From: an uncultured bacterium
Lineage (GTDB): Bacteria > Patescibacteriota > Gracilibacteria > Absconditabacterales > Absconditicoccaceae
Direction: 5' to 3'
NCBI GenBank assembly: GCA_947168815.1
Contig: CAMVNG010000001.1
Location: 186,001 to 250,000 of the forward strand
DNA: 64,000 nucleotides
Shown here: positions 1 to 64,000 of the stretch, one piece after another
How the letters are laid out: each line of letters starts with the position of its first letter
Position numbering within the stretch: position 1 is the stretch's first letter
Notes under the pieces: generated by a model
Seen by the model: only the letters and a program-made list of their open reading frames with translations
The model's database searches: none
What the model was told of the DNA's origin: nothing
Program-made: the position numbers and the translations under genes

Positions 1-892
1 TTAATAGTCTAACATTTCATGTTCAGAACACATCAGCAATCAATTTATTATCCTTCGAATTAGGAAAAATTGCCTTAAATTCGAAATCTCAAGTTACAAT
101 TCTTCAATAATCATTTTCCTTATAAACAATCTCACTTGGTTTCTCAGATAAAAGTGCATAAATACTTGGATCTGATATATCTTCCATCTGCAAAACGATA
201 GACTCCTTTGCATTTGTAATTAGATCAGTAATAATAGCACGGCAATTCAAATTACAAACAACAAGATTAGGCTCTATACGATCAGCATCTATTTCATCAC
301 CAATCCAATCTCTTTCAAAAATATACCTCAAAGAAGTCATTATTTGTGGATTATCAGAAAAGAGAAAATAATCACGATTTTTCGTTAATCAATCTGTTGA
401 AAGATCTGCTGTTTGAATCCAGAACCCTGAAGAAGTAATAATAAAATTATCATGAAGATATTGTGTTGAAAGATGTTCATCACTTCTAATTTGAGCCGTA
501 GTCCCTTGAAAATAAGTTTTCAATTCTTTAAACGCATTTATCCATTGATATGGTCTACTACTCTCAGTTAGTATTCTTAAATTTGTACCACTATCAACTG
601 CATCCTTAAATGTCTTTAATATACCTGAATCTGAAACTTCATATGATTGAAGAAGTAAGACATGAGAATTTAACAAAGAATCCTTATAACCAGTTAGAAA
701 ATCCTCATCAATATTTGAATAAAGGAATCAAGAAAAAGATAACAATCATTCCTTCCAATTATCAGACAAGTTGTAAAGATAATCATTAATAACATTAGCT
801 CCTCTCTTTTCAAAAAAACGAAGTCATCCTGACCATGGAGACGCAAAATAAGCAAAAATCACTAGTAGAATTAAAAAGAATATTTTCTTCAT
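1..892 (-). CDS. Phospholipase D-like protein with N-terminal membrane anchor (C-terminus beyond window)
   Basis: Read with TGA as Gly, this frame is open from an ATG at 892 past the left edge (about 297 residues visible). The first 16 residues (MKKIFFLILLVIFAYF) form a signal anchor. A degenerate HKD-type motif follows near residue 160: LHDNFIITSSGFWIQTADLS has the PLD His and the S/N-like turn, but Asn replaces the usual Lys. The next residues, GLTKNRDY, resemble the PLD NxE segment. A second PLD-like domain seems to begin near residue 215 (AKESIVLQMED). The family covers phospholipases, cardiolipin synthases and PLD nucleases. With Lys missing in this copy, activity may depend on the second, cut-off motif. 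It is last in a minus-strand run after the P-loop kinase, 15 bp away. Confidence 0.7.
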
Positions 893-907
893 TAAACACA
901 GATAGCA

Positions 908-1465
908 TTAAAGAGATAGTCATTCAATCATTTCATCTATTTTTTTGTAAAGAGTAGATGAATCTGAATTATTATCAAGAGTATAATCAGCTAATTTCTG
1001 GCACGCAAGAATATTTCACTTATTTATATCTTCATTTGATGCTTCCAAAGCCTCCTGCTTTTTAAAAGTATCAAAATCTATATGATCTTTTGCTGAATTC
1101 CTCTGTAAAGCCCTTTCATACCTAACCTTTTGGTCAGCATCCACAGATAATAATATAAAATTTGATTGCTTTTTCAATAGCTCAACTTCTCAAACAGTAC
1201 GGATTGATTCAATAATAGCATTTTCTCAAACAACGCTTGCTTTCTTATATAACTCTCAAACAATATAACTTGAACCATGCTCTGCCCTTAAACTATCAGC
1301 CAAATATCTCATGGTATCTCTATTCACCTCTTTTCATTCATTTTCTAAAATCTCAGTCAAATATCAACTAACAGAATAATGGAGAAATCAGCACTTATTT
1401 ACTAAATAATCAACAACTGTTCATTTACCCGCAGCAGCAGGACCTGTAATTCAAATAATCTTCAT
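908..1465 (-). CDS. P-loop nucleotide kinase, dephospho-CoA kinase-like
   Basis: 185 residues, cytoplasmic. The start MKIIGITGPAAAGKGT is a Walker A motif with two glycines encoded by TGA. Downstream are a DxxR-like segment (NRDTMRYLADSLR, about residues 52-64), a VVGENAIIESIR strand and a LSVDADQKVRYERALQR segment of the kind that forms the lid in small nucleotide kinases. Overall it looks like the dephospho-CoA kinase / archaeal UPF0200 (AAA_18) group, which transfers phosphate from ATP to a small nucleotide-like acceptor. The exact substrate cannot be told from sequence alone. It lies 21 bp after the sigma factor and 15 bp before the PLD-like gene, so the three are probably one transcript. 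Confidence 0.7.
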
Positions 1466-1486
1466 ACTATAATATGTAAGATAAAA

Positions 1487-2053
1487 CTAAGGATTTAAGA
1501 GTTCCTTTAATTTTTTCAAAGCTCTTGAGATTCTCTGTCTAATTGTATCCTGAGAAATTAATAATTGTTCTTCAATCTCTGAATAACTTCTATCTTCAAT
1601 ATATCTTAAGAAAATAATTTCTCTACTCAAAGAATCTAACGACTGCATTGCTTCCATAATCTGATCAAGTTCAAAATCCTGTTGTAAAAAATCCTCAAAT
1701 TCAGTTTCATCAACCAAACTATCTTCAAAATGTTCAGATTCATCATCATCTGAATCTAAATCAGAAAAAGGAAGATCCTTATGTTTTTTAAAGAAATCTT
1801 TGACAGTATTTTTAAAAATAGTTCGAACATATGCGGAAAAAGACTGAGATATATCATATTTCTTTACAGCTGTCCAAAATTTTACATAAAAATCTGCAAT
1901 AATATCTTCTGCATCCTCCTGAGAAAGAAAAAAATTACTCTTTAAATAACGAAAAAAAATATCCACAGTTTTAAGATAAAAAGTATTATATGCTCAAGAA
2001 TCCTGTTGAATTAGCAACAACAAAAAAGCTTCATCAAAACTAATAATTGTCAT
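1487..2053 (-). CDS. RNA polymerase sigma factor, ECF-like sigma-70 family
   Basis: 188 residues when started at the ATG at 2053; the start gives MTIISFDEAFLLLL, typical of ECF sigma factors. A GTG at 1966 is a weaker alternative because it would cut region 2. Region 2 is visible around residues 40-65 (DAEDIIADFYVKFW) and region 4 at the C-terminus (LDSLSREIIFLRY, then SQDTIRQRISRALKKLKELL, a helix-turn-helix). A strongly acidic linker (DSDDDESEHFEDSLVDE) separates them. No anti-sigma factor is adjacent; the next genes are a kinase and a PLD-like protein. A TATAAT lies at 2064-2069 on the minus strand, only about 11 bases before the ATG, so the message may be almost leaderless. Confidence 0.85.
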
Positions 2054-2146
2054 GCAAACTCGAATTATAAATATCTATATTCGCTTTCAAACCTTGAATA
2101 CGAACTTTTTTTAATGATTGTGACAACCAATTTTTATAACTATTTA

Positions 2147-2476
2147 TTAATACATTTTTTTTAATACCACTACATGTTCCTGATTATCAGAAAACATTTC
2201 AGACTTAATTCCTCATACACATCAAAGAACCTGCGTTGAATTTCAATTTTTATCCTTTTCAAAATTAAATCATGAGGCACCAACTTTGTTTTCATCAATT
2301 GCTTCTCATCCTTCAAGTACGTCACACAAACATACTCAACAAAATCCTGCTCAACATGATTTCATAATATCAATTCAATGCATAGCAGCCATTTCGCAAA
2401 GAGACTTTTCATCCTCTGCTTCAAAAGAACCTACTTCTGTTCCAGTTGAATCTTGAATTTTTACTAATACACTCAT
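2147..2476 (-). CDS. 2Fe-2S ferredoxin (plant/adrenodoxin type)
   Basis: 109 residues. Four cysteines are placed as in [2Fe-2S] ferredoxins: Cys41, Cys46, Cys49 and Cys86 (SCGAGFCGVC, then LGCVGG), i.e. CX4CX2CX36C. Several glycines in the cluster loop are TGA codons. The N-terminus (MSVLVKIQDSTGTEV) is the expected beta-grasp start. It would carry single electrons in the cytoplasm; the partner enzyme is not identifiable here. It is transcribed away from ppdK and ends about 93 bp before the sigma factor start, so it may lead the same minus-strand transcript. Alternative stops do not fit the family length. Confidence 0.85.
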
Positions 2477-2564
2477 CTTCTACTTCCTCTTTAAAGATAA
2501 AATCAATTTCAATTTAGTAATCTTAGCATAATTATCAAGTAAAAATTAATCGCCTAAAAATACC

Positions 2565-2592
2565 TTGAAAAGAAAAATGGGAATCCTAAAAT
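2565..2592 (+). promoter_or_regulatory. Probable promoter of ppdK
   Basis: TTGAAA at 2565-2570 and TAAAAT at 2587-2592 are separated by 16 bp, about 30 bases before the ppdK ATG. An AGGA at 2615-2618 sits 4 bases before the start and may act as a weak Shine-Dalgarno. Confidence 0.5.
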
Positions 2593-2622
2593 GAGTTTGT
2601 TTTTATTTTATATTAGGAAACT

Positions 2623-5253
2623 ATGCCAGCAAAAAAGTATGTTTACCTTTTCAGTGAAGGTAATGCCAACATGAGAGAATTGCTTGGTGGTAAAGGTGCT
2701 AATCTAGCAGAAATGACAAACATTGGTTTGCCTGTTCCTCAAGGATTTACAATTACTACAGAAGCTTGTACTCAATACTACGAAGATGGAAGAGAAATCA
2801 ATGATGCCATCAAGGCTGAAGTTACTGAATATATATCTAAACTTGAAGAAATTACAGGTAAGAAATTCGGTGACAAAGAAAATCCACTTCTAGTTTCTGT
2901 TCGTTCTGGTGCTAGAGCATCAATGCCAGGTATGATGGACACTATTTTAAATCTAGGTCTTAACGAAGATGTTGTTGAAGTATTAGCAACAAAATCTGGG
3001 AATCCTCGTTGGGCTTGGGATTGCTACAGAAGATTCATTCAAATGTATTCAGACGTAGTAATGGAAGTTGGTAAAAAATACTTCGAACAACTCATTGATA
3101 AAATGAAGGAAGAAAAAGGAGTAAAATTAGATGTAGAATTAACTGCAGAAGATTTAAAACAACTAGCTTCTCAATTTAAAGCTGAATATAAAGACAAGAT
3201 TTGAGCAGACTTCCCTTCTGATCCTATTGATCAACTTTGGGGAGCTATCAAAGCTGTATTCAGATCTTGGGATAATCCTAGAGCTAATGTATATAGAAGA
3301 GACAATGATATACCTTACTCATGGGGAACTGCCGTAAATGTACAATCAATGGCTTTCGGTAACATGTGAGATGATTGTGGTACAGGAGTTGCATTCACAA
3401 GAGATCCTGCAACTGGAGCTAAAGGACTTTTTGGAGAATTCTTAACTAACGCTCAATGAGAAGACGTTGTAGCATGAGTACGTACTCCTATGCACATTAC
3501 TGAAATGGAACAAAAATTCCCTGAAGCATTCAAACAATTTGTAGACGTATGTGCTACTCTAGAAAAACACTATAGAGATATGCAAGATATGGAATTTACT
3601 GTTGAACACGGTAAATTATACATGCTTCAAACTCGTAATGGAAAAAGAACTGCACAAGCTTCAATTAAAATCGCATGTGACTTAGTTGATGAAGGAATGA
3701 GATCTGAAAAAGAAGCTGTTGCAATGATAGATCCTCGTAATCTTGATACATTACTTCACCCAACATTCGACCCAGCTGCTTTAAAAGCTGCTGAACCTAT
3801 CGGTAAAGCTTTAGGTGCTTCTCCAGGTGCTGCATGTGGTAAAGTTGTATTCTCAGCAGAAGATGCTGAAGAATGGGCTTCAAGAAAAGAAAAAGTAATT
3901 CTTGTAAGACTTGAAACTTCACCAGAAGACATCGTATGAATGAAAGCGTCACAAGGTATCTTAACAGGACGTGGAGGTAGAACATCTCACGCTGCTGTAG
4001 TTGCACGTGGAATGGGTAAATGTTGTGTTTCTGGATGTACAGAAATGGTAATGGATGAAGAGAATAAAACATTCAAATTAGGAGGAAAAGAATACCATGA
4101 AGGAGATGTTATCTCAATTGATGGTACTACAGGAAACATCTATGATGGAGCTATTCCAACAGTTGAAGCTACTGTTTCAGGAGACTTCTGAAGAATCATG
4201 GCTTGGGCTGATAAATATAGAAGATTAAAGGTTAGAACAAACGCTGACACTCCAACTGATGCTGCTAAAGCTAAAGAATTAGGAGCTGAAGGTATCGGAC
4301 TTTGTAGAACTGAACACATGTTCTTCGAACCAGACAGAATTTCAGCAATCAGAGAAATGATTTGTTCTGATACTGTAGAAGAAAGAGAAGCTGCATTAGC
4401 TAAACTTGAACCAATGCAACAAGGAGATTTTGAAAAATTATATGATGCTATGGATGGATATAACGTAACTATCCGTTTCTTAGATCCTCCTTTGCACGAA
4501 TTCGTTCCTACAGAAGAAAGAGATATCGAAGAATTAGCAAGAACTCAAGGAAAATCTGTAGATGAAATTAAAGCTATTATCTCATCTCTTCACGAATTCA
4601 ACCCAATGATGGGACACAGAGGATGTCGTTTGGCTGTAACTTATCCAGAAATCGCTAAGATGCAAACAAGAGCTGTTATTAAAGCAGCTATTGCAGTATC
4701 TAAAAGATCTGGACATGCAGTTGAACCAGAAATCATGATTCCTTTGGTAGGAGAAGTTAAAGAATTAAAATATGTTAAGGATGTTGTTTGTGCAACTGCT
4801 GATGAAGTTATCGCTTCTGCTGGAGTACAAATGAAATATCACGTTGGAACAATGATTGAAATTCCTAGAGCTGCTTTAACAGCTGATGAGATTGCTAAAG
4901 AAGCTGAATTCTTCTCATTTGGAACTAACGACTTGACTCAAATGACATTCGGATTCTCAAGAGATGACGCTGGTAAATTCTTATGAGCTTACTACGATAA
5001 AAAAATCTATGAGAATGATCCATTCCAAAAGCTTGATCAAACTGGAGTTTGAAAACTAGTTAAAATGGCTGCTGAAATGTGAAGAGCTACTCGTCCTGAT
5101 ATTCACTTAGGAATTTGTGGAGAACACGGAGGAGATCCAACCACTATTGAATTCTGTCATAAAGTTGGATTAGATTATGTATCATGTTCACCATATAGAG
5201 TTCCAGTTGCAAGACTTGCTGCTGCACAAGCTGCTATTAAAGATGAAGCATAA
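2623..5253 (+). CDS. ppdK: Pyruvate, phosphate dikinase (PPDK)
   Basis: 876 residues, the normal family length, but only with nine in-frame TGA read as Gly (for example at 3202, 3937, 4189 and 4984). It interconverts pyruvate + ATP + Pi and PEP + AMP + PPi in the cytoplasm. The ATP-grasp domain starts at [12 protein letters not shown]. The swivelling His domain has [15 protein letters not shown] with phospho-His456, and the C-terminal TIM barrel has [10 protein letters not shown] with the catalytic Cys832; these match the numbering of Clostridium PPDK closely. Most glycines here are GGA/GGT rather than TGA, which suggests selection in a highly expressed gene. It stands alone with its own promoter and terminator. 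With pyruvate kinase (31624) and pyrophosphatase (28727) in the same window, it points to a PPi-linked lower glycolysis. Confidence 0.97.
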
Positions 5254-5271
5254 TTAAATTTATAAAATAGG

Positions 5272-5300
5272 AAAGAGACTCATAAGAGTCTCTTTTTCTT
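5272..5300 (+). terminator. Intrinsic terminator after ppdK
   Basis: A 10-bp stem, AAAGAGACTC / GAGTCTCTTT, with loop ATAA, followed by a T-rich run; 19 bases after the ppdK stop. Confidence 0.85.
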
Positions 5301-5349
5301 ATAAAAAAACAGAAGATTTGAAACCAATCCCCTGCTCTTTAAAAAATAA

Positions 5350-6078
5350 TTAGTCTTTTCTCTCTTTAAAATAGATATGCTTCCAAGTTAACTCATTAAA
5401 AGGAATATCTGAATGAATTCTCATTTCATAAGCACTCTTAGATACAAGTTGTTTTTTATAAAACAAAATTTCTTTTATACCACTGATTGTACCAGGATAA
5501 ATAGAAATAACATCTTCCATTTCAAAAAGAGTTTTCCCCTGTTCAAATGAAGCATTCCTTTTCCAATAAGTCGAACATATAGCCTGCAACATATGTAACT
5601 GTTGAAAAAGATAATACAAATCAACAAGACGATACTTTCTCTCTAAAAGATGAATTCTTAAATGAGGAACCTGCTTAAAATGACTACATATAAAAACCTG
5701 ATCATTCACAACTTCATCAATTAGTTCTCCTCTAAAAAACATAACTTGGTACTTTATTCCTTCTCTTGGAGAAAGGACAAGAATATCTGTTTTTTCTGAT
5801 GTATAACCAGATAAGAACCAATTAATCTTTTCTTCAGGATATTTTCTAATTGACGCAAGAAGTTCTTCAAAAACAATTTGAGGTGGAACATCCCCATGAC
5901 AATAATAAGGAACCCTAAAAAACGCAGACCAATTTTCCTTTTGAGAGATAAAATCATAACCATTAAATCCCTTAAGAACTAAAAACTTTTTCTTCATAGC
6001 TCTATCAGGATTTTGCTTTTTTCCTATAAGATAAAATCTTGTAGAAAACAAAAATTTTAAAATGTTTTTAATTCTCAT
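5350..6078 (-). CDS. Unknown 242-residue protein, free of TGA codons
   Basis: Not recognised. Basic N-terminus (MRIKNILKFLFSTRFYLIGKK), then a mixed alpha/beta soluble-looking protein with aromatic stretches (WSAFFRVPYYCHG; HLLERKYRLVDLYYLFQQL). No clear signal peptide or catalytic motif. It contains about eleven glycines, all GGN, and no TGA, in sharp contrast to the adjacent 1,061-residue gene where TGA is a main glycine codon. It follows that gene by 55 bp on the same strand. The codon contrast could mean later acquisition or selection against TGA. Confidence 0.7.
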   Translation of the reverse strand: MRIKNILKFLFSTRFYLIGKKQNPDRAMKKKFLVLKGFNGYDFISQKENWSAFFRVPYYCHGDVPPQIVFEELLASIRKYPEEKINWFLSGYTSEKTDILVLSPREGIKYQVMFFRGELIDEVVNDQVFICSHFKQVPHLRIHLLERKYRLVDLYYLFQQLHMLQAICSTYWKRNASFEQGKTLFEMEDVISIYPGTISGIKEILFYKKQLVSKSAYEMRIHSDIPFNELTWKHIYFKERKD

Positions 6079-6133
6079 AATTTTGTATTGTTTTTTTCTT
6101 TACTTTAGGATTATAATGAAAATTTTCAAGTAG

Positions 6134-9100
6134 TTATGCTACCTCATTTCAGTCATCATCAAACAAGTCCATAATTTTTCACATTGTTTCATCTGCACTT
6201 TCTCAAGACTTTTTAATATCTTCAGCCATAGCTAAATCCAAGTTCGCTTGTAATTCACTAGCAATTGTTGGATGTGATAATACAGAATATTCAAACTCCA
6301 TTTTATCACGAAGTAATGCCGCATCTTTTTCAGATATAGAATTATTATTTAATGTAAATATTTTATCTGAATCAAAAACAAATCAATCTGCATTATCATT
6401 TGGTTTTATAAGAGATTTAAGAATTGATCAATAAAGAACATCTTCACCATTCCAATTTCATAAAAGAGTTTTATCTGCAATTTTTTTTCATTTTAAAACA
6501 CTTTTATTTTTTTCATTAGAAAGAATAAACTTCTGCAATGGTGTAAATTGTCAATCCTCGACATATCAAGACTGAGCAAGCTGCTTTGTATCATCAAGTG
6601 TAGTTAAAAGAGCACTAAATTCTGCAAGATCTTGAACATCCATAAGTCTAAAAGAAGAAATAGCCATATTAAACATTTCATAACAGGCACCAAAATCAGA
6701 TTTAGTTATCTGAACAATATCTTTAGCAGCTCAATCTTTTTGTACTAAATCATTAGAACTAATCTTATCTTCAAGCGAAAATATTGAAGATAACTTACTT
6801 AAAATTTCATTTTGGTATTTTTGTACTTCAAATTCTTTACTAATAGAAACAATATCCGTATATCATTTTGAAATAGTTGTATATTTTTTTATCCTTTCAG
6901 ACGTACGCATTTTTAATTCATCAATATTAGCAGCCCTTTCTCCTCAAAGACCTAAAACTTCTCAAACATCTATCTTGCCCATAAGATCACTGTACTTTCA
7001 AACATCAGATAATACTAAACGATCTGTTCCTCTAGAAGAAAAAGTAATTACTCAATCATTAACACTAACATTCTCAACAACATATATTTCTCACTTTTCT
7101 GCATTATATTTATATAAAGCTTCAGGATGATCCTTATCTCTAAAATAAAAATTTCAATGCTCTGGATCATCAAGCGTTTCATCCCCTGGTGTTTGAATAA
7201 CATCAAATCACAAGACATCAGACAAAAACTCATTTCTAGCCTTTAAAGCACTTTCTCAAGCTGATAATTTTAAATATTCCTTTATTTCATTAAAACTTTC
7301 ATTTATCTTAGAACCATAAAAAGTCCATATCAATTGAGATATAACGGCTCTCGCCTGTAAAGAACTATCTTTAGGAAATTCTCAATTAAAAATTTCTGTA
7401 AGATAGTTTACTAATGTAGACTGTAATTTATCATCTGGAATATTACCAAAAGCTGCGGATAAAGATTTAAAACTTTTGAGAGCTTCCGCATTAGTAAAAA
7501 ATGATGATACAATCTCCTGACAAGTATCTTTTGGAAGAACAGACAATACATTCAACGAAGTTTTTATTTTATCCTCAGAATTAATTTTAGATGATTGATC
7601 AAATAAATCTATTATCTTTCAATCTAATATAGCACTATGAGTTCAAATAAACAAATTTTCATTTAATGATATATTTCACAAAGAAAAATTTCCTTTATCT
7701 TCATCAATAGACTGATTTAGTTTTGAACGATCAATTCATTGTTCTGCCCAATATCAAGCAGGATCACTCCAAAATCTTCTTAATCTTGCAAGTGAATCAT
7801 CGAAAGTATCATAAATAGAATGAGTTAGATTATATTTAGGATTGTGTTCTAAGATTAATCTTATCTTTTGACTATACTCAACATAACGAGATGATTTCTT
7901 GAATTCTTCAGAATCTTTAATCATATTAAAGAAATCAAAAGTCTTTTCTCACCAAATACCATCAGATTCAACACTGAAAAGATTATTTTCATTAGCAAAA
8001 CATCAAGCAATCAATTGTAACTTTTTTAATTCAGATGGGATAAGCCTTCATCTAGAATCTGCTGATTTAGAAATCAATTCTCAAACGACCTCAGAAAGAG
8101 TATACATTCCAAGTGTTTGATATGCTAATTTTCATTGTTCAACAGTAAATCATTCTCAAGCCAACAACTTAACAAGTCTAGTTCTTAATTCACGCTTATT
8201 CATACTAGATTTATATTTCAGTATCTGATGGCATACTGAGAATATTTTTAAATTATTATCAGTCAAAACACTAGAGATACTCTCTAATTTATTTTGATTC
8301 CATTCTAAAAAAAGCTGCTTAATTTCTTTTTTACCTCATCAATTATTCGCTACCTTTTCAAATTTTTCTCTATTTGACAAAATAAAACCTTTAAACAAAC
8401 TTCATCAAACAATGCTTACTCAAAACTGCTGAGTTATTTCTTCATCTAATGACTTCATTTCTTGAAGAAAAGCTTTATATTTTTCATCATCAAGATTAAG
8501 ATGAACATCAAAAAATATTTTCTTTTTAGCACGAGGAATATCCTTTTTATCATCCATATCTCATCATTCACTTGCTCTTGCATTTCCTAATTTTTCATAA
8601 ACAACTAGTCCAGCACCAACAGAAGCTCACATTGCACCCTGTACAGCAGTTCATCAAAAAGAAGAATAATCCATCTCTTGAGTCCTAATAGGTTCATCAC
8701 TTGAACCATTATGAAAAACCACTTCAATATCTTGCTGCCCTAAAGTAACATCTTGTGCAACCGATTGGATCTTCTCTAAAACATCTGGATCTTCTGCTAA
8801 TCTATCAGCTGGCTTATCATCAGACTTATCAACGAGTTTAATTTCTTGATTAGCCAGTTTCTTACCTGAATTTCAAACACTAAATGTTTTCTTTACTGTT
8901 TTTACCACATTTCATTCCTCTCTCCACTGAACTTGATCAATAACACGAGATAAAAATTTTTTATCTCTAATAAAATTTAATCAGGGAAACCACTGTCTAT
9001 CCATAAATTCAGCATATAGAGACTCTAACTCGCTTGATTTCTTCCACTTTTGATGAATACTTCTCACAACACTAGGAGTTTGATAAGAATCAGTAACAAG

Positions 9101-9319
9101 ACAAACAAATTTACCAAATTTCCTAAAATCAGAAAATCTTTCCGAAATTTTCTTAAATTCAGGTTTTATACGATTCCAAACTGCCTCATCTATATTATTT
9201 ATTTTTTTTTCAAGAAAACTCTTAACTCAGTTAAATGAAAAAGTTTCAAGAGTCTCTGAAGATAAACTATATAAAAGGTTCTCTTTTACCATCAAAACAG
9301 AAGGAATAAAATCACTCAT
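6134..9319 (-). CDS. Large uncharacterised protein (1,061 residues)
   Basis: Open from ATG 9319 to TAA 6134 only with code 25; frame checked at several points (8702, 7202, 6143). No family recognised. It is charged, mostly helical in appearance and rich in Ser, Lys, Asp and Glu. A glycine/alanine-rich hydrophobic stretch near residues 220-240 (GTAVQGAMGASVGAGLVVYE) could be a membrane or hinge segment. A Lys/Asp-rich segment lies near 250 (GGDMDDKKDIPRAKKKIFF). There is no evident signal peptide. It heads a short run with the TGA-free 242-residue gene downstream. Very long unknown proteins are common in CPR genomes; a structural or surface-complex role is only a guess. Confidence 0.75.
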
Positions 9320-9360
9320 AAAGTATACTACAAACAGCTATTTTTGTCAAATTTATAACT

Positions 9361-9391
9361 ATAAAAAAAGCACTCAAAACTCGAGTGCTTT
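9361..9391 (-). terminator. Intrinsic terminator of the 110-residue gene
   Basis: On the minus strand, AAGCACTC and GAGTGCTT form an 8-bp stem with a 7-base loop, followed by a run of T; about 20 bases after the stop at 9410. Confidence 0.8.
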
Positions 9392-9409
9392 ACTAGGATT
9401 AAACAATTA

Positions 9410-9742
9410 TTAAATTAACATTTCAAGAGCAGCAATATCTTTTTCAACACGAGTCATAATCTCTCTGCAATAATCATAAACATAAAGATCTCGAGCACCA
9501 ACAATAATAAATATTGTTCGAGGCACAAAACACTTAATATGCCTAAATGCATTACAGAAATCATGCTGAGTATAGCGATAACTACCACTCATACCACGCT
9601 TAATAGAACAATCTGAGATAATGATCATATGTGCCTCACCTAAATACGGAAGCGAATGATCTCTCAATAAGACATCAAAAAATTCCTCTCTTGAATTGAC
9701 CTTTAACGTCAGGTCATCAATTAATAAATGTAATCTTTCCAT
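9410..9742 (-). CDS. Unknown 110-residue protein, single-gene unit, no TGA
   Basis: Not recognised. It is a compact alpha/beta protein with an acidic start (MERLHLLIDDLTLKVNSREE), a hydrophobic strand (HMIIISDCSIKRGMSG) and a second strand (RTIFIIVGARDLYVYDYCRE) before a C-terminal helix. All glycines are GGN and codon use is less AT-biased than in flanking genes. It has its own promoter (9770-9798) and terminator (9361-9391), so it is monocistronic. It belongs to the TGA-free class noted in the findings. Confidence 0.7.
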   Translation of the reverse strand: MERLHLLIDDLTLKVNSREEFFDVLLRDHSLPYLGEAHMIIISDCSIKRGMSGSYRYTQHDFCNAFRHIKCFVPRTIFIIVGARDLYVYDYCREIMTRVEKDIAALEMLI

Positions 9743-9769
9743 AAAATGTATTTGTTTTTGTGAGTTTAC

Positions 9770-9798
9770 AATATAGCCTTAACTAAGGATAAAATCAA
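9770..9798 (-). promoter_or_regulatory. Promoter of the 110-residue gene with a palindromic spacer
   Basis: On the minus strand TTGATT (9793-9798) and TATATT (9770-9775) are 17 bp apart. The spacer contains the palindrome CCTTAGTTAAGG, which could be an operator. Confidence 0.5.
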
Positions 9799-9803
9799 GA
9801 GAT

Positions 9804-11249
9804 TTATCGATTTTCATATCTTTTATTTTCATTAATCATCCTAATGAGTTTCATTTCCTGCTCCGTCAATTCAAAATCAAAAATAGAATAATTCTCCTTA
9901 ATATGTTCAGGATTAGAAGATCAAGGAATAGCAATATATCAATCCTGGATTTGCCATCTTAAAATTATTTGAGCTGAAGATTTCTTATATTTTTCAGCCA
10001 ATTTTTGAATAATAGGATGAGAAAAAGATTCCTCAGTATGTCAGCGACCTCATAAAGGATACCAGGACTCCAAAACAGTTCAATATTTCTTAATATAATC
10101 CTTAAGTTCTATATTCTGATAATAAATATGATTCTCATTTTGTAAAACAGCTGGTTTAATATCCATGTTTTTTACCATTTCATCAAAACTTTCCTTACTA
10201 TAATAATTAGAAATTCAAACAGAACGTATCTTTCAAGATTTTACTCACCTTTCTAAAGCCTCATACGTCTCCTTATCCTTGTCTCAAGGCTGATGTATTA
10301 AGAATAAATCAACATACTCAACTCAAAGATTTTCTAATGACTCATCAATAGCAGCATCTATATCGTAATAACTAGAAGGAAGAATTTTTGTAGTAATAAA
10401 GACATCCTCTCTTGTAACAATTCATTCATCAATAGCTTTTTTTAATCCTCTACCAACCCCCTCTTCATTAGTATAATATTTTGCTGTATCTATAAGACGA
10501 TATCCATCTTTTAAAGCCTCATATACCATAGATTCAGCTTGATCATTATTCAACGTCCAAGTTCAAAGACCAATAACTGGCATTTTATTTCAATCATTTA
10601 ACACAACATCTTCTACGTCATGATCTTTATCAATAAGTTTCTCAATTTCCTTTAGATTTAATTTTGAATACTCTTCACTCCTTTTTAACATCATTAAAAC
10701 CCATCCTCTTTTTTCTTCCAAATTAGGATCTGAAATATCTTTTATGATTCAAAGTTTATTAAGTACTTGTAATGATTTTTCATAATAAGGTTCTCCTCCT
10801 TGATATGTCTCTCAAAATAAAGCCCTTGAAAGGATACTTCAAAATTCAGCCCTAGTAACACTATCAAGAGGCCTAAAACGATTTGTATTTTGTCACATCA
10901 ATCAAAATTGACAAGCCTGCATTACACTTAATTTTAAAACAGGTTCAATTTCCTCAATATCATCAAAGGCACACTTTCTCGAAGTATCTGGCATATTTCT
11001 CAAAATTGTCTTAGAAAAATTACTTATCATTTTAGCCATCTCTACTCTCGTAAGCCTTCAATCAAGATTAGCTTCTTCAAGAGATTTTTTTGAAGTAATC
11101 TGATTTTTAAATGCCCAATTATAACTCTCTTCCAATTCAGTCTCTTGAGATGTATAAATAATACTCTTTTTATTCGAATTTTTAGATAATACGAATAATG
11201 AGAATATTAAGATAAAAAGAACTATCGAAATAACAATTTTTTTCTTCAT
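9804..11249 (-). CDS. S-layer-homology / aldo-keto reductase fusion, exported
   Basis: 481 residues. Residues 1-21 (MKKKIVISIVLFILIFSLFV) are a signal peptide or anchor. Residues about 50-150 resemble SLH repeats (LDGRLTRVEMAKMISNF; FRPLDSVTRAEFGSILSRAL), which bind secondary wall polymers in other bacteria. From about residue 215 a complete aldo-keto reductase follows: VIGLGTWTLNN, the catalytic Asp/Tyr region YRLIDTAKYYTNEEG, a Lys in FITTKILPS, LFLIHQPG with the active-site His, and IPGSSNPEHIKENY for NADP(H) binding. AKRs normally work in the cytoplasm on carbonyl substrates with NADPH. A secreted, wall-anchored AKR is unusual. The join is in one frame with no stop between the parts. Divergently transcribed from 11391. 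Confidence 0.85.
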
Positions 11250-11333
11250 GAGATTGAAGAGAAATAAAATATTTCAACCTAACTATAGTAAAAACATAGT
11301 GAAAATTAAAGTAAAAATTTCACAGGAAAAGAC

Positions 11334-11362
11334 TTGCATTTCTAAACAAAATTTCATATAAG
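11334..11362 (+). promoter_or_regulatory. Promoter of the small membrane protein gene
   Basis: TTGCAT (11334-11339), 17-bp spacer, TATAAG (11357-11362), 28 bases before the ATG at 11391. Confidence 0.5.
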
Positions 11363-11390
11363 TAAATTGCTAAACAGAAAGTCTCAAATT

Positions 11391-11774
11391 ATGACAAAAG
11401 TAACAATCCAATGGGGTGAACTCCTACTATGCTTTTTTTCTCTTGCATTAGGAGTAAACTTGATGCTGATTGAGTCAGCGTGGTTTATGGTTCTCATTGT
11501 ATTTCTTGGTCTCTGGCTTATCTATGCTGGAAAAAGATTACATAAAGCCATTGAAGCTATGAAAGCTCATCAGCAGTCTGGAATGGTTTGGTTATTCGCC
11601 TTATCATTCATCTTTAGTTTTCTTATCTTTGCCTACAGTTATTTCCAAGCGGAATTATTCCCAAGAGTAATCAACTGGGGACTTGTTGGAATGGTATTTT
11701 CTGTACTTGTTTTCCTTGGAAGCATATACTATGGAACAAATGTGCTACAAGTAATAGAGAAACACATTCCGTAA
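11391..11774 (+). CDS. Small four-helix membrane protein, no TGA
   Basis: 127 residues from ATG 11391; a TTG at 11367 is in frame, but it lies almost against the -10 box, so the ATG is preferred. Four hydrophobic segments can be seen: LLLCFFSLALGVNLMLI, WFMVLIVFLGLWLIYAG, WLFALSFIFSFLIFAYSYF and LVGMVFSVLVFLGSIYYG, with a short charged loop (KRLHKAIEAMKAHQQ) between the second and third. Family not recognised. All glycines are GGN and the gene has its own promoter and strong terminator, so it belongs to the TGA-free single-gene class. Confidence 0.75.
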   Translation: MTKVTIQWGELLLCFFSLALGVNLMLIESAWFMVLIVFLGLWLIYAGKRLHKAIEAMKAHQQSGMVWLFALSFIFSFLIFAYSYFQAELFPRVINWGLVGMVFSVLVFLGSIYYGTNVLQVIEKHIP

Positions 11775-11793
11775 AAGAGAAGAAATACGAGTC

Positions 11794-11828
11794 ACTAGCA
11801 GAGCAAATTGCCCTGCTAGTTTTTTTAT
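11794..11828 (+). terminator. Intrinsic terminator
   Basis: ACTAGCAG (11794-11801) pairs with CTGCTAGT (11813-11820), followed by seven T. Confidence 0.9.
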
Positions 11829-11869
11829 AAAATGAAAATTTTAAAAAGAATAACAAACTTTGTGAAAAA

Positions 11870-11898
11870 TTGACATTTTTATTTTTTATGTATAAAAT
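11870..11898 (+). promoter_or_regulatory. Promoter of the M23/NlpC gene
   Basis: TTGACA (11870-11875) and TAAAAT (11893-11898) with 17 bp between, 34 bases before the ATG. Confidence 0.6.
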
Positions 11899-11931
11899 TA
11901 GCTATAGATTTTAGAAAATAGGAAAACAACC

Positions 11932-13788
11932 ATGTCCCACAAATTGAAAAACATGAGAATTTCAAATGTACGTGCTAATTTCCATCAAAGATTCTGAAAC
12001 AGAATTCTAAGAAAGCACCACAAATGAAGAAGAGTTGATAAAGCATTCAACACTTCAAATTTCTTATATCGCCATTGGCTTCACATAGGAGAATTATGTG
12101 TAGCAGGATTACTAAGCTTTTCAACAATCATTTTCTGAAATTGAACTCAAACACCAAACAATCAAGAACTTGTCTATCCACTTCAAGAAGTATCAACTCT
12201 TGAATGTAGGACAGAGAGTTGGGACACTCTAAACCAAAATTGTAAAATAACACTTCCTATTATCGCATGAGCAAACTATAAAAATTATATTTGAGACAAA
12301 ACATATACAGATATCTATTCAGTACTATACGGAGGAAACTATCATTCATGATGGGACGTTAATAATGGTAGCCACTATGGTGTAGATATTGCAACAGCAA
12401 AATGAACACCACTATATGCAATTGCTGATGGTAAAGTATATTTTGCATGAGAACAAACAGGATATGGAAACGTTGTAAAAATAGAATTTATCTATCAATG
12501 AATAAAATATTTTGCAATCTACTGACATATGAGTTCTATCAATGTAAAAGAAGGTGATAGTGTTACAAAAGGACAAAAAATCTGATCAGTAGGAAACTCG
12601 TGAGTAACAATGTGATGACTAGGTGGTTATCATGTTCACTTTGAAATCGCAAAATGAGATTCATGAAGACCTGTATATGCATTCTACGGATGTAGTGATT
12701 TAAGCAAATGAGGAATAGAAATTATTAATAATGGACTATGTAGAACAGAAATGTTCTCTCGTACTTTAGATCCAATTGCATTGCTTGAATGAGCCAAAGC
12801 AAAACTACCACATACAACAAACACAGTTGCTCAAGCTCCTCAAGAACATCAAGCCGCTGAAAATGCAGTTAATCAAGATGATCGTGAACAAGTTATAAAA
12901 ATTGCAAAACTATATATATGAAGTCCATACCAAATGGGATGAACAGGAACACTTCCTGGTATGGCAACAGACTGTAGTAATTTCACTAAAAATGTTTTTG
13001 CAAATGTTGGTATTACACTAGAAAGAAGTGCTGCAGAACAAGCATATCAATTCTCAATAGGATGATACTGGTATGATACACTAGATATGGCTGAAATTTG
13101 AGACTTAATCTTCTTTAAAAATACTTATACTTCAGACCAAGAAATTACTCACGTATGAATCTATGTCGGAAATAATATGATGATTCATGCTGGAACAAAG
13201 AAAGTAGAAATTGTTAGCCTTGATGCTTACCGAAAAGAACACTTTAAAGGTATTTGATCATTCAAATATCTCTATAAAAACTACAATAAACAAATTGCAC
13301 AAAATAATTTTATAAAAATAAGTAGTGTCCCTACATCTCAAAATAAAGTAGATACCATTACAAAAGTTGAAGGAACTAAACAAGAAGTAAAGCAAGAAGA
13401 AAAACAAGAACATCAAGTTGCACTAACTACTGAAAACAAAATTACATTAGATGATTCTAAATTAGATTCAACAGGAAAACAATTCTTCAAAGAATGGAAA
13501 ATTGAAATTACTTGAGACATCCAATCTACATTAAAAAAATGAGAAACAAGGACCTTAAAACTAAAGATAATGAAAGAAAATGGAGATCTCTATAATGGAG
13601 TTCTTAAACAACCTATTATGTTCATTTCAAATTCAACGAACGTTTCAATAGATCCTGTTGTTATTTCACTTGTTAAAAACTGAGAGGTAGAAATAAAAAT
13701 TAAAGCAGGACAACAAGCAGGAAATGTATATATAGCAGTTAATCTTTGAACAAACAAAATGTGAGGTTTTAATATTAAAGTTGAATAA
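11932..13788 (+). CDS. Two-domain peptidoglycan hydrolase: M23 endopeptidase + NlpC/P60
   Basis: 618 residues with many TGA-Gly codons. A hydrophobic segment (LHIGELCVAGLLSFSTIIFG, about residues 51-70) serves as signal or anchor after a basic cytoplasmic end. The LytM/M23 domain has the zinc ligands: His148 with Asp152 in SHYGVDIAT and His236 in GYHVHFEIAKG. The NlpC/P60 domain has Cys348 in ATDCSNFTKNVF and His407 in ITHVGIYVGNNMM. A Lys/Glu/Gln linker leads to a C-terminal beta domain (about 490-618) resembling a big-type binding module. Both enzymes cut peptide stems in murein. It has its own promoter and terminator. In a host-attached bacterium it might act on its own or a neighbour's wall; that is inference. 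Confidence 0.92.
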
Positions 13789-13808
13789 TCATTAATAAAA
13801 ATATCCGA

Positions 13809-13840
13809 GAAGAATGGCAACTGACCATTCTTCTTTTTTA
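13809..13840 (+). terminator. Intrinsic terminator after the wall hydrolase
   Basis: GAAGAATGG (13809-13817) pairs with CCATTCTTC (13825-13833), then TTTTTT. Confidence 0.9.
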
Positions 13841-13844
13841 TTTT

Positions 13845-13886
13845 TAAAAAATTAAAAAGTCACACCGTTAATTTAACAGTGCGACT
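13845..13886 (-). terminator. Intrinsic terminator of the minus-strand operon 15643-13940
   Basis: On the minus strand GTCGCACTGTTAA and TTAACGGTGTGAC pair over about 12 bp with two G-T wobbles, followed by TTTTTAATTTTT. Confidence 0.8.
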
Positions 13887-13939
13887 AATTGATCTTAAAC
13901 CAACAATCTCATAAATAACCTTCATCATCAATAATCTTC

Positions 13940-14503
13940 CTATGGTAAAGAAGATTCCTGATGACATAAACGGATATTCATAACACGAGTTGGCAATTGA
14001 GGAGCATCTACAGAACAAAACTCATCATCAAGAATAAAATCGTCAATTTTTACTCCATTGTCCGTTAAGACAAATAGAATTGGTAATTTCTTTCCCTTCA
14101 TGAAAATTTTCTCCTTCAATATTTCCCAAAGATCATGGACATCAATGATATTCTCACCCGAATCAAAAACCAGTTCAACATGATTGTTCCTAAAGTGCTC
14201 AAGTTTTTTTCGAAGCACCTTTAAAGAAAAATGTGATTTATAATAACTCATCGCATCCAAATCATTCAACTGATTTTCAAGCACAAGCGTCTTAATATCA
14301 GGGAATTCTATAACCCTTGAACTCCTTTTTACTTTTCTGAAATTCAGAATTTCAAAACCAACTCTCTCAAAAAGAGCAATAATATCTCCTACCCTTCTTT
14401 TCCCAATGCTATTCAAAGCAATCAATACTCGATACTCCATACGCAATTTGTTTTTTTTATTATTATATTTTACAGTATATTTATTTTTCCATCTAAATAC
14501 CAT
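13940..14503 (-). CDS. Unknown protein with weak nucleoside-diphosphate-kinase-like N-terminus
   Basis: 187 residues from ATG 14503, 6 bp after the glycosyltransferase stop; an internal ATG at 14440 would give 166 residues starting MEYRVLIALNSIGKRRVGD. From there the pattern of a short strand, a basic turn and GDIIALFERVGFEILNFRK resembles the start of NDK proteins, but the catalytic His motif is absent, so I do not call it NDK. The C-terminal half (KKLPILFVLTDNGVKIDDF) is unrecognised. It contains no TGA although the glycosyltransferase just upstream uses many. Confidence 0.65.
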   Translation of the reverse strand: MVFRWKNKYTVKYNNKKNKLRMEYRVLIALNSIGKRRVGDIIALFERVGFEILNFRKVKRSSRVIEFPDIKTLVLENQLNDLDAMSYYKSHFSLKVLRKKLEHFRNNHVELVFDSGENIIDVHDLWEILKEKIFMKGKKLPILFVLTDNGVKIDDFILDDEFCSVDAPQLPTRVMNIRLCHQESSLP

Positions 14504-14509
14504 AATATT

Positions 14510-15643
14510 TTATCTATACTTCTCTAGCTTTCCTCTAATAGTCTCCGAAATAACCTTTCTATCCCATTTTTTTTCAAAAAATTCTTTCATTATTGACTCC
14601 AAATATTCTATGTTTTTATTCTTTGCTAACATTCAACTCTCTTCTCAGACAAGTTCAGATGTTGCTCACTCAGCAAATCACAATACTGGAACTCACATAA
14701 GAAGAGCCTCTACTGTTCATATTCAGAAACTCTCTTTAGTTAAATTAATCAACCCTGAAGAATCTCTAATAATTTCTTCCATTCACTCAGGGTTCCATCA
14801 TGTAAAAATAACGGTATCTCAAGCTAAAGCCTTTAACTCATTCTCATCTGGACCAGAACCAATAACTATCAAAGGTAATTTCAACCTATTAAAGAGATTA
14901 ATTATAGTACCCGTCTCTCTAACAAAATTTACAAGTCTTCCTACATATACAAAATAGGGCATTACTCTATGAGAAATTCAAGAGAACCAATATTTATCTG
15001 CAATCTTAGGATATTTAACTGTTGCATCCTTAATTCAATATATTTCCTCAGCTAAAGATTTTGTATATTCACTATTACAAACAACACTAGTAAATGTAGT
15101 AAACTTTTTATCCCACTTCCTCAATCTTGGAACAATTAAATTGAATATTTTATTTTTCCATCCCTTCAATTTCTTATTATATTCCTCATAATGACTCCAT
15201 ATATACTGCATAGGAGAATGAAGATATAAATAAGTAGGGACTCACTCTATAGGTGTTATATTTTTAGCTATAGCAAATGAAGAAATTTGAATCTCATCAG
15301 GATTCCATTTTTTTATTTTCTTAGAAAGTAATTTCATCAATTCAGGATAAAACACCATCAAATTACGATAATCAAAAATTGAAGAAAGAACCTTAATCTT
15401 TCTCTTTGTACAATAAAGGAAAATTCTATTGATCCATTTTGGAAGTGTTTGGATAATTTTCACTTTATAAAACGAATCTTTTCATGGAATTGGGACCTCT
15501 AATTCCTCAAAATTTGAAATTAACGTAAAAAGTACTATCTCGATTTCAGGTCAATGTTTTCTCAATGTTTTAATCAACAAATCATTAAGTACGTTAAGAA
15601 CACCTCATGGCATCGTCCAACAATTAACAAAAGCTACTTTCAT
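14510..15643 (-). CDS. Glycosyltransferase family 4 (GT-B)
   Basis: 377 residues. The N-terminal Rossmann half opens MKVAFVNCWTMPGGVLNVLND, with the glycine-rich acceptor loop. The C-terminal half has YFVYVGRLV, LPLIVIGSGPDENELK and the donor-binding segment SFGIGTVEALLMGVPVFG, with the spaced glutamates of retaining GT4 enzymes. It would transfer a sugar from a nucleotide donor to a lipid or polysaccharide acceptor at the inner face of the membrane. It lies 22 bp after the M3 peptidase and 6 bp before the unknown 13940 gene. A MOP flippase elsewhere (35738) may use such products. Confidence 0.85.
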
Positions 15644-15665
15644 AGTATGTGCTCAAAAAAATAAA

Positions 15666-17642
15666 CTATAATAATCAATATTTCTTCATTAACTCCTCAG
15701 GATTCATACTTCTTCCCATAAAATCTTCAAACAAAAGCTTTGCATCTTTTCTACATCATTCTTTTAAAATACAATCTCTATATTTATATCCAATTTCTGA
15801 ATTAAACATTCACTCCTCTTTTATCTTAGAAAAAACATCAGCTCAATATGCCTCTGCCCACATATATGAATAATATTTAGCCTCATAACCTCAGCCAAAT
15901 ATGTGTAAAAATGCACAATACATCTTATATTCATCTCATCTTTGAAAATAAGAATGCTTATTAACTTCATCCAAAATCTTCTGATCTAATTCATCTATAT
16001 TTTCAGGAATTTTTCACTGATAAAGTGAATTATCAACTAACGCTAACTCATTCTGCCTAGCCACAAAATATCACATCATAAAAGTCTTCAATTCATCCAA
16101 TTTATCCAAAATATCATTAGGTAGAGGCTCTCATGTAAGATAATGCTTTGACAAAGAAACTAAACTCTCTCTTTCATTTACCCAATTCTCCATTAACTGA
16201 GAAGGCAACTCAACGAAATCCCATTCAATATTAAATCAATTCAAGTAAGCATATTTCGAATCAGCTAACATCGCATGCAATGCATGTCAAAACTCATGGA
16301 ATAATGTCTCAACATTCCTCAAATAAAGCAAAGTCTTACCATCTTCATTCTTCTGAATATTTGCAACATTAACAATTATCGGTAATTTTCCATCCACTTT
16401 TTCTCTTAAAATATCAGCCCAAGCTCAAGGTCTTTTCCCCTTACGATAAAAGGCATCCAAAACATAATAAGCAACAAGTTCTCAATCTTTATACACCTCA
16501 TACCATTTTTCCTCTCATTCTCATTGTTCAACTACTTTACGTAATTCAACTCACAAAAAACCCTTAACAAATCCATGTAACCACGCTAAAGTCTCCTCAA
16601 ATTCAAAATATTGTTTAATTTTATTCTCATCTAATAAATAATGAGTTTCTTTATATTTTCTCACATAATAGGCAACATCACTAGCTTTAATTTCATCGAT
16701 TCAAAAAACTTTTTTCAAAAACTCCATTTCATCCGATGTCTTTTTTAACGCAAGTTCAGAAATATTCGAAATAAATGATACAACAGTTCAAGGGTCTTGA
16801 GCCATGGTATCCCATAAGAACATCTCTGCAGCGTTTTTATATCATAATATCTTTGCCTTCATTTGCGACAAAGAAATTAGTTTCAAAGCAATAGGTCTAT
16901 TATCGAATTTTCAACTTGAAGCCCATGATTGCTGTCTATTATAAACTTCTTCTCTAATATGAGAATCACTACAATACTTCAAAAGATCTCCTAACATTGT
17001 AGGATCTGCATCAAAAGAATATCAAGGAGTATCTCATGCAAGCCTCTTAGCCTTTTCTAATGTCAATCTTGGCATTTCTTTTAACATCGAATCATCCTCA
17101 AGATGATATAAAAACCCTGCCTGATCATCAACAACATTATGCTGAAATATTTCTGACTGTTTAGAATACTCTTTATTAATTTTTTTAATTTCTTCCTGTT
17201 GATTTTGAGGTAAATCAATACCTCTTTGTTGATAATTTTTAATCCAAAGTTCTATGATTCTCTTTTGATCAGCATCTAAAGGATAATTATCTCTCATCCA
17301 AAGTAATTTTTCATAATACTCTTTAGAATACTGTTGTTCATTAACAAGATCTTGTAAATGAGGTCTAAAATCTGAAATAATATTTCTCAACTCTGATTCA
17401 TTATAACAATTGTCTAAATGATTAATAATTCTCCACAAATAATCAAAATCAGAGGACTCAACAAAATCACTAAATTGCAATTCATTCCCCTTTTTTTGTA
17501 TCAATACCTCAAACTTTTCTTTCTCCTCTCTCAATAAATCATCCAAAAGTTCTGGCAATACTGAAAAAGCTTCCTTTTGTCTAAATAAAGAAAAATCAGG
17601 GATTCAATTCTTTTTCAATTCAGCTATTAATTTATCTTTCAT
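15666..17642 (-). CDS. pepF: Oligoendopeptidase F-like M3 metallopeptidase
   Basis: 658 residues. The zinc motif HEFGHALHAM (His about 449) and a third ligand region ([18 protein letters not shown]) are the hallmarks of M3 thimet/oligoendopeptidase F enzymes, which cut short peptides in the cytoplasm. The N-terminal 200 residues are helical (PF08439-like lid), and the C-terminus has [18 protein letters not shown], also typical. The start at 17642 is the first ATG and gives family length. It shares a transcript with the glycosyltransferase downstream. It would provide amino acids from imported peptides, consistent with the peptide-binding protein at 41826. Confidence 0.93.
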
Positions 17643-17699
17643 AAGAAAACAGACATCAATAAAACAAACAAAAGAATAAAGATATCAAAAATAAATGCA

Positions 17700-17728
17700 A
17701 AAGAAAAAAGACCCGTAAAAACGGATCT
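17700..17728 (-). terminator. Intrinsic terminator of the surface protein gene
   Basis: On the minus strand AAGATCCGT-TTTT-ACGGGTCTT forms a 9-bp stem with one mismatch, followed by TTTTTTCTT. Confidence 0.75.
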
Positions 17729-17749
17729 TCTTCATTATAAGTAGCTATA

Positions 17750-19573
17750 TTAATTTCAAACTAAATCACTTGGGATATCAACATCTATAAGACCAAACGC
17801 CTTATCAATAAGCTGAGCATCACTATTTGTTGTTGAAGCATCTCATCTACACCAAGTACCATCAGAACCAGTACCTGCAACTGCATCACAAGTCCAAGTA
17901 AAGAGTTTCATTAATGATACTCAAGTATATTCAGAATAATCATTCGAAGTTATAATTGATTTAATTGTTGCTTTTCTCTTATCTGTAGGCAATGTTAAAG
18001 TATTATAAGAAACTAACTTTCCATGAATATACATTCTGTTTGTGAATAGCTCTGTTCCATCACCACCTCATAATAACAAACCATTAATAATAAAATTTCC
18101 TTTCAAATAATATGCTTGAGCCTTACCAGAAGCATCTATATATCAATATGAATTAAATTTCTGCATTGTTCATCAAGCGGCATTATTCACAAAAAGATTT
18201 CATCCATCAATAAATAAATTAATAGCTTTTGAGTTAGCAGTAAAATTATTCGTAAGAGAAACATTGGCATTTTTCACAATTAATGTCTTTCATGCAATAT
18301 CACTAGCACTTACATAAATTGTTCCAAAACTATTAGGTTTTACACAAGTAACGTCACCAAACGAAGTCGCTGCAGTTACCCACTTACCTCTACACAATCT
18401 TTCTGCATTCCTAGCTGTAGAATTAATAATATTTGAAATTGAAGAATCAGTTCTCAATAACAATGTAGATTTTAATTGGTTATTCTCGTAATACTCTTTC
18501 TGCAAATCTGTTACTTCATCAGTCAATCAAACTATACCTTTAATACCAAGGCTGAAGACAGTTGTACTAGCAGGAGTCGTTCAATCTCACCATGAAAGGA
18601 ATTTTCTTAAACAATCATCTTCACAAGCAGCACAAATTCAATTAACTGTAACTCAACTAGCTCTACTAGGATTTTCAGGATCACATTTTATATATTGAAG
18701 ATCTTTTCCATCAAAACTAAACATTTCGTTTACACAATGGTTTGAATTCAAAGAATTATTGATTGATTCATGAAATTGTCTTGTCTTATCAACATTTGCA
18801 GCTGTTCACTCCATAAATCATGAATTAACTCTTGCTCAAACAAGTCACATATGACCATAATCATCATAAATATAACCAAATGGATAAGTATTATTCAATC
18901 TCTGTAAACTACAAGTTAATTTTGCACTTGCTCATGTTAACATTCTATTAGTTACTGGACTATAAGCTACTCATGCAACCAAATTCATTGGTTCTGCAGA
19001 TACTCAAGAATAATAGTGAGAAATAGAACCATAAATTCCAAAAGAATCTGTTTGAGACTTATTAAACGTACCTAATTTCATCATTTCAGAAGCACATTCT
19101 TCAGTTCCACAACATGTTGTATACCATCATCAAGAAAGAACCAATCATGAATATTTTTTATCACTTTCAGGTAAGTTTTTTTCTGAACCCGTTAACCAAT
19201 CATGAGTTAATGGATCTAAGGGCCATATTCTACTATCACCTCTTTGAGAATTCCAATAGAACCCTCTAATTTGTGAAGCACAATAAATATCTTGCGAACC
19301 CGACTTTACAGAAATTTTTACAGGATCTTCTCACTCAACTTGCATTACAGGTAACCAAATAATACCTCATCAAAAATCGTTTCATCATACGCTAAAATGT
19401 ACCATTGAAAAATATTGATCCAAATACACTGATTTCAACAAAACCAATGTCTTTATCCAATCCTTTGAAGCAGCCATTGAAGAGGACATACCTCCCCAAA
19501 AAGCAAAAATTCAAAGTAATAATACAAGTTTTAAAGCAATCTTTTTTATACTTTTTTTGTTTAAACTTCCCAT
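17750..19573 (-). CDS. Secreted cysteine-containing surface protein, family unknown
   Basis: 607 residues with a clear signal peptide (KKIALKLVLLLGIFAFWGG, ending SMAA near residue 35). The first half has many aromatic residues and paired cysteines (YTTCCGTEEC; CAACEDDC). The second half (about 400-540) has short repeated beta strands such as KTLIVKNANVSLTNNFTAN and AINLFIDGGNLFVNNAAGG, suggesting a beta-helix. It ends with MYIHGKLVSYNTLTLPTD. This resembles large exported CPR surface proteins, possibly pilus-tip or adhesin components, but no known family is certain. It has its own terminator. Confidence 0.8.
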
Positions 19574-19712
19574 AATAAAATATAAGGAATATAAAATCTC
19601 TAACTAATTATACTAAAAAAAGGAAAAACTTCAAAAAAATATAAAGAAAATTACATCATTTATCTCAACTTAAATGAAAAACTTTTATATATTTTTTAAA
19701 AACAAGGTTCAC

Positions 19713-19741
19713 TTGAAATAGAACAACTAATTTCATATAGT
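19713..19741 (+). promoter_or_regulatory. Promoter of the 99-residue gene
   Basis: TTGAAA (19713-19718), 17-bp spacer, TATAGT (19736-19741), 49 bases before the ATG. Confidence 0.55.
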
Positions 19742-19790
19742 AATAATTCCACAAAACAAATATTCACTAACAAAAAAACTTATCAAATTT

Positions 19791-20090
19791 ATGCAAACAA
19801 CATTCACATTAGGTGCAGCTAAAAGATCAGAAAAAGTCCAAAAAGCATGCAAGCTCAATCAGTGCAAAAGCTTCGTTAAAATATGTTTTACTGCAGAAAA
19901 CTTATTAGACAAGCCAAGCACACACAACGAAAAAGTAGCTTTCTTCAAATGTAGCTCCTTCGGAATCATCGAAGAACACTCCTCTCCAAACCACTCTGAC
20001 GTTTTCTCCTATGAAACAAAAGGAGACGAAGTAATTGTAAGAGCTCATAAAGGTTACATTCTTGGTCCAGCTATCGCTGGTTACAAATAG
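19791..20090 (+). CDS. Unknown 99-residue protein, single-gene unit, no TGA
   Basis: Not recognised. It begins MQTTFTLGAAKRSEKVQKA and has four cysteines (KACKLNQCKSF; KICF; FKCSSF) that might form a small metal site or disulfides. It ends with a strand-rich part (GDEVIVRAHKGYILGPAIAG). It has six GGN glycines, no TGA, a GC content visibly above its neighbours, a consensus promoter and a terminator. It is isolated between two minus-strand operons. Confidence 0.65.
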   Translation: MQTTFTLGAAKRSEKVQKACKLNQCKSFVKICFTAENLLDKPSTHNEKVAFFKCSSFGIIEEHSSPNHSDVFSYETKGDEVIVRAHKGYILGPAIAGYK

Positions 20091-20103
20091 AAAGTATTAA
20101 CAA

Positions 20104-20136
20104 AAAAAAGGCGTAGTATAATATGCCTTTTTTCAA
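20104..20136 (+). terminator. Intrinsic terminator of the 99-residue gene
   Basis: AAAAAAGGC (20104-20112) pairs with GCCTTTTTT (20125-20133). Confidence 0.8.
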
Positions 20137-20165
20137 ATAAAAAAAGGAGCCTACAAGACTCCTAA
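20137..20165 (-). terminator. Intrinsic terminator of thrS
   Basis: On the minus strand AGGAG (20163-20159) pairs with CTCCT (20149-20145), then TTTTTTTA; 10 bases after the thrS stop. The stem is short (5 bp). Confidence 0.6.
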
Positions 20166-20172
20166 TTGATAA

Positions 20173-22050
20173 TTAAATTCTTCTTTCTTTTCTCTCAACT
20201 CTAACTTGTTCTAATAACTCATCAATTCATAATACATACTGTTTTTTGCTTCTAAATTCTCTTACTGACACAGTTTTACCTTCTACTTCTTTTTCACCAA
20301 CAATTAACACGTAAGGAATCTTCATTAGCTCAGCATTACGAATCTTTTTAGAGAAACTATCATTACTATCATCAACTTTTACTCTAAAGTCTTCCTTTCT
20401 CATCTTAGCTGCTAACTCAAATGCATAATCATTAAATTTATCAGCAACAGGTACTACTTGGAACTGTACAGGAGCTAACCAAAGAGGGAAAGCTCAACCG
20501 AATTGTTCAATCATAACTCACATAAATCTCTCCAATGATCATGAAATAGCTCTATGGATAACAACTGGTCTTTCTTTTTCTCCATCTTCATTTGTGAAAG
20601 AAAGATCAAATCTAACAGGTAAGTTAAAATCACATTGAATTGTAGCTAACTGCCATTCTCTACCAATAGCATCTTTGAACATAAAATCTAATTTTGGTCC
20701 ATAAAATGCTGCCTCACCTATACCAATCTTATATGGTAATTGATATTTTTCAGAAGCTTCTCTTAATGCTCATTCAGCCTTTTCCCATACACTATCATCT
20801 CCTAAGTATTTTCCTTCAGGTCCTCTTACAGAAAGTCTTACCCAATAATCATCAATCATACCCAATGTAGTATAGAACTTTTTAATAATCTCAACAATAG
20901 TTCATACTTCCTCAGTAATCTGACTTACACGACAGAATAAATGACCATCATCTTGTGTAATAGATCTAACACGAGTTAAACCTGAAAGTTGTCCCGTTTT
21001 TTCATCTCTATACACAGTTGCAGGTTCAAAATATCTAATAGGCATATCACGATAACTGAATTGATTATCAGCAAAAATCTGCATATGATGAGGACAATTC
21101 ATAGGTTTTAAGAAAAAAGATTCCTCTTTCCCTTGAACTCTAAAAAGCTCATCTCAGAACTTCTCAGCATGTCCTGACGTTTTATATAAATCTTCTTTAG
21201 CAAGATGTGGAGTCCAAACTCTTAAATATCCTTTATCCTTATGTAATTCCCATAAATAATCTTCAACTTCTTTTCTAATAATCATACCATTAGGTTGTAA
21301 TAATGGCAAACCTGAACCAACCAATGGAGAAATAGTAAAGATCTTTAACTTTTGTCCAAGGATTCTATGATCTCTCTTTTTAGCTTCATCCATCATATGT
21401 TGATAATCCTGAAGCTCTTCTTTTGTATCAAAAGCTAATCAATAAACTCTCACCATCATAACATTATTAGAATTACCTCTCCAATATGCTCAAGCAAGTT
21501 TATCCAATTTAAATGCCTTTGTATCCAATTCTTTAGTATTTTCAACATGTGGTCATTCACACATATCTAAGAAAGTAACGAATTTTCCATTAAATTTTTC
21601 TGGAAATTTTTCTTGTAAATATGAAGTAACCTTCTCATAATATGCGATATATTCTGGATCAATACCTCTTAACAAAGCATCTTTAGCTCCATCAACAATG
21701 GTATTTGCATAGAATGTTATTTCTTCTCAATTAGCAGCAAATTCAGATCTCATTTCTTCCTTATACTTCTGTTTCATAAGATCTACTACTAGTTTTTTAG
21801 ATTCATCATCTGATAAAGAGAACAAAACAAAATCCTGATTCTCTTTAACAATCTTCTCCATTTGATTCTGAATCTTTTTCAAGTCTTCTTCTTTTATCTG
21901 TTTTTCTGAAGAGAACAAAAAATCATAATAGAATCCATTATCGATAGCAGGACCAATAGCAACTTCAACATCCCATTGCTGTTCTCTTTGTACTGCTTGT
22001 GCAAGGATATGTGAAAGAGAATGTCTCTTTCTTAATAATGCATCTTCCAT
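20173..22050 (-). CDS. thrS: Threonyl-tRNA synthetase lacking the TGS domain
   Basis: 625 residues, cytoplasmic; charges tRNA-Thr. The protein begins directly in the N2 editing domain: [12 protein letters not shown] gives the HxxxH pair and DMCEGPHVENT the Cys/His pair that clears Ser-tRNA-Thr. The usual N-terminal TGS (N1) domain of about 60 residues is absent. Class II motifs are clear: motif 2 [12 protein letters not shown] (Cys is a zinc ligand) and the [16 protein letters not shown] segment. The anticodon-binding domain closes the protein ([32 protein letters not shown]). The ATG at 22050 follows a threonine attenuator at 22086-22183, so expression is predicted to rise when Thr-tRNA-Thr is scarce. 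Confidence 0.96.
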
Positions 22051-22085
22051 AAGATATAATACAGAATATAAAACCGTTTTTCAGT

Positions 22086-22121
22086 AAACAAAAACCCTTG
22101 ACTTGCAAGAGCTTTCAAAGG
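22086..22121 (-). terminator. Attenuator (leader terminator) of thrS
   Basis: On the minus strand CCTTTGA (22121-22115) pairs with TCAAGGG (22101-22095), 7 bp including one G-T, with a 13-base loop, followed by TTTTTGTTT (22094-22086). It lies between the Thr leader ORF and the thrS start, where transcription would end by default. Confidence 0.75.
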
Positions 22122-22172
22122 AATATTATAAAACCACGAAAACCCTTGCCGAATTAATCGGTTGTGGTGGTT
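22116..22172 (-). promoter_or_regulatory. Competing leader hairpins of the thrS attenuator
   Basis: Two arrangements exclude each other. (a) AACCAC inside the Thr codons (22172-22167) pairs with GTGGTT (22137-22132), enclosing CCGA/TCGG (22161-22149); this leaves the terminator free to form. (b) CAAGGG (22148-22143) pairs with CCTTTG (22121-22116), the left arm of the terminator, and prevents it. CAAGGGTTTT occurs twice, once as antiterminator and once as the terminator's right arm, so the two copies compete for one partner. A ribosome stalled on the Thr codons would cover AACCAC and favour (b). Confidence 0.75.
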
Positions 22173-22183
22173 GTTGTGGTCAT
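22154..22183 (-). CDS. Threonine leader peptide MTTTTTTTD
   Basis: Minus-strand ORF of nine codons: ATG, then ACC ACA ACA ACC ACC ACA ACC (seven consecutive Thr codons), GAT, TAA. It lies 104 bases upstream of the thrS start on the same strand and directly before mutually exclusive hairpins and an intrinsic terminator. This is the layout of amino-acid attenuators such as thrL of enteric bacteria. The repeat is read as Asn/His in another frame, but only this frame has a start directly before the run and a stop directly after it. Confidence 0.85.
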   Translation of the reverse strand: MTTTTTTTD

Positions 22184-22313
22184 TCTCAATACTCTCATCA
22201 CAAACTGAAAAAATTAAATTCAAAATTAGATTAGATTTTTTAAAACATAATGCAAGAAGAAATTAATAGCGAATAATCCCACCCTAATAATTGAAAAATT
22301 ACATATTTTTATG

Positions 22314-23060
22314 CTAACTTATTTTAGTAAACACTTCTCACAATTTATTATGAAAGACTAATTCAGCATAATTATCTTGCGGTGTAGCGTCTTTATTAAT
22401 AATCACAAAATGTCTTCCACGAAAAAAATGAATCAAAGAATTTGCAGGATACACAGCTAATGAAGTTCCTCATAAAATCAATAAATCTGCATTCTGTAAC
22501 GCAGAAATTGATTCATTCCACGCATTAGATGGAAGCTGCTCTCAATAAAGTGTAACATCAGGCCTCAACATTCCTCAACATGAACAATGAGGAACACGTT
22601 CTTTTGAAGTATATAAAATATCAGGATTAAATTGTTTTCAGCATTTATCACAATAGACTCTTTGCGTTGTTCCATGAATTTCTAATACACGTTTACTTCA
22701 AGCTTTTTGATGAAGACCATCTATATTTTGAGTAATAATACAAATATTTCTTCATTGCATCTCCCAGTCTGCAAGCTTCTTATGCGTTATATTTGGTTTA
22801 ATATTTCTACAATCAAGTTTTTGTCTATAATATTCAAAAAATACTTCTGGTTCTTCATAAAGACAAGCATTACTTAAAAGATATTCTGGTTGATAATCAT
22901 CAAATTGAATATCATGCTGATTATAAAGACCATCCTTACTCCTAAAATCAGGAATTCAGCTCTCAGTAGAAACTCAAGCTCATCAGAAAAAAACGATATG
23001 TTTAGCATTATCGATAATTTCCTGAAATTGACTAATAGCCTCCTCTGATATTCATCCCAT
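22314..23060 (-). CDS. Sir2-family NAD-dependent protein deacylase
   Basis: 248 residues. The NAD-binding motif GAGVSTESGIPDFRS is near residue 27. TQNIDGLHQKA carries the conserved NID and is followed by the catalytic His in LEIHGTTQRVYC. The zinc ribbon is CDKC ... CSC, and VTLYGEQLP and ILGTSLAVYPA complete the sirtuin fold. It removes acyl groups from protein lysines using NAD+, releasing nicotinamide and O-acyl-ADP-ribose. Several invariant glycines are TGA. The start at 23060 gives MGGISEEAISQFQEII, the usual sirtuin lead-in. It lies 20 bp after the small membrane-anchored gene 23081, in the same minus-strand cluster. Confidence 0.95.
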
Positions 23061-23080
23061 ATTAAAATAACACATAAGAA

Positions 23081-23545
23081 TTAAAGATGTCCATCTCTTT
23101 CAAATCTTTGTTCTACCTCTCACCAAGTATTATCCACACCTGCTTCTCGATCATCATAAATAACTTCTTCTTCATTATTTTCTGCATCAATATCCCATGA
23201 AATTCGAGCATCAGCTCAATTAGCAGAAAGTGTACACAAAAAATCAGTTTCTCAATAGATTTCATCCCCTTCATAATAAATAACTTTTCATCTCAAATCA
23301 TTATTATCCGTAATTGTTGTTCCTTCCCAACTAAACTCAGGATCAACCAATTGGAAATCAGCTATCACTTTTTCCTCACAAAGTTTTTGAGCTTGTTCAA
23401 AAGTAGATAATTCAGTATTCCTCATATTCTCACCTCAATCCTTTCATCAAGAATAACGAATTAAAAATCAGATTAGCAAAAGCACTAAAACTCAACAGAA
23501 TAGCCGAATTCAAAAATTCCTAGGAAGTTTTTCATGAACACTCAT
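23081..23545 (-). CDS. Small membrane-anchored protein, unknown
   Basis: 154 residues. A single hydrophobic segment (IRLFCGVLVLLLIGFLIRY, about residues 13-31) anchors an acidic C-terminal domain with a strand-rich pattern (DFQLVDPEFSWEGTTIT; GKVIYYEGDEIYGET; DARISWDIDAENNEEVIYDD). By orientation the soluble part is likely outside the membrane. The family is not recognised. Several glycines, including GG pairs after the anchor, are TGA. It is followed at 20 bp by the Sir2 gene and preceded at 23 bp by the 88-residue gene. Confidence 0.75.
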
Positions 23546-23568
23546 GTAAAAAATATTAAAGGATAAAA

Positions 23569-23835
23569 TTAATGTTTTCACGTCAGTTTTACATCTCAAC
23601 AACATTCAAAGAATGAAATAATACTATTACGTTCTTCTAATTCTTCATCTTTCAAAAAAGTATCAGAATGCCGAATCGCTATTCTTAGATTAGAATACTG
23701 TTCTAATAAAGGTTTTATTTCAAAAATATCATTCAATGAAACTCTAAATTTCTTCTCTAAATAACTTTTTAATTCCTTCACACTAAAAATCCTATGTCAA
23801 TTAAGAATTAAACGATTATTAGTCAAAGGAATCAT
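23569..23835 (-). CDS. Unknown 88-residue protein
   Basis: Starts at ATG 23835 (MIPLTNNRLILNGHRIFSV) and ends at TAA 23569 with three TGA-Gly codons; a GTG at 23781 would lose the N-terminal strand. It is charged and helical (KELKSYLEKKFRVSLNDIFEIKPLLEQY) with a C-terminal CC pair. No family recognised. Its close spacing to DedA (27 bp) and to the next anchored protein suggests co-transcription. Confidence 0.6.
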
Positions 23836-23862
23836 GTAAAAACAAAAATAAAACTAAAATTA

Positions 23863-24504
23863 TTATTTTTTTATTTTATGCTTTAACCATTCATAAAACA
23901 TTGGACAAAGAGAAACAAAAATAATCAAAAGAATAACCAAACTGAAATTTTTTTGCACAGTTGGAATTGTTCAAAAGAAATATCATCAATAAACAAACAA
24001 AAGAGACCAAGCAAATCCTCAAAGGATATTAAAAGAAATAAACTTTTTATACGTCATAAATCATACTCAAGCAACAAAAGGAGCAAAAGTCCTTATAATA
24101 GGAATAAATCTAGCATATATTATAGTTTTACCTCAATGTTTTTCATAAAATTGGTGAGTCCTCTCTAAATATTCCTTTTTAATCCACTTATATTTTCAAC
24201 TAAAAACCTTTGGTCATAAGAATTTTCATATTTCATAGTTCGCAGTATCTCACAAAATAGCAGCAGAAAAAGCAATAATCCATAAGATATGAACACTTAC
24301 TCAATTAGCAGGATTTCAAGCTAGAGCTCAAGCTGCAAAAAGAAGTGAATCTCCAGGCAAAAATGGCATAATAACTAACCCTGTCTCAATAAAGATTAAC
24401 AAAAAAAGAATTCAATAAATCCACAATCAATATTGAATAAACAATTGAGCTAAATGAGTATCGATATGAAGAATAAAATCTATTAATGATTTAATAGCAG
24501 ACAT
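23863..24504 (-). CDS. DedA-family membrane protein
   Basis: 213 residues with about five hydrophobic segments. The DedA signature is present: [20 protein letters not shown] with the membrane Glu, and [28 protein letters not shown] with the conserved Arg pair and RFxPxxRT motif. DedA/SNARE-associated proteins scramble or flip polyprenyl phosphate or phospholipid carriers and support membrane homeostasis. The C-terminus is basic (KHKIKK). It lies 25 bp downstream of the SpoU methylase. Confidence 0.92.
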
Positions 24505-24529
24505 GCTAAAGTACTATAATATTTAAATT

Positions 24530-24988
24530 TTATTTATTTCTTAATTCCCACATAAAAATTGCTGTTGATTGTCAAATATTCATACTCTCCTTAATTCATT
24601 GCATTGGGATATAAACAACCTTTTCAACATTTTGTAAGGTTTGAGGAAGTACTCATTCCACTTCATTTCAAAAAATAATAGCAATATCTCAAGAAAAATC
24701 TACAGAAAAATCTACTAATGAAGTTGCTGTCGATGTAATCTCAGCTGCAATAAAAGAAATATGAAGTTTTTTGCACTCCTCTATTACATCCTCAGTATAA
24801 TCAAATTGTCTTAAACCAACATTTTCCTCAGCTCACAAAGAAGTCTTTTTTACCTTAGGATTATCTAAAGGTGAAGGTGTATACCCTGTCAACCATACTT
24901 CCCATCACAAAGAATCTGCCGTTCTAATAACATTACCGACATTATAAGCACTACGAATATTTTCAAGAACCACAATCTTTCTAGCCAT
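24530..24988 (-). CDS. SpoU/TrmH-family RNA 2'-O-ribose methyltransferase
   Basis: 152 residues. The SPOUT knot motifs are all present: motif 1 NVGNVIRTADS with the catalytic Arg, motif 2 IAIIFGNEVEGVLP, motif 3 VYIPMQGIKESMNIGQSTAI. SAM-dependent; the target is a ribose of tRNA or rRNA. The short size without an N-terminal extension suggests a TrmL/TrmH-like enzyme, but the exact nucleotide cannot be assigned. It is first in its minus-strand cluster, divergent from the ABC-F gene. Confidence 0.9.
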
Positions 24989-25123
24989 AAAAAGAGAACA
25001 AAAATTAAATAATTATTGATACAAGAACTTTGAATGTTTTAATAAAAATCATCAATGATGCAAGTCCAATGGTATTTTTAACCTATTTCCATATTATACT
25101 CCTGTTTAAAAAAATAATCATAA

Positions 25124-26986
25124 ATGGAATTAACACAAATAATTGAAAAAGTACAACAACATCATCCAGAATTTACATATGATGAAATAGCAGAAGTATG
25201 CTTTGATTATTTAGCAGATTTTTCTGATAAAGTTAAAGAAGAAACGAAAGAAAAAAGTTTAAAAAGATATCTCAACAGAGAATTCTGAATCGAACGAGAA
25301 CTTACTGAAGCAGATGACTTTAAGAAAAAGACTCCATTTTCTAGTATACCAAGATACCTTTTCAATTACACAAATAAAAAATCAGCAGATTACATCATTA
25401 CAATAAAATGACTTTCAAAACAATTGTGAACAACAATACTTTTTGACAACACTGATTTGAGAATAAAACCTCAAGATAAAATAGCACTTGTTGGAAAAAA
25501 TGGAGCATGAAAATCAACCTTTTTAAAAATTCTCCTTGACCCATCTCTTGCAGATAAAGGAGAAATTGAAATTCTTAAAGACTTAAAAATAGGTTTCTTA
25601 TCTCAAGATTTGTTCCGAGAATCAAGAGAAAGAACAGTTTTAGATGAAATGATGAGGACATTCCCAGAAGTTACAAAAACAGTGGAAAGATTAGAAGAAA
25701 TAAAACAACTCTTGGAAAACGAAGAATGAGATTGAGTGGCACTACTTGAAGAACAATGAGACTTAATTGAATGGATGCTTATGAACGAAGCATATCAAAA
25801 ATATGATCTACAAAAAGAAATTCTAAAATATTTCTGATTTACAAAAGAACAACTCAATTTCAAAATTTCACAACTCTCATGAGGAGAACAAACTAAAGTA
25901 CAAATCGCCAAATTTCTAATTCAAGATGTAGATTTATTAATTCTCGACGAACCAACAAACCATCTCGATATAGAAGGAATTATGTTCATTGAAGAATTTT
26001 GTAAAATGTGGAACAAAGCACTAATATGTATTTCACATGATAGAAAATTTCTATGATCAGCCTTTACTAAAGTAATAGAAATCCAAAATAAAAAGCTAAA
26101 TCTCTACTACTGCTGATATGAAGATTTTCTCATAGAAAAGAAAAAAAATTCAGAAATATACTTAAAAAATTATACTGCACAACAAAAATACTTACAACAA
26201 CAAGAAAGATTTATAGAAAGATTCCGTTATAAATCTTCCAAAGCCTCTCAAGTACAAAGTAGAATTAAAATGCTTGATAAAATGGAATTCTTAGATGCTC
26301 CAGAAGATGAAACAAGAACACAAGCGCCAAATCTCCAAGTAAAACGAAGACTACCAGAAACATTGATAAAAATCTCAGAATTATCTGTTGGATACTGAAA
26401 TACCGTTCTAGTTGATCTACCAAAGAGCATAGAAATTACCAAAGCTATGAAAATTGGTATCATTGGTAAAAATGGTGTTTGAAAAACAACTCTTATAAAA
26501 ACACTTCTTTGAGAAATAAAACCACTCTATGGAGATATTCGAATTCATGAAAAAGTAAAAATTGGTTTTTACTCACAAGTTGCAGATGATTTGGATTTTT
26601 CATTAAGCATAGCAGAAGAACTAATTTGACCTTGAGTTTCATATAAAGAAATGATGAATTATCTCTGAGCATTACGCATAGATCAAGAAAAAGCAGACCA
26701 AAAAATTGCTTCACTCTCATGAGGTGAAAGATCTAAAGTCGCATTAGCAAAAATGCTCTTATCTCATCCTGATATTGTCGTAATGGATGAACCAACAAAT
26801 CATCTTGATCTAAGCTCAAAAGAAGCTGTAAAAGAAATGTTAGAAGGCTTTAATGGAGTAAGTATTATCGTTTCACACGATAGAGATTTTCTAGAACATA
26901 CTACAGAACTATTATGGGTAATTAAAGACTGAAAACTTGTAGTCTTTCACTCTTTCGAAAGATGATTTAATGAAATCTTAAAATAA
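25124..26986 (+). CDS. ABC-F family ATPase with N-terminal extension
   Basis: 620 residues, no membrane segments. Two ABC cassettes: first Walker A GKNGAGKST with signature LSGGEQ and LILDEPTNHLD; second GKNGVGKTT, LSGGERS and VVMDEPTNHLD. TGA encodes glycines inside both Walker A and both signatures. The interdomain linker (about residues 330-400) is charged and helical, as expected for the P-site tRNA-interaction arm. About 90 residues precede the first cassette (MELTQIIEKVQQHHPEF), more than in most ABC-F proteins. ABC-F proteins act on ribosomes, in translation-stall relief or drug resistance. It is followed by a separate promoter for the PilB-like gene. Confidence 0.93.
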
Positions 26987-27023
26987 AGAATAAAATAGAG
27001 ATTTTTATAAGGATAATGATTTT

Positions 27024-27052
27024 TTGCAAAAATCAGATTTTTGGAGTATAAT
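27024..27052 (+). promoter_or_regulatory. Promoter of the PilB/GspE-like gene
   Basis: TTGCAA (27024-27029), 17-bp spacer, TATAAT (27047-27052), 29 bases before ATG 27082. The TTG at 27052 overlaps the -10 box and so cannot be the start. Confidence 0.65.
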
Positions 27053-27081
27053 TGAGTATCGACTTTATATTGAAAAAAACT

Positions 27082-28668
27082 ATGAGCGATCTCATTAATA
27101 CAATATTGGAAACAAATGCAATTAAGGAAATCAAACCAGATTTCTCACGTTTAACCTATATTCCAAAAGAAATTGCTCAAAAAACACAAATCTTAGTTTT
27201 TGAAGAAAAAACAAGAAAAGAACTAAGTTTTCTGACAACCAACAATTTCCCTGAAGATGTAAAAAAAATATTACAACAATTTAACAATAAATGATATAAC
27301 AACAAAGTATATTACACTAGCAATGAATGATTTAACATAGCATTAAAATGGTATGATGATTTAGAAGAAGAAAAAAAACAAGAAGAAGCAAAACTAAAAA
27401 ATGAGGAAAAAGCTGAAGGTAAATCAGCTATTACAATTATGAAAGAACAATTTGAAGAAAGAGAGACTCAAGATCCTGCCGTTTTTATAAACAATATTAT
27501 CAGATTAAGTTTTCAAGCTGGAGCATCAGATTTACACTTCCAACCGGAAGAAAATGGTATTATTTTAAGACTAAGAATAGATGGTGTTTTACACCAAATT
27601 TTAACATTTACACACCAAGAATTTTGGAAATATATGCAAAAAATAAAATTCATGTCCTGAGTAAAAATGAACATCGATTATGTACCTCAGGATTGAAGAT
27701 TTTCTTTTGAAGCAATAGATAGAAATTGAAAAAGTAAAAAAATAGATGCCAGAATCTCATTTATGCCAGGAATCCAAACAGAAAGTATCGTTATTAGATT
27801 CCTAGATGCATCACAAAGCGTTGAAGATTTCAAAGATATCGGATTTACAGATTATCACATGGAAATTCTAGAAAGAAATCTTAGGAAAACCAGTGGTATT
27901 ATCATCATGACATGACCTACTGGTTCATGAAAAACTACTACTCTATACACCATTTTAAGAAAACTAAATGATTGAACAAAAAAAATTATAACGCTAGAAG
28001 ATCCAATTGAATATAAAATTGAAGGACTACAACAATCACAAATTAATTATGATAAAGGATATGACTATGAAAGTGGTTTAAAAGCAATTCTAAGACAAGA
28101 TCCAGATATTATTCTCGTTTGAGAAACAAGAACAAAAGAAACTGCTCAAATAGCAATTAATGCATCATTAACAGGACACTTAGTATTTACAACATTACAT
28201 ACAAACTCTGTACTAGATTCACTTTCAAGATTAATGAATATGGGGGTTGAACCATACCTTTTAACTCCAGCTCTTCAGCTCATCATCGGACAAAGATTAG
28301 TTCGTAAAGTTTGTCCACACTGCTGAGAATGGACAAATGCAACTTCAGAAGAAGATTATGAAATCAAAAAAGTACTTCAAGAAATACATCAAGCCCATCC
28401 AGAAATGTGAAAAGAATATAATGGTAAAGTAATGAAACCTAAAGGATGTGAATACTGTAATAACACATGATATCTATGAAGAATGGCAATTATTGAAGTC
28501 CTAGAAATAACAGAAGAAATGAGAACAAAAATAATGAAAGAAGAACCATGAGAGAACCTTCTTCCATATGCAAAACAAAAATGATTTATACCAATGCAAC
28601 GAGATTGAGTGCTAAAAGTAATCAAATGAGAAACAGACCTTAAAGAAGTACATAGAGTATCTTATTAA
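27082..28668 (+). CDS. Type IV pilus / type II secretion assembly ATPase (PilB/GspE family)
   Basis: 528 residues. The N-terminal third is short and charged, with no full N1E domain. Then the family core: [22 protein letters not shown], an arginine-finger region, Walker A MTGPTGSGKTTTLY, Asp box [19 protein letters not shown], Walker [21 protein letters not shown], and [11 protein letters not shown]. The C-terminal four-cysteine zinc knuckle is kept (CPHCGEW and CEYCNNTGYLGR). It powers pilus polymerisation at the inner membrane. It fits the pilin at 34973 and the pilus-type protein at 54490, though no PilC or PilD is visible here. Confidence 0.95.
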
Positions 28669-28676
28669 AAATAAAA

Positions 28677-28706
28677 AAATAGAGTAAAATCAATTACTCT
28701 ATTTTT
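28677..28706. terminator. Bidirectional terminator between pilB-like gene and ppa
   Basis: AAATAGAGTAA (28677-28687) pairs with TTACTCTATTT (28694-28704); A- and T-rich flanks allow function on both strands for the convergent genes. Confidence 0.8.
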
Positions 28707-28726
28707 ATAATTCATATGTTTTTTAC

Positions 28727-29281
28727 TTATTTTTCCTTAGATTTCTGATATCTTTCCATTGAAGTAAGAATTTCCTGCTGAGCTTCTAAAACACTTCAAA
28801 ATCACTTTACTTCAACTTTATCATATTTCTCATGTTCAAGGAACTTAATTTGCTTAAATATAGTAAAGAGCTCCTCTTTCATATGATGACCCAAATCATC
28901 AATATGATGAATCTCATCCCATCTTGGATCAACATCTGAAGTTGGAACTGCAATAATCTTTGGATCTTCTCACGCATTATCAAAAGTATATAGAATACCA
29001 ATAGGTCTTGCTTTAATAATACATCATGAAAAAGTCGGATTAGTTACCAATAAACAAACATCACAAGGATCTCAATCACCAGAAAGAGTTTGTGGAATAA
29101 ATCAATAATCTACAGGATAATACATAGAACTATGTATTACACGATCAAGTCTAAAACATCAAAGTTTATGATCATATTCATATTTATTGTTTGAACCTTT
29201 AGGAACATCAACAACAACGTTAATATATCACTTTTTTTGGTCCACAAATGCAGGAATATCATGTACTAAATGCATAACCAT
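28727..29281 (-). CDS. ppa: Inorganic pyrophosphatase (family I)
   Basis: 184 residues. Signature PVDYGFIPQTLSGDGDPCDVCLL carries the metal-binding aspartates; NKYEYDHKLGCFRLDRVIHS and the ARPIGILYTFDNAGEDPKIIAVP segment complete the active site. It hydrolyses PPi to 2 Pi in the cytoplasm. Two starts (29281 and 29275) are possible; the first is used. Hydrolysis of PPi competes with any PPi use by PPDK, so the two together suggest PPDK runs toward PEP or that PPi is kept low. Confidence 0.95.
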
Positions 29282-29350
29282 TATTTATAGATAAAAGTTA
29301 TATTACTATAGCGTTTTTTCCTATTTTTGCAAATTAAGTAATTTTCTTTT

Positions 29351-29378
29351 TTGAAAAAAGGCAGCCAAAACGGCTGCC
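29351..29378 (-). terminator. Intrinsic terminator of the 56-residue gene
   Basis: GGCAGCC (29360-29366) and GGCTGCC (29372-29378) form a 7-bp GC-rich stem on the minus strand, followed by CTTTTTTC. Confidence 0.9.
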
Positions 29379-29395
29379 AAACTGTTCAAGACCTC

Positions 29396-29566
29396 TTAGT
29401 TAATAAAGTCCGAATAATGCTTCTTAAAGTCAGCCAATGAAACTTCTTGGCCAGTCTTAAGACCAAGGTGTTTCACACAATGTTCCAGAAAACGCTCGCG
29501 TTCCTGCACATCTGCAATTTCTTCCTTTGCGCGCTGCTTCAAGCTTCGTTTATAAATCTTCTTCAT
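29396..29566 (-). CDS. Unknown 56-residue basic protein, single-gene unit
   Basis: ORF from ATG 29566 to TAA 29396: MKKIYKRSLKQRAKEEIADV, then ERERFLEHCVKHLGLKTGQE and a C-terminal helix ending KKHYSDFIN. Basic and helical; may bind nucleic acid, but no family is recognised. Codons such as CGC, GCG and CTG are much richer in GC than those of the neighbours, and no TGA is used. A TTGACT-17-TAAAAT promoter and a strong GC-rich terminator bracket it, which supports a real gene. Confidence 0.65.
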   Translation of the reverse strand: MKKIYKRSLKQRAKEEIADVQERERFLEHCVKHLGLKTGQEVSLADFKKHYSDFIN

Positions 29567-29614
29567 AAGCAGTTTTGTACTTGTTTTTTGTTATTTTGCA
29601 CTATTGCAGAAATT

Positions 29615-29643
29615 ATTTTACAATTTCTTCACCCAAAAGTCAA
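29615..29643 (-). promoter_or_regulatory. Promoter of the 56-residue gene
   Basis: On the minus strand TTGACT (29643-29638), 17-bp spacer, TAAAAT (29620-29615), about 49 bases before the ATG. Confidence 0.6.
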
Positions 29644-29792
29644 GACTATTATAAAAAATGAACTCGATTATTCATAACTCAATTTTTATCAAAGAATTTA
29701 AATAATTTATAAATACAAATTTTCCGAAAATAAAAAAAAGAGACTAAAACATATTAATGCACAATAGTTCTCTTTTCTAATTCAACGAGAAT

Positions 29793-29864
29793 TGCCCTGA
29801 CCCGGAGTCGAACCGGGGTTACAATCTTCGCAGGATTGTGTCCTATCCACTGAACGACCAGAGC
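29793..29864 (-). tRNA. tRNA-Arg, anticodon GCG
   Basis: 72-nt cloverleaf on the minus strand. Acceptor GCTCTGG/TCAGGGC (with G-T pairs) and discriminator A; D stem GTTC/GGAC; anticodon stem CAATC/GATTG with loop CTGCGAA, so the anticodon is GCG; T stem CCCGG/CCGGG with loop TTCGACT. CCA is not encoded. GCG reads CGC and CGU. Most bacteria use A34 (inosine) here, so G34 suggests that tadA editing is not needed for this box. Confidence 0.93.
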
Positions 29865-29891
29865 ATATGAAATCAATAAACACTGTTTTTT

Positions 29892-29919
29892 AATTTAGAA
29901 AAGCACGTCTTAAAATCAA
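29892..29919 (-). promoter_or_regulatory. Candidate promoter of tRNA-Arg
   Basis: On the minus strand TTGATT (29919-29914), 16 bp, TAAATT (29897-29892), 27 bases before the tRNA. The rest of the roughly 300-base gap 29865-30160 is AT-rich and shows only this and the plus-strand promoter. Confidence 0.35.
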
Positions 29920-30081
29920 GTTTATTTTAATTTTTCAAACAAAAATACAAAAAATCTATCCAAACTATGTAGTTGAGAACTAGTATTTCATTTTAAAAAA
30001 ACGCTTTTTACTTGATTTTTTTCAATTTTTGAATATATAGTCCCCCGCTTTACTTTCAAGGAAGAGAAAAGTCAGAAACTT

Positions 30082-30110
30082 TTGTTTTTTTTAACGAAAA
30101 AGGGTATAAT
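30082..30110 (+). promoter_or_regulatory. Promoter of the KH-ATPase gene
   Basis: TTGTTT (30082-30087), 17-bp spacer, TATAAT (30105-30110), 50 bases before the ATG. Confidence 0.5.
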
Positions 30111-30160
30111 TAAATGAGTTTATACACTGCTTGACTTTTATTCTTTCTTAAACAAAAACG

Positions 30161-31597
30161 ATGACAGAACAAATTATTGGAAATTCAGTTTTAGACAAAT
30201 ACTTTGACGAGACTACCATGTCTCTTCACCTAAAAGTAAACAGACCCATTTTAAGAAAAAAATGAACTCCCTGAAATTGGAATCCAGTAGTAGATCCAAA
30301 CGAAATAATGACAAAAGAAATGTTTGATGATCTCATAGATCAACTTTTTAAGGAAGTTGAAACAAGAGAAGATGCATTTCTTGAGATTAATAGAGAACTA
30401 TCAAAAGTCTTACAAATTGGACCATACAGAATTGTTATCGTTTATCCAGCTCTATCAGATGGTTTAGAGCTTACTGCCGTAAAGCCAGTAAAAAAGATGA
30501 CCATTGAAGAATATAATCTTGATCCAGAACTCTTTGATCTCCTAAGAAACAAATCAAAAGGTATCTTAGTATCATGAGCTCCAGGTAGTGGAAAATCAAC
30601 TTTTACTGCTGCATTAATAGAACTTTATCATAAAGATAATCATATTATCAAGACCATCGAATCTCCTAGAGACTTAATGCTTGATGATGATATTGTTCAA
30701 TATAGTTTTACCTATTGAAGTCATGATGAAGTAAGAGATATTTTACTTCTTTCAAGACCAGACTTCACAATTTATGATGAAGTTAGAAACAAGCCAGATT
30801 TTGAACTTTATAAAGATTTAAGACTTACTGGTATCTGACTCGTAGGAGTTATCCATGCCACTAAACCAGTGGACAGTATCCAAAGATTTATTGGAAGTAT
30901 CGAAATGGGTATAATTCCTCAAGTAATCGATACTGTAATCTTTATTGATAAAGGACAAATCACAGAAGTACTTCAACTTGAACTTACAGCAAAAGTTCCT
31001 GATGGAATGCTATCAGAAGAACTTGCAAGACCTGTTATCGTTGTTTCAAGTTTTATACAAAAGAAACCTCTTTACGAAATTTATACATTTGGAGAACAAG
31101 TAGTTGTTATGCCAATAGCATATGACGAATCATGAGCTCCAAGAACAGTAACAAAACAACAAGTAGTATCTTGATACGCAAAAGAAGGAATCCAAAGAAA
31201 ACTACAACAACTTCTTCCATGTGATTTCCACTTAAGCATAAAATGAAATGAAATTGATCTATATATACCAGAATACTTTAAAGGAAAAATTATTTGAAAA
31301 GGAGGTACAGCGATATCAAATCTAGAAAAAGAAATATGATTAGCCATTCACGTAAGAACATTTAATGAACTTCCACTTCTAGATGTAAAAGTCGATATTG
31401 CATGAGGAGACAGAAAAAATGAGCCACTCATTATCTCTCTTCCAGAGAATTATAGAAACAAGACAGTTCCTCTTCTCGTAGACGACGGATTGGTTTATGC
31501 AAAAACAGATAACAATGCAAATATAGTTATTAATAGCAAACAAACAGCAAGTCTCATTAAAAGAAAAGGATTTGTTGTAGTAAATACCGAAGAATAG
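30161..31597 (+). CDS. PilT-like ATPase with C-terminal KH domain
   Basis: 478 residues. Walker A VSGAPGSGKSTFTAALIEL is near residue 145, with a following ESPRDL Asp box and SRPDFTIYDEVRNKPDF as Walker B; VGVIHATKPVDSIQRFIG is the conserved His-box region. From about residue 370 a KH RNA-binding domain has the GxxG loop in GKIIGKGGTAISNLEKEIG. This ATPase-KH layout matches the PIN-PilT-KH proteins (COG1855) of archaea and some bacteria, but without the N-terminal PIN nuclease domain. A role in RNA handling rather than pilus retraction is likely by analogy. It is followed 26 bp later by pyruvate kinase. Confidence 0.85.
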
Positions 31598-31623
31598 TAC
31601 TTTATTAAAATTATATATCAATT

Positions 31624-33030
31624 ATGAACAACTTCAGATTTACAAAAATCATCGCTGGAGTAAGTCCTACTCTTGCAAAAGAAACAGTACTTTCAAAAGT
31701 TATTAACATGGTCGATGCCTTCAGAATCACCTTATCTAAAGGATATGACGACAACAACAAAAAATATATCGACACTCTTATGAAATTAGATAACAGTAAA
31801 ACAATTATCTTAGAAACTAAAGGAATTGATACTAGAATTAAAAATACTTGAGACATTACAGTAAAAAAATGAGAAAAATGGACTGCTGAATACTCTGAAT
31901 ACGCTCAAGAATGAACAAACAAAATTTATATCGATTACGCAGAATTAGGAGAATTAAAAGAATGAACAATCCTTGAATGTCAACAAAGTAAAGTAAAATT
32001 AAAGATTAAAAGTACAAACGAAGATACTGCTGAAGTTGAAATAGTTGAAGAAGGTAAAGGAATAATCATCCAATACGATAGAATCCTATTTGAAGGACTT
32101 AATGAAGTAAATGAAGAAGAACTTTCAGAAAGAGATAAAAAAGACATTCTTTGGGGACTTGAATATGGTGCTCATGTTTTAGGTGTCTCTTGTGCATCAT
32201 CAGCAGATCACATTAAAAGTGCTAGAGAATTTCTAGAGAACAACAACGCAAAAGATATGAAAGTTTTTGCTAAAATAGAAACAGAAACAGGACTCAAAAA
32301 TCTTGATTCAATTTTAAACGAAGCAGATGGTATCATTTTTGCTATCGATGCATTTCCAAAATTAAATAAAGAAAAAATTTCTGAAGTGATTAAAACCATC
32401 AAAGCTGAAGGTAAACCAATCTTAATAACAAAAATTACAAGCGTTTATGGTAAAGATTTCGAAAAAAGTTTTGGTGAAGAAATTCAAGAATACAGCAAAG
32501 AAGCAGTTGATGGAATTATGTTAGAAACATTCTTAGTTGAAGACGAAGTATTTGAAGCAATTGAAAAAACAGGAAACTTATTAACTGATGTAGAAAATAA
32601 ACTCAATGAAAAAGTACTAGAAAGATTCGAAAAAGAATGAGATTTTGAAGTTAGAGATTATATCATTTATAACGCTTTCAGAAGCTGAAATGAACTTTGA
32701 GTTAAAACAGCAATCTGTTTTACAGATAACGGATATACTGCATCAAGATTTTCATCTTTAGCTCCAAGGATCCCAGTAATTACATTTACTCAATCAAAAG
32801 AGACATACAGATATCTCAGCCTAGTATGGTGAGTTAAAGGATATAAAATCTCACAATCATTCAATTACGAAAACCTTAAGAAAATATGAAAAGAAATGAT
32901 TAGAATGATTTTTAAATGAAATATTTCACTCGACGACAAAATTCTTATTCTGCAAGCAAATGAAACCATTGATAATGATAAAGGAGATATGATTAATGGT
33001 ATAGAACTCTACAACTTCAAAAACATTTAA
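31624..33030 (+). CDS. pyk: Pyruvate kinase, divergent
   Basis: 468 residues, close to the family norm. The N-terminal FTKIIAGVSPTLAKE, VDAFRITLSKG and KTIILETKG/IDTRIKN correspond to the PK barrel start. FAKIETETGLKNLD holds the catalytic Lys and metal-binding Glu, and ITFTQSKETYRYLSLVWGVKG is the PK C-terminal domain. The usual ARGDLGVE motif is replaced by IIFAIDAFPKLNKE, and the MVARGD Mg site is altered. It would convert PEP + ADP to pyruvate + ATP, but the altered motif makes activity and regulation uncertain. It lies after the KH-ATPase in the same unit, with a terminator at 33046. Confidence 0.82.
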
Positions 33031-33045
33031 TGTCAGAAAAATAAG

Positions 33046-33079
33046 AAAAGCTTCTCATACATTATAAGAAGCTTTTTTA
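33046..33079 (+). terminator. Intrinsic terminator after pyk
   Basis: AAAAGCTTCT (33046-33055) pairs with AGAAGCTTTT (33067-33076), then TT. Confidence 0.85.
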
Positions 33080-33117
33080 TTTATCCTTAAAAAATAACAA
33101 ATAAAACAACCTTTCTC

Positions 33118-33145
33118 TTGCATATTCAATTAAAATTACTAAAAG
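33118..33145 (+). promoter_or_regulatory. Candidate promoter of the coiled-coil membrane protein gene
   Basis: TTGCAT (33118-33123), 16 bp, TAAAAG (33140-33145), 32 bases before the ATG at 33178. Confidence 0.4.
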
Positions 33146-33177
33146 AAAAATAGTTTTATCTAGTAAACATAGAATAA

Positions 33178-33606
33178 ATGAAAGAAAAAAAAACATCAAA
33201 AAAGATTGAAGAAGCTGCTGAAAAGGCATCAGTTGCTGCTGCAGAATTCGGTAAAAAAGCTGAAAAAGTAGGAAAAGCTGCTGCTAAAAAATTTGACGAA
33301 GTTTCTGATAAAGTCGCTGATATGGCGGAAGATTTGGGAGACAAATTCGAAGAAGGAGCAGAAAAAACTAAAAAAGCTGCTACATGAGTTAAAAAATGGT
33401 GGTTAAAATCTTCAACTGAAGAAAAAATCACAACAATTCTTTGAATTATCCTACTTATCTGTGCATTGTGGGAATTAAAAAAGATTATCTGGGGTGTTCT
33501 TCTTCTATTATTCTGAATTCTTTGTGTTACTGGTTATTTTGATGGATATCTTGAAGACTTATTTGAAAAATTTGGATCAGATAAAAAAGCTTCAAAAAAG
33601 AAATAG
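33178..33606 (+). CDS. Alanine/lysine-rich coiled-coil protein with C-terminal membrane hairpin
   Basis: 142 residues. The first 75 residues are a heptad-like amphipathic helix rich in Ala, Lys and Glu (KIEEAAEKASVAAAEFGKKA), similar to apolipoprotein-like or YtxH-type helices. Then two hydrophobic segments (ITTILGIILLICALWELKK; IIWGVLLLLFGILCVTGYF) and a basic tail (SDKKASKKK). Composition makes any family call weak; a membrane-shaping or stress role is possible. It has its own candidate promoter. Confidence 0.75.
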
Positions 33607-33692
33607 TATAAACTATTCCATCTATTAATAAAAAAATAAATATAAGTTCGTATGCCTTATATCATTTTAGTTATCGAATGTTTTAATATTCT

Positions 33693-34103
33693 ATGAGTCA
33701 AGAAGATAAAACTACATTAATATGAAATATATTCAAGCTACTTATATGAATAATTCTTTTAGTTTCGTGTTTTTTCTATCTAGAAAATCATCCAGCAGAA
33801 AAGATAGCACTATCATCATGAATAAAAAACATCGTACAAAAAATAGAAATCTTTGGATATAATGCTGTATGAAAAGATGGAACACTTTTATCTCAAAAGT
33901 ACGATCTTGAAAATAAATATCTCGAAATGATCCATTTTGCAGAAGAAAAATGATGTATCAACCAAGAATTTGTATGAGGACTACATGAAATGTACAAAGC
34001 ACTACTTAACGAAGATAATAATAAAATAGAAACATATATAACAAGATATACCATTGCTGCTGCCGAATACGAAATGTCTATATATAATGACTGTTGAGAA
34101 TAA
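33693..34103 (+). CDS. Single-pass membrane protein, unknown
   Basis: 136 residues: an N-terminal membrane segment (IFKLLIGIILLVSCFFYLE, about residues 13-31) and a soluble helical domain outside (IVQKIEIFGYNAVGKDGTL; KALLNEDNNKIETYITRYT) with two cysteines (KGCINQ and DCGE). Family not recognised. It follows the coiled-coil membrane protein at 86 bp and is closed by a terminator at 34127, so the two may be one unit. Confidence 0.75.
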
Positions 34104-34126
34104 AATTGATTAACACATATTATATA

Positions 34127-34156
34127 AGGGTAGGAACTGGATTCCTACTTTTTTAA
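34127..34156 (+). terminator. Intrinsic terminator
   Basis: GTAGGAA (34130-34136) pairs with TTCCTAC (34142-34148), then TTTTTT. Confidence 0.85.
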
Positions 34157-34216
34157 TATTGAATCTCGCAAGGAAATATATAATAATTAAAATGCTTTAA
34201 CAAAACATAAAGAAAT

Positions 34217-34696
34217 ATGAAAGTACTTTTAATCTTAAAACCAGATTGCCTTGAGAAAGGTCTGGAAAATGAGGTGAAGAATATCCTTACCTCAAGAGGT
34301 TACAAAATCGTAACCGAAAGCAGAATTGAAAAAGCTTCTGAGGAAATGCTCGAAAAGCATTATAACATGCTTGGTAAATTAAGAGAGCGCCTTACTGAAG
34401 CAAAGGGTGAAGAGTTTGCGAACAAAGTTATTTCTTCAACATTTACTTATATGTCACGCGGACCAATTATCCCGTTTGTCATTGAAAAAGATGGAGATGA
34501 TGTAACAGTTGTTGAAGAACTCAGAAACAACATCATTGGTAAAACAAGACCTTGGGAAGCTGCAAAGGGTACAATCCGTGAACTCTACGGAAACAAAAAT
34601 CCCGAACACGACCCAATAGAGAACATAATTCACTGCTCCGGAAGTGCAGAAGAAGCACGCAGCGAAGTTGCATTATGGTTCCCTGAATTGGCCTAA
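34217..34696 (+). CDS. ndk: Nucleoside diphosphate kinase
   Basis: 159 residues. MKVLLILKPDCLEKGL is the NDK start (LxKPD), the active-site histidine lies in NIIHCSGSAEEARSE, and IIGKTRPWEAAKGTIRELYG is the nucleotide-binding segment. It balances NTP pools by ping-pong phosphate transfer through the His. An insertion between residues 45 and 75 makes it a little longer than minimal NDKs. All ten glycines are GGN, TGA is absent, and codons such as CGC, GCG and TCC are unlike the neighbours. TATAAT lies at 34179-34184. It is monocistronic with a strong terminator, so it belongs to the TGA-free class. Confidence 0.95.
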   Translation: MKVLLILKPDCLEKGLENEVKNILTSRGYKIVTESRIEKASEEMLEKHYNMLGKLRERLTEAKGEEFANKVISSTFTYMSRGPIIPFVIEKDGDDVTVVEELRNNIIGKTRPWEAAKGTIRELYGNKNPEHDPIENIIHCSGSAEEARSEVALWFPELA

Positions 34697-34714
34697 CATT
34701 TCTTTTTTAAAATT

Positions 34715-34750
34715 AACTGGACTAAGAACTAACTTTGTCCGGTTTTTTTA
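34715..34750 (+). terminator. Intrinsic terminator after ndk
   Basis: AACTGGAC (34715-34722) pairs with GTCCGGTT (34737-34744; one G-T), then TTTTTT. Confidence 0.85.
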
Positions 34751-34972
34751 ATAAGAAAACATTAATACCATGAATCAAAAAAACAATAAATTAAAAAATG
34801 TAAATATAAAATACCAAATAATATAATTTTAAACTATAATAGTTACAATTATTAAATAAAGAAGTCAATTAGAAACAGCGAAGTAAGTTTCAAATCTTCT
34901 TGAAAAACTTATTGAAAATACTAAAAACTCGTTAGTGTTAAATTTATTCTTTTATATTTTATACTTTCATTA

Positions 34973-35620
34973 ATGAAAAAAAACTTCAAAAAAGCATTTA
35001 CGTTAGTGGAAATGCTTATCGTTGTGGTTATCATTGGTATTCTATCTTCAGCACTTCTACCAAGACTTCAGGGTGCACAATCTGCAGCCAGAGACTCAGC
35101 TAGAAAATCAGACCTTTCTCAATTAGGTTCTGCTATTCTACAATACTATAACAACAGAGGTGAATATCCTGAAGGATCTGGAGGAACAACAGACGCTGAT
35201 AAAGGAACAAATGGTCACATGATATCAGTTGATAAGATTGGTTGAAAATTAATTAAACTTGTAGAACTATCATCAATTCCACACGATCCAAACAAAAAGA
35301 ATGTTATTAAATGGAAAGCTGGAACATCTTCAGATATTACTCTAAGTGGTGGAGAATATTGATACTTCGCAATGACTAAAAACTCAATACCAAATGGATG
35401 ATATGTTCTAGTTGCAAGAACTGAAACTGAATGAGGAACTAACTTCTTGAATACAATTCCTATCAGTTGAGATTTGTCAAACTTCAAAGCTTGTACATCA
35501 TTCAAAAGCTCAGATATCGACAGTGACTGTACAATAGCAACATCATCAATGCCAACAGACACAAACGGAACATGTTGTTATACATCAAAAGATCAATTCT
35601 TATACTTATATGTATTCTAG
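34973..35620 (+). CDS. Type IV pilin / pseudopilin
   Basis: 215 residues. The prepilin signature is KKAFTLVEMLIVVVIIGILSS: a short basic leader, a Phe at +1, Glu at +5 and a hydrophobic helix. The residue before the cleavage site is Ala instead of the common Gly. The C-terminal globular part has two cysteine pairs (KACTSFKSS, DSDCTIATSS, GTCCYTSK), likely disulfides of a D-region. The pre-helix is followed by AARDSARKSDLSQLGSAI, typical of GspG-like pilins. It would be assembled by the PilB-like ATPase at 27082. The 228-base upstream gap holds no gene. Confidence 0.92.
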
Positions 35621-35642
35621 TTATACAAAATATACAATTTCC

Positions 35643-35672
35643 AAAAGGCTTCCGAAAGGAAGTCTTTTTCTT
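35643..35672 (+). terminator. Intrinsic terminator after the pilin gene
   Basis: AAGGCTTCC (35645-35653) and GGAAGTCTT (35658-35666), GAAA tetraloop, then TTTTC. Confidence 0.85.
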
Positions 35673-35737
35673 TTTGTTTTCATTGAATTATTTACTTAAT
35701 TTTATACTATTCAAATACTTTAAAAAACAAATAATAT

Positions 35738-37285
35738 ATGGAAAAGGATAATTGAAATAAAACAACAACACTACTAAAAGATGAAACTCTCAGCCAAAAG
35801 CTACTCAAAAAATGATTTTGGCTCTATTTTTTTTGATATCTCATGGCTCCTCTAGGATACCTAGTAAGATTATTCATATCAAATTCACCAGAGGTATCTG
35901 TAGCTGATTTCTGAGTAATGTATAGCATAATTTCCCTCATAACCTTTCTATATACCTATAACGATTTATGACTTACTGAAAGTCTTCAATATTTTCTCCC
36001 AAGATTCTACATAAAAAAAGAATATAACAACATAAAAACAGTTGTACGAGTATCTCTTGCAACACAAATCTTCACATGAATATTCATATCAATATTCTTA
36101 CGATTTTGATCAGAACGACTTGCAATCCATTATTTTCAAAGTGAAAACGCTGCATTAATACTAAAATACTTCTGTATCTATTTTATTGGTAATAATATCT
36201 TTCAAGTACTTCGAACAACATTTAATGCGTTTCAAAAAACTTTTGAATATGAGTTTGTTGATTTCATTAGATGGTGAGCTATTTTCTTTTTTACAGTCTT
36301 TTGCTTTTTTACAGGAAGAGGAACAATTGAATGGTATAGTTTAAACTGGGTAATTTGAATAGCAACAGGAATTATTGTTGCACTAATTCTTTACAAAAAA
36401 TATCGTAAAGAATTAATGAAATGAAATTTCACACGAGACACTCCAATGCTAAAAACATATACAAAATACGCATTATGGGCATTTATTTGAACAAGCATAT
36501 CAACTCTTTTCTGACAAATCATACAACAAATGGTACTATTTTTTTTAGGACCAAGTGATGCATGATATTACTCAAATTTTCTAAGTCTATTTTATATTTG
36601 AACACTCCTTCTCTGACCAATAATGTATCTTATCTTCCCTATTGTTTCAGAGCTAATAGAAAAAAAGAATAATGAAAAATTATCCCTACTCTATTCATTT
36701 TTTTACAATTATTTTTCAATTGTCATTCTGAGTTTTTCAACAATACTAATTGTACTAGGACCTGAAATAGCAATAGCCCTCTTCTGAAAGAGTTATATGA
36801 CATCATGAGAACTATTAATATATTGTTGAGGTTTCTTAATCTTCTCTCTCCTATCAACTTTCAATTACTCAGTATTGGCATGAATGTGAAAAGTCAAAAA
36901 AAGAGTGTATATAACATGAATAGCAGCAATTCTAACAGTCATCACAACTTACATTGGAATAAAACTATGAAATATCAATGGAGCAGGAATTGCTTTTTGA
37001 TTAAGTAATTTTTATACATGGTTCTTAAGCCTATATCTATTAAAAAAAGAGAATTTTTCACTAACTTTCAATCGATCTTTTATTCTAAAAAACTGTTTTC
37101 TATTTCTAACTCTATGACTCTTATTATATTTCACAAAGTGAACAATATTTAATATCGACTGAAATAGACGATACATAATTTTAACACTAATCTGAGTTTC
37201 TTTAGCATTTTATATCTGCATATGAATCTGTAACATCGGAACCCTAAAAAAACTAGGTAGTGAAATAAAAAATTTAAAAGGATAA
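35738..37285 (+). CDS. Polysaccharide/lipid-linked flippase of the MOP superfamily (Wzx-like)
   Basis: 515 residues with about 12-14 hydrophobic segments, no large soluble domain. Early features fit Wzx/MATE-like MOP transporters: LLKKGFWLYFFGYLMAPLGY, DFGVMYSIISLITFLY, and the repeat at LFLGPSDAGYYSNFLSLFY in the second half. Such proteins move undecaprenyl-linked oligosaccharides across the membrane. A glycosyltransferase (14510) in the window could supply substrate, though they are not linked. Glycines in membrane helices are often TGA. Confidence 0.85.
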
Positions 37286-37288
37286 AAA

Positions 37289-37313
37289 AAGAAAAGTCTT
37301 TCGACTTTTCTTA
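37289..37313. terminator. Bidirectional terminator between flippase and alaS
   Basis: AAGAAAAGTC (37289-37298) pairs with GACTTTTCTT (37303-37312), TTTC loop, with A/T runs on both sides; serves the two convergent genes. Confidence 0.8.
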
Positions 37314-37331
37314 AATACTAACAATAATTAA

Positions 37332-38903
37332 TTAACCGACAAAATGAAGAATTACTCATGCAACTTTTTGCACATTAATAATATGCACACAACGACCATC
37401 ATCTAAAATAATTTCTCATTTATCTCAATTCTGTCATCACATTTCAGGATAGAATGGTGTTTTATCAAAAATTAATACTCTTTGACCATCATCAGCCTCA
37501 ATTTCTTTAAGAAGTTTTGATCACTCAAAATTAAGATTATCATATCATACAAATTCAGTTGCAGGGATTCCTTCTAAGTATTTAGACCAATCTGCAGATT
37601 TTTGGAACATAGCCTTAGTACTTTGCCTAGATTTCTCTTTCGCATCTTCCAATGCTTTTTGATATCATTCCAAATCTAATTCTACTCCTCTTTCTGCAGC
37701 AATTTCTTTTGTAATCTCCAAAGGGAAACCATAAGTATCATAAAGCATAAAAATTTGCTCTCATGAAAGTTTCTTAGAATTTTTTAATAAATCTTCCAAT
37801 ATTCACTCTCATTTATGAATTGTTTTTTCAAACTGAGAAATTTCATTTAACAAAACTTTCTTTATCCTTTCCTCATCAAAATCTCTCAATCATTTAAAAG
37901 AAATAAATGAATCATTAACAAAAGAAGATAATTCACTCTCATTCAACTTTCTAAGTAACAAAAGATTGTAATAACATCTTCTAATAATCATTCTTAACAC
38001 ATAACCCGCACCTACATTAGAAGGAGTTAATCAATCATTTATAAGCATAAATACAGTTCTTAAATGATCAGCAACAATTCTAAATTTTCTCTCATTTCAA
38101 GTATATGAAAGATTTGTAGTTTTCTCCAGCAAAGAAATGAATGGAGCAAAAAGATCTGTTTCATAAATACTAGCTTTATTTTGAAGTACTCTACACATTC
38201 TCTCAAATCACATACCAGTATCCACATTATGTTGAGAAAGTTTAGTAAATACTCATTTCTCATCCCTATAGAATTCCATAAACACATTATTCCAAATCTC
38301 CATCCAATTGTCCTCATCATCTTTTACATTAGAACCCTCAGGAGGAAATTCTGAATTTCAAACCCAATAAAAAATCTCTGTATCTGGACCACAAGGTCAA
38401 ACAGGACCTGGGCTCCACCAATTATGTTTTTCTGGAAGAAAAGATATTCTCTCAGCAGGTATTCCGGCTTTTTGCCAAGCAGCTGCAGCAACTTCATCTC
38501 TTGGAGCATCAGAATTACCTTCAAATACTGTTACGGCTAACTTCCTAGAATCAAATCAAAGTTCATTTACTAAGAACTCATAACTCCACTGAATAGCTTC
38601 TTCTTTAAAATACTCTCATAAAGACCAGTTACCCATCATATCAAAAAATGTAAGATGAAATGTATCACCTACTTCATCAATATCTACAGTTCTAACACAC
38701 TTTTGAATATTAAAAAGCCTATGTCCTAATGGATGCTCTTTCCCCGCTAAATATGGTATAAGCTGCTGCATACCAGCAACATTAAATAATGCTGTAGATT
38801 CTTTATCAGCAATCAACGATGCTTCTGGTAAATAAGCATGATTTTTAGACATCCAAAAAGATTTCCATTTTTCTCTTAATTGACTTGAAGTTAATTGTTC
38901 CAT
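37332..38903 (-). CDS. alaS: Alanyl-tRNA synthetase, short form without editing active site or C-Ala domain
   Basis: 523 residues against about 870 in typical bacteria. The catalytic and tRNA-recognition domains are complete: [48 protein letters not shown] and HNVDTGMGFERM. The protein then enters the beta-barrel with FYPEMGGQNGDKGEI and stops at VILHFVG, just before the HxxxH editing motif would begin. A terminator follows the TAA, so it is a real end. Editing of Ser/Gly-tRNA-Ala and the C-Ala domain are therefore missing from this protein; a separate AlaX editor or other partner would have to lie outside the window. Confidence 0.93.
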
Positions 38904-38955
38904 AAAAAATATTAGTTAACTAAATTAATAAGTTTTTAATCAAATATTTTTAGAT

Positions 38956-41070
38956 TTATTCAGCCGCATTTATTGATTTAATATTTTTATTCTCCTTAAC
39001 TCTATCAATAAATTCATATAAATTAATCTTATTCACTCAATCAGTACTCAATAAATATAATTCAGGTCTATCAGCAGTAGAAGCAGGAACAGCAGCATCA
39101 AGTACTTGTTCACCATTCAAAGCAAACTTAAACCTGAAAAGATAATATAACTTAAAATTAGTAGTATAATTTTGATTAGTTTTAATAGGACTAGATTCAT
39201 AAACAGTAAATGTTTGATTATCTTTATCAAAAATGAAAATATAAGGAGAAGCATCAGAAGCCAACAACTTAACATTACTTGAATAAGGATTCAATGTAGT
39301 CTTATCTCATCAAATCATTTCAACAGTACGCATCTCTAATGTTGTACCTGCATTAGAACTTCTCCAGAATTGATAAAGATTACCATCTCACCATGCTAAG
39401 AAATTACCATCAATTGCAAATCCATTCAACTCTTGAGGAAGGATGGTTCAAGAAGCAGCGACAATAGAATATGTTGAAGGTTGCTGATATTTATTTTCTG
39501 ATCATGCAACAACAAGATATCTTGTAAGAAGAGCATTTGCCATATTGTTAGGATTCTTTTGGAACAAATAGAATTTATTTGTTCAATATGTTCAAATACC
39601 ACCAATATTCTTAGTTGACCAATCACTATCGATTACTTCCATCACCTCAACTCACAACTTATTAACATAGAAAAGATTTCACTCAGCAGTATAACAGAAT
39701 AATCATTTTTTACTCAAACTCAAAGAACAAGACTTAGCACTTTCCATCATATTATATTCAACAAGAGTTCCTCTCGTAGAATCATTAACAAGACCTATAA
39801 GAGCTGCCTTCTCTCAAGCAACATTTACTGATGTATCTGCAGCGATACTAACAGGAGCACCTAAACTAGTCTTCTCTGCATCATTAAAACTCAAAATTTT
39901 TGTTTTTTTACCGATTCTTTCATCATCAAACTGAGAAAGATTTTTAATTGTCACAATCATAAATCCTTCTTCATATTCCTGAAGAAGTTCATTTTTTAGT
40001 TTTGCAACATCCTCAACCCAAACTCACTTAGCTTCAATAGCACTTATTTTTGAAAGAATTTCATTATATTTCTCAGATTTTTCATCTGAAGTAGGATCAA
40101 GTGTTTTAAAAGAGAAAATATCCCTCTTAATATCATCAAGTGTTAATTCAACAATTGCTCAAGTTGATGTTTGGTATTGAACCTTATTATTTTGTACATT
40201 TCTAACTTGCTGAAAAATTGCAGCAACTAAAAAGAAAATAGCTAAAACAAGGAAACCAACCATAACATAATACTTATTTTCATAGATTACAGTTGATGTA
40301 CTCTTTTTCCATTTCATAAGATCCAACTTAGAAGAGAATTTTCATGCTAATTTAGAAGTATATTTTGAAGCTAAAGCTCCAAGTTTCCCTTTAGATTGAG
40401 CTCTAATTATTTCCAATCAATTAATACCAAAAGTTGATAAGAATCAAACCTCCTTTTTATCTACCCTTGAAGAAATAAGATCATCTAAGAAATCCAGGAT
40501 TGCTCAAGCATTTTCATTCTCTAACACTCACTCCATATCGTTAAGATCGTTTTGATCAAGAATTTCAGAAAGCTTTGTACCTGCATACAACAATACATCA
40601 CCTCTTTCAAGTTCTCAGCCAATAAAATCTGAGAATTGATCAATATTTGCCTGCTCCTTATAAGAATTTTCAAGAACAGAATAAATCTTATCATTACGGA
40701 AAATAAGCAATGTAGTTTTTCAAATCATCCAAGTCTTAACACTATTATCAACAATCAATTGAACATATCATCTTAATTCACATTTAGGTACATCACGAAG
40801 TTTATCAGCAAATGCTTGAAGCTTTGCATTTAATGTCTGTAATTGATTCTCAAGTAGATTCTCCATATCATTTGAATCTAATTCAGAATCTCTTACTCTA
40901 TCAACGAATTCAGCAACAAATTCCTCAAAAATCTCCTTTTGATAATCAACAAATTTCTCACTATCAATCTGTATATATACCTCTAAATTTATGTCACTCG
41001 CAATTTGACTACTGTAAGAATATACTTTATCCTTATCAATATATTCAAGAGCATTATAAACTGGTTTCAT
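38956..41070 (-). CDS. Single-pass membrane protein with repeat-like extracellular domain
   Basis: 704 residues. An N-terminal cytoplasmic part of about 270 residues has a segment (NDKIYSVLENSY ... ELERGDVLLYAGTKLSEIL) weakly similar to the end of PP2C-type phosphatases, but the metal-binding aspartates are not evident. One membrane helix follows (YYVMVGFLVLAIFFLVAAIF, about residues 265-284). The C-terminal 400 residues have repeated short strands (FAIDGNFLAWGDGNLYQFW; YIFIFDKDNQTFTVYESS) suggesting a beta-propeller outside the cell. It may be a surface sensor. It lies 52 bp upstream of alaS on the same strand. Confidence 0.8.
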
Positions 41071-41302
41071 TAAAGGAAAACTAGGATATAAAAAATTTCA
41101 AGATAACAAAAAATTCAAAAAATTATCACTTAATTAATAAGGAAACCCATACAAAAATCAACATAAACTAAGGTATAAAAGAAACAAAGAAAAGCTAAGT
41201 ATAAACTATAATATTTCTACAAATACTATATAGTTTTTTATACAAGCTTGAAAAATTTTCAAGGAATCATATAAGTACAGTATCTTTATATTTATTATCT
41301 CC

Positions 41303-41479
41303 ATGACAAAAACAAAAAAAAGAACCTTGTTTATCATGGCAATCATTATCGTAATACTATGAATATTATTGGCATTCTGTTTCCCTATAGACAAAGTTAA
41401 TGCACCAGAATTTGATGAAGATAATTCTGAAATATTATATTGTAACGATGGAAGTATATGTCCCATCGAAACCGAATAA
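41303..41479 (+). CDS. Small membrane-anchored peptide, 58 residues
   Basis: Begins MTKTKKRTLFIMAIIIVILG, a basic end and one hydrophobic helix, followed by an acidic outside tail with two cysteines (YCNDGSICPIETE). One TGA-Gly lies within the helix. The family is unknown. It may be a small lipoprotein-like or pilus-linked peptide. It is the first gene of a plus-strand cluster with secG. Confidence 0.6.
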
Positions 41480-41592
41480 TAAAAATAACTAAAGATAAAG
41501 CCGAAGAAATTCGAAAGCTTGCAATTAATTTACAAATCCTTAAACTACACAGAACTTAGTGTAAATCTTTATATTTTAGAAAAATAGTGCTA

Positions 41593-41826
41593 ATGAGAAC
41601 AGCATTAATCATCTTAATGATTCTTATTGGAATTGTATTTGTTTGAAGTGTTCTTCTTCAATCTCCAAAAGGTGGAGGTATTTGAATGTGAATTGGTGGT
41701 GCTTCTGCTAGTTCAAGTAATGAATATGGAAGCAAAAAGACAATGGAGGGAAAATTAAAAATTATTTCTTTATGTACAGCTATTCTCTTTGTTGCCATTG
41801 TCTTGGTTTTACCTTACGTTAAATAA
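41593..41826 (+). CDS. secG: Preprotein translocase subunit SecG
   Basis: 77 residues, two membrane helices (TALIILMILIGIVFVGSVLL; IISLCTAILFVAIVLVLPYV) separated by the typical Gly/Ser-rich loop (QSPKGGGIGMGIGGASASSS). SecG is a small subunit of the SecYEG channel for protein export. Four loop glycines are TGA. The stop overlaps the ATG of the next gene (TAATG), so the pair is translationally coupled. Confidence 0.9.
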
Positions 41827-44051
41827 TGCGATATCGTTCTTATGAGTCAAGCTCGCCTAAGAAAATAATGACGTATTTCTTTTACGTCGTATGTGCATTT
41901 TGGGTACTTGTTACCGCAATCCTTGGTTACCAATTTCTCAATGAAAACTGAGAAGTAATTGATCAAAAATGATGAACTTTTGTTGAAGCAATTTTTGACC
42001 AAATTTCTTATTTACCATACCTTAAAAATGACTGACAAAGTGTTTTTTATCAGTCTTTTTTATTTGATTCCTGTATTGACTACCGCACATTAAATGAGGA
42101 GGGTCTTGAAGGTACTAACTGTAAAATTATCACACAAGATTATCAAACTTATTATGTGTCTGTAGAAGGAACATGAAAAAAACGATCTGACGAACAACCA
42201 TGGACCATCAATGATGTTTATTTTACCTATGAAAAAATAATACATCAAAATGTTTGGGATATAAAAACATTAAATGCATATAAGGATTTAAAAATAGAAC
42301 CTGAAGAATGACGTATAAAAATTACATTCCCAACAAGTACAACTGATAACAATTACTTCTTCACATATTTCATACTTCCAAAACATATCTTAGAATCTGC
42401 ACAATACTGAGACTATATAGGAGTATTTGCATCCAGTCCAATTACAAGTGCATGTTGAAAACTCCAACCAAGAACAAGTGATCCTCAAAGTCTTATATTT
42501 AACCTAATGAACTGTGATGACACTAATCTTGCATATTACCAAATAAAAAACTATCCCGATTTTGAATCTTTTTCAAAATCAGTAATCGAAGAAAACAACA
42601 CCATAGTTGATATGTATGCTCATCAACTACAGCTATGAGATTATGCTAGAAAAAATATTATAAAAAGCGATATCTTAAGTTTCTTCTTCAACACAAAATC
42701 TCCAAAAATGAAAGTTAGACTAAGAAGAGCTTTAGGATGATTAATAAACGCAAAGTTCTATGTTTGAGACGAATACTGAAAATTTTTAAAAATGTATAGA
42801 GAGCCTCTCTTAACAACATTCTACTCAAACTGAGAAAATATCAAAGAATTTATCAACCGCGTTTCATTAACAGAAAAGGACGAAGGTGTATGACAACAAG
42901 AACTAGAAGATAGTTGAGTTCAAGCTTTAAAAACTCCAATTAGTATTAATTGAGTTGAAAGAAAATTTGTATTCTATACTCCCAAAAGAGAAGATAATAT
43001 CAATCTAGAAATCAAATTTTCAAACCAGTTCGAGAACATAAAAATAACAGATACAAAAGGTCACAGCTTTAGTCCAACAAATTATAAAAAGACAGATAAA
43101 AAAGTAACCTATCCTCTAGAAGTTTGAAAAAACTTAAATAATGGACTAAATCAATATACAATTGTATGAACCATAAAAGATAAAACATATACAATAGCAA
43201 ATATCGATTTATACATGATTGAAATCGAACAAAATCAAGGACAAGAAGCAATAAATGAAGAAAATAATTGGAAAATTAGCGTTGTATACTATAATAACCT
43301 TGAATCAAATTTTGCAGTAAAACAATTCAAAAAAATTCTCGAAGATGCTTGAATAATAGATAATTTTACATTCACACAAGTAAGTTCACCTGAAGCATTA
43401 GAAGCTAAACTTGTTATGGGAGATTATGACATCATTCTAAACACAATAAACATCGGAATGAAAAAGGATATTCTCAGAATACTAACTACAAGTGAAGCAA
43501 CTATCAATCCATCAAAATACACAAATCCTAATTTAACAAACCTGTTTAAACAATACACAAAAGCATCAAAAAAAGATGAAATAGCAGAGCAAATAAATCA
43601 AATCTTTGCACAAGATATGCCGTTTGTTATTGTTTGATATCCCTATGATTTTGTTAATCTTAGAGAAAATCTAATAAAATCTGCCTTCTGAACGGATGAA
43701 TTTATGTATGAATATAACCGAAGATATCACCTACTCAAACATATTACACTTTTACAATCAAAAAAGATAGATATTAGACAACTCAAAAATATAAAAGGAT
43801 TCATCAACCACCTAATGAATACAATTGATTATTCATTAAACAATCAAACAACAGAAACAGAACAAGAAACAGGTACATGATCTACAGAAAATAATACAGA
43901 AGGAACTCAAGAAACAGTAGAAGAAACAACAATTGAAATAGATAATAATACTCAAGAAGAGAATCCAGAATCTAATCAAGAAGTTACAACAGTTCCAACT
44001 GATTATAACTCATGAAATCCATTTGAAGGATTATTACAACCTGCTCAATAG
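41826..44051 (+). CDS. Oligopeptide/dipeptide ABC transporter substrate-binding protein (SBP_bac_5 type)
   Basis: 741 residues. A membrane anchor (IMTYFFYVVCAFWVLVTAIL) follows a short basic end. The outside part has the SBP_bac_5 pattern: DEQPWTINDVYFTYEKIIH, ILPKHILESAQ, and KVRLRRALGGLINAKFY. The C-terminus is a low-complexity Thr/Glu/Gln tail (TTETEQETGTGSTENNTEG) of about 65 residues. It would bind peptides outside for import, matching the M3 peptidase. No permease or ATPase genes are adjacent. It is coupled to secG. Confidence 0.85.
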
Positions 44052-44089
44052 TATTTTCATTTTTTACAAAAAAACGTATCTCAAATTTA

Positions 44090-45304
44090 ATGAACGAATC
44101 TGATTTTTTACTATCTTCTTACGATTATAATCTTCCCAAATCACATATAGCACAACTTCCATCAATTCCTGCACATAATGCAAAAATGCTGGTTTGTATT
44201 TCCCAAAATAATAATTCCTACACATTACAACATAAACAATTTATAGATCTTAAAGATGAATTAGATAATAAATATCTAATTTTTCTAAACAGAACAAAAG
44301 TATTTAAAGCAAGAATACCTCTACATGAAGTAAAAATTATAAGAAAAAGTGGAAAAGAAATTCTATTAAATGACTGAGAAATTTTTGTTTATCGCATCAT
44401 CTCAAATACAACATTCGAATGTCTAGTTTCTGATTCAAAGAACTTCAAACCATGAAGTAAAATTTTTTTCAAAAACAATATCATACTAGAAAGTAAAAGC
44501 TTCACAGAAAATGGTATTCTATTCTCTATCAACACTGAATCTATTTTTTCTTTCCTCGAACAAATATGAGAGATGCCACTTCCACCATACATAAAATACG
44601 AAAAAGAAAAAGAACAATATTATCAAACATTTTTTGCAGAAGAAATAGGATCTGCAGCAGCTCCAACTGCATCACTCCATTTCACACCAGAACTAGTTAA
44701 ACAGCTCAACGATAAAAAAGTAAACTTCAAATATCTCTGTCTTCATGTAGGACTATGAACATTCAAACCAGTATACGAAGAGCATATAGAAAAACAAAAA
44801 CTACATCACGAACCAATGATTATAGAAGATAATATTTGGGAAGATATAGTACAAGCAAAAAAAGAAAAAAAGATTTTTTTGCCCGTAGGAACAACAATGA
44901 TTAGATATCTAGAATCACTCCCCTATCTCCGAAAATATCTAAGGAAACATAACAAAATAGAAAAACTCTCTTCAGAAATAATTCAACGACGAGATAAACT
45001 CACAGAAGCAATACCAGAGAAATACATTGAAGAGTTTATTCCTGAACAAGAAATCCTTAGAGAGAATAACAAAACTATACTTCAAACAAGATTATTCATA
45101 AGACCTTGAATACCATTTTTATTAGTTGATGAATTAATAACAAATTTTCATCTTCCTAAATCGTCACTAATGATGCTTATATCAGCATTTATGGGTAGAA
45201 AAAATTTAATTAACTGCTATAAAGAAGCGATTAATCAGAATTATAAATTCTACAGCTTTGGGGACTGAATGCGAATAAAAGGAAAAATTAAATCTCATCC
45301 ATAA
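44090..45304 (+). CDS. queA: S-adenosylmethionine:tRNA ribosyltransferase-isomerase (QueA)
   Basis: 404 residues. Characteristic segments are [55 protein letters not shown] (conserved GLGTF), [31 protein letters not shown] and [11 protein letters not shown]. QueA transfers ribose from SAM to preQ1 in tRNA during queuosine synthesis. Its last 17 bases overlap convergently with hemW. Confidence 0.95.
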
Positions 45305-46535
45305 TATCAGTAACCAATGCATTAAATACATCCATTCAATCATCAGTTAACTGCAAAGTCTCATCATTATAATTCACAAGTCATTCTTCCGCATAAGAAT
45401 GAAGTTTTTCTACATAATTAGAAACAAGAATTTCATTATATTTAGAAAGATTTTTTACTCACCTATCAGTCCTAAGTCATAAAAAGAACGATTCTATCAA
45501 ATAATCTTTTTTATTAAGAATTTCAAAAGAGGTTTTATCAAAAGTAATTCAATCAATAAACTCTTTTAAAAGATTAACATCTCTAAATCTAATACCCTCT
45601 CAAATTTCTGATATTCACAAAAACTGTTGCAACTCAACAGAAATATCATTATTTTTCAAAAAAGAAGAAGCATTTAATCATAATCCTAAATAGCTATCCA
45701 TCTCCCAATAAACCCTATTATGAATACTTGATTTTCACGATAAAGCAAAATTTGAAATCTCATATCTGGAATATCAAGCATCTAAAATGATATTTTTAAG
45801 TAATGAAAACTCCTCATAAATCTCATCATCTGTTCAAAAATAAGCTCAAGATATTAATTTATTAGGATCTTTTTTCTTCCAATTTTGATTATCAAAAAGC
45901 TCAAGAGTATAAAGAGAAAAGCTGTCAGCAAATTGAGAAAAAGCAAAATCATGAAAAAAATCTAATGCTGGTTGACTCCATAAATATTTATTTCACTTTT
46001 TACTCTTATTCCATTTCCCAAAAGCAATAAAATCAAAATTAAAAACAGTATTATCCTCTTTTAACGGTCTCAATCATCTCAAAAAATCAACCAATCAAAT
46101 AAATGAAGATTTTCTTCAAGAAAGTTGCAAAACTTCATTATCAAAACTCTGAATACCAAAAGAAAATCTAACCCTTGGGAACTTTTTTCAAAAAACTTTT
46201 TGAATTTTTTGTATAATAGAATAAATCTCTTCTTCAGGATAGGGATTAAATTCAAAACTTAACTCTCATAAATCTTCAACATCGAAACAAGTTCAAACAA
46301 ATGATATCAAATCTATAAGCTTGTCAGCTCATATTAAATTAGGAGTTCCTCATCATATATAAAGTGTCTTCAATGATGGCTTTCATAAAAGTTTTCAATA
46401 GCACTCAATTTCTTCCTTTAATTTGCCTAAATAAGCATCTATAAATCATAAATTTTCTCAAATAGGAAAAGAAGTAAATGCACAATAATTACATTTAGAC
46501 TGACAAAAAGGGATATGAAGATACAATGAAAACAT
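45288..46535 (-). CDS. hemW: Radical SAM HemW-like protein
   Basis: 415 residues. MFSLYLHIPFCQSKCNYCAF holds the CxxxCxxC cluster motif, followed by LKTLYIGGGTPNLI and FEFNPYP, then RVRFSFGIQSFDNEVLQLSGR and the C-terminal RYEISNFALSGKSSIHNRVYW. These define the HemN/HemW group; HemW is a heme chaperone/transfer factor rather than the oxidase. With no other heme genes here, its job in this reduced genome is unclear. Its 3' end overlaps queA. Confidence 0.93.
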
Positions 46536-46652
46536 TTAATAATAAAGATAAACAATAAAATATATACAGTTTCTACTTAGATTTTCAATAATTTAAAGAA
46601 AGCATATTATAACGTGTATGTTGAATAATCCTAAAAATAATAAAATTTAAGC

Positions 46653-46681
46653 TTGACAAATACAAATGAAATTACTAAAGT
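46653..46681 (+). promoter_or_regulatory. Strong promoter of the 143-residue gene
   Basis: TTGACA (46653-46658), 17-bp spacer, TAAAGT (46676-46681); transcription would start near 46688, exactly where a hairpin begins. Confidence 0.65.
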
Positions 46682-46687
46682 AAAAAC

Positions 46688-46704
46688 GTCTCTCGTGTAG
46701 AGAC
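46688..46704 (+). promoter_or_regulatory. Hairpin at the predicted 5' end of the mRNA
   Basis: GTCTCT (46688-46693), loop CGTGT, AGAGAC (46699-46704). It sits at the predicted start of the transcript and is followed by an A-rich leader to the ATG at 46742; it may protect the 5' end from decay. Confidence 0.5.
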
Positions 46705-46741
46705 ATAAAAAAAATAAAAAACAAATACAAATTCTATTATT

Positions 46742-47173
46742 ATGGTTAAACAAGATTTAGTAGCATTGGTAAAGGAAGCTCAAGAAATTCTAGCTGGGCT
46801 TCGAGTAGAGAACTCATTTAACGTTGCAGTAGACTTCTTCAGAAAGATAGGAGAATTCCCATCTGTAGAAGAGGTGCAAAAGCTAACACCAGTTTCAGGA
46901 CAAATAAGTAAACAAGAACTGTTCCTCGATTTTCTCAAGGACAATAGCTCAAGGGCTGATGGTCCAAACAGGACTCCAGAAGGGAAGAAGACATCTCTCA
47001 GAGACCTCTACTTTAGCAACAACGAAGAAACCAACCCAATCTGTCTAGGAAGCTCGCACTACATCTATTCAGATGGATATATGCTTTCGAAGTATCGCAG
47101 GAGTGTGTACAGCTACCTGAGCAAACAGGCTGCATTTCTGAACACAGCAAGTGCAATCCAATGGCTGGGTTAA
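46742..47173 (+). CDS. Unknown 143-residue protein, single-gene unit, no TGA
   Basis: Not recognised. It opens with a helical part (MVKQDLVALVKEAQEILAGL), continues with a polar middle (DNSSRADGPNRTPEGKKTS) and ends with an aromatic region (SHYIYSDGYMLSKYRRSVYS; AAFLNTASAIQWLG). No signal peptide is evident. Eight glycines, all GGN, no TGA; codons such as CTC, AGG and GGG are less AT-biased than those of hemW and the HIT gene nearby. A consensus promoter, a 5' hairpin and a strong terminator frame it, which suggests high and separate expression. Confidence 0.7.
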   Translation: MVKQDLVALVKEAQEILAGLRVENSFNVAVDFFRKIGEFPSVEEVQKLTPVSGQISKQELFLDFLKDNSSRADGPNRTPEGKKTSLRDLYFSNNEETNPICLGSSHYIYSDGYMLSKYRRSVYSYLSKQAAFLNTASAIQWLG

Positions 47174-47200
47174 AAACCAACAAGCTACAAAAGATTCAAC

Positions 47201-47230
47201 GGGGCTGAGAAAATTTCTTGGCTCCTTTTT
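47201..47230 (+). terminator. Intrinsic terminator of the 143-residue gene
   Basis: GGGGCTGAGAAA (47201-47212) pairs with the following TTTCTTGGCTCC through a 12-bp stem containing three G-T pairs, then TTTTT. Confidence 0.8.
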
Positions 47231-47292
47231 CATATAGAAAATAAAATAAAAAATCATAAAATAAACTTCGTTTTATTATCTATAATGAAAAA

Positions 47293-47751
47293 ATGAAAAA
47301 AGAAGACTGCATTTTCTGTAAGATAGCTAACAATGAAATTCCTTCTCAAAAAATTCGAGAAAATGATGAATTCTATGCTTTCTTAGACTTATCACCAAAT
47401 TGCAAAGGTCAATGTCTTCTAATTCCAAAAGAACATTATGACTCTGATCTTTTTCTAATAGATGATAATGAATTCTATAAACGCTATTTTAGCGCAGCAA
47501 AAGAAGTTGTAAAATTACTTAAAAAAAGTCTTAAAGTCGTAAGAGTATGAATGATTATGGAAGGAATGGGAGTAAATCACCTTCATATAAAATTATATCC
47601 TATGCGATGACTTGATAAAGATCGAGAACCTATAGAAGAACAAAATGGATGCTATTTTGATACCTATCCTGGATACCTCACAACTCAAATGTGAGAGACT
47701 CTTTCACAGGAAAAATTAGCTAAAATCAAAGAAGAGATAGTCTGAAAATAA
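47293..47751 (+). CDS. HIT-family hydrolase with altered histidine triad
   Basis: 152 residues. CIFCKIANNEIPSQKIREND is the usual HIT start with its cysteine pair, and LDLSPNCKGQCLLIPKEHYD the central strand. The triad reads NHLHIKLYPM: the first two histidines are present but the third position is Lys, so the standard HxHxHxx motif is incomplete. HIT enzymes cleave nucleoside phosphoramidates or dinucleotides. The change may alter its chemistry or just mark a variant subgroup. Confidence 0.85.
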
Positions 47752-47825
47752 TTCATTATCCCTTGATTTTCAACATAAAAATAATAGTCTGAAATTGTTT
47801 ATTTTACACACCTTATTTTTGAATA

Positions 47826-48089
47826 ATGAAAAAAAATTCTTTTACAAAAATTATTACACTTATTATTTTAGCAATTGCTGCATTTTCACTAGTTTTCGGT
47901 AGTTTTATTATGATACTATCACCTAATAAAGAAGAAACAGTAGACAACAACACAAATATCGAAATTAGTGATGAAACTTGAACAATTGAAATTTCTGCTG
48001 ACGACACAACTGTAACAATTGAATGAGAAATAGAAACTGGTTCAGAAATAGAAACAAACGAAAATAAAGAAATAGAATCTAATGAATAA
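47826..48089 (+). CDS. Small exported acidic protein, 87 residues
   Basis: Signal-anchor MKKNSFTKIITLIILAIAAF and a following hydrophobic stretch to residue 31, then an acidic low-complexity tail of Thr/Glu/Ile repeats (IEISDETGTIEISADDTTV; GEIETGSEIETNENKEIES). No family. The tail resembles the C-terminal repeats of the 41826 protein. It lies 18 bp before the VirB2-like gene, so they are likely co-transcribed. Confidence 0.65.
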
Positions 48090-48107
48090 TTTTATTAATT
48101 ATGAATA

Positions 48108-48575
48108 ATGATAATGAAAAAATTTATCATAATTATGTGATGACTATTCCTATTAAACAGCTTTTTATGACTAAATAATGCTGCATTTGCAGGAGATTCA
48201 GATACAAAATCTGAAACATTAAATGATAAATGTATCGACATGAATAGCGAATGTCTATTAAACGGTACATGTCATTTTTCAACATACGACTGTACAGAAA
48301 TTAGAAAAGAATCAAGAAATGAAGGAGATGAAACATCAGTCTTAACATTTTTTCAAGACGCTGTATACTGAGCAACATTATTCATATGGACTGTAGTTGC
48401 TGCTGGTATTATCGTTTCATGACTTCTTCTCGTATTCTCTTCAGCAAATAGCACATTAAAATGAAGAGCAATGAACTGACTAAAATATTCAATAATAGGA
48501 GGTGTAGTTGTAACACTATCATTAGTCATAATTAGACTTGTTCAATTCTTAGCTAGAGGTGGAGGTAGTAACTAA
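48108..48575 (+). CDS. Small exported protein with two C-terminal membrane helices (TrbC/VirB2-like)
   Basis: 155 residues from ATG 48108 (ATG 48114 is equally possible). Signal peptide KKFIIIMGGLFLLNSFLGL ending NNAAFAG, four clustered cysteines (DKCIDMNSECLLNGTCHF, YDC), then two long hydrophobic helices (GATLFIWTVVAAGIIVSGLL; KYSIIGGVVVTLSLVIIRLV) and a GGG tail. This is the layout of TrbC/VirB2 pilin-like subunits, which are common in CPR genomes; sequence alone does not prove the family. Confidence 0.7.
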
Positions 48576-48617
48576 TAAAAAGAAAAATAAAAATTTTATA
48601 TATACTTTCAAATAAAG

Positions 48618-50348
48618 GTGGCAAACCCGTTAATTGATGATGTGCTAAATTCTGCAGATATTGTAGATATTATCAGTAAATACGTTCCACTAAAAAAAGC
48701 TGGAAGTAATTTTTCTTGATGTTGCCCCTTCCACAGTGAAAAAACACCATCTTTTATGGTTTCTCCAACAAAACAAATATTTAAATGCTTTGGTTGTTGA
48801 AAAGGAGGAAACGTTCTTACATTCATACAAGAAATAGAAAGAATAGATTTTCGAGATGCAGTAAAAGAATTAGCAAAAATAGAACATATAGACCTAGAAA
48901 AATATGATAAAGACACAAAGAAATTTGCAATTGATTCTGATGAGAAATGAAAATTAAAAAGAATGCATGCAATCGCACAATCTTTTTTTAAGGCTCAATT
49001 ACAAAATTCTCAAGAAGCTCAAAATTACTTAAAAGGAAAAAGAAAATTAACAGATCAACTTATCGAACAATTTGGGATTGGATATGCACCAAACAAAAAT
49101 TTTGAATTAATACAATTATTGAGATCAAAATGATTTACTGATAATGATATAGTCGAATCTTCTCTTGCAAAAAAATTTGATAATGGTGATATATCTTCAT
49201 TTTTTAGGAATAGAATTACATTTCCTATTTTCGATATTATGTGAAATATCGTCTGATTTTCTGCAAGAATCCTCAATCCAGACGACAATCCAAAATACTT
49301 AAATAGTGCAGAACATAAAGCATTCGAAAAATCAAAAATACTCTATTGATTAAACTTTGCAAAAAACAGTATTAGAGAACATCAAAAAATAATAATTGTT
49401 GAATGACAAATGGATGTTCTTGGGCTTGCAAAAATGTGAATCCCTGTTGGAGTTGCAACATCATGAACGTCATTAACAGATGAACACATTAAAGTATTAA
49501 AAAGATATACAGAAAATATTTATCTCATGTTTGATAACGATCAAGCATGACAAAAAGCTACTCAAAGAGCACTTAAGTTATTCTATCAACAAAATCTTTT
49601 TCCAAAAATTATTTCAATACCAGAACCACGAAAAGATATTGATGAAATATCTAATGAAGAAAATGGTAAAGAAATATTTGAAGAATGTTTAAAAAAAGCT
49701 AAAGACTGATTTCAAGTACTATATGAACGTCTCAGAGCAAGCTTAGATATGACATCACCTGTCGACAAACAAAAACTCATTAATACACTCTTCGATGTAA
49801 TAATATCAGTAAATTCATTAGCCATACAAGAACATTACAAAGACGTTCTAGCAAAAAACTTGTGATTCGCTTTCGAAGTTCTAAATGCACAATTTAAAAG
49901 CTATAAAGCAAACGACTGAAAATTCCAAGTACTTCAAACAACACGTAAACAAGAACAACAACAGCACACTGAAAAATTTCAATTAGAAAGAGAATGGCTA
50001 TATGCAACTCTATTTTATCAAGACCTCATACAAAAATATATTTGATGATTTGAAAGAACAGAAAACTTTATAAAATTTTCAGAACTCCTTTCAAAAACAG
50101 ATACAGATAATATCTTCTCAAAAGCAATAAACAACAACCTAAGTGAAGATGAAACAAAAAAAATTGAGGAATTAACACTTCGACGAGATCAACAGCTTGA
50201 ATCATTTTCAGATGAAAAAACCAGATATCAACACATAATCCAAACGCTACTTCCTCTAATACAAACATCTTTACAACTAGGACTAAAGAATCCTAAAATT
50301 TCTGCAGAAGAAAAAACAGAACTCTTAAAACTTAGAAGAGTTCTATAA
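48618..50348 (+). CDS. dnaG: DNA primase DnaG
   Basis: 576 residues from a GTG start; no in-frame ATG lies upstream. The zinc finger is CCPFHSEKTPSF with FKCFGCGKGGNVLTF. The TOPRIM domain has IIIVEGQMDVLGLAKMGIPV with the catalytic Glu and LMFDNDQAGQKATQRALKL with the Asp pair. It makes RNA primers for replication. The C-terminus is helical and charged (helicase-binding). It converges on mtnN with 15 bp between. Confidence 0.95.
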
Positions 50349-50363
50349 TATTCAAAAAATATA

Positions 50364-51023
50364 TTATTTTAAAACCTCCTTTAAAATATGAAGGCTATTT
50401 TTCATAGCAAAATCCAAATTATCTTCATGAGCAACAGATGCATCAGAATCTGCTCAATCAGAAACCGCTTTTATAATAAAGGTATTATCCAATAATCAAA
50501 ATTCACGAGCAACAGTAGCTACCGCAAATGCTTCCATTTCAGCCACATCAGCTCAATATCTCTTCTGTAAGTCATCACATCTCTCTTTCTTATCGATAAA
50601 CTCATCTCAAGTAACACAAATACCATTTTCATAATATCAAAAATCTAATCCTCACACATTAACATCGCATCTTGTTGAAAGATTAATTCCCTTTTTTATA
50701 TAATCCAAATGACTTCATCCAAATGGAAGATAAACATCATGTTGAAAAACACTACTAATCAAAAAAACATCTCAAATTTTTATTTCTTGTCATCTTAAAT
50801 TTCCAGCAATTCCAACGTTAATAATCTTCTCAACTCAAAATTCTGTTATCAATACAGTAGTTCATATTGCAGCCTGAGCTTTTCAAATACCAGCAATTGC
50901 TAAAAAGACACTATCATTTCCATAAAAAGAAATATGTTGTAACTTCTTTATTAATTGCAATCACAACATATCTATAATATGCTGAGCTTCTTCATCATAT
51001 GCCGTCAATATTCAAGTTTTCAT
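50364..51023 (-). CDS. mtnN: 5'-methylthioadenosine/S-adenosylhomocysteine nucleosidase-like protein
   Basis: 219 residues. MKTGILTAYDEEAQHIIDML matches the MTAN start with its Glu-rich segment; FLAIAGIGKAQAAIGTTVLI and INVGIAGNL are the phosphorylase-fold glycine loops. YGADVAEMEAFAVATVA has the MEA substrate motif and IIKAVSDGADSDA the catalytic Asp. It clears methylthioadenosine or SAH, products of SAM enzymes such as QueA and the methyltransferases in the window. It lies 10 bp downstream of nrdR. Confidence 0.88.
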
Positions 51024-51033
51024 TTTTTATAAA

Positions 51034-51468
51034 TTAATCAATTAAATGTTTAAAATCCTCAAAAGAATCAAATGATTTATAAACTGAAGCAAATCTTACA
51101 TAAACAACAGGATCCATCTTTTTTAACCCTTCTAAAATATCGTCTCATATCTGCTTACTAGTAATTTCATGACCATTTGCTTGCCACTCAATCTCAAGAT
51201 TAGTAAGCAAAGAATCGACTGCATCAGGAGAATATGGTCTTTTAGCAAAAGCAAGTAAAACAGACTTTCTTAATTTAGCTCTATCATACAGTTCTTTTGT
51301 TCAATCCTTTTTAATTACAGTAAGCTCTGTTAATCAAATTCTTTCAAACGTAGAAAACCTATGTCAGCACCTCTCACACTCTCTTCTTCTTCTAATGATT
51401 GAACCATCTTCAATCATCCTAGAATCGACTACTTTTGAATCCATGTTCTTACATTTAGGACACCTCAT
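51034..51468 (-). CDS. nrdR: Transcriptional repressor NrdR
   Basis: 144 residues, normal NrdR length. The zinc ribbon is [17 protein letters not shown] with [13 protein letters not shown], and the ATP-cone has [20 protein letters not shown]. NrdR senses ATP/dATP and represses ribonucleotide reductase genes. No nrd gene is in the window. Start ATG 51468 gives the exact family N-terminus. Confidence 0.95.
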
Positions 51469-51484
51469 AATTTCATTCAAAAAA

Positions 51485-52477
51485 CTAAAAAATCGATTGC
51501 TCCTGCACTTTTAACTCTTTATCATCGTCAACTAAATTATTTGATTTATTAATAAAATCATCCATAGTAAATTCATACATTTCATCATCAATAAAAATTC
51601 TTTTATAATGTAAGAAATAAAACATCACCAATGCTGTCATTCTTACATCGTTCTTACAATATTTCTTAAACTCTTCAAGTTTTGATTGATCTCCCGTTCT
51701 CAAATATTCATTCCAAAGTACCTCTCACTCAGCACCTGAAGAAAGAGTCTTTTGAACTCAAACAAGAGCTTCTGAAAGCTTATTCAATCAAATTCTTTTT
51801 TTCGTTAGTTTCAAAAAGAACAAATAAAGATCCAAACTTTTCTTATTCAAAATTTCAATCTCCTTATCTCAGTATCAAGCGTTCCAACATGATACAGGAT
51901 TATCAAACCAAATCTGATTAAATCAAATAATATATCAATCAAAAGCTAACATCTCATCAACAAAATCTTTAAGATTTTCTCTCATAACTGCACGGTATTC
52001 CATTTTTTCTCACCTTGGATACATAGCATAAGCAAGCAAAAATTCTGCAGCTTTTAAATCATCAGCAACAGTCGTTTCGATATCATAAACTAGATAAGGC
52101 TTATCCATAATAGTTTGATAATTTCAAGCCTTAAATTCATCCATAAGGATTTGTTCGATCGTTTTTTGCCCAACCATTCTCTCCTTTTTAGCAACATATT
52201 TAATAATTAAAGACTGAATGACAGACTTCTTATCAAAAGGAAGAACGACCTCAATTTTATCAATCTCATCCGCAAGATGAAGTTGACCATCTTTTTTATG
52301 TATTCTAAAACAGATGTCTCCACGAGAAAAATAGAAGACATCGTCTCATTCTTGAAAACAAAGCTTAAAGAAATCATTTGCTCACTGACACCTCTCTCTT
52401 TTTATTAAAGCATAAAGGTGTGGTATAAAATCATTTTGAATGGTTGTTAAATCTTGTACTGTGAATCTCTTATACAT
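51485..52477 (-). CDS. RNase H-like 3'-5' exonuclease (DEDD family)
   Basis: 330 residues. The DEDD acid motifs are visible in order: [12 protein letters not shown] near residue 130, [14 protein letters not shown], and the last Asp in [15 protein letters not shown]. The first 120 residues are a separate mixed domain ([20 protein letters not shown]) not identified. The family resembles YprB/DnaQ-like nucleases that trim DNA or RNA ends. The gene overlaps no neighbour and precedes nrdR by 16 bp on the same strand. Confidence 0.82.
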
Positions 52478-52523
52478 AACTTATAGCATAACAAGATAAA
52501 GAAGATGAAATAATTTCAACTTC

Positions 52524-52907
52524 TTATAATCCAGGTATACTAGGCATTCCTGATCCATTACCTCATCACATAAGACCAGCTAAATTGCTAGGATCAAATC
52601 CTAAAATATCCTTAGTCTTTTCAGCAGCAACTTCCTGAGCTTTATTCTGAGCTTTTTGGAATGCTTTAACAACTAATTCTTCTAAATCTTCCTTCTTTGC
52701 AGGATCCAAAAGGCTTAAATCATTAACTTTAAAATCTCTTACCTTCATCTCTCATGTCATATCTATAACAATGCTACTAGCCTTTTCTCAATTTTCATCA
52801 ACATATTCTCACTCCTTAGCTCTAATAACCAAATTTTTTAAAGCCTTTTGAAGTTCCTTGTATTTATCATACATCTTTTTTAGCTCACCCATTTTTCACA
52901 AATCCAT
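52524..52907 (-). CDS. YbaB/EbfC-family nucleoid-associated protein
   Basis: 127 residues. The YbaB layout is seen: an N-terminal coil (MGELKKMYDKYKELQKALK), the core strands GEYVDENGEKASSIVIDMTG and VRDFKVNDLSLLDPAKKEDL, and a C-terminal helix (VVKAFQKAQNKAQEVAAEKT). A glycine-rich tail (GLMGGNGSGMPSIPG) is also typical. It binds DNA as a dimer. TGA encodes glycines in the core. Confidence 0.9.
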
Positions 52908-52951
52908 TTTACAATACGAAAAAAATATAAAAACTATTATCTATAATAATA

Positions 52952-53239
52952 CTACGCTTTCTCAATTCACAAATAATGAATAACTAAGAAAACAATAATT
53001 GCCGTTAACAAAAAATCAATAAACCTTGCAAGAGCTTTTCCATATAATACTCCATGCCAAGAAAGATCTTCTAATTTCTCAATTTTCAACTTTTTAAACA
53101 CAGGAGCAAAGAACAATGGAGTTACTAAATCCTCTACAATACTCTTTACAAATTCTCAAACTTTAACTCAAATCAAAAGTCAAATAGCCATTCCAATAAC
53201 ATTATATTCTGCTAGGAAAGCTGCAAAATCTTTTCGCAT
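52952..53239 (-). CDS. mscL: MscL-type mechanosensitive channel
   Basis: 95 residues, shorter than the usual 130. EYNVIGMAIGLLIGVKVGEF matches the MscL first pore helix, followed by SIVEDLVTPLF. A shortened periplasmic loop leads to the second helix (ARFIDFLLTAIIVFLVIHYL). Only a stub of the cytoplasmic helix remains (GIEKA). It opens under membrane tension to release solutes. The loss of the C-terminal bundle is a family variation. Confidence 0.85.
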
Positions 53240-53277
53240 GTTATATTACATATAAAATATAAAATACTATAAACGTA

Positions 53278-54483
53278 CTATAATAATGTTTTTTCCAAAT
53301 ACAAGTTTGGTTGAACTTTTTTTTCAATCACATTCCAAAAAGCAGAATCATTCAAAAGCTTTCAAATCTTTCAATATGCATCTTCTAAAATAGTAAAAGA
53401 CTGAGATAAACTACACGCATCTTGACGACAATTTGCTTCATATTCGTTTTGGAAGACTGGACTCAATTTACTATCTAAAGCCATTGAATTCTTTCAATCT
53501 CAAAAAGAAAATTCCATCATATAATTTGAAACAAAATATAATGCCATTAAATACTCCTTAGCATCCGTAGGGAGAACGAATCCATAAAGTCTCACAAATG
53601 GAAGTTTTCATTGATAAGGATAACTTCACATTCTTAAATTCTCTTCAAAATTAGCATTATAATTTGACTTAAATCACCATGCGACTCAAAGAAGTCATTT
53701 ATCCAAAAGACAAGACAATGGATATTGATTACATAATTCAGAACTTCATTGAATTGACTTTAATAACCTATCTTGTAGATCTTTATTTGCAGGAGTAAAA
53801 TCTACCCAAGTATCAAAACCTCAAACATTATTAACCTCAATAAAATCAATAACCTGTTGTGCACTAATAAGAGAATTATCTAATATTGAACTATTATCAG
53901 AAATTCAAAAATTAAAAGGAGCATAAGAACGTGTAGGATTTCGATTCTGAAATCAAAGAATCAATCAATCTAATCCATTTCATAAAGATGATTTTCCATA
54001 CATTACAGGAATATCTATACCAAACGGCATAAATGTATTATTTTCTTTAACAAAATTTCTCAATTGAGATATAAATAAAGGAGTAATATCCTCTTCAAAA
54101 ACAAAAGGATTTAAGTTAAGCCCTGTCAATAAATCATATGGTAATAACAATAAATCAACATTTATATTTGTTCATGAAAAACTAAAAGGAGAAACAGATA
54201 CAATCTCAACATCTCATCAATAATTTGACTTGAACGAAAGAATTACTCTCTCCAAAGCAGAATTGAATTGATTATTATTTTGAACAACTCAAAGACGAAG
54301 TATTTTTCATTCATAAGAATCAACAACTTCTAATGTCTCTCATGTAAGAGTATCTTCAACCAATTCTTGAGAATCAGATACCTCTTCCTTATTTGAATTT
54401 CACCAAGGAACAAAAAAAACAAAAGCAGTACACAAAAATCAGAACACTGCCATAAAAAAGACCTGTCTTAATTCACTTTTCAT
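53278..54483 (-). CDS. Membrane-anchored extracellular solute-binding protein
   Basis: 401 residues. Signal anchor QVFFMAVFGFLCTAFVFFVP, an acidic linker (KEEVSDSQELVEDTLTG), then an SBP family 1-like domain: ILRLGVVQNNNQFNSALERV, NNTFMPFGIDIPVMYGKSSL (the typical P-x-D-x-P-V-M-Y start of the hinge), SAQQVIDFIEVNNV and LPFVRLYGFVLPTDAKEYL. It resembles sugar/polyamine binding proteins, but the ligand is unknown. It is the gene after the pilus-type protein, 6 bp apart. Confidence 0.75.
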
Positions 54484-54489
54484 TATTCA

Positions 54490-55764
54490 TTAAAAGATGA
54501 TTGTAAAATTTCATAATGAAGAATCCTTCATTGTAGGCTTCTTAACCTGAAGGGTTAAGTTATATTTTCAAACTTTTCATTCTCATTTTATAGTATAATA
54601 TCTATCCATTCAAACAGTATTAAAAGAAAAATAATACTCCAAAAATGGATAAAGTTGTGGCTTACTAGGATGATTATTCCACAAATAATTTATCAATTCA
54701 AAACTCAAATGTGGATCTGAAACATTTGAATTACTAAGAACCGATGAAAAACCTCACATAGACTTAAGCGCATCTGCATTTCTAGAAATAACATTTAATC
54801 AAGTTATATGATCTATCTGACCGGCTGAAATATTAAATTTATTAACCTGTTCACTACTTCAAAAACCAACCGTTACTTTAGAATCTCAAAAAGTACCATG
54901 TACTAGATTGGGACTATATCCATCACTCGTATATTGATTAATATTATTTTTCCTAATCACTGAATCTCTTGATATATTAACATGATAAGAAGTAGAAGAA
55001 ACTGTTGAAGACTCAGATGGAATAATTGAGAATTCAGAAAGACCACCCGAATTATACCTTCACTTAAGAACCCAATCAATCATCGGCAAATTTTCACTTC
55101 TTGTTTGATCCTTCTCTCATGGACAATGAGTATTTTTACACAAATATGCACAATCTTTCGAAAGAGTGCATGAAGAATCAATCATCTTTTTATATAGATA
55201 TGGATTCAACCTAAATTCTCATGATACGTCAGTTATTTTTCCGTTTGTATTACTCGAATATTCATAAAATTTATTATCCGATATCGTTGATGATCAATTT
55301 AAAGAAATAAGTTCTGTTTTATTATAATTTAACATATTATAATCTTGGGAATGATATCATGATTCTTGTAAAATAGGCTCTATATCTCATTCTCATAATT
55401 TAGGAATTCTATTTGTAGTTGATTTTACCGTCCAATACATTGTTGTTGCTCAAGAATTTCCATAAGAAAAAAAATCTCACGTCCAAATATCACTATTATT
55501 TCAAGTTCATGAATGACTATTTGTTGACTGAACATATTTCCATCACGACTCCCCATCAAATCAATGAGCAATTCAACCAGAACTATGACCTGCATATTTT
55601 ACTGCTAAAGCTCACCTCTCTACTGCAGCCATAGCTGTATAATATGCCGAAGTGTACTGAGCAATATTTCAATATTGATTAGAAAAAGGAAAAAAACTAG
55701 AAAACATAGCAAGCATCATTGCAACACTAAGAACAAGAACTACAAAGACCAATCAAAGTAACAT
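54490..55764 (-). CDS. PilX-like pilus-associated membrane protein
   Basis: 424 residues. The N-terminal hydrophobic helix (GLVFVVLVLSVAMMLAMFSS) is followed by AQYTSAYYTAMAAVERGALAV, like PilX/PilW-type minor pilin proteins where a small-residue helix continues into the globular region. There is no clear prepilin peptidase site. The rest is a long Ser/Asn-rich beta-like domain with cysteines (SCTLSKDCAYLCKNTHCPG). The in-frame TAG upstream fixes the start. Likely a minor pilin or pilus-tip protein; moderate confidence. Confidence 0.65.
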
Positions 55765-55788
55765 CTCTATCTTCTAATCAATTCTAAA

Positions 55789-56379
55789 TTATTCTAAATT
55801 TGGAGCTCAACAATCAGGACAATAGTGATATGCTCACAAATATTCTTTATGACACTCCTTACACTCCGTATATAATCTTTCTCAGCACCATACACACATA
55901 TGATGTGAATCCTTATTTAAATATCAACAATGAGGACATTCAGTAATTGTTTGCTCCAATGCTTCTCTCCATACTCCTCTTTCCCACTTATAAACCAAAG
56001 GACGGAAAGCTAAATAAAGAGGAAGTCATATAATAGGGGTAAAAATAACAACTAACGCAACAGAAATAAATTGATATAACCCACTATAGCTCCTTGCCAT
56101 AGAATCTCTCATTACCCAAATAACACAAAGAATCCATATCAATGCTACAGCTATAAAAGAAAAAAATTCAATATCTGTATACTGATCAAAAAATGGAATA
56201 TATTGAGAAATAAATCAAGCAACAGTACTTCAAGTATCAAGATTTTGTACATGGAGAACTAAATCTGGTGCCGCTGGAGTTGTTTCTTGAATAACATTCA
56301 CAGTTGTTACAATATCATTAGATCATCATGAAACTATATCACTTAAAGCCTCTTCTATTACTCAACTTAATTCTTCCAT
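55789..56379 (-). CDS. Membrane protein with C-terminal double zinc ribbon
   Basis: 196 residues. Two hydrophobic segments (FFSFIAVALIWILCVIWVM; FISVALVVIFTPIIGLPLYL) lie between an N-terminal outside part and a cytoplasmic C-terminus carrying two zinc ribbons (CPHCGYLNKDSHHMCVWCG; CKECHKEYLGAYHYCPDCG). The PLYLAFRPLVYKWERGVWRE turn is typical of such zinc-ribbon membrane proteins. Function unknown. It lies between relA and the PilX-like gene in the same run. Confidence 0.8.
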
Positions 56380-56404
56380 TAATAAAAAAACAAAAAAATA
56401 AAAA

Positions 56405-58639
56405 CTAACTAATTGTTTTTCTTAGCACTTCTAAAGAAACAGAGAACTTTTTCAAGTCTTTCAACACAAAAGCAATCTTAGCTGGATTATCAATCTGCAA
56501 AGAAAAATCAACAATCACACGATCATCATCAGAATGTTTAATTGACATTTCTAACAAAGGAACATTAAACTGTGAGAAAACCTGAAGGAAATCTACGATT
56601 GTTAATTCACGAGATAAGAATCTTACCTTCAAATCAAAACGATATGAATTAGACTCTCAATCTGCCCAATGAGCTTCAAGCAAAGAATCAAATGACACAG
56701 TTTTTAATGCCTTACAATCCATATTATGAATTTTAATTCCTCTCTTTGATGATTTAGCAACAATTTTTTCTCAAAGTTTAGGATTACATTCCGGACAAAA
56801 TACACAATTTAAATGTTTATCATCATCGACAATCACTTGAGCAGAAGACAATGGATTTGTAATCTCATCCTTTAATCAAACTTCAAAGGAATCAGAATCA
56901 TCTAAAACTGTCTTTTCAATTACATTTTTCAATAAATCTGGATATGCATCCCTAACAATATTTCAATAAGTATCTTGTTTATCAAGCACCATAAGAATTC
57001 TTCTTTCAACATCAAGTGGTTCTCATAATTTTTGAATTTTATCTTTATCTGAACGAAATGATGGGAGTCATAAATCCTTCAAATACTCATTCAAGCTATC
57101 AATTGCTTCTTCAAGACGAGTTTCTCTTTCAACAGTTTTCAAATACTTCAAAAGCTGATTTTTAGCTGATGGTGTACGTAAAAATTCTATCCAATGTTTA
57201 TTAGCAGCATACCTGTTTTTAAAGGTATTAATATTAATAATATCTCCAGTTTTTAATTTATAACTGATTGGTTTTATTTGACCATTCACTATCGCATTTT
57301 TAAATCTTAATCAAATAGATGAATGGACACTAAACGCAAAATCAAGCACCGTAGAACCAACAGGTAGTTCTTTAATATCTCATCTTGGAGTATATACAAA
57401 AATCGTCTTATCAAGAACTTCTATATTAAGCTGTGATTTAAATTTTTCTTTCTCTGAAGTATCTTTATAATCAGCAACAATCTTTTGTAATTTTTGAATC
57501 CAAATACTTTGTTGTTCAGAAACTACAGTAGGAGCATTACTCTCTGAATATGCAAAATGTGCTGCGACTCAGAACTCAGCAACATCATCCATCTCTTTTG
57601 TCCTAATTTGTATTTCTACAGGGAAACGGAACATTCAAAGCACTGTTGTATGGATACTCTTATACCCATTAAACTTAGGAATAGCTATATAATCCTTAAT
57701 TTTCTTTATTAATGGGATATAATATTTGTGGATAACTCAAAGAACCATATAACAATCTCAAACATTTTCAGTAATTACCCTAAATGCAAGAAGATCCATC
57801 ACTGTCGAAATATCAGATTCATGATATTTTTTAGAAAGTTTTTCATAAATCCTATATGGACTCTTAATTCTTCATTTAACTTCAAAATTTTGAACTCACT
57901 CTTTATTTAACATAGCAGTCAACATCTTCATACCTTTTTCGGTATATTTCTCTCACTCACGGAAATACTTTCTTAAATATTCAAGTATTCTATTAAATTC
58001 TTCAGGATCCATTGCTGCAAAAGAACCATTTTCCAAAAGCAACTGAAAATGGTAAAGTCATAATCTCTTAGCAATAGGAACATAAATTTTTAAAGTCTCT
58101 TCAGCAATTTTATGTCTCTTTCTTTCCTCAGGATGATACTGCAATGTCTGTATATTATGAATACGATCAGCTAACTTTACAAAAATAACTCTTAAATCCT
58201 TAGCCATCGCCAAAAAAGTTTTTTTAATTGTCTCAAGGTGTCTATCTTCTCACTGGTATCTAACTTTAGAAACTTTTACTAATCATTCACAAATCTCTGC
58301 AACCTCATCAGAAAATTCTGCTGCAATTTCCTCTTTAGTAATTGGTGTATCTTCAATTACATCATGCATAATACATGCTTGAATAGAAACCAGATCTGGC
58401 TTAAGCTCCATCAAAAAAATAGTTGCTTTCAATGGATGAATAATATATGGTTCTCATGAAAGCCTCTTCACTCATGCATGAGCAGCTTTTGTAAAAGTAT
58501 AAGCATGACGAATCTCCTCAATCTGTTCTTCTGGTAAATATTGAGAAGCTTGTCTAATAATTTCATCTACTAAAAAAGTTGGATCTTCATCAAAGGTCAG
58601 TTGATAATCAAAAAAGTTATCGAGTTCTTTAATGTCCAT
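56405..58639 (-). CDS. relA: Bifunctional (p)ppGpp synthetase/hydrolase (RelA/SpoT homolog)
   Basis: 744 residues. The HD hydrolase domain is intact: AGVKRLSGEPYIIHPL, CIMHDVIEDTPITKEEI and VKLADRIHNIQTL. The synthetase has SPYRIYEKLSKKYHE, DLLAFRVI and KFNGYKSIHTTVLG. A TGS domain (IFVYTPRGDIKELPVGSTVL) and a zinc-finger/ACT C-terminus (CVFCPECNPKL; the ACT end VLKDLKKFSVSLEVLRKTIS) complete the full-length form. It sets the stringent alarmone level in response to uncharged tRNA. It ends the minus-strand cluster before the zinc-ribbon gene. Confidence 0.95.
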
Positions 58640-58734
58640 ACCACCTAATTATAGACTAAAGATAGTAAAAAGGATAGGAATAATAGCAAGATAGTCAAGA
58701 AGAAGTTTAATCGATAAAAACTACCATTTCTAAA

Positions 58735-58766
58735 ATAACAAAAAAGGAATAATATCAATTATTCCT
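58735..58766 (-). terminator. Terminator overlapping the CorC-like gene's stop
   Basis: On the minus strand AGGAATAAT (58766-58758) pairs with ATTATTCCT (58753-58745), followed by TTTTTGTT. The left arm contains the stop codon of the upstream gene, so the gene ends inside its own terminator. Confidence 0.8.
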
Positions 58767-60099
58767 CTTTTGTTCTAAGATCTAATTTATTATTATTCTC
58801 ATCTTTCACACTCACTTCAAGTTCTCAAATAATACTTTTCTTAATCCACAACACCTTAAACGTTAAAAACACAGGCTTATCATTTTCATCAGACATTTGG
58901 AATGGAAGTTGTAACTCTTCTCATGCGATAGGAAATCTCTCAAACGAACTCGTCAATAAATAACTTAACGTTTCAGACTCAAATTCATCATCCAGTCCTA
59001 AATCTTCAAATTGTATTCACAAAACTTCTAAAAGTTCATCCATTCTTACATAAGACTGACATATCAAATCAACACCGTTATCTAATTTTTGAATTGGTGT
59101 AACTTCTTCATCTGTTTCATCTTGTATTTCTCCAAAAACTTCCTCGATTATATCTTCTAAACTTACAATACCTTCTACTCATCCATATTCATCAACTATC
59201 ACAGCAATATGCTTATGTGTTTTTTGAAATTTTTCTAATAAAGTATCAATCGGCTGTGAACGTGGAATTTTAGAAATAGGAGTTAGCTTCAAATCAGAAA
59301 GCAAGACTTCTCATTTCGTTTTTCTTCTAAATCTTAAGAGTTCCTTTAATGTCACTATTCTATCAATACTATCAATCGTTTCGTGATAGACTGGGATACG
59401 AGAATAATGCAAATCTGTCAATTCTTGAATAGCATCATCTAAAGAAATATCATCATCCAATGCTTTAATTTTTATTCTTGGCGTCATAATATCCTCAGCT
59501 GTTAACTCATCTAATGACAATAATCTCTTAATTTTTTTATCCTGATCATGGTCAAAGATTCACGATTGCTTAGATAATTCAATAAAAGCTTCCAAATCTG
59601 ATTCACTTACAGCATTCTTCCTCTCCTTCTTATTTAATCCTTTCATTAACCACTCAATTACAATAATCAAAGGATAAAGTATTTTAATTAATCGTGTATA
59701 AAAAGGAGCAATCAAAAGAGATATTTTCTCTGCATGTGTTGTAGCAAAAGTCTTAGGCAATATTTCTCAAAAAAGAAGCAAAAGTATAGTAACCACAATA
59801 GTTGCAATGGTAACCACCGTTCACTGCTCATAATTTATCCCTTGAGCTATACTTAAAGAAATTACTGTAGCTAAGGATGCCGTTGCTGTATTTACAATAT
59901 TATTTCAGATAAGAATGGCAATAATCATTCTTTCTGGATTATGCTTTAATTTTGAAAGCGCTCTCGCTCAACTCTTCTTTTCTTTTACCAAAGCATTAAC
60001 CTTATGAATAGGAACCGAAGTGAATGCTGTTTCACTTCAAGAGAAGAACATTGATAATAATATTAGAATAAGAAAGAATATTAACGATAAGGGGTCCAT
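58759..60099 (-). CDS. CBS-domain membrane protein of the CorC/HlyC (CNNM) family
   Basis: 446 residues. A DUF21-like membrane part with three or four hydrophobic segments (LSLIFFLILILLSMFFSG; VVTIATIVVTILLLLFGEIL; IAPFYTRLIKILYPLIIVIE) precedes tandem CBS domains (AEDIMTPRIKIKALDDDISL; YSRIPVYHETIDSIDRIV; HIAVIVDEYGGVEGIVSLED) and a C-terminal CorC-type domain (FERFPIAGEELQLPFQ). Members act in Mg/Co homeostasis and bind adenosine nucleotides via CBS. A terminator hairpin overlaps its stop codon. Confidence 0.9.
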
Positions 60100-60167
60100 A
60101 GAAATAATAAAGATTAAAAACTAACTCAGAGTATAGAAATGCATAATATGAAATCAAGCGATATTTT

Positions 60168-60195
60168 TTGAAATCTAAAAAATTCTATGTATAAT
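60168..60195 (+). promoter_or_regulatory. Promoter of the SDR gene
   Basis: TTGAAA (60168-60173), 16-bp spacer, TATAAT (60190-60195), 28 bases before the ATG. Confidence 0.65.
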
Positions 60196-60223
60196 TAAAG
60201 CGTATTTATTCAATAAGATATCC

Positions 60224-60985
<762 letters not shown>

Positions 60986-61009
60986 AAGAATAAGAAAATA
61001 TCTTTTTAC

Positions 61010-61035
61010 AAAAGCGTCATAAAAAACGCTTTTTT
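61010..61035. terminator. Bidirectional terminator between SDR and methyltransferase
   Basis: AAAAGCGT (61010-61017) pairs with ACGCTTTT (61026-61033), with T runs on both strands for the two convergent genes. Confidence 0.75.
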
Positions 61036-61657
61036 ATTTTTCACAAACCAAAAGATGTCATGTAATAGTCTTTGTATCACATACATCACGTAATGGTAAT
61101 ATTCATGTTCTAAATCACTGCATCTTCGCAGCCTCTTCCAAATCTTCAATGGTATGAGGGAATTGTTGAATTTTAAATCTTTCCCCATTAATTGCCCAAG
61201 TAAAAAGCCTTCTTTGAAGAAAATGACCAATAAGAAGCTGTCAATTATCTTTCAATACACGACTTGCTTCTTCAAAAAAATGATCAATATTTTCAATATG
61301 TTCTAAAAGAAAAAAAGCAGATAATAAATCAAAGCTTTGATCATCAAATGGCCAAGATTTTTCAAGGTCACAAACAACTTTTTTAACTCTTCAAGGATGA
61401 TTTTTCAATAATTCTTTAGCACAATCACATGCAACATAACCATCAGGATTAATCTTTTTTAACTGTTCATACATCCTTCAATCACCTGCTCAAAGATCTA
61501 ACACCCAATAATCATTTCTAACCCTTGGGACAAACCTATTAAAATCTAATGAATAAAAAGAATTAAGATGAGGCCAATATTTTTTATACTCATCTTTTGT
61601 TTTATTATATCAAACCTCAGGTGCTAAAATTTCTGTATGTTTACTATCATATGCCAT
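61034..61657 (-). CDS. Class I SAM-dependent methyltransferase
   Basis: 207 residues. Motif I VLDLGAGDGRMYEQL, motif II YVACDCAKELL, and DLLSAFFLLEHIENIDHFF with the DP-like/LEH motif and RVLKDNGQLLIGHFLQRRLF follow the class I pattern. The substrate cannot be told; it is of the Methyltransf_11 type. It ends in the shared terminator with the SDR gene. Confidence 0.88.
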
Positions 61658-61679
61658 TTAATAATTCATAGGACATAAA

Positions 61680-62318
61680 TTACGGTTTTATTTTTAAAAG
61701 AGTTAATAGTTCCTCTAAAGTCTCGATACTCTCAACATGAGTTTTACCGTTTCTTTGAAGATGCAAAGCATTCATTTTATTTCTCTTTGGATATTCATAA
61801 TCATTTTTTATACTATCTCAAACAAATAATATTTCATCACCTGTTTTTCATAATCTCTTCTTCAAATTATCATAATGCTTTTTCTCTCATTTTGAATATT
61901 GTTCCTGAAAAGAAAAGATTATTCCATCAACAACCTTTCAAAAGTTCTCTGTGATTGGAATATCATATGGTGGTATCAAGTTTGAATCAATAATAAGTTG
62001 ATATTTATCTTTGAGAAAACTTAAAATTGGGAAACTATCATCATATGGAACAATCTTTCCCAAATCTTTTTGCACTGTATTAATAAATGCTTCTTTCTTC
62101 TTTTTTGAAGGGAAAGGAATAGCATCTAAAACAGAATCAAAATCTTGTATACTCTTTATAAGATTATATATTTCTTTTTGTTTACTAGCTGAAAAATCCT
62201 TCAATACATCTCTAATTTTCAAACCAGAAGGTACTAAAAGAGTTCAATACGCATCAAAAACAATCGTATTAACATCCATCAATTCATTTGCTATAATATG
62301 ATCTTCTGTAATTTTCAT
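61680..62318 (-). CDS. HAD-superfamily hydrolase
   Basis: 212 residues. Motif I VNTIVFDAYGTLLV holds the nucleophile Asp, motif II IIDSNLIPPYD, and motif IV EILFVGDSIKNDYEYPKRN the acidic pair. These define a haloacid-dehalogenase-like phosphatase; the DAYGT form is like dehalogenases and small phosphatases. The substrate is unknown. It lies 22 bp before the methyltransferase on the same strand. Confidence 0.85.
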
Positions 62319-62479
62319 TTTTTCGAAAAAACCTAAATTTCTTCTTTTCTTTCTAGAAACATTATAGGGAAATTTCTGAATACTATCAAGAAGAATTTAT
62401 TATACTTTAAACAAGAGATTCCTTGCAATCAAATTAAGTATTATTAATATCATCAACATATTTAAGTTTTTCTATTTTA

Positions 62480-63667
62480 ATGGAACCACTATCTTCAATT
62501 TTACGTCCTAAAACATTAGAACACTTTGTTGGGCAGCATCATTTGGTTGATAAATGAATGCCAATTTCTACGTTCCTAGAAAATAAGAAAATTCCTTCTA
62601 TGCTTTTTCGATGACCTCCAGGATGTTGAAAAACAACACTTGCTGAAATTATCGCTCAAAGTATAAATGCTGAATTCTTTCAACTTTCATGAGTAAGAAG
62701 TAAAAAAGAAGATTTAACAGAAATTATCAAAAAAGCAGAATTAAATCAAAAATATTGAACACCAACTCTTGTATTTTTAGACGAAATACACCGTCGGAAT
62801 AAATCACAACAAGACACTCTCTTACCTTTTGTTGAAAAAGGGACAATAACATTAATTTGAGCAACCACAGAAAATCCTAGTTTCACTGTTAATAACGCTT
62901 TACTAAGTCGTTGCCGTCTTTTTGTATTCGAGAGTATTAACCAGGAAGATATTTTTAAATTTCTAAAAGAACAAAAAGACACAATAATAAAACATTACCC
63001 TTGAATAGAAATACCAGATAACGTTCTAGAATTTTTAGCAAAGAATACCAATTGAGACTTAAGAAATGCCATCAATCTTTTAGAATCTGCATTATTACTC
63101 CTTGGAAAATGAGAATTAACAGAAGAACTATTGATAAAAGCATGAACTCAAAAAGTATATTATGATAGAGATGGTGAAGAACATTATAACATAATCTCAG
63201 CTGTACATAAATCACTACGTGATTCAGATCCACATGCTGCATGTTATTGGATCCAAAGAATGCTAGCTTGATGAGAAGATCCACTTTATATTGCTAGACG
63301 CTTATTACGTTTTGCTAGTGAAGACATCTGATTAGCTGATAATAATGCACTTTTATTAGCAAATCAAGTATATGATGCAATTCAAAAAATTGGTATGCCT
63401 GAATGTGGAATATTCTTGATGCAATTAGCTGTATATCTTGCAAAAGCTCCAAAATCAAATCTTGTATATAAAATTGATTTAGCAACAAAAGAAGATATCA
63501 ATAAATTTGGAAATCTTCCAGTCCCAATGCATATTAGAAATGCACCAACCAAAATGATGAAAGATTTATGATATTGAGCATGATATAAATACGCACACGA
63601 TTACCCTTGAGCAAAAGTAGAACAAGAACATTTTCCAGAAGAGCTCAAAGGAAGAAAATATTTTTAA
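62480..63667 (+). CDS. rarA: Replication-associated recombination protein A (RarA/MgsA)
   Basis: 395 residues. [20 protein letters not shown] is the RarA start, then Walker A FRGPPGCGKTTLAE,  Walker [21 protein letters not shown], sensor [20 protein letters not shown], and the C-terminal [20 protein letters not shown] with [13 protein letters not shown] and [20 protein letters not shown]. It acts on stalled forks with polymerase. It is upstream of murG, 14 bp apart. Confidence 0.96.
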
Positions 63668-63681
63668 TCACCATTACGAAT

Positions 63682-64000
63682 ATGAAAAAGGTAACAATAG
63701 CTCGAGCTGGATGAGGAACATGAGGACATGTGTTTCCTATAAAAAGTCTAATCGAATACCTCAACACTTCTAATCATGCAAAAGAGGTTGAAAAAATGTA
63801 CTGGTTCTGAAAAAAAGCAAGTTTAGAAGAAGAAACATGTAAAACACTTCAAAAATCTATAAATAATCTCTTTTTTCTACGCATTAATTCTTGAAAACGA
63901 AGAAGAGAAAAATCCATCTGAGCATTTATAAAAAATATAAAAGATCTTTTCTTATTCTCCTACTGAATTCTTCAATCACTAATTCTTATCAAAAAACATA
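63682..64000 (+). CDS. murG: MurG-like UDP-GlcNAc transferase (cut by window end)
   Basis: About 106 residues are visible from ATG 63682. MKKVTIARAGGGTGGHVFP is the MurG N-terminal nucleotide/lipid-binding loop, with its glycines written gga-tga-gga and tga-gga. SLIEYLNTS and EKMYWFGKKASLEEETC follow as in MurG. It adds GlcNAc to lipid I to make lipid II, a late step of cell-wall synthesis, at the inner face of the membrane. The C-terminus is beyond the window. Confidence 0.92.

Follow-up and report, generated by a model that had tools for sequence, protein, structure and literature searches.

A predicted threonine leader-peptide attenuator upstream of thrS in a recoded Patescibacteria genome and its relatives

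Introduction

How does an uncultured candidate-phylum bacterium adjust its threonyl-tRNA synthetase to the supply of charged tRNA-Thr? The question is raised by a short segment upstream of thrS in the window, the whole stretch of 64,000 nucleotides of an Absconditicoccaceae contig that was analysed here. On the minus strand, as the original prediction had reported, this segment contains the reading frame MTTTTTTTD followed by a stop codon, with seven consecutive Thr codons; the sequence behind it had been read as the helices of a ribosome-stalling transcription attenuator. The host genome uses code 25, in which TGA is read as Gly, and encodes a tRNA with anticodon UCA, confirming the recoding that had been proposed for it. 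We describe the architecture of this leader, its folding in three ribosome states and its distribution among relatives, and weigh attenuation against other modes of thrS control.

Results

Architecture of the thrS leader

The leader is a short ORF whose codon run is cognate to the gene behind it, seven Thr codons preceding thrS (Table 1). From the ATG at 22183 the frame runs through the Thr codons to GAT and the stop codon TAA (22156-22154), which lies 103 nt upstream of the thrS start codon. In both congeners, where the leader peptides are MSYSTTTTTTTTTD and MSYSTITTTTTTTTE, the leader ATG aligns with an in-frame ATG at 22198 of the window, and because of this alignment the leader peptide is probably the 14-residue MRVLRMTTTTTTTD rather than MTTTTTTTD. 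ACC makes up four of the seven leader Thr codons (22160-22180), versus 7% of Thr codons in the genome's long ORFs, an excess that may reflect protector pairing. Across all 18 contigs of the genome (1,294,114 bases), only two short-ORF tails have at least five Thr in seven codons, and only the one at thrS has a terminator and a gene behind it. A scan of the same genome for amino-acid runs and terminators found no convincing case of another leader attenuator.

Table 1. Features of the thrS leader and its surroundings in the window
Feature	Position	Strand	Role or basis
Candidate promoter, TTGCAT (22255-22250), 16-nt spacer, TAATCT (22233-22228)	22228..22255	minus	Conservation only
Leader ORF, MRVLRMTTTTTTTD and stop	22154..22198	minus	Alternative start 22183 gives MTTTTTTTD and stop
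Seven consecutive Thr codons, ACC ACA ACA ACC ACC ACA ACC	22160..22180	minus	Regulatory codons; contain protector region 1
Region 2, GCAAGGGTTTTCG	22137..22149	minus	Antiterminator 5' arm; a ribosome on the leader stop is predicted to cover it
GTGGTT	22132..22137	minus	Protector (1:2) partner of Thr-codon ACCAC when no ribosome is present
Region 3, TGAAAGCTCTTGC	22105..22117	minus	Shared between the antiterminator (with region 2) and the terminator (with region 4), which compete for it
Terminator hairpin, GAAAGCTCTTG-CAAGT-CAAGGGTTTTT	22090..22116	minus	Folding; core CTCTTG:CAAGGG kept in both congeners
U-tract, TTTTTGTTT	22086..22094	minus	Sequence
thrS, threonyl-tRNA synthetase (code 25)	20173..22050	minus	TIGR00418, E 1.5e-192

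The protector helix (1:2) includes the regulatory codons. Its proposed pairing, AACCAC with GTGGTT, is right but too short, as GAGTATTG (22194-22187) also pairs. The best antiterminator obtained by folding is a 13-bp helix between GCAAGGGTTTTCG and TGAAAGCTCTTGC. The antiterminator of the original prediction, CAAGGG with CCTTTG, was rejected because it is weaker than this helix and is not conserved in the congener L002, which has CATTTGA where the window has CCTTTGA. An intrinsic terminator, hairpin and U-tract, stands between the leader and the first structural gene, and its main form pairs GAAAGCTCTTG (22116-22106) with CAAGGGTTTTT (22100-22090). The CCTTTGA:TCAAGGG hairpin first drawn here does form, but as an alternative on the same 3' arm that takes 0-0.45 of the ensemble. 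CAAGGGTTTT occurs twice, starting at 22148 and 22100, and its two copies do compete for one arm; this arm is, however, GAAAGCTCTTG and not CCTTTGA. All of the sequence pieces that had been noticed are thus present, while the antiterminator and terminator helices are redrawn and the protector is lengthened.

Upstream of the leader, the TTGCAT-16-TAATCT block is kept in all three congeners and is a plausible promoter on the strength of that conservation, with transcription predicted to start at about 22220. The block is absent from the sigma-70-like sites listed by a consensus scan.

Folding in three ribosome states

Partition functions were calculated with the RNA upstream of the ribosome's leading edge masked. 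Without a ribosome, the long leader (from 22198) folds with a terminator probability of 0.99, and a fold from the short ATG forms the terminator only partially (0.26-0.40). With the ribosomal A site on any of Thr codons 1-7, the terminator probability is at most 0.01 and the 13-bp antiterminator forms. An antiterminator that excludes the terminator is supported both by this stalled state and by the exchange of arms between species described below.

The leader stop is placed so that a terminating ribosome would mask region 2 from its first nucleotide, 22149. For a ribosome positioned at the stop, the main terminator reaches 0.54-0.90 when 10-15 nt past the stop are masked, and the two drawn terminators sum to 0.96-1.0 when at least 10 nt are masked. 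Masking of only 7-8 nt gives 0.25-0.58, and 0.14 was obtained in an automated fold whose 3' end was shorter, so the stop-state result is sensitive to the ribosome footprint. Among relatives, a switch with a difference above 0.5 is predicted for 37 of 52 elements, as against 11 after shuffling of the middle segment.

Conservation and covariation

A covariance model built from the window's SR1 family (R2, cut-off E <= 1e-5) has matches in 25 of the 49 family genomes, six of them outside the training set. All but one of the matches lie upstream of thrS on the thrS strand (24, two of these with an intervening gene); the last is at a contig end. The other 24 family genomes have no R2 match at E <= 1e-5, some of them with thrS at a contig end or with an incomplete assembly. 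Some family members carry the leader further upstream with a gene between, and the element is in part less often missing than it may seem. The best match in the window of a further model, R1, at 35564, looks like an ordinary terminator, and for this reason R1 matches weaker than about 1e-5 were ignored.

In the SR1 genome G062 (locus L331), the Thr leader is separated from thrS by a MutT/NUDIX-like ORF, NUDIX-like ORFs hold the same place in two Gracilibacteria loci (L332 and L326), and a different ORF does so in L342. These arrangements suggest small thrS operons.

Among 166 non-redundant thrS upstream regions from Patescibacteria, a short ORF with at least five Thr in seven codons followed by a hairpin and U-tract was found in 38, and the same test applied to the other 19 amino acids found none (0/166). 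Loci L088 and L106 passed the detector and were dropped as unconvincing.

Arms were swapped between species for 53 elements (41 for the terminator) with 2000 permutations. Own arms pair more stably than swapped arms in the antiterminator (-13.0 versus -8.6 kcal/mol), the terminator (-12.0 versus -5.0 kcal/mol) and the protector (-12.7 versus -10.7 kcal/mol), with 0/2000 permutations as good in each case, and the control pair 1:3 has no effect. Taken by group, the protector effect is significant in the SR1 set (0/2000), weak in Gracilibacteria (20/2000) and absent, that is, not significant, in family f7. In the family alignment, 11 terminator cells are changed on both sides (0/500 shuffles), and the antiterminator is 93% paired, with changes that are mostly one-sided. 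A comparison of thrS upstream regions in relatives, the check that the original prediction had named, thus finds the Thr runs and all three helices conserved, with covariation.

Distribution beyond the family

The thrS leaders of Gracilibacteria are related and begin with the conserved M-x-LAQL(V/E)TTT. A Gracilibacteria-only model finds SR1 thrS leaders (G020 at 2.4e-8, G022 at 4.6e-7 and G061 at 3.6e-6), and the SR1 model in turn detects leaders of Gracilibacteria and f7, with no match in the control thrS regions searched alongside. In L013, L062, L082, L239, L250 and other Gracilibacteria, the nucleotides that encode the start LAQL(V/E)T hardly differ (GCACAACTTGTAACC), which is probably due to pairing of GCACAA with a downstream TTGTGC; the peptide itself could also have a role.

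The Thr attenuator is also present in two standard-code families of the same class, f2 and f7. The thrS frames of f7 are free of TGA, and its leaders include MKNTTTTTTTITE, MKSTTTTTTTTTE and MFAFPAIFTTTTTG. Outside the class, a leader precedes thrS in two further families, represented by G380 (VKNFVITTTTTTTCKSRG) and G544 (MLNFNLNNTTTTA). A phylum-level match in G569 lies away from thrS and looks spurious. Loci L064 and L093 were at first read as standard-code, a reading that was given up; L093 is probably recoded, because TGA stands at a conserved Gly of pyrH.

In two Gracilibacteria genomes (L335 and L336), weaker model matches stand before a thioredoxin-reductase-like gene. At a further Gracilibacteria locus, L334 (G103:C42:2073-2202, minus), an Ile/Leu/Val-rich leader, MNLTQTSILVLVLIYQ, and a terminator precede an acetolactate-synthase-like operon composed of a TPP-enzyme gene and an ACT-domain small subunit; this leader is likely a branched-chain amino-acid attenuator.

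Discussion

Proposed mechanism

Ribosome-stalling transcription attenuation of thrS, as originally proposed, is supported by folding, by the conserved Thr runs and by the covarying helices. The anatomy of the element, its mutually exclusive folds, its linkage to thrS and its covariation are shown computationally, and with high probability, in our judgement, it acts as a ribosome-mediated transcription attenuator, tuning thrS to the supply of charged tRNA-Thr. We infer that the leader is translated, that it responds to starvation, that a short transcript is made and that transcription and translation are coupled.

In the model, RNA polymerase would start some 20 nt before the leader, on which a ribosome would load to translate MRVLRMTTTTTTTD. 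When Thr-tRNA is plentiful, the ribosome would reach the stop at 22154 and cover the start of region 2, whereupon region 3 would pair with region 4 and transcription would end at the U-tract near 22086. When Thr-tRNA is scarce, the ribosome would stall within the seven Thr codons and hold region 1; regions 2 and 3 could then form the 13-bp antiterminator, transcription would enter thrS and charging capacity would rise. Without ribosome loading, region 1 would pair with region 2 and the terminator would form.

Alternative modes of control

The leader peptide may be real and yet act through translation or RNA stability instead of termination. Such control would fit the weak terminator of the window, whose core is short, at 6 bp, and has a G-U ahead of its A:U extension, and which a strict terminator scan does not call. 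However, a hairpin followed by a U-tract recurs across the detected relatives, often in stronger form, its arms covary, and the thrS start codon, 36 nt past the U-tract, lies outside the helices; we consider control of this kind improbable.

In E. coli, thrS is the known example of autoregulation by ThrRS: the enzyme prevents translation of its own mRNA by binding a tRNA-like operator there, and its N-terminal part is needed for this. The gene is the same here, but the signal consists of a Thr-coding frame and a terminator, not of an anticodon-like hairpin over the start codon. Moreover, a Pfam search of the window's ThrRS found only tRNA_SAD, tRNA-synt_2b and HGTP_anticodon, with no N-terminal TGS domain detected. 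Autoregulation of the E. coli type is accordingly very unlikely.

A T-box, in which an antiterminator is stabilised by direct binding of uncharged tRNA-Thr to the leader, is less likely still. Three families elsewhere in the class do have T-box-like leaders in front of thrS (L289 in f2, E 1.5e-8; L292 in f11, 2.4e-8; L295 in f10, 0.009), all under Rfam's gathering score. The window, in contrast, has no match to the T-box covariance model (RF00230) even at E <= 10, a GGTGG-type T-box sequence is absent from the leader, and the conserved feature is the Thr reading frame instead. The view that thrS control here differs from the T-box is thereby upheld.

Least probable of all is that a Thr-rich ORF came by chance to lie next to the terminator of the sirtuin-like gene upstream, which ends at 22314 on the same strand, as the element is unique in the genome and kept before thrS across the family, and as this origin is refuted by the amino-acid control, in which other amino acids give no such element, by the arm-swap test and by the family model matches.

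Relation to known systems

The attenuator favoured here resembles the Thr, His and Trp operon leaders of enterobacteria in its cognate-rich leader peptide, in its protector, antiterminator and terminator, and in the decisive part that ribosome position would play. Those leaders serve biosynthetic operons, whereas a tRNA synthetase gene in Patescibacteria is concerned here, and the Rfam amino-acid operon leader families have no match in this region of the window up to E 10. The T-box before thrS likewise senses tRNA-Thr charging and acts through a terminator, but there the tRNA binds the RNA directly.

Leader-peptide attenuation of an aminoacyl-tRNA synthetase gene is described for pheST (pheM) of gamma-proteobacteria (PMC1262725), which differs in its Phe codons, gene and lineage. 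Other synthetase genes under leader peptides are trpS and leuS (PMC1262725) and alaS (PMC8079986), with leaders in Streptomyces, and the hisS paralogues preceded by a his leader in Bacillus (PMC2965389); none of these involves Thr, and all belong to other lineages. The only earlier claim of a thrS leader peptide that we found is thrL of Streptomyces lividans, a proposed Thr leader peptide, MKRVRPFLETTPGFVPAR, for which termination is unclear according to its authors (PMC8079986). It has two Thr only, as against seven Thr, complete helices and conservation here. In the literature searched, with most subscription journals outside its coverage, nothing relevant was found on leader peptides in Patescibacteria, Gracilibacteria or Absconditabacteria. 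The mechanism is thus classic, and its target, thrS, and its lineage appear undescribed in that literature.

Evolution and significance

The original prediction placed the attenuator in a recoded genome. The host is indeed recoded, but the element is not confined to the recoded code, being found in f7, f2 and the two families outside the class. Since standard-code families carry it, the control predates recoding or is independent of it. Its distribution may reflect either continuous inheritance or repeated origin. Tentatively, and as a reading that we hold to fall a little short of probable, leader-peptide attenuation of thrS could be an old trait of Patescibacteria, older than the UGA-Gly recoding and traded with the T-box between sister families.

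The occurrence of the same switch before thrS in many related candidate-phylum bacteria suggests that an old form of control works in these tiny cells. A conserved and complete attenuator would imply that leading ribosomes closely trail RNA polymerase in these minimal cells, and that Thr-tRNA charging is a physiological signal still monitored by a likely amino-acid scavenger. Families of the class can also be compared with one another at this one gene, some having T-box-like control and others leader-peptide control. If leader-peptide attenuation is an old trait of the phylum, thrS leaders would be a marker of working transcription-translation coupling in reduced cells.
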